Positions 1 to 64,000 of a stretch of DNA of 64,000 bases are shown here, in pieces. Position 1 is the stretch's first letter. Each line of letters starts with the position of its first letter. This stretch comes from Asterochloris sp. CNOR1 (lineage: Eukaryota; Chlorophyta; Trebouxiophyceae; Trebouxiales; Trebouxiaceae), in the NCBI GenBank assembly GCA_963969365.1, contig OZ017746.1, positions 1,736,001-1,800,000 of the forward strand, written 5' to 3'. Position numbers and translations under genes: made by a program. The notes beneath the pieces were generated by a model. The model was given only the letters and a program-made list of their open reading frames with translations. It ran no database searches and was not told where the DNA came from.

Positions 1-1003
1 CAGTGCAGCCAGACTTTGAAGCCTGACAAGGCAGGTGTTCAAGCAGTCCATTGCTGAAAGTCTCATTGTATACGAGAAGCAAGGTGCAGAATCTCCACAA
101 GCTCGGAGTGCACCAGCGACACCAGCTCACATCTTGTTGATTCCCGAGCGGATGCAGTTACTGATGGACACATCTACCAGCTGGGTGTTGGAGCCTGCAG
201 ACAAGAGATGCGGTACCCAGGTCAACAGGATACACAGGCTGTGACCAGTCTGTGGAAGCCATTGCAGAGTAGAAGAGGACAAGGCGGCATGCCAGATGTA
301 CTTGATGCAGGCATTCTGAAGAGCCCCTGTCAGATGAGACTCACCTAGCTCCACAGCAGGCATGGCCCTGTATCTTGCCAGAGGATTGTCTGAGGGGCCC
401 CCAGCCAGAATCACGCCGTGCACACTGCAGGACCATGATCAATTTCGCAACAGGCATCTGCTGGCAGGATGCAGCAGCATGCTGGGCATCAAGAGTGCAT
501 GGCTGCAGCAAAGACTTGAGGGGAATGTTGAGAGTGCTCTGGTGCACACCGAATGTCAGCTAGATGCCTTGCAGGTTCTCCGGTGTGGCTGCCTCACATG
601 CCTTCCCAAGTTGATCCTACCTGTTGCTGAGGGGCCTGCCAATGAACTTCTTGTGCTTCCCATTGCCATTCACGGGCTGCAGCATCAGGAGCGATGTGAG
701 ACCAGCAATCATTGGGCGGCGCCATGTAACCATGCGCTCTTCATATGCTGGGTGCATCCCCACCTGCTGCCCAAGACTGGAGTGCTGCCCAGGAGCCCAT
801 GTGTTGTCCTTGTCTGTTGCCACTGCAGCTGCAGTGCCAGCCTTGCTCCTCTGATGCTGCTTTCCATGCTGCAGGCCTTGATTGAGGTCTGCTGCAGCCT
901 GTATTGGGCCGGGCGTGCAGCTTCTGCGGGGAGGCCCAGCACGCGGCGATATGTCCGCACGGGGCTGGTGCAAGCAGCGTTTGCCCAGGAAGCTGCTCTT
1001 CAT
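1..1003 (-). CDS. ADP-glucose pyrophosphorylase subunit, 5' part only
   Basis: Glucose-1-phosphate adenylyltransferase makes ADP-glucose for starch in the plastid. Three exons fit in one phase: 1003-621, 424-345 and 194-131; the next exon lies left of the window. The first in-frame ATG is at 1003 (an upstream TTG-started extension is ignored). Exon 1 encodes about 127 residues rich in Arg, Ser and Gln with few acids, as expected of a plastid transit peptide plus N-terminal linker. Exon 2 holds the start of the nucleotidyltransferase fold (VHGVILAGG...) and the RAMPAVEL stretch that matches the family's RAKPAVPLG. Exon 3 holds VSISNCIRSGINK, matching the strongly conserved SNCINSGINKI region. 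Odd point: the glycine-rich GGGxGTR loop is replaced by GGPSDNP around residues 136-142, so this may be a non-catalytic or regulatory (large-type) subunit. Family assignment is fairly sure; the subunit class is not. Confidence 0.72.
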
Positions 1004-1210
1004 GGCGAGATGCGTTCCTCGATTGAGCGCGGCCACATTCAATTCGGGCAGCCAAAAATTGAGATTGACTGATGGAATGTTGCTGTTTCACCCAATCATC
1101 ATTTGGAGAATGATGAACAGACTGTCTGAGGCATTGCTGGGGTTGTTGGTCTTTCTTTGGGGGAGGCTATGCCAATGGCTTGGAGAGCCTGACACCATCT
1201 GCAGCATTCA

Positions 1211-4200
1211 TTACCTGCAGACAGAGGGACAGGTCTGATGCCATTGATCCAGCAAGCCATCTGCAGCTGTGGGACCAGACTGGTCCTCTCGCAACTTTAC
1301 CTCCAAGTAAGGTTTGAGGTGCAAGTCTCTGTGCAAGACCATCTTGGTCTCAATCCAGAGGTCGCCATGCCTCTGCTTGATACCTGCAACCAAAGGCAGC
1401 ACATGCAGATGCTGCCGCTCAGACTGTATGCACACCCACAACCTCATCAGATCTGCAACATCTATGGCACCTACCTGCCAGCGTCTGAATGTCCTCAATC
1501 ACCAGGCCTAGCGCAAGTGCCCAGCTGGTAATGTCCGCTGCAACGCAGGCCTCTAGCAGCATCTGGGCGTCCTCTAGCGCCGCTGAGTCGCCCACCACAG
1601 GCAGCTCAGCCGTTGCCGCAGCAAGAGCTGCACGGAGCAGGGGACGCATCTCAGGGCATGCATCAATCAAGCAACCTCCCAAATGAGCTTCAGCAGTGAG
1701 CATAGCGTCAAGTCTCAGCCCAGAAACAATGCAGCATCTGTGGCTCACCTGCAACAGCACCCCAGGCCCACAGCATTCCAGCAGCACAGTGAGCACGCGG
1801 TCAGCCAGGTCAAGCTTCACTCCATTGCACCGGTGCTTCAGCCTGCTGCAACCTACCTGACATCACGGCGAGGGCATTGAGCCCTGGCTCCTGAGGCGAG
1901 CGAGGCTGCTCCTGCACCGCCACCAGCAGGGAGCTGAGGTGGCCCCCAACAGTGACCAAAGCCCGCCCCAGACGAGCCAGCTCCCTGATGCGGTCATCCT
2001 CCAGCAGCTGCCCAGCGTGACAGGCAATGACCTGCCACCCGTCATGCCCTGGCTTGCCAGCAGCCCCAGCAGTGCCTGCCTGGTGGGCTGGCTGCTTGGG
2101 CTGCTGGGTGGCGGAGCTGCCAAACAGCCAGGAGGTCAGCCAACTGGACACCTGCGACCAGGACCACAGTGGCGGGCGCTGCAGGGGCTGCTGGACGTCA
2201 GCACTGCTACACAGCAGAAGGGCAGCCGGTGGACAGCTGGACCGCTTCAAAAGCCGTTCAGCGATGCAGCTGGAGCGGATTTAGAGATGCACTGACTGCG
2301 CAGCTGAGTCCAGTTGGCATTGCATGCATCGCCCATGCATGAGCAGGGCAGACATCGGTGCCTGTCCAAGAGCCGCTTACACACCTGATTGAAGGCGCAG
2401 CTGAGCGAGCTCAGCCCTCTTCAGCACAGCAGGTCACACAACCAAGGACAAGGCTGCCATGCCAGCTGCAGCCTCACCCCAGCCTCTTCCTGCCCCGCCA
2501 TGCCATTGGCGTGTGCCTCCGCGTTGTTCCCGCTGGGGCTCCCCAGGATGTCCTGGTCCTCAGGCGGGATGATGAAGCGCAGCAACTCGGCGGCCAGCTC
2601 AAACGCGCCACCCTCCAGAGCAGCCTGTGCAGTGAGACATCAGTCCCTGACTGATGTGGCCATGAGTTTGGAGCAGATGCATAACTGTGCAGTATTGGCC
2701 ATGCAGGTGGTGTGCCTGTGCAGCATTCCTTCTCATCACTGCAGACAGACAGCCGAGTCAGACTGTTACTCTGGTAAAACCTAGAAGCATCACCTTGCCA
2801 TGCAGCAGCAAGCAGTCACACGCCCAGGGGGCAGTCTTGGCAGACGTAGCAAGTGGCCAAGGGGCTCAAGGGGCGCCAGCAGCCAGCTGGAGGAAAGTTT
2901 CAAGCCTGCTTCACTCACCTGTATGAGCTGGAGGGCTCTGCCGTGCGCCGCCTGTGGGCCCTCTATCCTGTCCACAATGAGCAGGCAGCAGGCCGCGCTC
3001 TGCAGCATGCCTGCCTCCAGCAGGCTGTCCAGCATGCTGCTGGGGACCCCCACTGCTGCGAACAGGGCCGGCCACATCTGCGCATCCGTCTTGCGTGCCA
3101 CGCTGACAACTACATCACGATTCTGGGGGAACTGGCGCACCAGCTGGGCTGCTGCCTGCAGCAGGGGACCTGCAGGGCGGCGCATGCCAATGCTCTGGCT
3201 GTGCACTCTGATCAAGCGTCACGCAGTCAAACAGGGCAGCAAATGGACACAGCAGTGTTGCAGAGCATCTTCAACCTGCCCCCAGCACTGGCCAGCTTTC
3301 AAGCGCTGCACGTGCGCCAGAGAAGTCAACTGCTGCTGCTGATCATAGCTCGGCAGTTGAGGTGATGCAGCAGGGAAGTGCCACCTGCATGTGTGTTTCG
3401 CCTGCGCTTTCCGGAGGCCTTAGGCCCTGAGCGGCCCTCAGATGCCCACTGCTCCAGCATGCCAATGTTCTGGCTGTAGCTGCCCCCCATGGCTGCCTGG
3501 GCCCTGCAATGCCGCAGGCAGACTCGAGGCGCAGCCTGCCAACGCCATGTGTTGTGCAGTGTCATGGGGGATGACTTCCAGAAGCCTGTGCCCTGTTGCA
3601 CCTGACCTGCCCAGCCAGCGCAAAGGCAGAATGGCAGGTGTGCTGAGCATCGTGGCAAACCCTTGGGGCAGCACATCACTCTGAGAAACACTTGTGCGCA
3701 ATAGACTGCGCCCCACCTGGGTTTGCAGGGCACAACCTCATCATTATTGATCTCCAGGGCGGTGAACAGCAGCCACTCCAACGACCGTGCAAAGTGGGGG
3801 GCCTCGCAGTGGCGCGCTGCCAGGGACATGGCTGCGCCATCCTTGCCTTGCTGCAGCAGGCGCCGCAGCAGGCAGGGCAGCACTGGCTGGGATTCAGGCA
3901 GGGGGTGGAAGCAGGGGAGGGTGGACCGCGCCGCAAGCTGCTGGCTGCGGGCAACCCTCTGGGTCACCCCTGCAGGCGCACATGTGATCCTGAGAAGGGA
4001 AGTCTATTTCAGCAGCGCATGTGCACATCTGAAGCAGAAGCTGGCTTGCAGCAGTAAGAATGAGATGTCTCACGGCATGACGAGATGCCCACAGCATGGG
4101 ACATTCCGGCAATGCTCTGAGAGCAATGCCAACTCCAGCCAACCTTGGGTTGACTAAGCAGCCTCATGGATGATCTGCACCTAGAAGGGTGTGCGCATTG

Positions 4201-7200
4201 ATGGTTCAGCTGCTCACCAATGATGGCCACCTCAGCTATTGAGATGCCAATGGGGTACACCTCGCGGTCAAACTCCAGCTCCGGGTCGGTGCTGATGGTG
4301 CTCATGGCCTCCCGGGTGGAGGGGGACAGGGGCTCAGCCAGGGAGGAGGGGAACCACATCTGCATCCCCTGTGGCCCATACGTCCACCAGGGGATCTCCA
4401 CCTCAGCCTGGCCTGCAGACAGCCAGGGCCATGTCTTCATGCAATGCTACACCACCAGAGGGTGTCCACCCCAGCCTGGTCTGCAGTGGGCCAGGGTGTG
4501 CTGCCTGCGCAGTCCGCGCTGTGGGCATTCTGCACGCAATATGGAAGCAGGGAGGCCATAGTTATATTACAGATTTTGACTGAGCTGCTGCAGGGGGCTG
4601 CCATACTTGCTGCTACTGCCACTCACAACAAAGAAGTACGCCGCCTGAGATACAGCGGGTGTCTGGCCTCAGGTTGTGCATGTCATGCAGGGCAGAGTCA
4701 TGCAGCCTGAGTGGAGAAATTGACAGTGCTCCCCAAGGTATATGCAGACTGTATCACCTGCCGAGCTGGCTGCATCGGTGACGCTGTCGTCAAGGGAGAC
4801 CTGACTGCCGTGGCGCTTTTCCAGCTGCGGCACAGGCATTCTGTGGGAGTCGTTCCTGCCGCTCGTGCTCGTCCCAGGTTGCTGCCGTGCTGCAGGGTCC
4901 AGCTGAGGTGTCCACTGCGCGGAGACCTCCCCCGAGTAGGACGTCCTAAGGGACTGTGATGTGGTCACTGCACAAGCAACGGGAATGAGAGCAGGGGGGT
5001 GCATCATGGCAAGCTTGCTTATTGCCACACAGCTTGCTCCTGCTGTGCTGTGGTCACTGCACAGGCAGCGGGCATGAGCCAGGGGTTGGAATACAGTGGG
5101 CTTGTTGCTGCTGTGCACCTCTGTGGCGTGAGCTGGCGCTTCAGCAGGTTTGCAAGGCTGCCTGGCACCCAGCGACTTCAATGCTGGGCAGCATCGTGAC
5201 CCCTGTGCAGCGCTCACTTGATGCACCACTCTGCTGCCGGGACAGCTGAGCGCCCTGTGCGCTCTGCAGGCGCGAGGCAAAGGTTGCACTCTGCTGCTGA
5301 GCCCAGGGCGAGGGCCCTGCCAGCCAGAAGCACTCTATGTCCTCTGCCAGCGGAGTCTCTGAGCCTGTATCACCATGAAGTCGGGCTGCAGTGAGGTAGT
5401 CTCAGGTCCCTGCCCAGCTCTGTGGGGATGCTTATCTTTCTGCGGCCTTTCTCTCGGCACGTGACAGCCTGTCAGCTTGGCATGAAACGTGTGGTAGGTC
5501 CCAATGGAGCACATCTACCCCAGCCATCACCTGCTACTGCAATGATAGCTACAAGCTGCATGGACCTGCAAATGCTGAAGTTGCTTCTGCAGCAACAGTT
5601 GCCTGCAGGCCTGCCCCTCACCTTTGTCCATGTCCAGCAGGCTCATCAATCCACCAGCCCGCAGCAGCACGCAGTGCCGGGGAGTGAGGTCCCCAGCATC
5701 GACAAGTGTGTCTGTGCCCAAGGGACCCGCCCTTGGCTCAACCAAGGCAATGTCCTGCACAGCCAGAACCACTGTGCAGGTCAGCTTGATGTACCTTTGT
5801 GTGGGGCACCAGGGCACAGCATACTGGGCAGCATACAGCCATGCACAGCGAGGCAAGCTTGCAAGCAGGCCGCTGCATGGACCTGCAGCTCATTTGACAA
5901 AGCAACATCTGCCTGTCCTGCTGGCAAAATCGTGGACAGAGCTTGTGCATGCATGGGCGCGCCCCGACTCACCACAACTGGCTGAGCAGAGGTCATGATG
6001 GAGAGCTCCCTGACCACAGTGACTGTAGCTGTGGGAGTTCCCAGGGGAGTCAGCTGCCCGGACAGATCAATGCGCAGGACACTGACGTCCAGAGGGGCAT
6101 AAGCAATCTGGATGAAGTTGCCCAGAGCATCCATGGCCACAGGTGTCTACACAAGCAGCAGCATCAACACGGTAGTGGCATAAAAATCTTGCATGCTGCA
6201 GCAACAACAAGCTCCCTTATGCTACAGCAGCTTTGCAGGCAACAGCCTGCCCCACCCAGGCAGCGATTGCGGGCTGGCCTTAGCGCAAGACTGTGGACGT
6301 GCTGGAGCAGCAGGCATGACAAATTGCTGACTTGATATATGCACACAGACATGGGCAGCAAGCACAGAGAGGCACCCCGGGAAAGCAGCATGCAGGCCCA
6401 CCTGAACAAGAGAATATCTGGCTAAGAGTGAGGAGTTGTCCAGGTGATACCGTGGGTAGAGCAGCAGCTGGCAGCCAGCCTTGTCGCCCTTCTTGGCACC
6501 TCCTATCAGGGCACAGGCCACCACAACCCTTGGCAGCCATAGCAGAGTCTGCATGCCAGCAAACACTTTGACAGCTGCAGGCGATGCAGAGCAGATGTGG
6601 CGCTATCAGGCCAATCAGTGTAGTCCAATATCAGGGGCTTGACAGTCTGTGCTGGTGTAGTGCCAATGGCAGCTTGCAGTCTCATGATGTGGCAAGGAGT
6701 CCCTGACATTGCACTACACAGTTAGGAGCATGGCTCAGCACCTATCGGTGCTTTCAAGTGGTCTGTAATGCTGCAGGAGAATCTTCGTTTTGTCATGCAC
6801 ATCAGGAAGCAGTGTATTCAATGATGGCTGTGAAGCCAGGGTGCCCTTCTGCTCACAAGCATGCCCCACCTGCACAGCCACACTCCTCTCCTGTGAGATG
6901 TCCCCAAAGAGGCGCCACCGGGCGCTGCGGCGGCTGTAAAGGGCCAGGCCCTGAGTTCCAGCCACTGCCACATCCATGCCGTCTGAGCTAAGGGCAGCGT
7001 GCACCAGGGGCCAGCTGCTGCTGATGTACTGCTGGGGTAGCCTGAGGTGGTGGACTACCAGGTCGGGGCTCAGCCCCTCACGGCTGGGTCCAGAGACGGC
7101 AGCCACAGGGTTGGCTGAGATGCTGCCCTGGGTGATGAGCAGCAGGCGGTCGCTGCCCTGCACCGCAGTGTTGCATGCACTTCAACAGAGACCGCACAGA

Positions 7201-10200
7201 AGGACCGCACAAGCAGGGTGCCGCCGGCTTCTGCCCCTGGTGGTCAATGGTGCTTATGATCGACTACGCCAAGCGAGGCTCCCATTTTGACAAGGGAGAG
7301 ACACAAGCTCGCATGCGCCCCTGACCCCCACTCACCAGCAGCACATGCACCTCCTGCTGGACCTGGCAGTATCTGTCCTGTGGGCTGGTGTCCCCAGACA
7401 GCACGCGGTGGCTGCCACGCAGGCTTTTTGCCAGGCTGAGCTCAAGCACATGAGCGCTGCTGGCTGCCTCAGCCACCATCAACTGGTACCCCTCGGCGCC
7501 CCAGGCCACTGCTGCAATCCTGGTCTGCAGACACGCACGACCTGAATGAGTCAGCTGCCCTTTGCAGACTTCACTACCCTGTCGCCCAGAATTTGCCTGC
7601 TAAAGGCTCAGGGCAGGCCATAAGCTATTGAGACGCACTGCACTTCAGGCTGAGGTAACATATGCAGCGTGCCTTGAGAACATATGCAGCGCGCCTGCAA
7701 CAAGCTCCCACATAATGGCAAGCTCTCTTGCCTCGAGGGGGGGTGCAGCATCTGCGCAGAATGCAGCAACTCCACTGGACCCAGCTTGTGGGCTGACATA
7801 CGTCCGTGCAGTCTGCCGCAGGGAGCACATCAGCCGGCAGCCTGAGGCTGACCAGAGCCCCAAGCCACTGCGCCTCCAGCCCACCTGCAGAGACAGCTGC
7901 CCTCAGGGACCTGAAGAATGAGAGGAGCAGGTGGTGCAGCAAGATGGGCCGGCTGCCAAGTCAGGCTACAGCAGCCAACTACGTCAAATGTTGGGTCCAC
8001 GCACGGCAGCAGCAGCGTCAGTGTTGGTCCAGACAGGTGCTGCCAGGTGCTCACTGCCAGGGCCCGGTTGTCTGGTGACCATTTCAGGTCGGCCACAGAC
8101 CCTGTTGCCTCTGGCCCGTGACCCCAGTCCAGCAGGGACACTACCCGCACAGGGGCCTCCTTGATGCCGTCTGCACTGAAGCGTGCTCTCTGTGAGCCCT
8201 GCACCAGCAAACGTGAGAATTCATTGACCTGAAGCAGAACTGCCTGATCGCAGCCTTTGCCGAATTCTTGCAGCAAACTCAGGGATGCCTGGCATTTGCT
8301 CCATCTGCCCAGTCATGTCGTCTGGCAGGTGCCTCAGCGCCCCCACCTGCTGCAAGCACAAGCTCGACCTTGTGCAGCTAGGAAGTCATGTGCAGGCCAG
8401 CTGGAAGGCTGTGCAGCCTCAGGCTATGCATTCGCAAACCAGCAAGCACAGAGATCTGTGCTGTCCATGAGTCACAACTCTTATTCACAAGCTTGCCTGC
8501 AGCTTGTAGAGGGCCACCTCTCCTGTGGAGAGCCCCACAGCCACCAGCTGAGCAGCAGGCGCCAAAGCAACCGCCGTGGCCCCTGACCCGGCGCTGCACA
8601 CCCAGTGGCTGAAGTCCAGCTGGTCCAGCGATGCCAGGCCGCTCGCCTCCGAGACCCGGCAGATTGCACAACGCCCATCTGCTTGCAGAGACGAGGTAGG
8701 TCAGAGCTAAGCCGCCACCAGGCACAAGCAGCTGACAGCTAGCAGGCTTTCCCAAGCCCTTTGTATGTCAGAGGAGCAGGGCTTCAACAGTAGTTCCATG
8801 AGCTCAAGTGCTCCCAAGATGAACCAAAGGCTGCATGCAATTGAAGACTGGGATGGCAGGGTGGGAGTGCAGGGTGGCAGCCAGCTTTGCAGTGCTCACC
8901 TGTCAACACAATGGCCAAGCAATGTGCAGCCGGTGCATAGTCCATGACATCGATGCAGGCGTCCTGTGCTGTGGAGCCATCTGTGCTGCCTCGGTCGCTG
9001 ACACGAGCCCCGTGCTCACTGCTGTCAAACCTGCAACTTGCCATGAGCAGTCTGCTCAGTGTCGGGCGTTCTGGTCCTGGGTTAAACATCTGTCCAACTG
9101 TGGGTGGCCTTCAAGGTATGTGGGAGGATGAACTTGCAATCCAGAGCAAGCAGTGGCTACTTCTCCCTGCCTCTTGGTGGCGGACCTGGCGACTGCTCAG
9201 CTTTGACAGGCTCAGGTCACCTGTGCAAGCCCCCACTGCCCCGGCGGGCAGTGGGGGATGGAGCAGCGCGGGGGGAGGGGCCCTGCATGGTGGCAAGGCC
9301 CAGGCTGCCAGAGGGGGCAGGCTGCATGCTTCGCAGGGAGCGGGAGGATGTGTTGCGCTGCACGCGCAGCTGCATCTCGCTCAGCCCGCCAAAGGGCTGT
9401 GCCTTCCCTCGGAACTGCAGAGCGACAAGCACATGCATCTGAGAAGCACCGCCAGTGGAGCTTCAACATGCTCCAGCAGCCAGCAATGGAAGCTAGAGGC
9501 CTTCAGATGAGGCCGTCATCGCTTTCGTGCACGATGACAGGAGACTCTGAGAGGAGGCCCGCAAGCTGGCCTGCTGAGCACAGCAGAGCGCCAGGGCGCC
9601 AGGCAGGCTCACCTTGGCCTGCCAGGAGTACAGGTGGCAGGAGCCATCTGACATGCCCAGGAGCAGGAACCGGCTGTCCCCCACCAGTGCCATGGCCGCA
9701 AGCCCCTCAGCAGCAGCCTGGATGCTGTGCTGCAGGTAGATGTCCAGGCGCTTGAGCTCTGTCCCATGCAAGAGGCCCCCAGAGGGAAGAACAGACTCCT
9801 TGGACGTGTGCAGGCCATAGATGTGGAGGTGGCTGTTGTATGTCTGCATGACAAGTTTCCGGCATGGTCTGCTGCGATGGCATCGGCAGGCAACTCTTGC
9901 CTGGCAGTGTCATCCTGTGAGTGCTGGTGATGTGTTGGCAGTGACTTTCCTAGAGCAGCTGTGCTCAAGAAGAGCAGGAGCAGCTGCTGTGGCTGGACAT
10001 GGATGTCAAAGCAGATTGCAGACAAGAGCAGTGCTGGGCAGTGACAAGATGTTTCCTTGACAATGGCATCTGCGCCTCACCAGGACTGCCAGCAGACGCC
10101 GGCTGGGGCACCAATAGGCCCGCTTGTTGAGGCCCTCAGCCTGCACTGAGGCCTCTGTCCTGGTGTGCCTCCCCAGCTTCACCCTGTGCTGCCCGCCCGT

Positions 10201-10329
10201 CCATATCTGGATGCAGCAGGTGGAAACCAGCAATGCCAGCTCCCCCTCAATGCTGAGGAAGACTGTCTCCTCCTTGCCAGCCCCTTCCACGGCTGACAGC
10301 ATTTTTGGCCAGCCATAGGCAAAATACAT
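1211..10329 (-). CDS. RIC1: RIC1-type Rab-GEF complex subunit (Ypt6/RAB6 GEF)
   Basis: RIC1 pairs with RGP1 as the guanine-nucleotide exchange factor for RAB6/Ypt6 at the Golgi. The gene spans about 9 kb in roughly twenty exons. The start is the ATG at 10329, giving MYFAYGWPK, which matches the MY(M/F)xxGWP N-terminus of plant and animal RIC1. The WD40-like N-terminal half includes LLGMSDGSCHLYSWQAK (about 9.65 kb), LDWGHGPEATGSV (8.1 kb), GLGLWSASGCRLMCSLRQ (7.85 kb) and DGMDVAVAGTQGLALY (6.95 kb). The middle has RELSIMTSAQP (6.0 kb) and SPSTREAMSTISTDPELEFD (4.3 kb). The RIC1 C-terminal domain has LPCLLRRLLQQGKDGAA and HFARSLEWLLF (3.8 kb) and PALFAAVGVPSSMLDSLLEAG (3.0 kb). The last exon ends at the TAA at 1211-1213. 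Exact borders of the small middle exons are uncertain. The family call is very secure because several independent blocks appear in the correct order. Confidence 0.9.
4960..5085 (-). repeat. Tandem copy of an acceptor region in RIC1
   Basis: Two 37-bp segments 89 bp apart (4960-4998 and 5049-5085) share TGTGGTCACTGCAC and CGGG(A/C)ATGAG. On the minus strand each carries a TGTGCAG|TGACCAC acceptor. The left copy precedes the exon encoding TSYSGEVSAQWTPQL; the right one lies in the intron. Confidence 0.7.
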
Positions 10330-11741
10330 AGTTCTCAAGGAGTCATCTGTTTAGCCCAAGCCATTGCTGCTGTGGCCTCTGTCTAAAATCATCATCGAAA
10401 GCTGGTATTGACCTTGTCAATGGCACACTGCCAGCAGATCTCAGCAGACTGAGCGTTAAGCTGCTTCTCTCAGAAACAACTCGACTTGCGACACCAGCAT
10501 CTTTCTGGGCATCCAGGTGAGAGAGAGCAGCGCAAACGCATGGTCAAAGTAGTAGACAAGAAAGGGAGCAGAAGCCTCTGCTCCACTATCGTAACAGCCT
10601 GGCAGAGATTGTGAGTGCACATCAGATCCGGTTCGAGGGACCATCGTGGCATGCTTTGACATCAATTGCTGGTCAGACCAGTCAACAATGCACCACCACA
10701 CAGTGCCCAGCACCTCAAGAGACGCATATCCATTGCTCTGACAGGGCAGAACCAGTGCAACCCACAAGTCATGTGCACATGATGCCAAGCTCTGATGGCC
10801 TCTTCTTCGATGGTGGGCGCTACAGGCATCCCTGCACATCTGTAAGCAGCTTCAGAGCACTGGCTACCCCGCCTCATGTGCAAGAGCAGAGCCTTATGGT
10901 CATGATCTCCCTTGCTGCCAGCACGCTGCAGCCATTGTCAGGTGGCCTGTTACAGCACTGGACTAGTCCGCTTCAACACAGGCTTAGCCCATCCAGTCAC
11001 TGCCATGCAAATTGGTATGAAGCTTAGCCATGAAGCTTAGGCCTTTACAGCACTGCCAGGTGGCTTTGCAGCATTCCAGGATGATGAAAGCGGCTTTGAG
11101 AGGAGGGCAACATCAATTCTAGACTGCTGCTGGTGTTGTGCGCAGCATGCAGTAGGGTCATGCACAGCAGCGCCAGCGTTGCTCATGAATTTCCACTGAC
11201 AGATGGGAATTGCAGAGAGCGGGGACATCTGCAACAAGAATTACCAGGCTTTCACGTGCCTCAAGGCTCCCATGCCGCATAGGCTGCCTGCATTCAGTGA
11301 CAACCTTCCTCTCAGGCAAGGTCATTCTCAGAGTCCTGCTGCCACAAGTGGCGTGGAGTTTGCCACCTGTGATGCTATCTGCCTGCATCAGGAGCAGTGC
11401 ATCCATGCAGGCCAGCACAGCCATGGGACGGGGTGCTTACGGACATTGCCTCGCTCAGGACCTACAGGCCTGCCTAGGTGCAGACTGTACTGCATGTAGG
11501 CTGAACTGCTCACGCTGTTGGATCCCCCTTCCAGGTTGTCGGCTACAGCTGGGACTGTATCAACAGAGGGTCAGTCAAGGCTTGCGGCGTGGTCAAGGCC
11601 CTAAGCGGTTTTTTGCAAGCAGAATTTTGCACAGGGGCTGAGTATTCCTGCGTGGGGTCCGGGGGACGCGGCCTTCTAGGCAGCGACGCGATCAATCAGG
11701 GTAGCCCCAAATTACCCTTGCCCGGGCAGGGCCCAGCCAGC
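10330..11741. other. Intergenic region between divergent RIC1 and V-ATPase c'' genes
   Basis: This 1.4-kb spacer separates two divergently transcribed start codons and must hold both promoters and 5' UTRs. I see no recognisable coding domain, RNA gene or TATA box that I would trust. A 127-codon reverse frame at 10456-10839 has no family resemblance. A short direct repeat (ATGAAGCTTAGcc, twice) sits at about 11019-11041. Confidence 0.5.
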
Positions 11742-13032
11742 ATGTCTGGCATGGACCTGCACTTTCCGGTGCTGCCGGACCTGCCAAGCAATTTCTTCAT
11801 CAACTGGGAATACCTCTGGTGAGGGCACCTGTCACCCCCCTGCAGCTGATCAGCAGCTCCCTGGCCTCCACCAACTCCTGTGTGCCCTGCAGGTTCCTTT
11901 TTAAAAACATATCACCCTACTTTTGGAGTTCGCTGGGTATTGGCCTCTGTGTGGGACTGTCCATTGGGGGTGCAGCCTGGTGCGCTGCCCTTGAGAATCT
12001 CTGTCCTGCCTGTAACTCTGTTACCTTGCACCGCCATGATGCGCCCCGCACTCCCTGCAGGGGCATCTTTATTACTGGCAGCAGCTTGCTGGGCGCAGCC
12101 ACAAGGGTGCCACGTATCACATCAAAAAACCTGATCAGGTTGGATCAGCATGGAGCCTGCCTGCACCATTAGCCTGAATGCGCACGGCACTATCATGGAG
12201 CCATGTGCCAGGCCCAAAAGTTTGCACCCTGATGTGGGCTTGCAGCAGCACCTGACAGCACAGTGGTGCAGCCACTTAAGCAAGGCATGCTGCCTTGGCA
12301 GCCATTTCTGACACCCTCGTATGTTTGCACACACCAGACATGGCATCCTGTCACACTCAGCGCCCAAGTTGGAGATGGGTGGCCTGCACCAGCTGCTGCA
12401 CTTAACAGGGCTCAAGCCCTTGCTATGACCGGCACCCAGGAACCAGCTGAGGACGTGCTGTGCTGCCTGCAGCATCATCTTCTGTGAGGCAGTGGCCATC
12501 TACGGCGTTATTGTGGCCATCATCCTGCAAACCAGAATCGAATACACAGACCCTGAGCCCAATGGACTCTGGCCCATTGCTGCCTACACGGCAGGCTATG
12601 CCATTTTGGCCTCGGGCCTCATCACAGGCTGGGCCAACCTCTCCTGCGGGTAGGACTTTCAATCTGACAAAGTTCACACATGACGTTCAGCTGCCTTTAC
12701 TGCTGAATGCACCTGTCCGTCTGTCTGCCACAGGCCAAGCACCGCTGTGTCCTCACAGCTGTCCTATCTCCCTGTAGGATATGTGTGGGTGTCGTGGGAA
12801 GCAGTGCAGCCCTGTCAGATGCCCAAAATGCTACGCTTTTTGTGAAGATTTTGGTCGTAGAGATCTTTGGCAGTGCTCTGGGGCTCTTTGGTGTTATCAT
12901 TGGCATCATCATTGCAGGTAAGCATCTGAAAGATGCAGCCAATCAGAGCAATTGTGCCCTGCAAAGCAGCAGGTGGCTGAGGTCTTTATGTTATCATGCT
13001 CTGCAGGGCAGGCAAACTTCACCATGAAGTAA
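11742..13032 (+). CDS. VMA16: V-type H+-ATPase proteolipid subunit c''
   Basis: Membrane-rotor subunit of the V-ATPase Vo sector, which acidifies vacuoles and endomembranes. Six exons join in phase: 11742-11818, 11893-11979, 12061-12138, 12473-12649, 12778-12917 and 13007-13032, giving 194 residues, close to the normal c'' length. Landmarks: [18 protein letters not shown] (first conserved helix), [12 protein letters not shown], the [12 protein letters not shown] helix with the essential proton-carrying Glu at about residue 86, and the [18 protein letters not shown] final helix followed by a short QANFTMK end. The initiator ATG precedes a short polar N-terminus as in yeast and plant homologs. 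Introns all follow GT...TGCAG or TGTAG. A TGTAA motif 33 bp after the stop could direct polyadenylation. The gene is tail-to-tail with the dynein gene, with only 60 bp between stop codons. Confidence 0.95.
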
Positions 13033-13064
13033 AGACTTGGAACTTTGTCACGCTGGGCTGCTGC

Positions 13065-13069
13065 TGTAA
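13065..13069 (+). terminator. Putative TGTAA poly(A) signal of the V-ATPase c'' gene
   Basis: TGTAA lies 33 bp downstream of the TAA stop. UGUAA is the usual polyadenylation signal in chlorophyte algae. Its position fits, but the 3' end was not mapped. Confidence 0.45.
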
Positions 13070-13092
13070 TGATAGCCATCATCAAATATCTG

Positions 13093-16000
13093 TCAGTCTA
13101 AGGGCTGAGTGGACACAATGTTGGCTCGCATTGCATCCTCCAATCGCTTCACTTGTGCATCTGGCTCCTGCTCCGCTGCCAGGCCATCAATTAGGCGCAG
13201 CACCGCCACCCCTCCAGCGCTGCTACCAGCCACCACTACAGGGGATTCCTGGGAGAATAGCATACAGGACAGCTTCTGGCCCTCAAAGCCATGCTGTGCC
13301 ACAGGGTGGAGGGTGGAGGTGGCCATGTCCCAGATCTCAACATTGCCCGCAGCAGTGGCAGTACCAAACACTGTGGAGCTCCTGGGGCTCCACTGCACGT
13401 CATTGACCTCTTCTGTTGTGGATTGGAACGTCAGCAGGGGCGTCTCCTGCAGCAGTGAGTGCTGCAGTGTGAAGCGAGGTACCTGGGCAACATTCAGCTT
13501 TATGGTATTGCAGGCAGACAATGCTGGGCCACTGATCAGGACAAGCAGCACACGGCTGGGAACAGAGTACATGAGTCCGGCACAGTGACCTCTAAAGAAA
13601 GTGTACAGCAGTTGCAGCAGAGCGTGCTGCTGGCGCTTACCTTGCCCTCTGCCCACAGCTTGATGCTCCAGTCGGCGCTGCAGCTGATGAACAGGTCGCT
13701 CCTGAAGGGTGACCACTGCACCTGGTAGACAGGCCCGATGTGGCCATTGTATGCCTCCAGATATTGCTCAGAGTAAGAGGTGCTGCACTTGTAGATGTGG
13801 CCATCCTCTGCGCCGGCCAGGTACATGCGGCCATCTCTGCATGTCAGCAGGGCAGCGTTGCCTGCTGGCAGGATGAGTCTCCATGGCGCAGGGCTGCCAC
13901 CAAGCTCAGCACCCACTCTGCATTGCTAAACAGCATAAGCACCTAGGCACTGCTTTGCCAGTCATCCTCTGCTTTTTGTCTGCTTTCTGCCACGACAGCA
14001 ATGAAGAGTACCGGCTGAGTGCTACTACAGAAGCAGCTGCCACCCAAGGTGCAGGCATCACAGACAGGGCCGCACCTGGTGCTGAAGTCAAAGGACATGC
14101 CGCTGCTGCGCCGGGTGATGAAGGCCTCTGTCTTCATCTTGCTGGTCATGCTGCTGGGGGCTGCACCGCTGCGACTGTGCGTCACTGTGCGCTTGAGGGT
14201 GATCAGGTCTGCATGCTCCAGGCCCTGCAGCAGGCAGGTGGTGGGCACCTCTCAGCACTGCTGCACAGAAAGGAGGTCAACTGGCTGCCCTGCCTCAGTG
14301 GCTATGCACTCTCTGTGTTGCTCAGGGAAGGATCCCCACCACGCTGCCACCTCAGCTCGCGGCAGGGCATTTGGAGCCTTTGAGCAGCATTGACACAAGC
14401 AGCAAGTCTAACCCCCACGTCAAGCGGCAGATTGCAAAGAGAGAGGCCACCAGTATCAAGCAAAGGCGCAGGCAGGCTGACCTTAGCTGTGGACCACTGC
14501 GTCACGCGGCCGTCAGTAGAGATGGAGACCAGCAGCTCCTCCTGCTCCAGGCCCCTGTCCACCCACTTCAGCTTCCACACAGGGTCACTGTGCTTCCCTG
14601 TGCGTGCTGAGCTGGACATGCTGGCAGTGCCCTGCAGAGGACGGGCTGCAGGTCAGACTGCATTGCCTCAAGCCCTGCAACATTCAGTGTTCATGGGCAT
14701 CAAACACATCCTGGTGGGCGCATCATAGTGAGCAAGCCTTGCAGGATGTTCCCGGCACCGGGTGCCACCCAGACTTGCTTGCATGACCGCCTGTATCGAT
14801 GAGCATGTGCGGGGGACATGTTACAGGGGACACCTTTTGGTTAGGGCCAGATGTTGATGGCTGAGCCATCGGGGGACACACAGGGGAGCACTGCACTCAG
14901 GTGTTCAGAGCACCCACCTGCCTGGTGCTGACATCGTGCACAGCCAGGGTGCCATCATAGAGGCCCACGGCCAGCATGTTGGGGCTCTGGGTGGCAAAGT
15001 CGACCGCAGTGACGCCGCTGCTGGTTGGGAATGTCCACAGGGGGTGGCCCGGGTTTTTGAGGGACCAGAAGGCCACCAAACCAGGCTGCTGTGGACCAAA
15101 GTTGAAGTGGCCATAGCCCACTGCCAGCACATCCTTGCGCACCTGTAGGAAACGGCCACGGAATGCCGCCTCATGCCCCAGGGCCAGCAGTGTCAGGGAG
15201 TGACGATCCCCATCAGTGAAGGGCACAGATCAGCTGCCTGCTGAGCAGCATGTGCTGGCGGCACATGCTGAGGGCACTTGCCTTGTTCCAAGCCATGCAT
15301 GTTGCATTGAGCTTTGCTGTCTGGACACAGCGCCACACCCAGAGCAGCTGCAGCCTTGCCCCGGCCTGTGGACTGCCAAGGGAGGCCTCCACAGCTGGCT
15401 GATCTGTTGTAGCCTGCACCAGGGAGAGGGATGATGCTCACAGACATCAGGACACACCCAGACACAGCTTATCAGCAGCACCAGCAGCTGCTGTTGCCAT
15501 GTGCTGCAGCGAAGCATGCAGCTGTGCAAAGTCACCTGCACTCCTGTCTCGGCCTCTGCAGCAGCCTCTGGGCTGCCCTCAGCCTCATTGGAGTGCTCCT
15601 GGTGGGCAGATAGGTGAGTGTGTGCCTGCACAACGGGCGAGGCTCTGTGCAACCCAAGCCCTATGAAGCATACCAGCTGGATGCTTCTAGGAGCCACAGC
15701 AGACCCCCACCTTTGGCCTGACCAGCACATCGCGGTACAGCAGCAGCTTCTCATGATACACATTCTGCTGCACAGCTGCATCCATTAGCTGCAGCGCTGC
15801 AAGCAGGCCGGGGAGTCTGGAGATGGTGTCCACCTGCAGGGGCCCGCATCTGCTGCTGAGAAGGAGCAGGACACCAGAGCGACAGGTAGCTCACATCACT
15901 GGCCTGTTCTATGGCTGGCAGAGCACACCATGGCTGCTCAACAGAATCGTCTACCCTTGACCAGGACAGGACAGAGTTGTTTGATGACATCCACGCTGGC

Positions 16001-19000
16001 ATGTCCCAGCACACGGCTGGCTCCCATGAAAGCATTCCCCCTTGCCTGCACAGCATCCTCTGAAGTGCGGAAGCCGCCTGAGTACATGCCCTGCTGGCCT
16101 GCACAGAGCACCACAGCATTGAGACAGGCCCACAGTAGGAGATCACCATGGGCATCTCATGCAGGCCAGCGGCAGCAAAGCCTCCAGGCAGTGGCCTGCA
16201 GTCTACACAAGGATGCGTGTGAGGGGTTTCACCTTGCAACACGGAGGGCAGGTTGCCCATCATGGAGGGCGCCTGGGAGGACAGACTGGCCTGGCTGCCC
16301 TGAAAGTCGGAGCCCATGGCTGAGCCGCCCAACCTGCCAGCACACGTTGCCAAGCTCTGTCAGGCTGTCCGTGACAAGGTTCTCTGGTAGCCACAACTGC
16401 CAGCTGATGGGCTGGTTGTGAGTGCGCACAGGCTTCAAAATGCGCACAAGCAGTGTGCACAGGCAGTGATCAAAGCTGCGAAAGCAGCCAGGTCAGTATG
16501 CGGCGCACCCTGATGCGCTGCCATGCCCCGGGCCGCTGCCCGCAGAGCTGGCCCGCGTGCTGCTGCCTTCCTCGATCACGCTCAGGCGCCCCTGGTCAAA
16601 GGCCATCAGGCTGCCGCGCATGCTGCCTGACTGTCTGCCCATGTCTGATGCATCTGCAGCCCCAGCACCTGTCAGCAGGCACCAAAGCACAACACTGGAG
16701 GTCAGCGCCGGTCAGCAGGCAATCATGCACAGCAGCAACTTTGCACATCACTCTCTTGACACGATCAGGACATGGGGCCAACTGCTGCCCAGGCTTACTT
16801 GAGCCTCGCCGGTCCAGCGACTGGGCCCGCTGCTGCCCCTGGTCCAGCCCCCCCGAGCTTGAGGCCCGACGAGCCGCGATCACGGCATCTGGAGCCTCAG
16901 CCGCATCCTCTACCTCCCTGTCGCCCACCAGAGCGTCGTGGATGTCCCACAGGGAGGCCTGCAGCAGGGCGCCTTAGGCAACATTGCAGCCACATGCAGC
17001 TGCCTGGGCAATGCCTGTCGCCGTCCCTCTCGCTGCATGGCTGCCTGCTGGGGGAAGATGCAGAAGCCAGCCAGATTGGGATGTCCCACGGGGACGCCTG
17101 CAGCTGGAAGCAGGCTGTCATGCCCTGGCGCAGCTGAGGCAACCTGGCTACTCCTTGCAGCTGCCTGGCCCCTGCCGAGCCAAGCCATCCGCTGCAGGGC
17201 TGGCTGCTAGTGGAGGTTGTTGGCGCTAGGCGCACCTCCTTGGCTGCTCACAGCCCTGCCCTGCTGCTAGTGACTGCTACCATTGCACAGATCTGGCTTG
17301 TGACATCACCTGCACTGCTGTTGAGACTGTGCTCAGGGTGTTGCTCTGTGTCTCTTTGGTCTTACTGAGGCCAGGCAGCGTCTGAGCCTCATTGTCCAGG
17401 TAACGGTCACTTGACTCCTTCTGCTGCACCATCTCCTGGTACCTACATGCCATCACCAGCACGATTATTGCTTGAGCAGAGCTATCTAAGGCTGAGCATC
17501 GTGAAGCAGGGCTCCATGCGTGGAAGCCTGCAGTCTCAGATACCTGCATCCCGCACTCAACCAAGGTCGCCCAATGCAACGGCTGAGCCTGAATACCAGT
17601 GGTGGCTTGTTCCCAGCAGCAGACTCAGCAGGCAGCGGGCTCAGCAGGCAGACTGACGATACGCAGGATCACACAGCACGTGTAGACACCCTCATTGCCA
17701 CCTCATCCGCCTCCTCCTGGTTCACACAGCCGCCACTGCAACACCCCAGCTGAGATGCGCACAGGCAGCAGCCAGGGCAGGCCTGCTGGAACACCCAGCA
17801 TGCTCTTGGGTGAGTGCAGCGCCAGCACACCTCGTATTGGCAGCGCTGACCACCTTGCCCTCAGGCGTCTCCTGGTTGACACAGCCGCCAGCCAGCTGCA
17901 GCAGCCACACCGTCTCCGTCTCCTCCAGGCGGAGGGTGACCTTGCGCTGCAGGTCTGCAGGCGTCAGCATCTCTGGTGTCGGTGGTGGAGCCGGCTCCTC
18001 TGCCTTGGCATGGGGCTCTGGTGCACGTGCTGGTGGCGCAGCAGCCTGCAGGTGGCAAGCGGCTGCAGATCAGGATTTTGGGAGGACCGCTGAAGTCTAC
18101 AGCAGGGTGGACTGCTCGCAGCAGGCGTGACAGCTTTGCCCAGGGCCTGCAGGAAGCCTGCTGACCGCAGGCAAGGCAGACAGGCTTGGCATGTCAGCTC
18201 TGCCAAGGCAATGTCACCAGCCAGGGGCATTGCAGAGTCTCTTGAATGAATGTGCTCTGCCAAGTAGCCCTCACTGAACCTTCAGCAGCTGGGTGTTGTC
18301 CTGGGCTCACCTTGAGGGGTCCACCTGCCTCTGATGTTCTTGGACTGGCAGTACTGCTGCTGTCATCCATGTACATGTCAGGGGTCATGCTGCCTGCACT
18401 CCCAAACCCCATCCTGCTGCTGCACGTCAGTGAAGATAACAGCAGCTCAGCTGTAATGCCAACAGGGAGCGTGGGCATAGCATTGCCGCCTGCCATGCCT
18501 GCCTCAGCGGTGCTTCCTTGATGACATTGCTGGTGCAATGCAGCAGCCCTTCACTTGAGCTTGCCTGAAGCCAGCAGACGACAGGCGCTCCAATCTGCCT
18601 GCCTCTGACATGAGCGAACCCCTCTCTAGATCTGATGAGCTGCCTGCAATGGCCGACTCTGCAAGGAGAGAAGGCAGCGGCCGCAGAACTGTGGGGCGCA
18701 TGGACAGCATGGGCTTGGGGGTCCTGTCTCGGCCGCTCTCATCAAACACCTGCAGCATGTATGTCACAGCAACGTTCTCATCTGACTGGACACCATAGCA
18801 TGCAGCCAAGGGCGTCATCGGTGCCAGCTTACCCTGTGATCGCCACCCGCACTGCCCTCAGGGCCAAGGCGGCTGCCGCGCATGAAGCTTCCCCCCATCT
18901 TGCTGCTCCCCATGCGCTCTACATGGCAGCACTTGAGCTTGAGTTCTGCAGGTGTGGGTCTTTGGATAGCTAACCCCAAAAGATGGCACTCTCTGCATCT

Positions 19001-19145
19001 CACGTGAGGACCTCGCATTGGTCCTGTAAGCAGAGTAACTGGCTTTGCTTCCATGCTGGCTGTTCCGGCTTCCCCTGCTAGGCACCACCGCTCCCAGGCT
19101 CTTTGTGGGAGGTGCAGTCGAGCGCTTCTCCTGCTCATTTGGCAT
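13093..19145 (-). CDS. DNAI4: Axonemal dynein intermediate chain 4 (IC138/WDR78 type)
   Basis: DNAI4 is an intermediate chain of the two-headed inner-arm dynein I1/f, important for control of ciliary bending. The chosen start is the ATG at 19145. Early exons give a basic, Ser-rich N-terminus, then YMLQVFDESGRDRTPKP (18.75 kb), a family-typical segment. ETETVWLLQLAGGCVNQETPEG (17.9 kb) and YQEMVQQKESSDRYLDNEAQT (17.4 kb) match the pre-WD region of DNAI4 rather than DNAI1. The WD40 part contains LAVGYGHFNFGPQQPG and SGVTAVDFATQSPNMLAVGLYDG (15.0 kb), GKHSDPVWKLKW (14.55 kb), ITLKRT (14.2 kb), MYLAGAEDGHIYKCS, EQYLEAYNGHIGPVYQVQWSPF and ISCSADWSIKLW (13.65-13.85 kb), and WSPRSSTVFGTATAAGNVEIWD (13.35 kb). 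It ends at the TAG at 13093. Exon borders in the low-complexity 15.4-18 kb part are approximate. Its presence indicates ciliary motility genes in this alga. Confidence 0.88.
16939..17152 (-). repeat. Decayed copy of an exon start inside a DNAI4 intron
   Basis: On the minus strand the exon beginning near 16963 reads ...CTGCAG|GCCTCC, then TGTGGGACATCC (ASLWDIHDAL). A second, diverged copy of the same acceptor plus exon start lies upstream at 17078-17103 (CTGCAG then GCGTCCCCGTGGGACATCCC), 137 bp away. The copy departs from the parent after about 25 bp. Confidence 0.6.
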
Positions 19146-20271
19146 CCCTGCAAGTTGCAGATTGACTACATGAAGTTTGACCGCATGTTGCCTGTATTCA
19201 GTAACGCGTCCTAAGCTGCTGTGCTGAAGGCCACATTCAGACGATGCAGCTGCTGCTGAGCAGCATGCCAATGCAACATGAGGCACCAGAGTGGGAGCAG
19301 GACTCTGTCTGGGACCTTGGCCCTGCCAGCTCCTGGCTGTAGCTGCTATACCTTTCCCCCTCTGCAGAAGTGAGGGAGCCCCCTGCAGGCCTGTCAGGGA
19401 TGCAGACCTGCAGGTAGGGTGCTCACGAAATGTGCCTGCTGGCAATGCTCAGTTCAGCTGCACACTGGCATGCAGGATGAACTTCCACCAGACTTGGTGA
19501 CCCTCCTTCTGGCAGCTGCCTGCCAGCACGACAAGGTGCCTGGGTGGCTGAGATGCAGGGCCAGAGTTGTGAGGCAGCAGCCACTGTCACACTGCACTTC
19601 GCCACTGCCAAACACTGCTGCACCAAAGCATTTGAGATGCTGGCAGTTTACACACAAGGCTGGCTCAGTGATCTCGGCAGCATGCAGCCTGGCAGCCTGA
19701 GAGTAGCGCTGCCCCCACAAGGGCCCACTGCAAGCAGTGCAAGACCTGCCAGCAAGCTTGACTGCGTGGCGCATCACTCCTTCTTGAGGTGCAGCTGCCC
19801 TGCTGCCCCTGTGCTCCAGGGACCTGTGCCCCATCGCTGTTGTTCGCCATCACTCCTTTGCATCATTATGGCAGACACCCATTCGCAGGCATTAAGTGGT
19901 GCTGATCAGTCCAAGGCATCTCTTTACCAGAACAGTCCGTCAGTCCGTCTTTGATGCTGGTCATGTCATTGCTTTATGGTCATGCGGCCCGTTTCTTCTC
20001 TGCAGCTGGCTGAGAGAGTGCCAAAGCTGTGGAGGCTGCATCTTGAGCTGAGGGGCCTAATTGGCATGCACTCTGATTTGCTACTGCCCATGTTCCAGGG
20101 GCAGGACGCCTGCCGGCTCCCATCAAGCCTCCATGCTTGCTAAAGGTAACTTGTGGGGTTGTCCCCATGCCCAATCCTCATGAAGCCATCCCTGTGCCCT
20201 GCCAGTTGCTGTGACTGTAAAGCATGACATTTCTTGTGTCCAGTCAAAACAGAAGCTCATTTCGGCAAGTT
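19146..20271. other. Intergenic region upstream of DNAI4
   Basis: This 1.1-kb spacer holds the DNAI4 promoter and 5' UTR and the 3' UTR of the MEA1 gene, both on the minus strand. No convincing coding, RNA or repeat feature was found. Confidence 0.5.
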
Positions 20272-21128
20272 CTAGTTGGGCACTGAGCCTGTCACAGGTC
20301 GCTCACCCATTCCTGTCTGGGCTGCACGCTGCTCTTGTGCCTGCAGCTGCTGGATGGCCCCTCTCGTCCAGGCCTCCTCCGGCACATGCTTGGCCCACCG
20401 TGGAATGTAATTCATCTTGATATTCTTCATTGCCCCCAGGATGGTGCGCTTGTGCTCCTCGCTCATGGACTGGGGCGTAAGCATCCCCTCAGAACTCAAG
20501 CTTAGCCTGGCCAGAGGAGCATTTGGTGCTGCAGCCTCCCTCTGAGCACTCGGGCCTGGGGCAGCAGCGCTACTGATGTCCTTAGCATCTGTCTCTGTGC
20601 CCAGACCAGCATGTGCTGGTGCTGGTGCTGGTCGTGCCATCTCCTGGAAGGCAGCCTCCTCGGGGAAGCCCTCGTGGAACCAGGCTTCAGCAGCTGCTAT
20701 GTCGTCCTTAGCAGGATCCATCGGGGCAAAGGACACAGACCATGCCTGCCCTGCAGTACAGTGAGCTTGCGTGAAGCGCTGGGAAGAGCCAAGCAAGTCA
20801 GCTGACAAGCAATGCATGGCAGGCTGACTGGCGAGAGCAGACATTTACAGGGCTCAGACCTGCAGTATAGCACTCTGCTGCATGAAGAGGTGCAGCACAG
20901 ACCTGAGATATGCTGCGTGTCTGCCCTTTCCGCCTCAGAGCTGGTCCAGGAGGAAGCATCGTCTCCCTCTGCCTGGCCATCTGAAGCCTCCTGAAACTCC
21001 TGCCAGGCAGGCAGCTCCCCCTGCTCATCTAGCTGCTGGTAGCCCTCAGGGGCAAGTCCTGCCTGATCAGCGTCACTGACAACAGCTTCCCTCTGATGCT
21101 GTGGGGCATGCTCAGGTGCAATCGCCAT
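20272..21128 (-). CDS. MEA1-family protein (male-enhanced antigen 1 domain)
   Basis: Two exons, 21128-20903 and 20750-20272, join in phase to give 234 residues; the stop is at 20272-20274. The start is the first in-frame ATG (MAIAPEHAPQ). The N-terminal part has GYQQLDEQG, matching the GYxxL acid-rich motif of MEA1 proteins, followed by an acidic Ser/Glu-rich stretch. The C-terminal part has EEHKRTILGAMKNIKMNYIP, then WAKHVPEEAW, matching the family's conserved helix and VPxWA motif. The middle is Ala/Pro-rich and probably disordered. MEA1 function is poorly known: it is expressed in mammalian testis and the domain is found across eukaryotes. The gene shares a 270-bp divergent promoter with the lipid phosphatase. 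The family call rests on two short motifs at the right ends of the protein. Confidence 0.72.
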
Positions 21129-21398
21129 GAGGATGCCCAACTTAAGCTGTACAGAGGTTTGGTCAGCCCAGCGTGGAGGTCAACGCCACAACCTTTTGGC
21201 TTTAAGGGTTATAAGGTGCTGTCGGTGATCAGCCGGCCAGTCAGGATCACCCCGCACCTCAACAACTCCTTTCTTCCCAAGATTCATGATGTCGTAAAGC
21301 TGCGGTGTTCGCAGAAGATTGTCCGGCTACCTTAGGGCGCCCAGACAGGCACAGACTTGGTCTGTCGCCGCATCCACTGAGCCGCCCTCTGACCAGTC
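21129..21398. promoter_or_regulatory. Short bidirectional promoter between MEA1 and lipid phosphatase genes
   Basis: Only 270 bp separate the two divergent ATG codons, so both 5' UTRs and core promoters must fit here. I recognise no clear TATA box. The two transcripts are probably co-regulated, or at least share open chromatin; this is inferred from spacing only. Confidence 0.55.
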
Positions 21399-24300
21399 AT
21401 GGCAAGCTCATACAAGTGAGTTGAGGGGGGACTGCCACTGCTCTGAACATCTGTATAGCAAGCACTGCAGCTTGCAAGCACTGCTTGTACAGCTGCAGTG
21501 CAGCCTGCAAGCACTGCTTGTACAGCTGCAGTGCAGCCTGGTTTGGTGATTGCTGAACACATTGCGCTGAGCTGAGCAGTTCCCTTTCACATCACTTCGT
21601 CTGTTTCGCGCCGGTACTTATTTGTGAAGGTTGTCTGACCTCCTGCAGCACCCCACCGGCAGACTACATTCTCCCACTCAACAACGCAGATGCAGGGGTG
21701 AGTCTTGTCAACTTGTCAAGTTGCTGACCAAGCCTGCTAGGACGCCATTGCATAAGCAATGGCCGCCACCTGCTGCAGTCAAGGTTTGTCCCTGTGGGTG
21801 CTCAGCGGCCGCAGAAAGGTCCATATCAGCACTACGGCGCGGGCACCAGTGCAATGGGCCCCCAGAGCGGCACAGGAGCTGACATGGAGGCGCAAGCGTT
21901 TGAGCAGTCAACTCGCAGCGGTGGCGCTGCAGAGGGCAGCTGGAACCCCATGGTGAGTGCCCAGGCCTTCGAGCAGTCAGCTTGTGCCCGGGGCGCTGCA
22001 GGCTGCACTTGGAACCCCATGGTGGGCTGCAGCAGGCGCACACAGCCAGCAGCACCTGGGAGCAGGCAGCATGCTTCACCCATCAGGGGCAGGCCTGCTT
22101 GATCCAGCCTGCTTGACACCCACCAGGCCGCAGCCACCTCACCGAAGGCAGTCAGCATGCTTGAATCGTGAGGGAGAGGCGTGTGCTGCCCCAGTCCAGC
22201 AGCAGCCCTGCAGCTCCCCGAGCCAGCCTGCGGTGCTGTGCACCATCTGCCTCACGCTGCTAAGTCATGGCCACGGCGCACTGCTGTCTGCCACCTGCCT
22301 CTGTCGTGCCTGCTGCCCATGATGCAGAGGCAATGTGCTACTGTGCACAGCTGTCCACCTCATGCTGCCTACTCTGGCTGTTGTGCCTGCCCTGCTGTGC
22401 TGTCGACCATGCGTGACGCCACTCACCATGCCTCACACCACTCACCACCAGTGGCCTGCCTTGTCCCTGCAGCACATCGACTGGGGCTTCGTGATCAAGA
22501 GCCAGCACTATGGCACTGCAGTCTTCACCATAGCCTACCTGATCATCCTGGCCTGCGTGCACTGGCTGGCCGACTCGCGTGGGCGCCCCATCTTCCTGTA
22601 TGACGCCAGCATTGCATACCCTCTTCAGGATGACACCATCCCCGCTGTGGCCGCCGTGCTGGTCCCCTTTGCGCTGCTCATCATCTCCATGCTGGCGTAC
22701 GAGTTTTTTGTGTACCGCAAGGTGGGCTGCCCAGACGCTATTGCAAGCTGCGTGTGGCATGTGTCAAGGCGTCAAGGTCAGGTCTGGAGGAGGTTGGGAG
22801 GGCACGGAGTGGGCACTTGTGCTGGAAATGCTGCTTCAGCACATTTTCACATCTGCACGGGCACCCTCTCTGCTGGATGGCCCTGGTGCATGGGGTCATG
22901 CATGTCTGCTTCATTTGACACCTTCACTGGAATCGGCTGAGCATGACACAATCCCTTATGCGCTCTTGTGGATGCTGCAGGAAAGCCATTGCTTTGTGTG
23001 AAGCTGCTCTCTGGGCCCTTTCTGGCAGCTGTTGGTGGCAGTTGGTTGCTGCAGATCGCAGCACAGATGATCAACCTGTCTCTGCTTCCCTCCTGTCCTC
23101 ATCAAGCTGTTTCCTGCCTGCCGCAGGAGAACTACCACATCACAAATGCCGTAGCCACCTTCTGCCACTTCCTGCTGGACGCCGTCTGTGCTTTTGTGTG
23201 CATTGTCATGGTCACCGAGATCACTAAATTTGCTGCTGGCCGCCTTCGCCCAGATTTCCTATCGGTCAGTAGTTTGCCTGGCCCCTGTCACACCCATATG
23301 GGTGTGTGACATACGCTGCAGCGCTGAAGTTCTTTGATGTGAGCATCCTACTGTGCCCTTGCCACGCTTGTGTACCCGCCGTGCTGCATGGGCGGCTCTC
23401 TGCTCAATCTGTGTCTTCCTGACTTTGAGAAGTCTGAGAACCTCACTGCTGTATCCTGGTGCACAGCTGGGAACCCTCTGCCCCCACGTCATGAGGCACG
23501 TCAACTCAGCAGAAGGCATTTACAGCCAGCCTTTCGTGTTCAGCCACGAGTCTCCTGCAGAGAGCTGCCACAAGGGTACACTGAAGTGAGGCTGCTGCCA
23601 GCTGTCAGTCACCTTTTCTGGATCTGGCCTGCAGGCATGCGACCCCATCCCCGGCTTCCAGAGCGGCCCTGCAGAGCTGGGCGCCAGCAGCCTGACTGTC
23701 TGCCGCAACTCAGACCCTGACGGGCGCAAAAGTTTCTGCTCAGGTCACGCCTCCTCTTCTGCCGTGACCACAGTCTACAACATCGTCTACCTCATCTGGT
23801 CAGGTGGGACCGCTGTGCCCAGCCTTCGTATCTAGAGACTGCAGCAGCTGGTGCCAGGCTGCACCTTGGGACTGTGGAGCAGCCAACATCTGCACCAGTA
23901 CGGCAGCCAGCTGCGCCCCTCAGGCTGCCTGCCACTGTGCTGGGACCCATGCCCGCAACTCTCACTGTCAAGGCTGCTTGGAGCAGCAGGAGCTGGCTTG
24001 CCATAAGGAGTCAATGAGAGTCAGAGGCGCCAGCCACTTTGTATGGGGCTGCAGGGCATCAGTCAGATACAGGCCCTGCTGTACACACCAGCCTTCTGTT
24101 TGAACTCACTCTGTGCCATCCAGTCAGGGACGTCAGCAAGGCGACTATGTTGTTGCAGGGTATGTCCGAGGTGGGGACGCTGCCTTCCTGGGCCTTGACG
24201 TGAAGACTGGCTGGCGCGGCGGGCGCAGGTACAGGCCTGCTGTTCGCTCTGCTGCGTCCCTCCTTTCAGGCACAGGAGCAAGGCTCGTGCGCAGCTTGCC

Positions 24301-24690
24301 CTACATGTGGTGCTGCACCTCGTTCATTGTGCCAGCATGCACATTCGCCAACTGCACAGATGCAATCTGCCACTTCGCTGAGCTGCACTTCAGTTAGTGT
24401 GGCACATCTTGTCTGCCCTTTAAGACACAATCACCTCGACAGCCATGCATTCAGCCCGCTACCTCCACCCTGCTGCGATGATAGCTGCCCTCTCGTGTAG
24501 AGTCCTGCGCGAGATGGGCCATGGCTTCTACATCTTCTGGATCATGCTGAACTTTGGGTGGATCTGGACCGTGGGCATCACCAGGTTCACAGACTACAAG
24601 CACCACATGTCAGATGTCCTGGGCGGCTGGTTCCTGGGCACAGCCTTTGGCCTGATCTACTGCGTGCGGGCAGCAGCACTCCACAAGTGA
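21399..24690 (+). CDS. Lipid phosphate phosphatase (PAP2 family, phosphatidate phosphatase)
   Basis: Integral membrane enzyme that dephosphorylates phosphatidate or diacylglycerol pyrophosphate. Eight exons join in phase: 21399-21415, 21649-21697, 21779-21952, 22473-22721, 23127-23264, 23635-23803, 24159-24228 and 24501-24690, giving 351 residues. Exon 1 is a 17-nt micro-exon (MASSY then AA). The N-terminus is a hydrophilic Gly/Gln-rich segment, followed by hydrophobic helices typical of a six-helix LPP. All three catalytic motifs are present: C1, K197...R204-P205 (KFAAGRLRP); C2, S245-G246-H247; C3, T316-R317...H323...D327 (TRFTDYKHHMSD). In C2 the usual Pro before SGH is Cys (FCSGH). The stop overlaps a possible donor (CACAA|GTGAGT), so a longer spliced form cannot be excluded. 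Family assignment is secure. Confidence 0.93.
21470..21540. repeat. 33-bp tandem repeat in intron 1 of the lipid phosphatase gene
   Basis: Two adjacent nearly identical 33-bp units (CTGCAAGCACTGCTTGTACA core) start at 21470 and 21503. A shorter related piece precedes them at 21458-21469. They lie wholly inside the first intron. Confidence 0.85.
21886..22029 (+). repeat. Tandem duplicate of an exon end plus splice donor (lipid phosphatase)
   Basis: The last 65 bp of exon 3 and its donor (GGAACCCCATG|GTGAGT) are followed directly by a diverged second copy at about 21958-22029 that ends GGAACCCCATG|GTGGGC. Both copies keep an open frame (AFEQS...WNPM in each), so use of the second donor would insert about 24 residues if translated. 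Confidence 0.75.
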
Positions 24691-25045
24691 GTCCCAACTG
24701 CAGAGTGCAGGCATCTCCCAACCCGCTGAGATATTGGCCAATGCCAACGACTCTTTACAGGATCTCAAGCTATGGTAGCAACATCGCCTTGTGCATGGAG
24801 CTTCTCAACATGGAACTCCTGCTGCAGCATCAGTCGACCTGGGCCATGTGCATGCTGTTAGGGCTGCCTCGTGACCTGCAACACACTTTTTGCTGCTAAG
24901 CTGATGTGGAACAACATGGATCTTGCAGGTACGTTATCATTCATGACCTTCACATGTTTAGGAAGGCCACTCGCAGGGAAGTATGGCGCAGTGCTGATAC
25001 TCCCAAAGCCCCGAGCGCAAGTTGAGGCCAGCTGAGGAATGTCAA

Positions 25046-25160
25046 TACAGCCAGCAGAATGCACGGCACAGCGCTAGACGAATGGCAATACAGCCAGCAG
25101 GATGAACAGCACAGCGCTAGAAGCATGGCAATACAGCCAACAGGATGAACAGCGCTAGAC
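25046..25160. repeat. 43-bp tandem repeat, about 2.7 copies
   Basis: Units begin TACAGCCAGCAG at 25046, 25089 and 25132, each continuing to CAGCGCTAGA. The third unit has lost a few bases and is partial. It lies in the probable 3' flank between two convergent genes and is not coding. Confidence 0.9.
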
Positions 25161-25450
25161 TGTATAGCTTTTGGACGCTTCAACCCCCACTATTGTGCAG
25201 AACCCCGCCTCCTACAAAAGTTTGTTGCAGGCCACAACTGCAGGCAGCGCAGCTGACAGAAGGCACACTTAATGCGCTGTGTCTGGGGAAGCTCATCTGC
25301 TGCTCAGTTTCAAATGCTTGATTGTGTGAAAGTGTCTGAAGACTTCAAACCTTGAGTCTCATGAAATCAGATATGCTCAAAGCGAGGGGATAGATGGTAT
25401 GCTCAGTGGCAGTATGTCACAACAATGCCATGCACCACTTCAGTGAACCT

Positions 25451-25455
25451 TTACA
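25451..25455 (-). terminator. Putative TGTAA poly(A) signal of the eIF4B-like gene
   Basis: On the minus strand TGTAA lies about 18 bp after the TGA stop at 25473-25475, a typical spacing for the chlorophyte signal. Confidence 0.45.
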
Positions 25456-25472
25456 CTCTGCACTTCAACTAT

Positions 25473-28400
25473 TCAGGCCTCTGCATTCAGCAGGTCAAAG
25501 CGGTTTGTGTTGGTGACTTCTGGCTTTGGGCCAGGCTGCTGCAGCCCTGGGGGTGCTGCCATCTGCAGCCAGTAAGGAGCGGTGTCAACAGTCGCTGAAC
25601 AGTCACTGAGCCAAAGAATAGACGGGGCAGGAGTCGTTCTTGGAGCGCAGCATTCTTGCTGCTCACATCGCAAGGACTCAGCGCAATACAGGCCTATCAT
25701 GAAGGAGGGGGGATCAGGAGGGGACTTGGTCACCAACAGTTGTGCAGCTTGCGTTCCTATACCTGCTGTGGGCGCTGTGTGGGCTGCACGCTGGTGGCTG
25801 AAGAGGCAGGTGCAGGTGCTGCTGGCTCAGAGGTGGTCTGCTGGCGCTGGGAGCCTTGACTGCGACCCTTGCCACGCGCGCGAGCCTTCTGCGGCCTGCC
25901 TGTTTCCCATCCATCAGCTCCGCTGAGGCTTTCCTCCACACCTGCAGTGGTGTCATGAAGGATGACTTTGCACTGTCAGCAGCTTTGCTGCTCAATCAGA
26001 AGGTTGAGAGCTGGGGAAAGTGAGGACAGCTGTGACGCTGTGAAGACACCTCACCTAGCAGTCAAGCAAGCAAAGAGCCGGGCAACTCCAAACAGAACAG
26101 CAGAAGCTGTGAGCAGCCCAGGCGCGCACCCTGGACAGCCGGGCTGGGTGTCCACCAGTGGGCTTGACATGAATCTCATGCAGGGAAGCTGATGATGGCC
26201 CCTGCAGGAGAGCAATACTGACGCTTGAAGGCTGGCAAGCCTTCAACAAGGGGGCCACGCACCGTGCACAGGGATGCCGGGCGGGGTTGCCCACCCCTCC
26301 TCCTGGCCCCCAGGCTGGCGGGGCTCGTGCTGCAGCGTGCGAGCAGCAGCGGCTGCTGCGGCCTGGGCGGACGCTGAGCTGGGCCTGCCGCGGCCGCGGC
26401 CGCGTGTCCCTTCGCCATGGCCCCCCCCTTCTGCCCTGTCGCCCTCCCCCGGGGCGCCCTCAGAGCCTCGGGCTTCCCTGCCGTCCCGCCCGCGGCCACG
26501 GCCTGGAGCAGGCTCGGACAATGCTTCATGACCAGGAACACTTTGAGATGAGGTGACACAGGGGTTGTGCAGGGACAATGTGCGGCCCTTAATTTTTAAA
26601 GTGGCCCAGGCACTGGGCAGCATTACAGTTGGCCAATGCCTGCATTGTGCCTCAGGCATCATGTGCGGCAAAACAGGATCAAAGACATCCTTACCGTCAC
26701 CTGCGCACCCTTGGTGCCACAGATGGGGCAAGCAGAGGGCCCTGCTGCATGCAGCAGCAGGAGCAAGCAACCCACTCTTGAGGGCGCTGGCGATGGCCCT
26801 TCACAGCAGCAGAACCCACCTCGGCCCCTGTCGCCACGCCCTCGGCCCCTGCCGCGAGCACGGCTGGCCCCCATGGGTGCCACACTACCGTCCTCAGCAG
26901 GGCCCTGCTGCAGCCCCCTGCCCCTGCCCTTGGGAGCTGCCTCTGCCCCTGCACAATGAAGAGCAGGCCCCCTTTCAGCCTGCAAGTGGGCCCAATGCAT
27001 GCTTTGCAAGCCACCCGCAATGGCAACTGCATCACAACCACGCCCAAGCTTCCCCTCTCCCTCATAAATTTGCAAATGCGGCGATATCACATGTGTGCTC
27101 AGCAGAGGCAAACAGCGGGCACAAATGTTCCAGCTTGCCTTCGCTCGGCTGGGAGCCTGCAGGGCCTGCAGGGCCAGCCTGCTCCACGCCAGCCAGGTGC
27201 ACCTGCCTCTGCTGCAACTGCTCAGGCCCTGAGGCCTGACGGTCCTGCACAGGCCCAGGCAGTCCGCGCTGCTGACGGCCTGCATGGGGCCGTTGCTGCG
27301 GCGGTCCTTCCTGCCTCTGCTGCTGCGGTTGGGAAGCCTGCGGCAACGAGGGCTGTCGCTGCCGACCAGCCTGGAGGCCGGGTGGAGCCACTTCTGCAGG
27401 CACACAGCAGCTCAGTGAGCCGAACACATTGATGGATAGCACAGGTATGCATACATCTGCTCGTGCTGACAAGACAGGTGACGCCCCTGAACTCCGCCCT
27501 GGTGCATTACATGCTTGCATGTGACTGCGGAACTCCAGCAGGCTGCTGCAGAAGACAAGCCGTCCAGCTGCAGCACAGTGGAGGTGATGCAGGGCATTGC
27601 TTCGGCATTCACCTCGTGCACCCAGGGTGTCCGCCACCTCCTGATGCTGCCCAAACTGCAGGTGAGGGCGTGGGCCTTGCTGCTGCGGCTGGGGTGGGGG
27701 CGACACCTGCTGCTGTGGTCGCTGCAGGATGTGGGGCGCCGGCGCCGAGGCCGGCGCCTTGTTCCAGGGGTTGACCGGCGGGGGAGGGGGCAGCTGCGCC
27801 TGCACCTGTTGGGGGGCCTCCTGCTGCTGCTGCCGCAACTGCTGCGGCGGAGGGGCCTGCCTGGGCAGGCCTGCCTGCCCAGGTGCTGCCACCACTCCCT
27901 CAGCTGCCGGGCCCAGGCCAACATCTGCCTGATGGGCGCCTGCCTGTGGACTCAGGCCTGTGGGCTGGACGGGCGGCTGGGAGGCGCCCTGCGGCGGCCC
28001 AGGCAGGGGCGCCTGCGTGGTGCCAAACTGCAGGGGCGAGCGTGGGTCCTGTGAAGCCCTGGCCGGCGAGTTGGGTGAAGGGCTGCCTGCAGATGGGAGC
28101 GGCTGTGCCTTGGCCTGGCGCTGCTCCACCTGCACCTGCAGATGCGTATCAAGTGTGGAGGGGTGCCACGCAAACGCAACAGCAGAGTGCTCAAGCTCCC
28201 TTGCAGGTTGCATGCGGGCCATCTCAACAGGAAATTGAGAGAGGTGTAGATGCAATGCCGGCACAGAGGCCATCCATCGCAGGTGCATCTGACTAGGTGG
28301 GCAAAAGGGATCATGTCTGCAGCATGATCGTGGAAGTGGACATTGGTGGCGGGGACAGTATTTGCATGGGGGGGGCCAGGCGTATCAGGCGCGTGGAGCG

Positions 28401-31400
28401 TTATGAAGTGTGCACCCTGCCTGCAACTTGATTGGCCACATCTGGTTTTTGTGAGGTCAGTGCGCCCTTCTTTCTTGCTGTATTGGGCTGTGTGTCTGGT
28501 CACCTTGGCTGAAGGTGGCGCCTGCTGCTGGGGGCCTGCCTGCGCCGCTGCTGGCAGGGAGGGCAGCTCCTGCGACAGCTCCCGGCTGCTGTTGCGCTGC
28601 TCCAGCTGCTCCTGGTGCCGCTTCTCAGCCTGCATGCCAGACTGGGCATTCAAGCCCGCTCTGATCTGTCTGCTTCAGTGCAGGCTACACTCGAGAGTCG
28701 TCATGACCAGCAAAGCACCCTGCCAGGCTTTGCCACGCATCTGTGTGGGCGAATCTCCTATCATGGCAGCACCACAACTTCTGATCTGGCCATGAATCTT
28801 GGTGCTTGGGGCTGCAGCAACACTTCTCAACAGGCTGCCAGGCTGCCAGGCTGCATGAAGCAGTAGATGTGGGCTGCAGCAGGCACCTGTTCCCAGCATG
28901 CAGAGCAGGACCAGTGCTTTGCAACACACACGGCTCAGCTGATCTGCAGCAACTTGCTCTGGCAACAGCACTCCTGCACAGCCGCTTGCCTGCACCTGCA
29001 GGTCAAGCCGCAATGCGACCGATGCAGTAAGGGCTCGTCCACTTCATGCCCACATCACATGCACTGCTGCATGGAAATGGTGCTGCCGGCAGAGGCCCAC
29101 CTTCTCCTTCGCGATGCGCTCCTCAAACTCCTTGAGCTTGCTGGAGGTGTCCACAGGCTTGGCTGATCCAAAGGGGTTGGCCTGCAGGGCAAGAGAATGA
29201 AGGGACTTGACTATGCCCGCAGGGCACCAAGTTGGCATGGCAGGCCCGAAGCAAGTGGCTGGAGGACCAGGAGGTGGCTTGCAGAAGGTCTAGCAGCTCC
29301 CCTCACACTGCGTGTGGGTGGACGAAGCTGCTGACTGCATGCACCTTGGCGTCTGGAGCTTTGTGCTGGGCCCACCTTGGGCTTGGCTGGGCCCTCCAGC
29401 TCCCCCGACTGCTTGGGCTGCAGGGTGAGCTTGGGGCGCGCAGCAGCTGAAGGCTCTGCCGCAGGAGCATCCCCCGCATCAGAGGTCTTGGCACTGCCTG
29501 CATCCAGGGATGGCCAGACTGGGCGCCGCATGCATGACTTCAGAGGCGGCAAGCCAGCATCAGGCAACCACAGTGCAATGTCACTCTGGCTGAGTGCATT
29601 ACACAGCAGATGTAGGAAGCATCCCTGTGAGGGTCGCTCCTTGCTTCATGTGCTTGCAGGGCGCACCCAGATGCAGGCAGTTCTAGGTGACTCTACTGTG
29701 GTCTCTGCAGGCTCAGTGTATTGATGGTGCAGGGGATTGCAGCTATGTACGCTTGCTGACCTGCTGTTGAGAGCTCTGTGGCAGCTCTGGGGGCTGAGGC
29801 AAGGCTCCCTGATTCCGCATGGGCCCAGCGGCCGCCGCCATTCTCTCGACCACCAGCGAAGCCAGCTGCATATCAAACAGCACATGGTCAAAGGCAAAAT
29901 GGTCAGAGGCCAGCAGTGCTACTCAATGCCCACCACTGCAAAGCCCCGACCCTCGGACAAGGTATAGTCTAGCTCTCTGAAGCCCAGCTGAACATGTCGC
30001 ATTTGAGCAGCACTGAGCAGCAGCCTTTGACACTTGGCTGCCACATGCTGTGGGTACACAGAGCTGAGGTTGCAGGCATTAGATCTCTTGGGGCTGGCCA
30101 GGCCTTGAGCTGCAGCCCTGGCACTCACCATAGTCGTGCCTGGGAAGCTTTTCGTCGTGGCTCCGGCGCTCGCGGTCAAAGCCGCTGCCAAAGCCGCGCC
30201 GCTCCTCTGGTCGACCCTCCTCATGCCCGCCCCTGGAGCTGTAGCCTCCCCTGCTGCCTCGGCTGTCACCCTCGTACTCCCGAGGGGGGAAGCCGCCGCC
30301 ACCACCACGTGGCCTGCAGTGCAGCAGTGGGCAGATCTGAGGGACACAGCCCCCAGCGAGGGGTCAAAGCTGGGGCTTTACAGTGCTCACGTTGAAGCTG
30401 GCACGGAGGCCTTTGGCAGGGTGAGGCGACAAGCCTATCGTTGAGCCTCAACTTTCAGCAAGCCCTGAGCTTGTAGAATGTTTAGGGGCCCTGCAAGACT
30501 TCAGCGAGACACCAGCTACGACAGCAGGCCTGGCCCTGGCCCTGGCTAGCTTCACGCAAGATGACAGTCGCTCTGCCATACATCTGAGCAGCTGGTTGCT
30601 CACCCCCTGTCACTGAAGCCCCTGTCCCTGTCGCCATAGCCCCTGTCAGAGAAGCCGCGGTCACGGTCGCCGCCAAATCCACGGGGTTCCCCATAGCGGT
30701 CACCAAAACCTCCCCTGTCTGAGAATCCTCCTCCTCTGCGGCTTTCGCCTCCAGAGGCCCCACCCCTGTCGCGCCCATAGCTGTCAGCAAAGCCGCCGCC
30801 CCCACTACGGCTGCCGCCAAAGCCACCTGCAGGGGCCGGCTGTTGCTTGTCACCCGAGTGGACACACAGCAGCATAACCTGGCAATTTGGGCCAATTTGC
30901 AACAGAGCAGATGTGAGCAGGCAAGCTCTCTGAGCAACAAAAAGCGTCACAGCAGAGCAGGGGTGCGCTGCTGACCATGTTGTTGTGAGGAGGCAAGCAG
31001 GTGTCAGCGTGCACGCAGCACGGCAATTAAACTACAGCTGGGTGTGATGCTGACCTCGCCCACGCTCTGGCCTTGCTTCGGCAATGTCAATGCGCACAGG
31101 CCGCCCCAGAAAGTTCTGCAGGCATGTAGAGCGCGTCATCAGGCAGCTGCTGTGCAGCGCCCTGTTTGCCGCCAGGCTGCTTCAGGCTGGCATGACTGCA
31201 GGGCCAACAGTAGCACATCGCACATGCACACAGCGCAGAGAGCGTCCCTTTCAGGGCAGCACAGAATGTGCCTGCGCAGCATGCGGAATCAGCAGACCCT
31301 CTGTGGTGAGTGCCTGATGCCTGGCACGGCGGACGGAGGGCCTAGATACTCTGCAGCGCATGACACACCTCCCCATTTCTTGTCAGGGCATCTGCCAGCT

Positions 31401-32520
31401 CCTCTTTGGTGCTGAACTCCACAAAGGCGCCCTTGGGCTTCTGGGAATCATGGTGCTTCAGGATGTGGATGTCCTGAATCTGCAGCAGTTGCATGTCTGG
31501 TCAGAGACTGCCTGGAGTCCAGGCTGCATGCTGCTATCCAGTGCATGTCCAGGTGGAAGCCTGGCAGTTCAGCCAGCACATGCCTGGGACAGATTTTAGA
31601 GGCAGGCTTTGTGATGAAGCATGTCAGCATAACAAAGAGTAGCATAGGCCTGCACCCCACCTGCGCCAGCATTGACCGAGGTGGGGCCAGGCACCCTGTC
31701 GCATGTAGGCAGGTCATCTTCAGCTAGGGCTACTGATTTGCAGCCTGTCCACAGTGCAATTTCAGCACACCCTGATCACGACCAACTGCTTCCCACTGTA
31801 TAGGCATGCCGCTCACCCTGCTGTCCCTGAACAAATCCCGCACAGCAGCATCCGTCAGGTCGTAGGAGACATTGCCCATGTAAACCTTGTAGGGCGGGGC
31901 ATCAGGCAGCTCACGCCCAAAGGCTGCTGCCCCTGATGAGCGAGTGGTGGGTGACCCCACAGAGGAGGACCCCTGCCCAGGTGCCGTGGGCAGAGGGCCC
32001 ACATCTGGCCCTGCAGCACAGATGTGATGACGTCGCAGCAGTGACAGGCTACAGAGCTGGGTGGCAGTGGCCTGGCTAATGTGGCAGGCTATTTGCAGCC
32101 CTGTGTCTCTGCTGTGTGCTCTTTTGTGCTGTGTGACCGCAGACATGCGCCGTATCTTGACGGGGTGGCAGGGCGGGAAGTCAACAAGCTGAATTATAAC
32201 CTGGCGAGTACCACACTAAGGGAGGCACATACACAGGGCGGCTTGGTGCCTAGTGCACAGAGGAGGAAAGCACATTGCCACCTTGATGAGGCCATTTGCT
32301 GCGCTTGGGTGCGCCCAAAACATGGCAAGCTGTTGGCAGCCCATCTCAGCTGCCATGCAGCATTTACACAGCTGTGCAAGTGCAGGCCCTTCAGAGCGGT
32401 GCAGCCATGCAATGCGGCAACATGCTTGCCTTCCTCCATCTCTTCATCTGCCCAGCTCTTGATGTTGTTGTCGGGCCGCAAGAACTCGGTGAGAGGGACA
32501 GACTTTTTCTTGCTGGCCAT
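25473..32520 (-). CDS. eIF4B-like translation initiation factor (RRM, RGG/DRYG repeats)
   Basis: eIF4B stimulates the eIF4A helicase and binds RNA during cap-dependent initiation. The start is the ATG at 32520: MASKKKSVPLTEFL then SWADEEME, matching the eIF4B N-terminal motif. Exon 1 (32520-32430) ends at a GC donor. Exon 2 (32010-31817) carries PPYKVYMGNVSYDLTDAAVRD, and the next (about 31480-31366) PKGAFVEFSTKEEL; together they form one RRM. LGRPVRIDIAEARPERGRG follows (31.07 kb), then Arg/Gly/Asp/Tyr-rich repeats (30.6-30.85 and 30.13-30.31 kb) like the DRYG region. ARPKLTLQPK and ANPFGSAKPVD with EFEERIAKEK (29.1-29.45 kb) match the conserved eIF4B segment. A very Gln/Pro-rich stretch (27.1-28.6 kb) and GRGRGR blocks (26.3-26.9 kb) precede the end VTNTNRFDLLNAEA. 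Borders in the low-complexity part are approximate. Confidence 0.82.
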
Positions 32521-34743
32521 TGCGGCTGGCGAGATCAAGGCTAGAGATCAAAGCCAGGACTGCACCCGGAAAGCTGCAGAATAATATGGGCTGCTGCCTC
32601 AACATTTAGATTTACTATCCAGCAAGAGAGTTGCACAGGCAGCAGCAGATCCAGCAGGCGCCTGCCACCAGAGACAGATCTGGGCCATTGCACCAGCAGA
32701 CTCATGCTGCAGCAACTTCACAATACATCGGCAAGCTGCCACTTTTTGAGAGGTGTCGCAGCCCTTGGGGCAGTAGCAGCAGGTCTTGACAATGCTTTGC
32801 CACAGTGCTCAGCAGTGTGGTCACTTTCATGGATGCCTTGCAGCAATGGTGAGTGGCCAAGCAAATGATCACCGATGCTGCCCACCTGTACCCAGCTCCT
32901 GGCAGGCGGTTCTCAGGCCAGCAATTCTCAATACGGGCGGTGTGTGCGGGGTCTGGCAAAGGAGACAGGAGGCTTGCACCACATCACAATCATCATGGCT
33001 ACACTATCCACTCAGACTCTGAGGTCGGTCTCAAGCTGATGGGCCAGGTGCCTGACCTTCTGCAACAAAGTTGGGCCAGAGACAATGTTCATGGCACTGT
33101 GTACTTTCCACCGGCTCCAGCACCAGGACATCCCCACAATGCACATATGCTGAACACACCTTTTGTGCGGAGGCCAGGCCATCTGTGACCAGCACAGCCA
33201 GCAAACTGCTGATCACACCAATATCCACATGTGCAGATGAGCAGGGATCAAGACTGTGAAAGTCTAGGCAGATGCTCTACTGAACAGGATACACCCCCAG
33301 TGCCACCAGCTGTGCCAACTTGACATACTTCACGCCAGCTTCAAGCTTACTCAGGTGCTGTTTTTCCTGCCACAGCTCGATGTGCTGACCTGGCAACTCA
33401 GCTTCTAGGCCTGACTTTGCTGAGACTCGGCCCTTGTTGGGAGCCCTCTTTTGGGAGGACTTTGCTTGATACAAGGAGGCGCTCGTCATTTGCGACATTT
33501 GCAGCCCTGGCCTGACCAGCTTGGTGCGGCTGGAGCTGCTGATGCGCCATCTCGGCCACATGTCAGCGCCGTGGTACCTTATCAGCTGCGCTAATATGCG
33601 TACAGCCCAGCTGCCAGCATCCTGGAGCTCGCTGGCTCAATTTATGCAGCAGAACATGCTAGGGCTCGAGCCAATCAGCTCACCTGACCTTACTGAGCTG
33701 AGCCGCGGCCAGCCCCTTGTGGTAGGCATTTGCTTTGTTGCAGGAAGGTATGGCCATCTGGGGCATTTCGCAGCCCTGTCGGGCTAAACCATCTGCTGCA
33801 GCTGGAGCTATTGTCGCGCCATCTGAGCGACCTGTGGGTGCTGCTTTACCTCATCTTTTGCCCTGACCTGCGCGCGGCCCAGCTGCCGGCATCCTGGAGC
33901 TCTCAGACTGGCCTTCATGCCCAGACGCTTAGGGCCAAAGCCTGTGAGCGCAGTGCATTGGCAGGGATTTGCAGCATCCTGCAAGCTGATCAGCCCACCT
34001 GTTGCTTTGAAGATGCTTGCAATGTGCGGTAATTTTTGTTGATTGAATACTCTGCTTGACATGCCAAATATCTACAAGCAATAGGACCTTATATGAAGCA
34101 AACGTCGTTGCAGCATCTTCAGCTGTGCTGTCAAGGTGCCCAGACTCTACAGCTGTGTCGCTGCTGTAAGACTGGAGACAGACTTATTGCCGGGGCTGAT
34201 GAAGAAGCTGCTTATTGCTGAGCAGTTTGCTGAGAGTGACTCTCCAGATCCAAGCCCAGCCTGGTTGCTCAGCGTGTGCTCTGCAACCTTTTCTGATCTG
34301 GAAGGAAGCGCTAGCTAAACAGAGCAGCTCTGCCTGGCACACCACCTTTGGGCAGCGCAGCCCAGTGGGCAGCCACATCTCTAGTTTACCAGGCCAAACA
34401 CTACATGGGTTGTAGTTCTGGAGCTCAGTTCGTCCTGGGGTCACCTGAGGTCGTCCAGCTGATGCAGATGGTCTATTGCTGGTGAGATGGAGCTTTAAGC
34501 CAAACTGGAGACTTAGGCCTCATGTGGGAAGTGGAAGTCAATCCTGGACTAGCAAAAGCAAACAGCAATCCACCATTTGTTTTATTGTGCAGCATTGGAG
34601 GTGCAGGCGCAGATCATGGCCATGCGATCTGGCCGGCACAGTGTCGCCTTACATCCGCATGCCAGGCAGAACTGCCCAGACAAAGAGGAGTACATTTTTG
34701 AGGCAGCCTTGTCCTTGCTGAAGTGAGACCGCAGCAGCATTCA
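32521..34743. other. Intergenic region between divergent eIF4B-like and CLC genes
   Basis: About 2.2 kb holding both promoters. A diverged duplicated block lies at 33521-33910 (listed separately). A 94-codon reverse frame at 33277-33561, ending KLEAGVKYVKLAQLVALG, has coding-like composition (Lys and Glu present, not only the Ala/Cys/Ser/Gln bias of shadow frames) but no recognised family and no confirmed upstream exon. It could be the last exon of an unrecognised small gene, so I do not call it as one. Confidence 0.4.
33521..33910 (+). repeat. Diverged duplicate block with matching open frames
   Basis: Two related segments, about 33527-33630 and 33799-33904, share CTGGAGCT, CGCCATCT and GCCCAGCTGCC plus CATCCTGGAGCTC. 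In the same plus-strand phase both translate to similar peptides (LELLMRHL...AQLPASWSS versus LELLSRHL...AQLPASWSS). No known domain was recognised. It may be a remnant of a repeated-module gene or of an old element, or simply a local duplication. Confidence 0.6.
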
Positions 34744-37700
34744 ATGAACCATTTGCCTGAAATCAGATTTACTCCTGGGGGCCCTGGGACAGAGAGCCTG
34801 GACTACAGTGATGTTCTGAATGATGTTCAAGCTCTCAGGCTTCGTCAGGGCCTCAACAAGCAGAGGCTGGGCGGGTGCGCTAAGGGTTTGCCATGAGCAG
34901 CGCCAGCCTGCACTTGTCTAACAATGTGCCTGGCATTCCAACTCGCATGTGCACCTCAGGCCATTGAGGACCCTGCTGTGCCCCAGCAGCATTGCATGCA
35001 TCCTTCTCTAATGTATGCTCCTTGCTTGCAGGATTACCTTGCAGAGCATCATGAAATTTTTTGTCACTGCAGCTGTGGGAGTCATCACAGGTGGGCCCCG
35101 CTGGCCTGAGGCCTCCTGCCGTCACTTCTGTCTTGGCTCCCTCTGGCGCATTGCAGACGTCCTCCACAGTGTCAGGCAGCACAGCATTCGTCCCTCTGCA
35201 TGCAGGCCTCTTTGCCTTTGTCATCTCCAGCATGGAGCACTGGATCTTTGAGCACAAAAATGCTTGGACCAGGAAGATCATGTGGGACGCCAGCCAACAG
35301 CACCTGCTTCCTTATGGCGTGCTCCGCGGAGCACTGGCACACTGTGCCTTCAGCGTCACTCTTGTGCTCATTGCAGCTGGCCTGGTGAGCACTTGGCACC
35401 AATGCATGGTCGTGAAGGTCATGAAGTCAGCTGGCGTGCTGCAGGGCAAGAGGTTTGCAGTCACACTGTACCTGGTGGACGCTTGGCGCAAGTGTATGGT
35501 GTTGCATTCGATCCAGGTTCCCTGCTGGCATTCTGCAGGACCTGCTGCAGCTGGCCTGACCCGGCCGTTGTGCTGCGGGGCCTGCTGCAGCTGACCTGGC
35601 ATTGCAGCTGTCCTGGTAAGCTGGGACTGGGTGCTCAAGGTCTGGCCACAGGTTGCAGGTGGTTGACCAGGATGCAGGATCCCCACCACCTGGGCAGCTG
35701 TCGAAGCTGGCTGCAGGTGGCCTGAGGAGCACGCTTTGGCCCTGCATCTCTGGCGCTCCTGCTGCAGGTTCAGTGGGTGGCACCCTACGCAGCGGGTGCA
35801 GGAGGGTCACTGGTGATGGCCTACCTGAACGGCAATGCAGTGCCGGGGCTGCTGACTGCCAGGACCCTGTCAGTCAAGATTGTGGGCACCACGCTGGGCG
35901 TGGCATCAAACCTGGTGCTTGGCCCAGAGGCGCCCTTGATCCACATTGGAGCCTGTGTTGCCCATGTCACGTGCCAAGTTGCCTGCGGTAAGGATGCAGG
36001 ATTGCTGGTTGCTTGTGCCTGCTCACTGGAGGCAGAGAGTGCAAAACACAGGTTGAATGGTTCCTTGTCGCTGCTGGGTTGAGCCAGGAGCATGGGAGGA
36101 TCCCCTGGCTGCATGCTTGATCACAGCCTTCAATGGCAGCTGCGTGTACTTGATGTGGTTGTGGTCAAAATGCCAGACGCCGCAACTTTATGTCGCCCTT
36201 CCCTCTCTGCAGAGGTGGGTGAGAGGGCCAAAGCATGGCGTGACAAGCTCCTGCGACGCCGCCCCAGCGCACTGGACATCAGCCAACAGGACAGTCAGGG
36301 GAATTGGATACCCTTTGAAACCGGCCGACAGGCCATGCAGCCAAGGGTCGGCACCTTCAACTTTGGCATCCTGTACTCTGATGCAGGCAAGAAGCTGTGC
36401 TCACTTTCTGGGGCTGCTGGCAGCCAGCACGTGGGGGGAGTGGTTTGCAGGCCTAGCTATTTGCCTTTCCATTGGTTGAGTACAAGCTTGACGTCTTGTA
36501 CTGGCTGCAGAGCGGCGTGAGTTCATATCAGCAGGCGCGGCAGCTGGTCTTGCGGTGAGCTGACCGGTGTGGTGCTCATCAGCTGTGCGTTGTCCAAGTG
36601 CTGCACCCCGTAGCTCACCATCACAGTGCAGCAGCAGCTGCAATGCTGACCCAGGTGAGGTGCACCAAGACCAGCCTGTTCCAACCTTCTGCCTCTGCTG
36701 CATGCAGGCAGCCTTTGGTGCGCCTATCGGAGGCGTCCTCTTCAGCATGGAGGAAGCTTGCACTCACTGGAGTCGCAAGGTCACTTGGCGGTGTTTCCTG
36801 TGCACAGCTGCTGCTGCCTTCACCCTGCAGCAGCTGGACCCAAGGTGGGCATGTCTGGACAGCTTGCGTGCCGGTCACTTTATGTGTGGCATCTCCTTTG
36901 GAATGGGCGCCCTTTCATGGTGAAATGCAGGCTGCCTGGCTCTAGCTGAAAGCTACAGACTGCTGAAAGCTACAGATGATTTGGCCCATGTTGAGCTGCC
37001 CATTCAACACAGTTCCTGTCTCTATGAATAGGCCTTGAAGCCACACATGCAAAGCACTTGAAGATCCCCTCTTATGCCAGAACCAACGAAGGAGGTTCCC
37101 TTCTTGCTGCGGCAAGAGACTTACAGGCCTCTTTTATGATGTGCATTATGAGGCAGAAGCCCTGCTGCAGGTCCCGCGGAGGGGTGCTCGCTTTTGAGGG
37201 CGTGGACGACCTGGCCAGCAGGGAGTGGGTGGAGCAGATGCCCCTCATAGTGCTCGTCTCTACCGGCGCTGGCCTGCTAGGATCCCTGTTCAACCTGATG
37301 CACAAGTGGCTGTTCAAGGTGAGCAAGGCAGGCAGGGGCCTGGCAGCAGTGCAATTGCTGTTCTGGTGCACCTCACTCTGCAGTGGCCATGTGCAGCTGG
37401 CATTGCTGTGCCTAATGCTTTTTCCTGAGTGTGCAACAAGCAGCACCCTGCAGCCAATGCCACCTCCACCTGGGGAGCTCCACACGGTGGCTGCCCCATG
37501 CAGGTGCGGGCTCCAAGCCACAACAATGCGCTGCGGCTGCTGGAGGTGGCTGCGCTGGCTGTCTTCACCATCAGCCTCATGTTTGGCCTGGGGCTCTGGC
37601 TGGGACAGTGCGTGGAGGTCCCTGAGTGGAATGAGAGACACTACGGTTTTGTCTTTCAGTGCCCTGAAGGTGCGCCCAATCTGCGTGGCGATACATCCTC

Positions 37701-40700
37701 TGCCGCCTGTCATTGCTTCAAACCGGATCATTACGGGTGACCTCATATTCTAAGCATTGTTCTAAAAACATGCTGCCGGGGTAAGCGCGCCGCTGAGACA
37801 CTGCACATGCCTCCAAAGCAGCTTGCCGCCTGCAGCGCGACGATTTGGCTATTGCCATGCTGTGCAACACTCAGCGTTCGAAGTAGGGCCTGGCAGCAGT
37901 ATCCCTCAGCTCCACAGCAGGACATGTGGCAGCAGCATGGCAATGATCCCAAAACGTCCATGCCCTGTCTGGTACTGAGTCTGGCCCTGAACCGCCTTCA
38001 AAGCGACATGCTGCCTGCAGGTCAGCACAACGACCTGGCTACTGCAATGCTGTCCTCTCCTGTGGACACTGTGAAAAGGATCTTCAGCCTGGGCCATGAG
38101 CAGAGCGCTGACATATGCGCTGGCCACTCCCCCTGCTACTTCACCCTGCGCAGCCTGGCCGTGCTCTTCCCCACCTTCCTGATACTCATGGCCCTCACTG
38201 GGGGCCTGGCCGTGCCAGGAGGCCTGTTTGTGCCATCCATTCTGGTGAAGTCCTGCAGTGCTCTGCATCTTGTCTGCCCCAGCCACCTGCCGGGAGGCCA
38301 TGCTTTGTTGTCCAGCCTGGAGAGCCCCTGCTTGTGCTCTGCGTTTGGCCAGTCCCAGCCCCTGCACAGGCATGAGGTGCATGTACGGCATCTCTGTGGC
38401 ATCTGCAACTGGATGCCCAGCTCCCTCCCTCCAGTGCATGGTGGAGAGGGGGTGCACCCACAGTGCACTTCGTGCTCGTCGTCAGGCTGACACCTCGTGG
38501 GTGCCTGTACAGGTTGGAGCGTCCTTTGGCGCAACTTGTGGGCTGATCCTGATGAGGCTGCTGCCCTCCTGGCGCATCCAGCCTGGCCTGTATGCCCTGT
38601 TTGCTGCCACGGCCCTGCTCGGCGGTGTCTTCCGAGCTTCCATCTCCCTGGTGTGCCCTTCCTGCTGTCCCTTGCAGTGGCACTAGCCACAGCGCTGTAC
38701 CTGCCCTCCCCAGCTTGCCTGCCATAGGAAAGTCATTACCCCAGCCCTGCTGCATGGCCTGCCCTGGCACCTCACCCGCCATGCATTCTGCCTGCCCGCA
38801 GGTGGTCATTGTGGTGGAAGGCACCCGATCCACCTCCTTCATCCTGGGCATCATTGTTGCAGTGGTGTGCTCCAACTGGGTGGCCAAGTTGGTGCACTCA
38901 GAGGGGGTGTATGAGTCTGACCTGGAGTGGGACGGCTCGGTCTTCTTCCTGCGCCCAGACCCGCCGCAGCGGCTGCGCAAGCTGAGATGCAAAGATGTGA
39001 GTTGGCACTGAAGATTGTCATGACTGTTCACATCTGACGGTCAGCTGGTGCCCTGCGCCCCAGAGCCACTGCAATAGCAGCGCAACTTGAATGCAGACAG
39101 GTCTGTTGAGACTGGCTGATGGCCTTCATTGGGGTGATGTCTGATCTGCTTGTGGTATGCCCATCGGGACCTCAGCCAGCAGAGTACCACATTGACACCT
39201 GCATCCGCTACCACATGGTGCAAACCCTTGGCACTGATGCCAATCAGCCTCCTTGGCACATATGGGCACAGGCAGCAGGGCCATGAGACAGCCTAGTTCA
39301 CCTTCAGCACTGCCACCACCGGCGTGTTATCCTGGGCAGTGCAAAACTGGCTGGCTGCCCTGATGCAGAACCTGAGCAATGGTATTATCCACTGCTGCGC
39401 ATTCTGTGCAAGAAGTGCTGTGTTCACGGTCAACCTCCCTAAGCACAGCATGATCCTGCGCGCAACCTGCAGGGCCAGCTGTGAGGCAAGGGGTTTGGCT
39501 TGCAGTGGCTTTTTTTCAGAAACAGCTGGTATCCTGTGCTGACTGAACTCCTTTTTTATTGACAATAATAAGCTATAGTTGTGCTGCAGATCATGGCCCG
39601 CAATGTCATCAAGTTCCGTCAGATCGAGTCCGTCAGCCACATTCTGTCGGTGCTTTCTGGGGAGCAGGCGCACAATGGCTTCCCTGTAGTGACTGGAGCC
39701 GCATCAGCCCTGCTCAGTGATCAGCAGGCAGACGCTGATCAGGTACAAGAGTCGATACCAGTCCCCAAACTCCTAAGCAAGTTGTGTGACAGTGCTGCCA
39801 GCTGACGAGGAGTTCCAGCTTTCTGAACACCCTGGCTGCGTCTTGGTTGCTCACAGGTGGTTACCTGTCAGCACGCGTGCGTCTGACTGAGCAAGACGGC
39901 CTGCTGCAGGGTGTGACTGCAGAGCTGGAGCTGGAAGACAAACGAGCTCTGGAGCGGCAGTGTTCATCTGCTTCAGACATCACTTCGCTGAACAGTGAGG
40001 CGGCTATCACAACTCAGGTAGGAGGTGGTGCAACTCCACCTGTGGCTCTTCAGTCTTGAGGATCTGCTCGGTAGGGCGGCAGGGCCTTTCCAGGCTTATA
40101 GCTGCTTGGCACAACCTCAAGCCTCTACAGCTGAGGCCCTAGGCACCTGCAGGGTTGCAATGCAGCACCTTCCAAAGCACAATTTGGTGCAGCCAAGATT
40201 AGTGTTGAACGCCTTACACAAGCTGCTGCGGGCCAGATCAGCTGAGGCCTCAGTTGCCTACTGCAGGAGGGCAGCCGTGTGAGCGCCCTGCAAGGGGCAT
40301 CCTGCGCATACTGCTGCTGGTGCTCCTCAGTCCACCTTGGCTCCTTCTGCGAGCTGCTGGCCTTAAGCACATGTTACCGCCTTACAACATCCTGCATGGC
40401 AAGATCCTGCCCAGTCAGCCTCCCAGCCTTTCCACACTCCAGGCGGGTGGCAGCTTGGGCGCCCTTCAAGGGGTCATCCTGCGCAGCCAGCTGCTAGTGC
40501 TGCTCCAGAGCCGGGCATTCTGCGATCGCAATGGTGCACCGTTGGGCCCAGGCGCCCCTCAGGACCACGAGGCAGTCATGGCTTGGCAGTTTGAGCTGGA
40601 CAGGCGCATGCGCAGGTTCTACAGGCAGAGCTTCACCCACAAGTGAGGCCACCTACTGGGAGCAGTGCACAGGTGGCTGCGTGGAGAGGCTCCTGCTGGC

Positions 40701-43482
40701 CCTCCTTTGGCTGGGTTGCGCCTGCCAGTAGTGCAGCAGGAAAGCCTGCAGTGCTCAGCGCAGCGCTAGCGTCAAGAAACTTGTACAGCCACATTGAGGC
40801 CGTCGCAGGCAGCGCATACAGGGACTTTTCCAGGAAGCATGGCACAGTACCGCAGTTGCCATTCTGCTCTGGCCTGGGTGACGGCCCTTCTTGGCTAGCT
40901 TCTCGCCTGAGGTGCACACTGTGCTGCAGACCTTTTGCTTTGCTCCTGTCAACCAGTTGGCTGCTTTAGACCTCTGCAACTTGCCAGCTTGTCGACATGC
41001 AGACGGCACATGGCCTCGCTGCCAGGCGTGGTGCAGGCCTTAGGCCTCAGTGCCCTGCTGACAGAGCAGCATCCAGGCCTGCCCAACGGTCATGCTGCTG
41101 GCGAGCACGAGGGACATGAGGAGCGCAGTGGTGACACAGATGCCGAGTCACTGCTGCAGCCAGAGCTCTATGTGGACCTGCGGCCTTTCTATGACAGGGC
41201 CCCGGTCACAGTCAGGTGATCCATGATCTACACATTTGCCAGTGAGTTCTACGGCATGCTGTGCAGCTGGCACCATTGTGTAAAATGAAAGAGGTTGCAC
41301 AGCAGACAGGGCTCAAAACTGACAGCCCAATTGCTGCAATCACTGAGTCACTCTCCGACTTTGCCTGAACAGCCTGCCTCTCTGTGCCCCCCAGCGGCCA
41401 AGCTTCTGCTCATGCCCAGGACAGGTCGTGAGGCAGGTTGTACAAGCTGCTGCCTCCCTAGCTCAGCTCTTGCAACTGACCTGTCTCCTGCAGGCCTGAA
41501 ACAGCGGCTGTGCGAGCCCATCTGACTTTCATGGCCCTGGGCCTGAGGCACCTGGTGGTGGTGAATGAGCATTCCCATGTGCAAGGCATCATCACGCGCA
41601 AGGACCTGGATTACGCGGCGGGCAAGGGCGCCTGGCGACGCAACAAGCAGGCCCCTAAACCCTCAGGGTCCAAGCTGCCCCGCCGCGCCAGCATCTGGGG
41701 CGGGGCCAGCCTGGATGCTGCCTGCGGTGAGTCTGCAGAACACGCGATGAACCCCTTTGCGGCCACATGAGGTCAACTGAAAATCTTCTGATGGGCGGCT
41801 AGGGGCATGGACTGAGGCAAGGGGGTAGCCTTGCAGCGAGCAGAACCCTTACCCTTGGCGCCAAACTCCTCTGCGGGCCAGGATTTGAAGCAGGACCAGC
41901 CTGGCTACCTGCAGGAATCTGCAGCCGTATGCAGAGGCACCCTCCTGGTTGAATGGCTTGTGCCCTTTGCTCTAAGGTTGGGGGGCCAAGCCTGTGTCTG
42001 GGCTTTGCAGTCTGGGCGGTGCCCAGTGCCACTCTGCAAAGCACACGTGTGAAACCGTCATGCCTGCTGGAGGGGCTGCCAGGACAATGCAAACAGGTGA
42101 TGAGGCCTGCAGGCGCCATGAGCCTGATCCTGGCCGGCTGGGTAAGCAACTTAAAGAGGTGCAGCCTTGACCGCTGCCTGCACTGAGTTCTGGCAGTAGC
42201 ATGGCACTTGTGCCTCCCTGTGGGCCCCAGTCGCTAGCTTGTCCCAGACAGTCATGCCCATCTCTAAGCTGACCTTCAACAAGAAGGAAATGCCACACAG
42301 CTCTACCAGCTGTGTCTACCCCCTGCAGGCTAAGCCAGCAAGTCGCGCTGGCCTCTACTGGGTGCCGACCATGTGCACATCCAGGCATGCTGTGCACTCC
42401 TCCAGCAGCGTCTGCTCCCTGCAGGCCTCAGTTGAAGCGTACCCTGTCACGTGCTGAGATCACGGCCTGCCTGGTGCAGGCCAAGCCTCCCGCTTTCCTG
42501 GCCTGCGTGGCGTGCTCACCGCGCACACTTCCAGGCAGAGCAACCCCAGAGAGGGCCCCAGCCTGGAGCCGCTGCTGTCCGACCAGCGCATGGAGCCAGT
42601 GCCCGAGGGTGCCCAGCTGGGCGGCACAGGGCCGGGCAGCGAGGCACGGTCACCTGCTGAGCAGCAGAGAGGGCCCAGCCAGCAGGAGCACCTGCCTGGC
42701 AACGGGGGGGCTGGGCAGATGGCAGGGCAGAGCCCGCAGCGACCCCATCCCCGGGTGTCCCCATTCACCACACCCTCCACGCGCGCCGATTGGGAGAGCG
42801 CTGCAGGTGGGCTGGGGGGGACTAATGTGTGGCTTAGTGTGCTTGCTGGCACTGCCTCCTAACGGACAGGAGAGGTCCACTGGTGGGCTGGCTGCGAGCA
42901 ATCAGGGCTGCCTGCTTGCTGCAGCTGCCTTCGCTGCATGTCCCCAGGACTTACCAGAAGCTGGCTTGCTTTGACCCAAAACATTTGGGCCTGTGAGCTT
43001 TGCTTATAGTGCTGTGTGGTGGTACGTGCAAGCATTGCGCAGCTGGCCCCCGCTTGCTGATGCTGCATGTCCCTGGACAGACGTTCCAGCAGAGTCTGGT
43101 CTGAGCGCTGTGCTGCTGCTGCCTGCCTGCAGAGGACGCGCCTGCTCATGTGGAGGGGCAGGACCCTCCGCAGCATTCACCGGGGCCCAGCCAGCCTGCC
43201 GAAGCACAGTTGGGGGAGCCTGCCCAGCAGGACGCAGAAGCCCCTCCCGCCAATCAGCAGGACAGCAGTGACCTCAACCTGCACATGGCCGTCTCAGGCG
43301 CGCTTCACAGCTATGTGCAGCATGGGCGGGCCCATGTTGGCCCCCAAAGGAATTCCAGCGGCGGTGGTCTTGGCCTGCTGCTTGATGAGCCATCCCCCAG
43401 GCGATCGCGAGCTAGCTACAGCAGGGCCAGTGGCAGCGAGACCGGTTCGCAGCTGCCGTCGCGCCGCGCAACACACCAGTGA
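34744..43482 (+). CDS. CLC-type anion/H+ antiporter with two CBS domains
   Basis: Endomembrane CLC transporter. Exons 34744-34874, 35032-35090, 35206-35384, 35768-35987, 36213-36386, 36511-36554, 36708-36844, 37171-37318, 37504-37669, 38021-38244, 38513-38650, 38802-38996 and 39590-39742 all join in phase (656 residues). Core motifs: GPEAP with gating Glu at about residue 177; FGAPIGGVLFSMEE, where the second conserved Glu marks proton coupling (antiporter); and GGLFVPSILVGASFG. The usual GSGIPE selectivity loop reads GAGGSL (about 133-138). CBS1 begins at MARNVIKFRQIESVSHILSV. A linker exon is at about 40440-40641. ALGLSALLTEQH with DLRPFYDRAPVTV (41.04-41.22 kb), then FMALGLRHLVVVNEHSHVQG (41.5 kb), form CBS2. 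A long hydrophilic tail ends at the TGA at 43480-43482. Intron 5 has a GC donor. Boundaries near 39.75-40.05 and 42.5 kb are uncertain, and a further 5' exon is possible. Confidence 0.9.
40264..40511 (+). repeat. Decayed duplicate of a CLC exon start in the preceding intron
   Basis: The CBS-linker exon start at about 40440-40511 (GGGCGCCCTTCAAGGGG then CATCCTGCGCA) has a diverged copy about 176 bp upstream at 40264-40335 (GAGCGCCCTGCAAGGGG then CATCCTGCGCA). The upstream copy has small deletions that break the exon frame. Confidence 0.7.
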
Positions 43483-43895
43483 ACAGCAGCTTGCACCTGA
43501 TGGCCTGATGGCCCACCACCCCTCTGATGCAATCCATCCTCGGCTCTTTGTGTCTGTGGAAGCTTCAATGTTCTCGTGCCCATCAGCATCAATGCATGCC
43601 GCAAGAGCCTGGCACTCTGCTACAGCCTTTGACTCGTGAGCTTTCTCTAAAGTGCTCTTGGAAGCTGAGCTGGGAGGGAAATCTCAGAAAAAGCAATCGA
43701 CAATCGTACATTTGCGAGTGATTAGATTTCGAAGAGGTAAGATAGAACTGCAGCTCCTGGTCAACTCATGCGGCTGAACATGTTCTGCAGCACCAGCAAG
43801 CTGTGAATTGCTCACGGCTTGTGTGAAGTCGAGCACTGCCTCTTCATTGTGCAAATCGGTCAGGATCTGGAGACCTTGGCCCTGCTGCCCTGTGG

Positions 43896-46209
43896 ATGCA
43901 CCAGCAGAATGCATGCACTTGGCAACCAGAGATGTGGGCTCCACAGCAGGCTGCAGGAGTGCCCTCAGCAGGACAGCTGCACCGCTGCCCACCCCGCAGA
44001 CTTAGCAGACAGTGCGACAGGCGCCACGTGGCAGGAACCAGATGTGCAAACCTCCAGCCTGCAAGCTGCAAGGCTTCCAGGCGCATTGCAGTTCATGCAG
44101 GCAGTAGCTCTCTGCCCTATGAGCAGGAGCCCCAGAAGGAGCAGGAGGTGAGGAAAGGACACAGGCATTGAAACCTGGGCCCAGCACCCTCGCATAAGGC
44201 ACTCTTACACCAAGGCATAGACATCCATTGCAGGCATCCTTGCCTCATTTGCAATTTACACTCGATTGGCTCGTCTGCAGCCCTTTGGAGTGCAGTCAGT
44301 GGCAGCTTCACACGGCGCTGCTGCTGCAGGTGCAAACCAGCTTCTTGCCCGTGCCGTGGGGCATATCTACAGTCATTGGGGTAAGCACTTTGTAAGGCAA
44401 CCAGAGTGCGTGAACAGCCTTGAACGAGTGCGTGTGGACACTGCAGCATCAATGGCTGACTTGGCTTGCTCACTGTCTCCTGACTCCTGGCCTGCGGCTG
44501 TGAACGGCGTGCACTGCCTGCTCACTTGAGCTGAAGCATCCTGGCGTTGCTTTGCACCCTGAGCTGCAAATAGCTGGCACTGCATGCTCCTCTGCTCCTG
44601 GACTGCAGGTGGTGGTGCTCTGGTTCCTCTGGTCATTCATTGTGTCATGCTGGATCACCCCCATCTTTCTGAGCCTGATCGGCAAAGGAACAGAGGACCT
44701 CACTTTGAGGTAAACTTTCATCAAGGCCTGTCGGGTCAATCCCAACAGACTTCAACTATGTTGCCCACCAGCCCCCCCTCCCTTGCGTGGGCTGCGTATG
44801 CTTCTGGCTGCCAGCGCGCTTCATCACAGACAGGGCTGGCTGCTGACGAGTTGCCCATTGAAGCAGCTGTCTGGATGGGCTACGTATACCATTACCTTCA
44901 CAGTGCAGCCCATGCCAAGCAACCCTCAGGATTGGCTGCATGAGCTCCCAGAAGCTGGGGCCAGCAACTACATGCAGCAGCTGGGCCTTCCCTCACCCCG
45001 AGCCACGTTCAGTCCTCCTGACAAGGACTGATGCTCATGGGCCAGGGTGTTACTTGAGTCTGGCTGTGATTACCTCTGACTCCTCACCCCTGGTGCCTGC
45101 AGGGGCCAGGCTTTCCTCCATCTAGTCCACGACCTGAACAACTGTGCATCCGTGCCAGTCATTTTTGCGTGGCAGCTGGGCAAGTACCAGCCCCTGAAGA
45201 AGGGCTGGTTCCAGGCCCCCCTGCGCCCCATCCGGCGGTGGCTTGGGCCCGTCATAGTGGCAGCACCCCTGCTGCTTGTGGTCAACTGGATCGCCAACCA
45301 CCCGCTGGTGAGCTGCCCTGCTGCTGAGTGCAGCCTGGGGGCACCAGGGCAGCTGACCTGGCGTGTCATGGGTGTCAGGCATCGGTTGTCGCACCACCGG
45401 CCCGCGCTTCCCCTGCCGCTGAGTGGTGGCTGGCAGCAATGCAGCTGAGGACCTTGTGTGAAGTGTTGGTTGGTGGCCATCGCATCGATGGGGCTGTCCT
45501 GACCTATTGTTGGCGATGGGGATGCACAGGTGCATTCATGGCTCTGCTGTGGTTGCACTGGGGTCATGTCGTCATCCTTCCAGCAATTGCAGTGGTGGGT
45601 CTGCAGCAGTGACGAGGCGTCAAGTGCCCCCTGCCTTATGCAGGTGGCGCTGCCAGACACTGAGGTGGACCTGTTTGGCCAGCAAGTGCTCGAGCAGTCC
45701 CTTGCTAGCGGGGACACTGTGACCAAGGCCATCTACTTTGTAGTCCTCATCTTCTGCGCCCCTTTCTGGGAAGAGGTGAGTCCAGGAGCCAATGCCCTGG
45801 CAGTGCAGTGATTGACAGTTGTCTAGTTGCTTCCAGCAGCCTGCATTGTGAGCTGGATCCGCGCCAGTGCTGTTGCCACAAATGCTGCAACAGGCTTCTG
45901 CAGCACATCCTGCCTGTGGCCCTGCCACCTCTGATACTCTGTCCACACAGCACCAGTGCCCTGCAGGCAATTTTCCGCGGCTTTTTGCTGCCTTCACTGA
46001 TCAGGAGCATGGCACCCTGGACGGCCCTCATGCTCAGCTCCATCATGTTTGCGCTGGTCCATTTTGCTAAGCAGCGTTGCATTCCTCTGGCAGTTCTGGG
46101 TGTCATAAAAGGCATCCTGTACATGCAAACTCGCAATCTATTGGCACCCTTCACTCTGCATGCGCTCTGGAATCTGTTTCAGTTCATCATTACTGTACAG
46201 GCCCAATGA
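43896..46209 (+). CDS. CPBP-family intramembrane metalloprotease (CAAX/Abi type), probably plastid
   Basis: Predicted membrane-embedded glutamate/histidine protease of the CPBP (Rce1-like, Abi) family. Six exons join in phase: 43896-44147, 44300-44380, 44609-44709, 45103-45307, 45644-45775 and 45967-46209, giving 337 residues. The first ~80 residues are Arg/Ser/Ala/Gln-rich, acid-poor and resemble a plastid transit peptide; an internal Met (MWAPQQ) 12 codons in could also start. Membrane segments include VVVLWFLWSFIVSCWITPIF and VIVAAPLLLVVNWIANHPL. The three catalytic motifs are complete: EExxxR (E256-E257...R261, split by intron 5), FxxxH (F285...H289) and HAxWN (H322...N326). The closest plant relatives I recall are plastid CPBP proteins such as SCO4-like ones. 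It follows the CLC gene by 413 bp on the same strand, and its stop lies 46 bp from that of the convergent neurochondrin gene. The exon 2 acceptor was chosen by phase. Confidence 0.86.
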
Positions 46210-46255
46210 AAAGCATGCTCAGCCTTTTTTGTCCCATAGGCCACAGGGAGCCTGC

Positions 46256-49200
46256 CTACATGTTGCTCAATGCTGAGGCAGATTGCTGAAGCTCTTTGTG
46301 GAGGAAATCCGTATGCGCCCTTCCCTTCAGCAGTACCATCAAGTGCTGAAGCCCTGCTGAAGCCTTTGCAGCTGCCGCAAAGGTGTGATTGCTTCCCGCA
46401 AGCACAGCCGCAAGCTGCAGCATCTGATCCCAATCTGCCTGTGCCTCCTCGTCAGGGTCCTCTTCCTGCTGCTCTGCAATAACAAGTGGACAGCAGTTTG
46501 ACCTTTCAGCATGCAGCATCCCACAACACAATGCACTACCAGAGCCTCTCAACTTGCAGTAACGCCACCAGCGCAGACAGACTCCAAGACCAGACCTGCA
46601 GCAATGTTGAAGCTGCCAAAGCTCTCCATCATTGAAGACGGACTCTGGTCTGAGCCTGGCTGCCTAGTCCTCCCCACCACATTGCCCAGCACCTCCAGGC
46701 AGCACAGCAGCAGGTGGCTGGCTGCTGCCTGGAAGTCAGCAGGAGCAGGTTGCCCTGCTGCAGCCTCCTGATTGCTGCCGCCTGCTTGTGGCGGAGGCGT
46801 GAGGGACAAGGTGTGGCCAGCTAGCAGGCCCACAGTGGCCACCAGCCTGCAGGGAGACAGCGGGCGTTAATCGGCAGGGCCCGCAAGCTTGCTGGAAGCA
46901 GCTGTGTGCTTCCACCTGGCCCAGCAGCAAGCTTGAAACAGGACACGGATGACCGCATGGGGATGGAGGCTGTTCAACCAGCATGCAGAACCTGGTTGCC
47001 AGCTGAGCTGCCCTGCTGGTAACATGATGTAGCACACGCGAGGTGAGCACTCCCCTGCAAAGCTTTGACATGCAGGGGTGTCTGCAGAGCCACAGAGCAG
47101 GGCGTGTCTGCAGGGCCACAGAGCAGCTGTACAGGGCAACAAAGGAGAACACACCTTGCATTGACAGTCAGCAGCTGACGGGCTGACCCAGGCGGTGCAT
47201 CTTGAAGCGTCCCAGTGAGGTGGTTGCGGAGATTGCCCCAGGCTGCTGCTGCCATCACTGCCAACCGCAGATCCTTGATGACATCTGCAAAGAGATTTTG
47301 TGCGCCACCAGCAGGGGTGGCCGCCCCTGCAGATGGCCCAGAGCAGTGCGTTGGCTGGCTTGGGACATCTCTAGCTTGCCATTAGGCTGCGACAAGACTG
47401 GACCAACAGGCACACATTCTGCTCGGCAGCAGGCATCTGACCGCCAGAACTAGGGCATTGCCTGTACTGAGCCAAGTGCATGTGATGGGATCTGAGCATA
47501 CATGCCAGCAGACTGCTATGTTAATGATGCTGTGAGCTGAGTGAGCAGGACAGCTTACCTGAGGCTGCAGTCTGTGGGTGCATGGCGGCATCTGCTGCCC
47601 AAGCCAGGTTCAGCAGGAGCGAGGTGCAGGCCGCCAGCTCGGCCTCAGCAACCTGCAGCTGGTCCAGGGCTCCCTGGGCGGCGTAACTGGCCGCCTGCTG
47701 TGCACAGCGCTGTGCCATGCCCGACACAGGGCCCAGCACCTGCAGGTGAACACATCCTATGAAATACGCCACGTGGACTGTGCGGGCCGTGAGAGGCTGG
47801 AACAGCATAGACTACCATGCACGCCCAGCTGGAGCAATCAAAATGGGTGTCCCACTGATGGTGTGTAGACCTTTGCTGACTATCTTGTCTTAGAGCACTG
47901 GAAACCCAAGGGCACTGATGGGTGTTCACCAACGCTGGTCAATGAGGAACCCATCTGCCCACCTCTGGCTGGGCAACGGCAGTCAGCCACTGATGCTGGC
48001 TGGCAGCATTAGCCTCTGCCTTCACCAGGTCTGTGTTCTGCACCAGGGCAGGCAGGAGGAAGGGCAAGCTCCCCTCCCAGGCGGCCAGATAGGGCAGCAG
48101 CTGCTGCACGCGCTCACTGTGCGCCTCAGGGGCCTCTGCCAGAAATCTGCAGCCGCAGCAATGCGCTCAAATGTTACAAATGATGGTGGCAGCAGCTCAA
48201 CTTGACAGGGGTGCATGCCCGCTGCCAGATCCTTGGCTATGTCATGAGTTGCTTCACTGCTTTGTGGCAGCGTCACAGCAGGCAGTGGGTGCAGGAGGCA
48301 ACGCAACGCAGCATGGGCGCACACAGAAGCTGTTGTGGCCAAGGTTGACTGGTAGCTGCCCCATTTAGTCTCAGGCAGCCCGTGACACTGCAAGTCGTCC
48401 ATGAAGCTGATGAGTCCCGTACATTTATCACATGCTGGCAGCCCCACCTGCCCAGAGCCCGGATTGCTGCTGGGACCAGCTCGGGGTCAGCCTGCCCTGC
48501 GTGCTGCCTGCAGTGCTCCAGGAATTGCAGCACCGCCTCAAAGGCTTCTCCCAGTGTGGCCATCGCCCTCTGAGCTTCACTGCAGCAGGCACAGGGGCGT
48601 GTTGGTTCATCACTGCCTTTCATCTGGTGTCATTGGTGCTGCCTCCCCATCACTTACTGCAGTGCTGCATTGCACAGCCTGTGCAGCACGCCTCATGCCT
48701 TGATGGCAACAGCAGATTGCCATGACACGCTGTGCAAACTAGTGTGCTGACCTGGCACAAGACAGCCATCCCTAGCAGCTGGCACGTGCGGCTGGCTCAT
48801 GCAGGGCCACATCTGTGATCAAGTTGCTGCTCTCCTGCAGAGCCACAGCGCCATGACCTGCTGCTTGATCCAAGTGCTTGCATGACAAAGTGGCCCCTCT
48901 TCATGGCCGGCTGCACCTCTCGTCAAGGACAGGCAGAGCTGCCCTCCAGCGCACTCCCATCTGTCTGCCAGTGCCTCTGCCAGGGCTGTAAGCGCCCTCC
49001 AGAAGCGGCCAGTACAGCCTCATTGACATAGATAAAGTGACCCAGCAACGCCCCTACGCAGAGCCAGCCGCACCTCTCGTCAAGGACAGGCAGAGAGCTG
49101 CCCTCCTGCGCAAACCCGTCTGCCAGTGCCTCTGCCAGGGCTACGTCTGCAGCCAGAGCCCCTATGCAGCCCTCCAAAAGCGCCAGCACAGCCGGTAGCA

Positions 49201-52200
49201 CGCTGCGCACACGTGCACCAGCAGCACTGCTGCTCTGGCTGCTATTGTCAGTAGCAGGCTGCGCCCTCGGCTCGGACCCTGGGGTGGGCTGATTCAGGGG
49301 TGTTTCTCCAGCTGCTTGGCTGGCAGGAGGCGGGCCCCGACTCTGGTTGCTCAAGGCCGTGGCTGCCCATGAGGGGATCTCAAGGTTGCTTGGTGGCATG
49401 GCTGTCCTGTCAGCACTGCTTTGAGAAGCCTCCTCCTTGTCTTCCTACACAGCAGACAGAAGTCAATAAGGGAACACCCACCGATGTGCCAACCTTTGGG
49501 TGTCCCGCTAGCAGGCATCCCCTCCATGCTGTATGGTGCAGGCACAGCTGATATAACAGGCAGCAGCGTAGCTGCCGCTGCATGACACATGGCATGGGTT
49601 CCCCCCCCCCAGCTTGCATGCACCATGGGAAGGCGCGCTCCCTGCAGGACACCTGGGGCCCTGGCAGCAGCGGCAGCTGCCACATCCATGCACAGCACTT
49701 TCAAGCCTCTCCCGGCCCCACCTGAGGGCCAGGTCCAGGCAATGGCAGCTGCTGCAGTCGCCCAGTCGCCAGGCTCAGCCTCAGCTCCCAGGCCAGAATA
49801 ACTGCCTGCCGCATGACATGTGCATGCACATCCCATTGTGCAGGCACATCATCCTTAAGCACCCCACAGCTCCACCTGTGTGGCAGGCTGGGCCCAGGCG
49901 GCAGCAGCTGCTGCGGCTGCTTTGCCGTCAGGCTTAGTCTCTGCGCCCTGGCCACCAGCAGGCGTGCTGCCCGCTTGCCCCCTGTCCATAGCCAGCAGGG
50001 CGTCCCGCAGCAGCAAATTAGTCTCCACACGGAGCACCTGGGTCAGCACGCGAAACAGGCCCTCTGAGCCCTGCACAGACATCCTCAGTCTGGTGCCATA
50101 TTATGGAGAAGTATGCAGAAGGCAGCAGCACAAGGGTCAGCAAGCGGAATAGGCTTCCTGAGCCCTGCAATCCCCATTCACAACCATCGAGTCCCTTTCC
50201 TTGGTGCACCTGACACTGAACAACTCTCCAAGGGACTGCAGGACGGTCGCTGAAGAGGTACAGCACCTGGGTGAGCGTGTGCGGTACAGGCTCAGCAGCG
50301 CCCTGCACACTGCTAGAAAGAACATCAGGCAGTCTTGACCCCTACTCCTACCTCTTGCAGCCCGCCGCTGGCAAGCCTCAGGTTCTGTCTCACTTGCAGG
50401 GGACAGGGGACAGGTCGTGAGGGACAGATGATAGAAGTGCACTCAAAGAGGGGTCCAGTCAGGGCCCTGCAGGCCAAGTGCTCTTGCCTGGCTGGGGGGA
50501 GTGAGCAGCGCGGAGGGGCCGGCCAGATCGAGCAGAGCGGCTGCCAGCTGCAGGGCAGCGTGGCGCTGCTGGTCTGCTGTGCGGCTGCTCAGCAGGATGG
50601 CCAGGCCGCCCGCCAACTGCAGGGGCCAGGCTGCACCCGGGCAGCCTGCCTGGCCCTGCAGACGCTCATGGGCAGCAGCTGCCACCTGCAGATGCAGAAT
50701 GAGTCACATGCTGGCCACAGGCAGCTGGCTGTGCACTGTGCAGTGAGCATCATGCTGCCGGTCAGGGTGCGAGGGGCCAATGGCATGGTTCCTCCACAGC
50801 AGCCAGGCTGTGGTGGTATTGTGGGGGCATGGTCCAGCAAACGTCACCTGGTCAGGGGCAGGCACAGCAGCAGGGCTGTTGCAGGCCAGCAAGGCATCAA
50901 ATTCTGGTGTTGTGACAGTCGCAGTGGGGAACACCTCACCTGGGGCAGGGGCAGCATCAGCAGCAGAGCCTGCAGGGCCTGCAGCTGCCTAGCTGCGGCG
51001 TCCTGTGACCCTGCTGTCGTTCGGCCCCCCCGAGCAGGCTCCTTGCCCTTGCGCAGGCACTGCATCTGGTGGGCAGGCTCAGCAAAGACGGTGGCCAGCC
51101 ATGGCACTGCAGCTGCCACGACATGCGCATGTCCTGCACTGCACCGGTGCGATGCCTCAGCAGAGCTTGCATGCAGGCTGGACTTGTCATTATGTCCAGC
51201 TGCAGCAGGTGCAAGAGGGTCCAATGCCCTGTTGGCTCAGGTGGCCTTGAGCCACAACTTGATCAACATGCACACACAATTGCTTTGATGGACTCACCTG
51301 CAAGCAGCTCTGCTCTGTCTGGCCCACTCAGCAGGGACGCCAGCAACACACAGGGGTACTGGGAATGGGTGGGTCCCTGCATCTGCAGGCTTACACAATG
51401 TGAACCATTGACAGCAGCGCACAAGCACGCCAGAGTCAATTGTCAACAGCAGTGCTGCAGCTTCGTCCAGGCCAAGGTGATGAGCTGATCCATCAGCGAG
51501 TGTGGAAGCAATGTGTGTCAAGCAGCCCACCTGAAAGACTGTGGGCATTGCCTCCAGCGCCCCTGACTGCAGGGCCACCTGCCGCCCCTCCACACTGCTG
51601 GAGGCCACTGCAGTGAGGCACTCCAGCGCGGACTGGGCAGCCTCAGCATCAGCTGCCTTCACATCCATGTTTGCAGCAGGGCGCAGGATGGGCGTTACGC
51701 CACCAGTGCACACGACCTGAACAAGCACAACAATTGGAAGCATCCACTTGCAGCGCTTCTCGGGGGATGCCGGCAGGGCGCTCAGCTTGCGGGCTGCTGT
51801 CACAGGCCATCTCTGAACACAGCTGCTGAACACACAGCCCCACTGCAGATTGACAGCTGCCTGTTGCAGGGCATCCTGATGTGCTGCGCTGCGTCACAAG
51901 AGGCAGTGCAGAGATGGAAATGGCTCTTGTCGGTGCTTTAAGCAGCTTGCCAGCAGGCACACAACGCTGGCGAGGCAGCTGCCTGCTGAGGTTGGGCTGC
52001 CAAGCCCATCTGCTGTTGCAGTGCCTCTAGGAAGGGGCCGCAATTGGGAGCGCGGCTCTCCCGACAGGGCCTGCCAATGAGACGACAATTACAGGGAAGC
52101 CACAGGCGGCCACCAGAGCTGCTGGCTCAGCAGCAGCACCAGGCTGATGGTGCCATGGCCATCGCAGAGGAATTGCTGTGCCTGTGTGGGTTGCGCAGGA

Positions 52201-52836
52201 GGCCATGAGCCCGGCTCACCTTGACGAACACGGGGACCAGGCTGATTGTCACACTATCTGCGGCCAGCTGCGGGACCCTGCAGAAGCTGGACAGCACTGC
52301 GAGGCCCAGGGTGGCGCAGGCAACCTCCTTGCCCTGCTGATTTTCATCAGAAACGACCATGCTCTGCAGGCCAACATGGAGTTCATGCCATGGCAGCTCT
52401 CACGCCTGGCTGGCAGCAGTCATGCCTTCGAAAGGTCTTTACAAAGCCTTTGCTGGCAGCAGTTGCAGCAAGGAAGAGTGTACTAGAGTGGTCTTGCCTG
52501 CTGGCCTGTGAGCGGCAGCAGCAGCCGCTGCAGGAAGGCCATCCCAAATGCCTGGTGCACAGAGAGAATGGCAGCCTCATCGCCGGCAGGCAGCAGCCGT
52601 GTGACAAGCAGCAGCCCTACCAGCCTGCAGGTAGAATGCAGTGTGAGCATGGGAAGGAATGCCTTGCAAAATCTGACAAGGCAGGCTACAGACCTGCGCT
52701 CATTGGTTGGGCCCTTCAGCAGCTCTAGACACTCCTCCAGGCCTTTGCCAGCAGCTTGCTGAGTTGAGGCATCACGCTGGACTTCATCTTTAACATGCCT
52801 TGGCCAATCAGCTGGTCTCAGGAAGCCGCTCTGCAT
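46256..52836 (-). CDS. Neurochondrin-family armadillo/HEAT-type protein
   Basis: Neurochondrin is a helical-repeat cytosolic scaffold; its role outside animals is unclear. The start is the ATG at 52836. Exon 1 (52836-52694) gives LEECLELLKGPTNER and exon 2 (52624-52498) RLVGLLLVTRLLPAGDE then FLQRLL, matching the neurochondrin N-terminal signature. Exon 2 ends at a GC donor (CAG|GCAAGA), phase-supported. Next are CATLGLAVLSSFCRVPQLAAD (52.3 kb) and ECLTAVASSSVEGRQVALQSG (51.6 kb), typical of the family. Further Ala/Leu-rich helical exons follow at about 50.5, 50.0, 49.7, 49.1-49.4, 48.5, 48.1, 47.6-47.75 and 46.6-46.8 kb. It ends EDPDEEAQADWDQML...SALSNM at the TAG at 46256. Middle exon borders are approximate because several introns carry diverged exon copies. 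The N-terminal half is secure; the join to the last exon rests on strand and composition. Confidence 0.78.
47078..47127. repeat. 26-bp tandem duplication in a neurochondrin intron
   Basis: GTGTCTGCAGAGCCACAGAG is followed directly by GTGTCTGCAGGGCCACAGAG. It is a simple local duplication with no apparent coding role. Confidence 0.8.
48906..49150 (-). repeat. 157-bp tandem duplicate of an exon end in the neurochondrin gene
   Basis: The exon ending VLDER with its donor (GACGAGAG|GTGCGG, at about 49075) is repeated at 48906-48990 as GACGAGAG|GTGCAG with nearly the same 80 bp of preceding coding sequence. The second copy carries small indels, so it is probably intronic or an alternative exon. 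Confidence 0.75.
50031..50308 (-). repeat. Three diverged copies of an exon start in the neurochondrin gene
   Basis: On the minus strand related segments begin at about 50076, 50171 and 50308 (each near a GCAG or TGCAGGG acceptor) and encode similar peptides: EGLFRVLTQVLR, GSLFRLLTLVL and EPVPHTLTQVLY. At least one is the real exon; the others look like decayed copies, or all three may be small helical-repeat exons. Confidence 0.55.
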
Positions 52837-53297
52837 TGTGGGGGCAGGCTACTGAGATGACATTACAGACAGACAGACCGTCATTCAATCTTGACCTGGC
52901 TTCAGAACCCTGAGCGAGCGCTGGCAGTTCAGCAGGCAGCAGGCAGATCTGCCACTACAGGGAAGATCTGCAGATTGAGCGGTCTTGAGAGCTGAGAAGA
53001 AGAGTGTCCTCTGCGGAGGCGGAGCAGAGGTTGTTAGGGGCTCTCTGCATGCTCCTATGATCTGTCACATGTCTTCCTTGCCCACTGGCAGCTTGTCTGC
53101 TGCAGTTTGCCTTGACCTCCTCTGCACCCTTGCTGCGCTCAGGCAGGCTGTGCTGCCGTTTGCTGCACCTGCACCTGGCATTCCTGCTCAGTAGGCCTCA
53201 TTCAAATCACTTCAACCATGCTGTGCTGGCATCCACTGCTGATCTGCGGGACAGCCTGCCCCGGCCTTGAGCCCCTGTCGTGCCTGCTGTAGGCCCC
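52837..53297. promoter_or_regulatory. Divergent promoter region, neurochondrin / LUC7-like genes
   Basis: 461 bp separate the two divergent ATG codons. No RNA gene or repeat is visible and no clear core promoter element was recognised. Confidence 0.5.
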
Positions 53298-56200
53298 ATG
53301 GACGAGACACGCGCCATGCTGGATGAGCTGATGGGGAGGGATCGCAATGTGCCCCTGGATGAGCGCAGCACTAAGCCGCTGGAGTTTTCAGACCGGGAGG
53401 TGTGCAAGTATGATCTCGCGGGTCTCTGCCCCTATGGGCTGTTCAGGAACACTCGCAGCGACCTAGGTAAGTAGCTGCATTGTTGCCACGCCCAGGCAGT
53501 CCCCTGCTGCGCTGAAGAGAACAGGTGCTGAGGTGGGTGACCTGGTTTGGAGCGGGCAAGGGCGGTGCCGGAGCAAGCAGGGGCACCTCCCAGGCTGGCT
53601 CTGCTTATGTGTTCATGCAGCAGGCCTTGCTATCATGCTGTGCTGCACTGGTGCCCTCTGGTCTGGGAGGCCAGCTCCAGAGGGACGCCAACCTGTCATG
53701 CCTCAGCACTTGCAGCTGCTCTGTGCACCTCTGCCAAATGGACGCTTGAGTGATCTCATGCCTTGGCTGAGCAGCGGGCCAGTTGCGCTCTAATATCATG
53801 CTCTGCTTGCTGCAGGGCCCTGCAAGTATGAGATTCATGAGGAGAATGCTGATTTTGAGAGGGTCAAGTCTGAGTATGACCGCCTTGATGAGCGCGAAAA
53901 AGTCAGGTGAGCCAGTGCTGAGCGTGCTCTGCAGCCTGCTGCATAGGGAATTCTCTTGTGCTTCTGCTGTTTGGGCTGATAGCTGGCAATGGGCGCCCTG
54001 TGGACACTCAACCCCCCAGCTGGCCTTTTAGCAAAGCCTTTGCATTGAGCAATGTGGCGCCTCAACAGGCTCTGATTGCATCTGTGTGCAGTTGCCTCTG
54101 CGCTTGCTTGTTGTCTCCCGCCTCCTGGCAGCCAGCGTCTAGCCAACCTGCGCCCCTTCCTGCAGGCATGGCTATGAGCGGGAGCTGCTGTCGCTGCTAT
54201 CTCAGCTGGTGCGGGACATGAACCGCAAGATTGAGAAACAGAAGGAGCGGGCAGTGCTAGAGAGCGGCGCGCGGCAGCTGACCATGGAGGACCGGGCGCG
54301 GCTGGAGGCCATCAAGGTGAGGGGCATGCCTGTAGCTGCAGGTACCTCATGTGGTCTGTTGTCCTGCACCAACTCCACCATGGGACTGGAGGCCAGCAAG
54401 GTGAGGGGCGCTCTTGCGACTGCAGATCCCTGACGTGACCTTCGCCTGTGCGTCCTGCAGCTTCACAAAGGTCACCAGGCAGGCTGTAGGCCATCAAGGT
54501 GAGGGGCATATATGTGGTTGCAGATCCTTGATGTGGTCTCCTTATGTCTTATAGCTTTTGGCACGGTTTCTGTGTTAGGAGGCTAGAGGTCATCAAAGTG
54601 GCCGACACTATGGTGGCCCCATGCTGAGCGTCTGTGGTAAGGCAGGATGCCCGGACCCAACAGCTTGGTTGGCCCTGTGTTGCCTGGAGGCCAGTCACGA
54701 AGGTGAGAGGCGATGGACCCTGAAACTGTGGAGAAGGGACAGCTTCATGTCCCCTCCCACTTGCCTGGTCCTCCTGTGGGTGCTGGTCAGGTGACACCAA
54801 GGTGGGTCTCACTGCCTTACATTGCCTGACGCTGCGCCCATTGACTCAGGCATCCAGGGCTGCATGTCGCAAGGCTGTTGCTTATGCTGGGCAGCTGCAC
54901 TCTCCCTGCTGTGTGTAGATGAGCTTAGCACAAGCCCCAAGACTTTGATGCCCATCTGTCTGGTGTCATACTGCTTACACGTGCACCTGAAAACTATGAA
55001 GCATCCTGCCGAGTCCTCAACAGCATGACCTGCCGGCTGCATGGTGCAGCCCTGCACACCTGCCAGTACCCAGAGTCATTGACTTCTCTGGGTGGAGTGG
55101 CAGCGCAACGCCACGCAGATTCTTCCCAGCAGCAGAAGTGTCAAACAGGGCAGCCCCTGGCTAGCCAAGCCACATGACTGAGCGTTGTGCCTGTTCTGCA
55201 GGTGCAGCAGCGCTCCGCCACGGAGCGCTCCTCCCAGCTGGCGGAGCAGGGCGACGTGGATGGCAGCATGGTCTGTGTGCAGCAGGCTGAGGCATTCCAG
55301 GCCCAGCACGATGCCCTGCAGAAGCAGCTCACCCAGCCAGAGCGCATCATGACGGTGTGCGAGGTCTGTGGCGTGTTCATAAACAGCACAGACAACGAGC
55401 AGCGCCGGCAGGTGGGACCCACTCTCGGGGTGCGTACCTGGGGCGTGCCTGTTCTCATGGGGACTGCCTCCTGCCTGTGCTGTGCATGTGCAGCCTGCCC
55501 GGCGCCTGCCTTGTGCACCCGCAAGCTGCATGTCACCTGCATTGTGCATGTACATTCAGCCTGCCTGGTGCCTGCGGTGTGCCCACATCTGCAGCCTGCC
55601 TCTTGTGCCTGCACTATGCATTCGTGGCATGCTCAACTCTGCAACCTGCTGCACATTTTGCGTCACTACCTCTGCCGCCGGCACTTGTGTCCTGCTGCTA
55701 CCTTGAGACACAGCGCACCCTCAGTGCTGCACTGCCACTGCTGCGCCTGCCTTGAATATGTCCTTTTCCCCTTTCCCTGTGGCAGGACCACTTGGAGGGC
55801 AAGCAGTACCTGGGTTGGAAGGCCATTCGTGATAAGCACACTGAGCTGGAGACGAAGTATGCGGGGCAGGCGGTGCTGCCAGGACCGCCGGTGATCGGTA
55901 CGATGGGGCGACTAGATGCGCAGCCACGCTCCTCTGAGCGGGGCTCTGAGCGGAGCCATGACCGCCACTCCAGCCGGCATGAAATCAGGTCAGTCTTGGC
56001 GTAACATGCTTATGATCAACTCGGCCTGCCATGTGTGGTCGCCTCTTGGCTGGGGCTGCATCTGCTGCCAACAGGGGATGGGTCAGCTGCAGCGCTTGGC
56101 ATGCCTGTGCACTGTGCCCAGACTGGGTCGCTGTGTCTGCCCAAGCTGTGTTCAGCGACGCTCTCGCCGGCATGTGAACAGGGCTCGCCAGGTGGGCCAC

Positions 56201-56960
56201 GCAGTCATTTGTCTCATCCAGGTCACCCCATTCCAGATCAGCACAGCTGCCTGTTGTGTGATGTGCCTGTATGATGATTCAAGTCACTCCTGGCAGATGC
56301 TGCAATGGACGACAGGGCCGGCAGTGCTGTGCACAGTCCTGCAGCCCGGCCCAGACAGGTCTGCTGTGCCTCGTGTTGCACCGGAAGGTCAGCCGCAACA
56401 ATGTGCCTGTGCTCGACTACAAAACAGGAGGGGTGGCACTTCTGTATTGTTGCCTGTTGTTTGAGCTGGCATGGAGCTGAAACGCAGCCTCGATGCTGCA
56501 GGGACAGTGTTCGGGGGGACCGGTACGGCAGCAGCAGGTCCTCCCGGGAGGGCAGGTCTGACCGGGATGGCAGGTCTGACCGAGACTACAGGTGCACAGC
56601 CATGTCAGGCTCAGCCTGGCACATTGCCATGTAGCAGCTGCCCTTAGCCAAACAGTCCGTTGGTATTCCTGCATGGCTGTTGCATGTCCTTGTCTGGCCT
56701 TGCGTGGTGCCCATGGACAGGTGGCTGGTGCTAGGCTGACACATGAGCCTCCACCCACAGCACAAGGCAGCCACTGCATGCCTGCAAGTGTGATGCTGGT
56801 CTTGGTGCACATAGCCCAGTGCCCCCTGGAGAAGCACCCTCAGATGTTGATGTGCTGACGCAGACGACGCAGCAGGTCGCGGGAAAGGCACAGGGACCGC
56901 GGCAGGGAGCGTGAAAAGGCATATGATGACAGTCACCGCAGCAGCCGCAGCTACCACTAA
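53298..56960 (+). CDS. LUC7-like U1 snRNP-associated splicing factor (LUC7L3 type)
   Basis: LUC7 proteins sit in U1 snRNP and help choose 5' splice sites. Seven exons join in phase: 53298-53466, 53816-53906, 54166-54316, 55202-55411, 55786-55988, 56502-56591 and 56864-56960, giving 336 residues. The N-terminus MDETRAMLDELMGRDRN matches LUC7L3 (LLDELMGRDRN). Zinc finger 1 has C36, C44, C59 and H64. A helical region (HGYERELLSLLSQLVRDMNR...) leads to zinc finger 2, VCEVCGVF with C190 and C193, then DHLEGKQYLGW. In that finger the second zinc His is replaced by Tyr215; the first, H209, is kept. The tail is short and Arg/Ser/Asp-rich (SDRDGRSDRD, RRRSRSRERHRDRGRERE). TGTAA at 57037 is a possible poly(A) signal. 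Intron 3 is packed with decayed copies of the exon 3 end. Confidence 0.92.
54301..54715 (+). repeat. Array of decayed exon-end/donor copies in LUC7 intron 3
   Basis: The real exon 3 end is GGAGGCCATCAAG|GTGAGGGGC at 54304-54325. Related copies follow at about 54388 (GGAGGCCAGCAAG|GTGAGGGGC), 54489 (GGCCATCAAG|GTGAGGGGC), 54587 (weak) and 54686 (GGAGGCCAGTCACGAAG|GTGAGAGG), spaced about 85-100 bp. The flanks are also related (TTGCAGATCC or CTGCAGATCC). Confidence 0.8.
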
Positions 56961-57036
56961 TTTCCGTCTCAGTTGCTGTTGCACGCAGACTGAATCTGAT
57001 GAAGGTACAGCACACATCACAGGCAAGAGGCTGCTC

Positions 57037-57041
57037 TGTAA
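57037..57041 (+). terminator. Putative TGTAA poly(A) signal of the LUC7-like gene
   Basis: TGTAA lies 77 bp after the LUC7-like stop and before the convergent UDP-sugar pyrophosphorylase stop at 57156. Position fits; not mapped. Confidence 0.4.
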
Positions 57042-57155
57042 ATTTCAAAAGCATACGATTTGTCCCAGCACTGATTGTGAGATTCATTTCAGAACAGACA
57101 TTTCTACTGGAGCCTTGCAGGGAAGCCCCTGCCTGCAGAGTGCTCTTCGTGAAAC

Positions 57156-60100
57156 TCAAGAGTCCTCAGCACGGGCGGCAGCTCGTGCCTTGGCCTCAGT
57201 GCGCTTCTTTTGACTGCTGCTCATAACAGACTTGGCTGGGCCAGTCTGGCCAGACGATTTCTCATCATCATCGCCCTCGTCGTCTGAGACTTCTGGTGTG
57301 ATGTGCCCAGGTGTTTCAGTGGGGCTCCTCACACTTGCTGCACGCCAAGTGTGTCAAGTTGGCCTGGTGTTTTAAAGCTACATGGGCTATGCTTATGGTC
57401 AAGGCAAGGGTGTCAAGGCAAGCTTGGGCAGAGAGGCCTAGATCTGAGCTCAAGACTGACCTGCCTGGGCAGGCTCAGACTAGGGATGGTGGGCCTATTA
57501 CCCTGCAGGTATGTGGCGTTCAGGGCGGGTGCAAATGGTGCACAGAGCATTGGAAGACACTGCCTGCCAATGTTGCACAATGAACAAAGGGCTGTGCACA
57601 AGGGGCTACCAACACAGGACTGCTTGCACAGGGCTCACAGCAAGGACATTGGCAGTGCAGGGAGCTGTGTGCAACTGCCCCATCAAGCAGACAGGAGGGG
57701 GGGTTGGTCTGCAATTTGATGGCAGCAGCTCTCACCTGCTGGCTTCTTCAACTGCACCTCGTCCTTGGGCACGCTCTTTGCTGCTGCAGCCTCAGCCAGC
57801 CTCTCAGCGTCCTTGTCCTCACGCTTGGCCTTCAGATCCTGCACCAAACTTACATCCACCAGGCTCAGCCTTCAGGTGCTGCCCCCGCAGTAGGCATTCT
57901 GCTTCTGGTGCCGCTCCTGAGCATAGCAGCCCCTCCCCTGTGTGCCACTGGATACCACGTGCATGCAGCAAATGCAGGCGGCACCCCACAGGACTGCAGA
58001 CAGTGCAAGGCGAGACATGCAGGTGACCAATGCTTAGGTAGGTCTCCGTTCAAACAGGCAGTGCAGGCAGGGGCCCCACCTGGAGATTATTGGTCCAGGC
58101 ACTGGTGGCTAAGTTGGCTGCAGCGTTGCTGCCCCTGGACGCTGCTGGCTGTGCAGCAGAGCGGCCACCATCAGGCGCATCGCCTTCACCATCCTGCAGC
58201 AGCACATCTGCAGATGCAGCGCAGCCAGCACCCATGGGCACAACCAGGAGCTGCCAGGCTGCTACCCCCCGATTGCAGGAGGAGGCATGATGAGTCATAG
58301 ACGCTGGAAGCGGGTGCTGCTCTTCGGGTGCAAGCAATGCATCACTTGGGCAGTTTGCCCTGTGCAGAAAGAAGGTGGCCACTGCTGGCGCACCTGGCTG
58401 CTGCGCTCCTGAGCCCAGGACGCCGCCTGAGTCACCAGGTTGCGTGCCTCGGGGCTGTAGGGCTGCACCTGGATGCTCGCGCGGGCGTCCTTGGGGGGAC
58501 GGTTGCGGGCCAGGGTTGTCACCCCCTGACTGTCCAACTCTGGGTTGGAGGGCTCATGTTCAGCATTAGGGCCGCTGCTCTTGGCAGCAGCAGTGTTGCT
58601 GGGGCTACTGCTGCTGCTGCTGGCCCCAGAAGCAGCCTGAGCAGCCCCCGCAGCCTCCCTGCCATTGCCTGCACCAGCCGTGGAGCCAAGCGAGGAGGTG
58701 CTGCCCTTGCTGCTGCTGGGGGCAGCTGCGGAGCCCTCTCTGCCTGGCTCCGCAGCTATGTTGCTGCTGTCGCTGTCAGCTCCCCTGCTGCTGCTGCCGT
58801 CAGTCCGCTTGCTGCTCCCGCCGTCAGCCGCCTTGCTGCTCCCCCCCTCAGCAGCAGCAGGCACAGGCTGGCTGCCCTGCAAGCCTGATGCGCCCTTCCT
58901 GTTGCTGGTGTTACTACCCCCAGCAGCACCAGCCGCCGCCACGCTGCCCTGCCTGCCGCTGCTGAGGCGCGTAAGGGCAGCCCCATCCCTAGGCACCTGC
59001 TCCTGCTCCAGGGAGGACGAGCTGCTGCGCTGCCGCTCAAACAGGTCCGCGGCAGCAAACGCTGCGGCAGCCCGCGCCGTGCCACTGTTGCTGCGACCGA
59101 CCGGAAGCAGGGACTCCTGCACACCCGAGCTAGACCTCGCGCTGAGTGGCTGCACCTCGCTGGAGGGCACCCTCGCCCCCTCCTGCACACACCGACAGCA
59201 CCAGCCACCTTGGAGGGTCAAAAGGTGTGGTTAGGGGCTGCAGCCTGCCGGAAGGCAGCTGTGCCCTTTGCTGCAGCCGTCAGAAGTGGCATCAGCACAA
59301 GCACTGAATAATGCATGTACAGCATGTACCACAGGTCTGCCGTCTCTGCATGTTACATGAAGGCAGGGTGTCATCAGGTCTGACCTGCAGGCCACTGCTG
59401 CCACTGGCCATGCTCCAGGCTTAAGCAGACAGACAAGCAAAGTGGTCACAGGTGTCCTGCCTGCACTCATGGGCCGCTGCAGGCCTGACCTTGAGGAGCT
59501 CACATGGACCAGCCCCAGATGCAGCTGTCGCACCTGCATCCCCAAGCCGCTGCTGGCCTGGCTGCGCAGCGCCGACAGGGCCCCCTGCTTCCCGGTTGCG
59601 GTCCCAGAAGGGGCTGCCTGAGGTGAGCCCGCCCTCGCCTTACTGGCTGCAGACAGCGCGTCGCCTGTGATCTGCTTGGCTGCCCGCTGCGCTTCGGCAC
59701 CGTCCTCAGCGCTGGACGGCTTGCTGCCCTCAGCAGGCGCCTTGCCAGCACTGGCACCAGACTGGCTGCTGTCCTCTGTTGGGGCCTTGCCAGCCCCAAC
59801 TCCAGCCCCAGCACCTGGTGCCCTGCCAGCCGGAGCGTCATCGGCAGCAGCCCGCTTGCTGCTGAGCGCATCAGAGGCGGCAGCCGCCTTGTCAGCAGCT
59901 GACGGCTGCTTGCTGCCGGCCTCGGCAGCGCCAGCGGGTTCCCCGTTTCTCTCAGCAGCACCAGAGGGCTTCCCACTCCCCTCAGCAGCCCCCGACTGAC
60001 GGCCACCTCCCTCAGCAGCACCAGGCGGCTGGGCAGCGGACGGCTTGGCCTCAGACGCAGCCGGGCTGGGTGCAGGAGACTTGGACTCGCTCTCAGCCTT

Positions 60101-63100
60101 CTGGGGTGCAGCACCTGGCGGTGATGCCCTCTTGCTGGCCCTCGGCTCAGGGGCCGCAGGACCCTGGGCCTCAGCAGCGGGGGCAGAGCTTGATGGCGCC
60201 TGCCTCTGCTGCTTGGAGGGGTCCTGCTCACCAGCAGGCTTGGCGGCCGTAGCCTTTTCGAGCGCAGGCGACCCAGCATCTGGCGTCTCAGCAGGTGCCT
60301 GGGGGGTCTCCAGCTCCACCTGCAGGACACAAGCAGACTGACTGGTTGCAGATGTTTTTCAGAACACAGGAAGGAGTAGAGAGGTCACTGAGAACGAATG
60401 GGTCCGCTGGACACGGCACAAACAGCAAGGCTGTCTATGCTGTGAGGCAATGGTGGTCAGCTGCATGAACACAGCGTGGTGGACCAGTGTGCACCCAGTC
60501 ACGCCCCTGCAGAGGGGCTGTCATCATGACCGGACCCCTGGGGTGGCCCTGTTGCAGATGCCCTGCCTCTCTAGAACACCCAAGAAATGCCCATTCAGAC
60601 ACAGTGGTGACTGCGCAACTGATACCACGCAGTCCAGCAGCATCAGCCCGACAGGATGTTGGGCTGACCCAGGCTGCCTGCTTGGAGCTGTCCTGCAGGA
60701 GCTGACCACTCTGCAGCCGACCCACACAGCCCCAGGCAGCTTGGTAGCTGCACACTTGACGTTTGAGCTGGCCCTGTCACAGCCGCACCTGTACAGAGCG
60801 CAGTCCGATGAGTTCCCACCACCCTATCACAGCCAGAGCTGACCTGAGCAGGCTCCTGGGAGCTGTCCTGCCTCTTCGCCTGCGCTGCCTTGCTGGGGCT
60901 TGACGCTGATGTCTCCTGCTTGGGTTTGGGGGGTGCCTGAGGCTGCCGCAACTCCGTCGGCCTCGAGGGGCTGGGTTGCGGACTCTGCTGTGCCTGCCCC
61001 TGGGCCCTGCAGGGGCTGGGCAGCCTCAGAGGCTGCAGCATCCAATAGTGTCAGAAGCAGCGGGTGTGAATGCTGGCCACCTGGGCGACCACAGGTCAGG
61101 GCCACCATGCAGGGCAGGACCCCCTGTGGGGGCCTCCAGAGGGGCCAGAAGGGGCAGCGTCAGCTGGGGCTCCACCGTCATGCAGGGCTGCCAGCAAGAC
61201 CAAGCACAAGCCAGAAGCAAGGACAGTCACAGGTTCACCTGGGCTGCTCAGGGGAGGCTGGCAGGGAGAGGCTGTGTCCCACAGGAGACCTTGAGCGCGG
61301 GGTGGGCGGACGGCTGCGCCCAATGACATACTCGCCCGGCTGGGAGTAGATCAGGTGCTCTGTCTCGTGCTCGTTCACGCGGAAGCCCCTGCAAGCAGAG
61401 TGGCTTTGGATGTGAGTTGACTGCCTTGCAAGCGTGCAGGGATGTAAGCAGCCTTAGATTTGACCGGCACAGCTTGCCGGGAGTGCAGCGCGAGGGAGCG
61501 GGGCTGGGGTTGTGCCTAGTCCAGCCCACACAGCACAAGAGGAATTTTGCTCACACCCACACAGCAGCAGTGCGCCCATGCATGATCACTGGCCGCCAGG
61601 GCATGAGTGCCGCAGGCGGGGCCCCATGAGGGGTTCAGCCTTTGTTAGATTGCAATGCAGGCAAGGATGCGGGGGAGTCCATGGGAGGTCCCCTGCCACT
61701 TGCGACATGGGGTTTGGGGGCTTTTACCTCATGCGCTCCTCCTCAGTGGCCTGGTCCCCCTCGCGCACAGCCTCCCACTCCCACCCCTTCCGCTGCACCA
61801 CACGCATCTGCTCAATGTTGATGTAGGCCTCAGGCGTCCTGCAGGCAGGGGCAGCATAGGGCCTCGGGCAGCGGGCAGGGGCAGGGGCAGGGCATGGCCG
61901 CAGCACCTCGGCACGGAGGATTGGGGTTGCCTCTGCAGGTCAGGGCAGCTGCTCAGGCTGATTTGGTTCGGACTCATCAGCAGCACAGCAGCCATGTGAG
62001 AAGCTGTTGTGAGCCTCCTGCAGACAGGGTAGCAACGGGCCCTCGGGCAGCAGGCTGGGGACAGCTACGCCTGTGCACACAGGGGCCTCTGCAGATTGGG
62101 AGCAGCTGTCCAGCCAATTGCTTCTTGCAGGAGGTCAAAGCATCTCGTTATTGCAGCCAGCCCAGCGTCGAACAGCACTGCAGTGGCAGCGTCGAGAGAT
62201 AGTACCAGGCGCCACTGCTACACAACAGAGGGCTTACTTGGCCTCAATGACGAGCGCCCCTGCCAGCTCCAGCTTGTGGAGGGTCACCTCTGCTGCCTCC
62301 ACCACCAGGGCAGCATTGCGACTGATGTGCACATCCTGGGGCTCAGGCAGCCGATGCTGCAGCCAGAGTGAAGGGGTTCGTGTAGTAGAGAGGGGAGAGT
62401 GAATGCAACAGGCCGCCGCAGCGCTGCAGCTGATGTGCATCTCCCAGGCCTCAGGCAGCCGGTGCTGCAGCCAGAGCGGGACCGGGGGGGAGCAGGAGAA
62501 GGGCGGGCAGCTGACGCGACCTGTGCAGGGCAGGTCTGATGCAGGCCGCACAAGCTGTGGCTCAGGCAGGATAGTGCAGGGGGTTGACCATGCCTGCAGT
62601 ACAGCCTGGTGGCCTTCTGCTGCTTGCAGGCGCAGTGCTCACCCTCAGGTCATCAAATGTCAGCGCAAAGAGGGGGGTCCAGCTGACTCGAGGGTACAGC
62701 TCTACATCCAAGCCATTGAAGGTGGCATCCACTGGGCCATCCACGTCTGCACCCACCAGCTGCAGCGATCTGCAGTCACGGAACACTCTGAAGCAAGTGG
62801 TCTCACACTTCAATAGAAGACCGTACCAGTAGACTTCAAAGCCCATCAGTGACCAGACGGTCAACTTGTTCTGTCACGCTAGACCATTTCAGCCATGTGT
62901 CTTGCAGGCAGGCTCCATAGCTCAGAGCCCTTCCCAGCCGTGCTCAGATAGGGTGACCTGCCTGCGGTTGGTCTAGTAATCCAGCAGGACGCACAACTCG
63001 CACAGGAGTGTGGCAGCCTGACAGCTTGCCTGCAGTTAGTCTTATATATGTCCAGCTCCCCAGTCGTGGCGCTGTGGCTTGGGCCGCCCGCCTTGGCCTT

Positions 63101-64000
63101 GGCCAAGGCATCTGCTGGGGAATTTTTCACCGGCGAGTAGGTGCTCCACACCTGCGCAGGGGCAAGAGCGGAGGGCTCAGCGGGTGGCCGCAAGAGGCAC
63201 AGCACCAGGCACTGCAAACACACACTGCCACCAGCCTCAGCCCATCCGCATTGGGGAGCTGGCACTGTGCAAACATGAGACGACCACATCAAGTCGTACC
63301 TGAGTGTCACCTGTGAAGCCCATGACCCGACTCCAAGCTGTATCTCAGTGACTATGACGACTTGGGGGGTAATCATGAGCCCATGCTGGCAAAGCTGCCC
63401 AACATGGTTCTGCAGAAGCCGACAGCATGGGCAGGTCCTGCCCAGGCTTAGCTGCCTGACCCACCTGGTTGACGACAGTGAAGCCAATAGCAGCTGAGCT
63501 GCCCAGGGCCTTGGGGTAGTCCTGCATCATGCACTCCAGGCGCGTGCTGCTCTTGAAGGTCGTCTTGGAGGCGTCTTTGTACTTGGGATTGATAAACTCC
63601 GCGATTAGGCCCCGCGTGCGCGACAGGGAGGTGGCATAGGAGCTCATCTTGAGAATGAATTGGTTGATGTTGCCTGCAGTCATAGACAGCTCAGCTACGC
63701 TCAGCACAGGGCATACCTGTTCTCCTGGCGAGAATGACACTAAGTGATGGCCATGTGTGTAGCTTCAGCTAGCCTGGCTGGGCTGCAGATGCTGCCTTTA
63801 GGCACATGCAGGGTCAGCTGATTGAGAGCACAATCTTCCTGCATGCAGAGAGGATGAGAAGCTGTTGGTCTGTATGGCAGGCAGGCTCTCACCAGGGAAG
63901 GGGGACCACCCGCTGTCATCGTTGACGTCCCCTTCAGGGCTGACCGTGGCCCGCAGCAGGGGATCCAGCTGATTGTACTCCACATTGATGGTCATGCTGC
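57156..64000 (-). CDS. USP: UDP-sugar pyrophosphorylase, 3' part, with long disordered C-terminal tail
   Basis: USP converts sugar-1-phosphates plus UTP to UDP-sugars. The 5' half lies right of the window. Visible core exons: ending 63893 ([13 protein letters not shown]), 63673-63465 ([51 protein letters not shown]), 63151-63030 ([29 protein letters not shown] donor), 62787-62643 ([20 protein letters not shown]), about 62357-62240 ([16 protein letters not shown]), an exon ending near 61728 ([18 protein letters not shown]) and 61388-61290 ([18 protein letters not shown]), where plant USP normally ends. The frame continues in phase through 61006-60844, 60319-59534, 59182-58394, 58193-58080, 57838-57736 and 57292-57156, adding about 700 residues rich in Ala, Ser, Pro, Gly and Gln with a basic end. 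The core is certain; the tail is inferred from six consecutive phase matches. A separate gene with an unseen start is the alternative. Confidence 0.85.
62313..62480 (-). repeat. Decayed copy of an exon start in a USP intron
   Basis: On the minus strand the exon start CTCTGGCTGCAG|CATCGGCTGCC (at about 62371) has a diverged copy 109 bp upstream at 62420-62480, with CTCTGGCTGCAG|CACCGGCTGCC followed by a similar GATGTGCACATCAG-like stretch. The copy drifts out of frame. Confidence 0.75.

What the first reader, a model, noticed from the sequence alone, without database searches (positions are those of the whole stretch)
57156..61388. UDP-sugar pyrophosphorylase appears to carry a ~700-residue disordered C-terminal tail
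Seen: after the exon that ends the normal USP fold ([11 protein letters not shown]), six further exons on the same strand join with correct phase at every junction (phase 2, 0, 0, 0, 0, 1) to one stop at 57156. Known: plant USP ends about where 61388-61290 ends. Inference: the enzyme has a large Ala/Ser/Pro/Gln-rich extension ending in an acidic patch (SDDEGDDDE) and a Lys/Arg-rich terminus ([14 protein letters not shown]), perhaps for condensate formation, scaffolding or nucleic-acid binding. I recall no such USP architecture.
Basis: partly seen in the sequence, partly recalled or inferred. Interest (0 to 1): 0.78.

Follow-up and report, generated by a model that had tools for sequence, protein, structure and literature searches.

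The report
Sugar-activating enzyme with long floppy tail
In this alga the gene for a common sugar-activating enzyme seems to continue, past the enzyme's normal end, into six more coding pieces that add a tail of about 700 residues with no fixed shape; the pieces look like real coding sequence, but only RNA data can show that they are made as one protein with the enzyme.

Summary
The minus-strand gene is UDP-sugar pyrophosphorylase (USP): 594 residues aligning almost end to end with solved MbUSP (E 2.8e-176). Three bacterial USPs stop within about one residue of this point; here the same exon runs on for 26 more codons. Exons then lead to the stop at 57156; the last probably starts at 57337, giving about 1332 residues with a tail of about 738. 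The tail chain scores 162 bits against at most 67.2 in 600 shuffles. Its two large exons hold the only two weakly hydrophobic, charged 200-residue stretches found in 240 kb. Against: three of six tail acceptors are weak, and the chain scores nearly as high in other phases, so the link to USP rests on the junction signals and the lack of an early start codon. One fused protein: 0.75. No transcript or other alga could be examined. Condensate, scaffold or nucleic-acid roles are guesses.

The parts
63893..64000 (-). USP exon 7, the part inside the window (it continues to 64105 in the neighbouring sequence, L008); exons 1-6 lie beyond the window
63465..63673 (-). USP core exon 8
63030..63151 (-). 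USP core exon 9, with a GC donor
62643..62769 (-). USP core exon 10
62238..62356 (-). USP core exon 11
61728..61838 (-). USP core exon 12
61239..61388 (-). Exon 13: end of the USP fold ([11 protein letters not shown]) plus 26 further Pro/Ser/Arg-rich codons, then donor ccag|GTGAAC
   Evidence: donor 11.5 bits; without USP introns 10.2
61007..61238 (-). Intron 13, 232 nt. If it is not removed, the frame meets TGA at once (61236-61234), giving a 621-residue form. This holds for any phase-2 GTGA donor and is not special.
60844..61006 (-). Tail exon 14, Gln/Pro/Ser-rich
   Evidence: acceptor 11.3, donor 9.0 bits
59534..60319 (-). Tail exon 15, 262 codons, with four GAAE units at steps of 10 residues
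   Evidence: acceptor 15.1, donor 7.9 bits; repeats; donor 59504 is an alternative
58394..59182 (-). Tail exon 16, 263 codons, Ala/Ser/Gly-rich, without Met
   Evidence: acceptor 8.3, donor 11.0 bits
58080..58193 (-). Tail exon 17 (58207-58169 is the alternative that the free search chose)
   Evidence: acceptor 5.7, donor 10.7 bits; coding score -3.4
57736..57838 (-). Tail exon 18, charged and helix-prone ([21 protein letters not shown])
   Evidence: acceptor 4.1, donor 10.4 bits, coding 35.9 bits; helix propensity
57156..57337 (-). Tail exon 19 with acidic patch, basic end and stop codon
   Evidence: acceptor 3.2 bits when USP introns are left out

Best explanation
One 19-exon gene encodes a USP whose normal 594-residue fold is followed by about 738 residues of Ala/Ser/Gly/Pro-rich sequence (about 138 kDa in all). 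Shown by sequence: the USP fold, its usual end, coding-like exons in one consistent frame, and strong splice signals at the junction. Inferred: that the mRNA is spliced across intron 13 and that the tail is disordered. Guessed: the tail is a flexible tether on a normal USP, with short charged helix-prone pieces (in exons 16, 18 and 19) as docking points that place UDP-sugar synthesis near its users, for example wall or glycoprotein enzymes. If intron 13 is kept, a short enzyme of 621 residues results, so both forms could exist.
For: USP core E 2.8e-176 to MbUSP, all 13 exon matches in the genome at this one place. Donor 61239 at 11.5 bits and acceptor 61006 at 11.3 bits in matching phase, 10.2 and 11.2 with USP introns left out. 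Such a phased pair stands at 14 of 3588 open-frame stops, this one included. Chain 162.2 bits, 0 of 600 shuffles reach it. Two Met in the 713 residues from exon 14 on, at 316 and 691. The same exon runs 26 codons past the fold. Crude score: one gene +7.2 bits. Repeat arrays in the tail have periods 24 and 30 nt, multiples of three.
Against: No transcript. The total chain score hardly depends on the start phase (158.3 and 152.5 in the other two). With USP introns left out, the acceptors of exons 17-19 score only 1.8, 3.0 and 3.2, while 11 of 12 USP core acceptors score 5.7 or more. Exon 17 has a negative coding score. The score comparison is rough: the best two-gene reading comes to +3.3 bits if genes lie about 200 nt apart. 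No conservation test was possible.
Confidence: 0.75

Rival explanations
1. Two genes. USP ends at the TGA at 61236 (621 residues), and a second gene that starts inside what looks like intron 13 (ATG 61181 followed by a 74-nt intron, or ATG 61041) encodes a separate disordered protein.
For: Both starts join the tail frame in phase. ATG 61181 with donor 61081 (7.4 bits) scores 0.0 to +3.3 bits depending on the assumed spacing of genes, without any cost for the short intron. No gene is known that would argue against a stand-alone tail.
Against: One gene scores +7.2 bits; ATG 61041 scores -1.7 to -5.0. The 34 training introns are 178 to 714 nt long, so 74 nt would be out of range. The start contexts look poor (judged from recalled rules). 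The space between stop and acceptor is about 230 nt for a 3' end, a promoter and a 5' leader. The strong donor at 61239 would be unexplained.
Confidence: 0.18
2. The tail exons are not protein-coding; open frames in GC-rich sequence have been strung together.
For: Shifted frames are open too: exon 15 shifted by one base has no stop. Exon 17 has a negative coding score. Codon-based scores for such biased sequence lean on amino-acid make-up.
Against: 0 of 600 shuffles reach the chain score. Among 113 natural 4.2-kb segments of the window only 3 score higher, all overlapping one stretch at 11.8-18 kb. Exon 18 scores 35.9 bits in 103 nt. Exons 15 and 16 are the only stretches of their kind in 240,092 bases.
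Confidence: 0.05

Closest known systems
UDP-sugar pyrophosphorylase (MbUSP 9uml, 9umk; 3ogz, 3oh0)
   Same: Alignment over residues 11-593 of the 594-residue core
   Different: MbUSP ends one residue after the alignment (599 of 600), while this gene continues for about 738 residues
Diatom UGP/PGM fusion enzyme (PMC2173943, passages seen)
   Same: An enzyme of the wider UDP-sugar pyrophosphorylase group extended by gene fusion in an alga
   Different: There the partner is a second enzyme joined by a spacer of 8 to 25 residues; here no domain is found in the added part
EPYC1-type low-complexity linker of the pyrenoid (PMC5931566, passage)
   Same: Low-complexity protein sequence with repeats in a green alga
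   Different: No Rubisco-binding-type motif here (motif recalled, tested), only a short run of 10-residue units, and it is attached to an enzyme

Membership tests
UDP-sugar pyrophosphorylase | Sequence similarity to USPs over the whole fold, well above that to UGP and UDP-N-acetylglucosamine enzymes | tested here: met
   MbUSP E 2.8e-176, 3ogz 1.1e-88; best UDP-N-acetylglucosamine enzyme 2.3e-19, best UGP 2.7e-6; Pfam UDPGP 58.6 bits, cut-off 22
UDP-sugar pyrophosphorylase | Nucleotide-binding loop and other conserved stretches present | tested here: met
   [39 protein letters not shown] and [11 protein letters not shown] are present and align with MbUSP; their roles are recalled
UDP-sugar pyrophosphorylase | Protein ends with the fold (usual, not defining) | tested here: not met
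   Even the short reading runs 26 codons past the end of the fold; three bacterial USPs stop there
UDP-sugar pyrophosphorylase | Uses several sugar 1-phosphates with UTP | not testable with these tools
   Needs an enzyme assay
Enzyme-enzyme fusion | A second catalytic domain in the added part | tested here: not met
   No Pfam family at E 1 or better in the tail
EPYC1-type Rubisco linker | Rubisco-binding-type motif | tested here: not met
   0 matches of [DN]W[KR]..[LIVA] and of W[KR]..[LIVAM] in 738 residues; motif recalled
Intrinsically disordered region | Low hydrophobicity and disorder-promoting composition | tested here: met
   82 percent disorder-promoting, 9 percent order-promoting residues; 7.6 percent hydrophobic
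Intrinsically disordered region | No confident fold predicted | not tested

The most novel reading that the evidence does not exclude
A lineage of green algae has turned USP into a tethered or condensate-forming enzyme by adding a disordered tail longer than the enzyme itself, with splicing of intron 13 deciding between a free and a tethered form.
Probability: 0.15. Interest if true: 0.7.

Novelty: new variant of a known kind. Interest (0 to 1): 0.42.

Why it matters
USP makes UDP-sugars in the salvage pathway of plants (PMC5897480, passages). A tail larger than the enzyme would suggest that this step is held at a place or in an assembly, and the gene's form gives one clear test: is the tail on the protein or not? 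If it proves to be two genes, it is a useful warning about fused gene models in GC-rich algae.

Tried and rejected
A first training set took minus-strand matches in the wrong orientation; it was rebuilt, and the synonymous-codon scores are not relied on. In one search, 54 of 63 kinase, AAA and UGP matches were kept (9 with a stop dropped; the kinase on L013 was left out beforehand), plus 22 of 23 HSP70 exons used of the 74 matches listed. For introns, 22 of 26 gaps between matched exons were kept (one had no solution, three scored too low), plus 12 USP introns that I placed by eye.

Limits of the chain search: donors above 0 and acceptors above 3 bits only, with rough fixed costs. Its positive control over the USP core gave 184.8 bits but missed exon 9, shifted the start of exon 10 and added one false exon.

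Junction pair: a first count on a sample of stops found 0 of 94 and 0 of 89; the full count found 14 of 3588. Some of the 14 may be true introns.

Control enzymes: UGP, PGI, enolase and two PGK have a stop 5 to 34 codons after the domain match. This control is weak: in 4 of the 5 there is a donor of 5.8 to 10.9 bits before that stop, so their ends may be spliced too.

Polyadenylation: TGTAA (recalled as the green-algal signal) was not found within 900 nt after either stop, nor in the short stretches held after the two HSP70 stops, so it gives no evidence either way.

Relatives: two scans of viral contigs gave none. One scan of genome contigs gave three bacterial USPs, none with a tail. In the own genome the last part of the tail (160 residues) matched only its own locus and one 40-residue stretch at E 0.5, and exon 15 only itself; exon 14 and the first part of exon 16 were not searched. 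PDB: best E 0.98 for the last 175 residues. NCBIfam: none for the core.

Literature: the listings show no title or abstract start that describes a USP with such a tail. I read passages only of PMC5931566, PMC10470519, PMC2173943 and PMC5897480; most subscription papers are not held.

Full report
What was checked. The window is C1:1736001-1800000 of an unnamed 56.4 Mb genome in 21 contigs. The genome has chlorophyll a/b-binding proteins (31 exon matches), so it is a photosynthetic eukaryote; that it is a green alga is inference. I fetched 10 kb beyond the window and rebuilt the gene on the minus strand: 19 exons, 66962 to 57156 in coordinates continued past 64000 (start of the last exon revised).

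The enzyme. Residues 11-593 of the 594-residue core align with MbUSP at E 2.8e-176; 3ogz and 3oh0 follow at about 1e-88, the best UDP-N-acetylglucosamine enzyme at 2.3e-19 and the best UGP at 2.7e-6. Pfam UDPGP matches at 58.6 bits. A search of the own genome gave 13 exon matches, all at this place. MbUSP ends one residue after the alignment, and three bacterial USPs end 3, 6 and 2 residues after theirs, which is within about one residue of position 594.

The junction. Donor and acceptor models came from 34 introns: 12 of USP and 22 of two HSP70 genes and UGP. Acceptor 61006 scores 11.3; between 61340 and 60950 the next best is 3.2. Both donors are in phase 2, as 61006 needs. With USP introns left out the values are 10.2, 2.8 and 11.2, and the 12 USP core donors themselves range from -2.3 to 12.5. 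A phased pair this strong stands at 14 of 3588 open-frame stops in the window and 49 other loci, this one included. Exon 13 itself runs 26 codons past the fold before the donor.

The tail exons. The best chain after the junction scores 162.2 bits; 300 dinucleotide shuffles reach at most 38.6, 300 local shuffles at most 67.2, and the antisense strand at most 4.5. Of 113 natural 4.2-kb segments of the window, 3 overlapping ones score higher, so the region looks like a good gene. Three results go the other way. A chain begun in another phase scores nearly as high (158.3, 152.5), so the total says that the exons are real but little about their link to USP. With USP introns left out, the acceptors of exons 17-19 score only 1.8, 3.0 and 3.2. 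Exon 17 has a coding score of -3.4. The link to USP therefore rests on the junction signals, on the lack of a start codon early in the tail (Met at 316 and 691 of the 713 residues from exon 14 on) and on the 232-nt spacing. A crude comparison gives one gene +7.2 bits; two genes give -1.7 to -5.0 with ATG 61041 and 0.0 to +3.3 with ATG 61181 and a 74-nt intron, for assumed gene spacings of 200 to 2000 nt.

Nature of the tail. It has 82 percent disorder-promoting and 9 percent order-promoting residues, 84 K/R and 80 D/E, and 7.6 percent hydrophobic residues against 31.6 in the core. Four GAAE units stand at exact steps of 10 residues; the tandem arrays there have periods of 30 and 24 nt, multiples of three. 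Exons 15 and 16 hold the only two 200-residue stretches with at most 10 percent hydrophobic and at least 12 percent charged residues in 240,092 bases, both strands, from 54 partly overlapping sources. The three most helix-prone pieces lie in exons 18, 19 and 16. The tail matches no Pfam family, and the two parts searched have no second copy in the genome. Structure predictions of exons 15 and 16 did not finish.

Reading. Most likely one gene and one protein of about 1332 residues (0.75), with two genes as the main rival (0.18). What the tail does is a guess: a flexible tether with short docking helices. Conservation, the best test of function, could not be examined: the collections I could search held no algal genome besides this one.

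Noticed in passing
own genome C1:1702076-1705160, minus strand (L001-L006): A second UDPGP-family gene, with UGP-like exons, lies about 92-95 kb from the end of the USP gene on the same strand.
   Followed up: partly
L008 about 7930-6950, minus strand: Upstream of USP lies a gene whose spliced protein matches V-ATPase subunit F (PF01990, E 3.6e-24).
   Followed up: partly
L008 about 3500-6900, plus strand: A gene that looks like a MATE transporter (recalled) lies next to USP; a Pfam scan of one 63-residue piece found nothing.
   Followed up: partly
window 56480-56600, plus strand: An Arg/Ser/Asp-rich repeat stretch (18-nt period) on the opposite strand may be the end of a convergent RS-type gene; no Pfam match.
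   Followed up: partly
own genome C19:10167-10916 (L013): A kinase match over nearly the whole domain in an uninterrupted 713-residue frame on a 43-kb contig, unlike the intron-rich genes seen elsewhere; possibly a contaminant.
   Followed up: no
own-genome introns, for example 61839-62237: Acceptors are almost always TGCAG (position -5 to -1 at about 0.9 each over 34 introns), a useful rule for gene models in this genome.
   Followed up: yes
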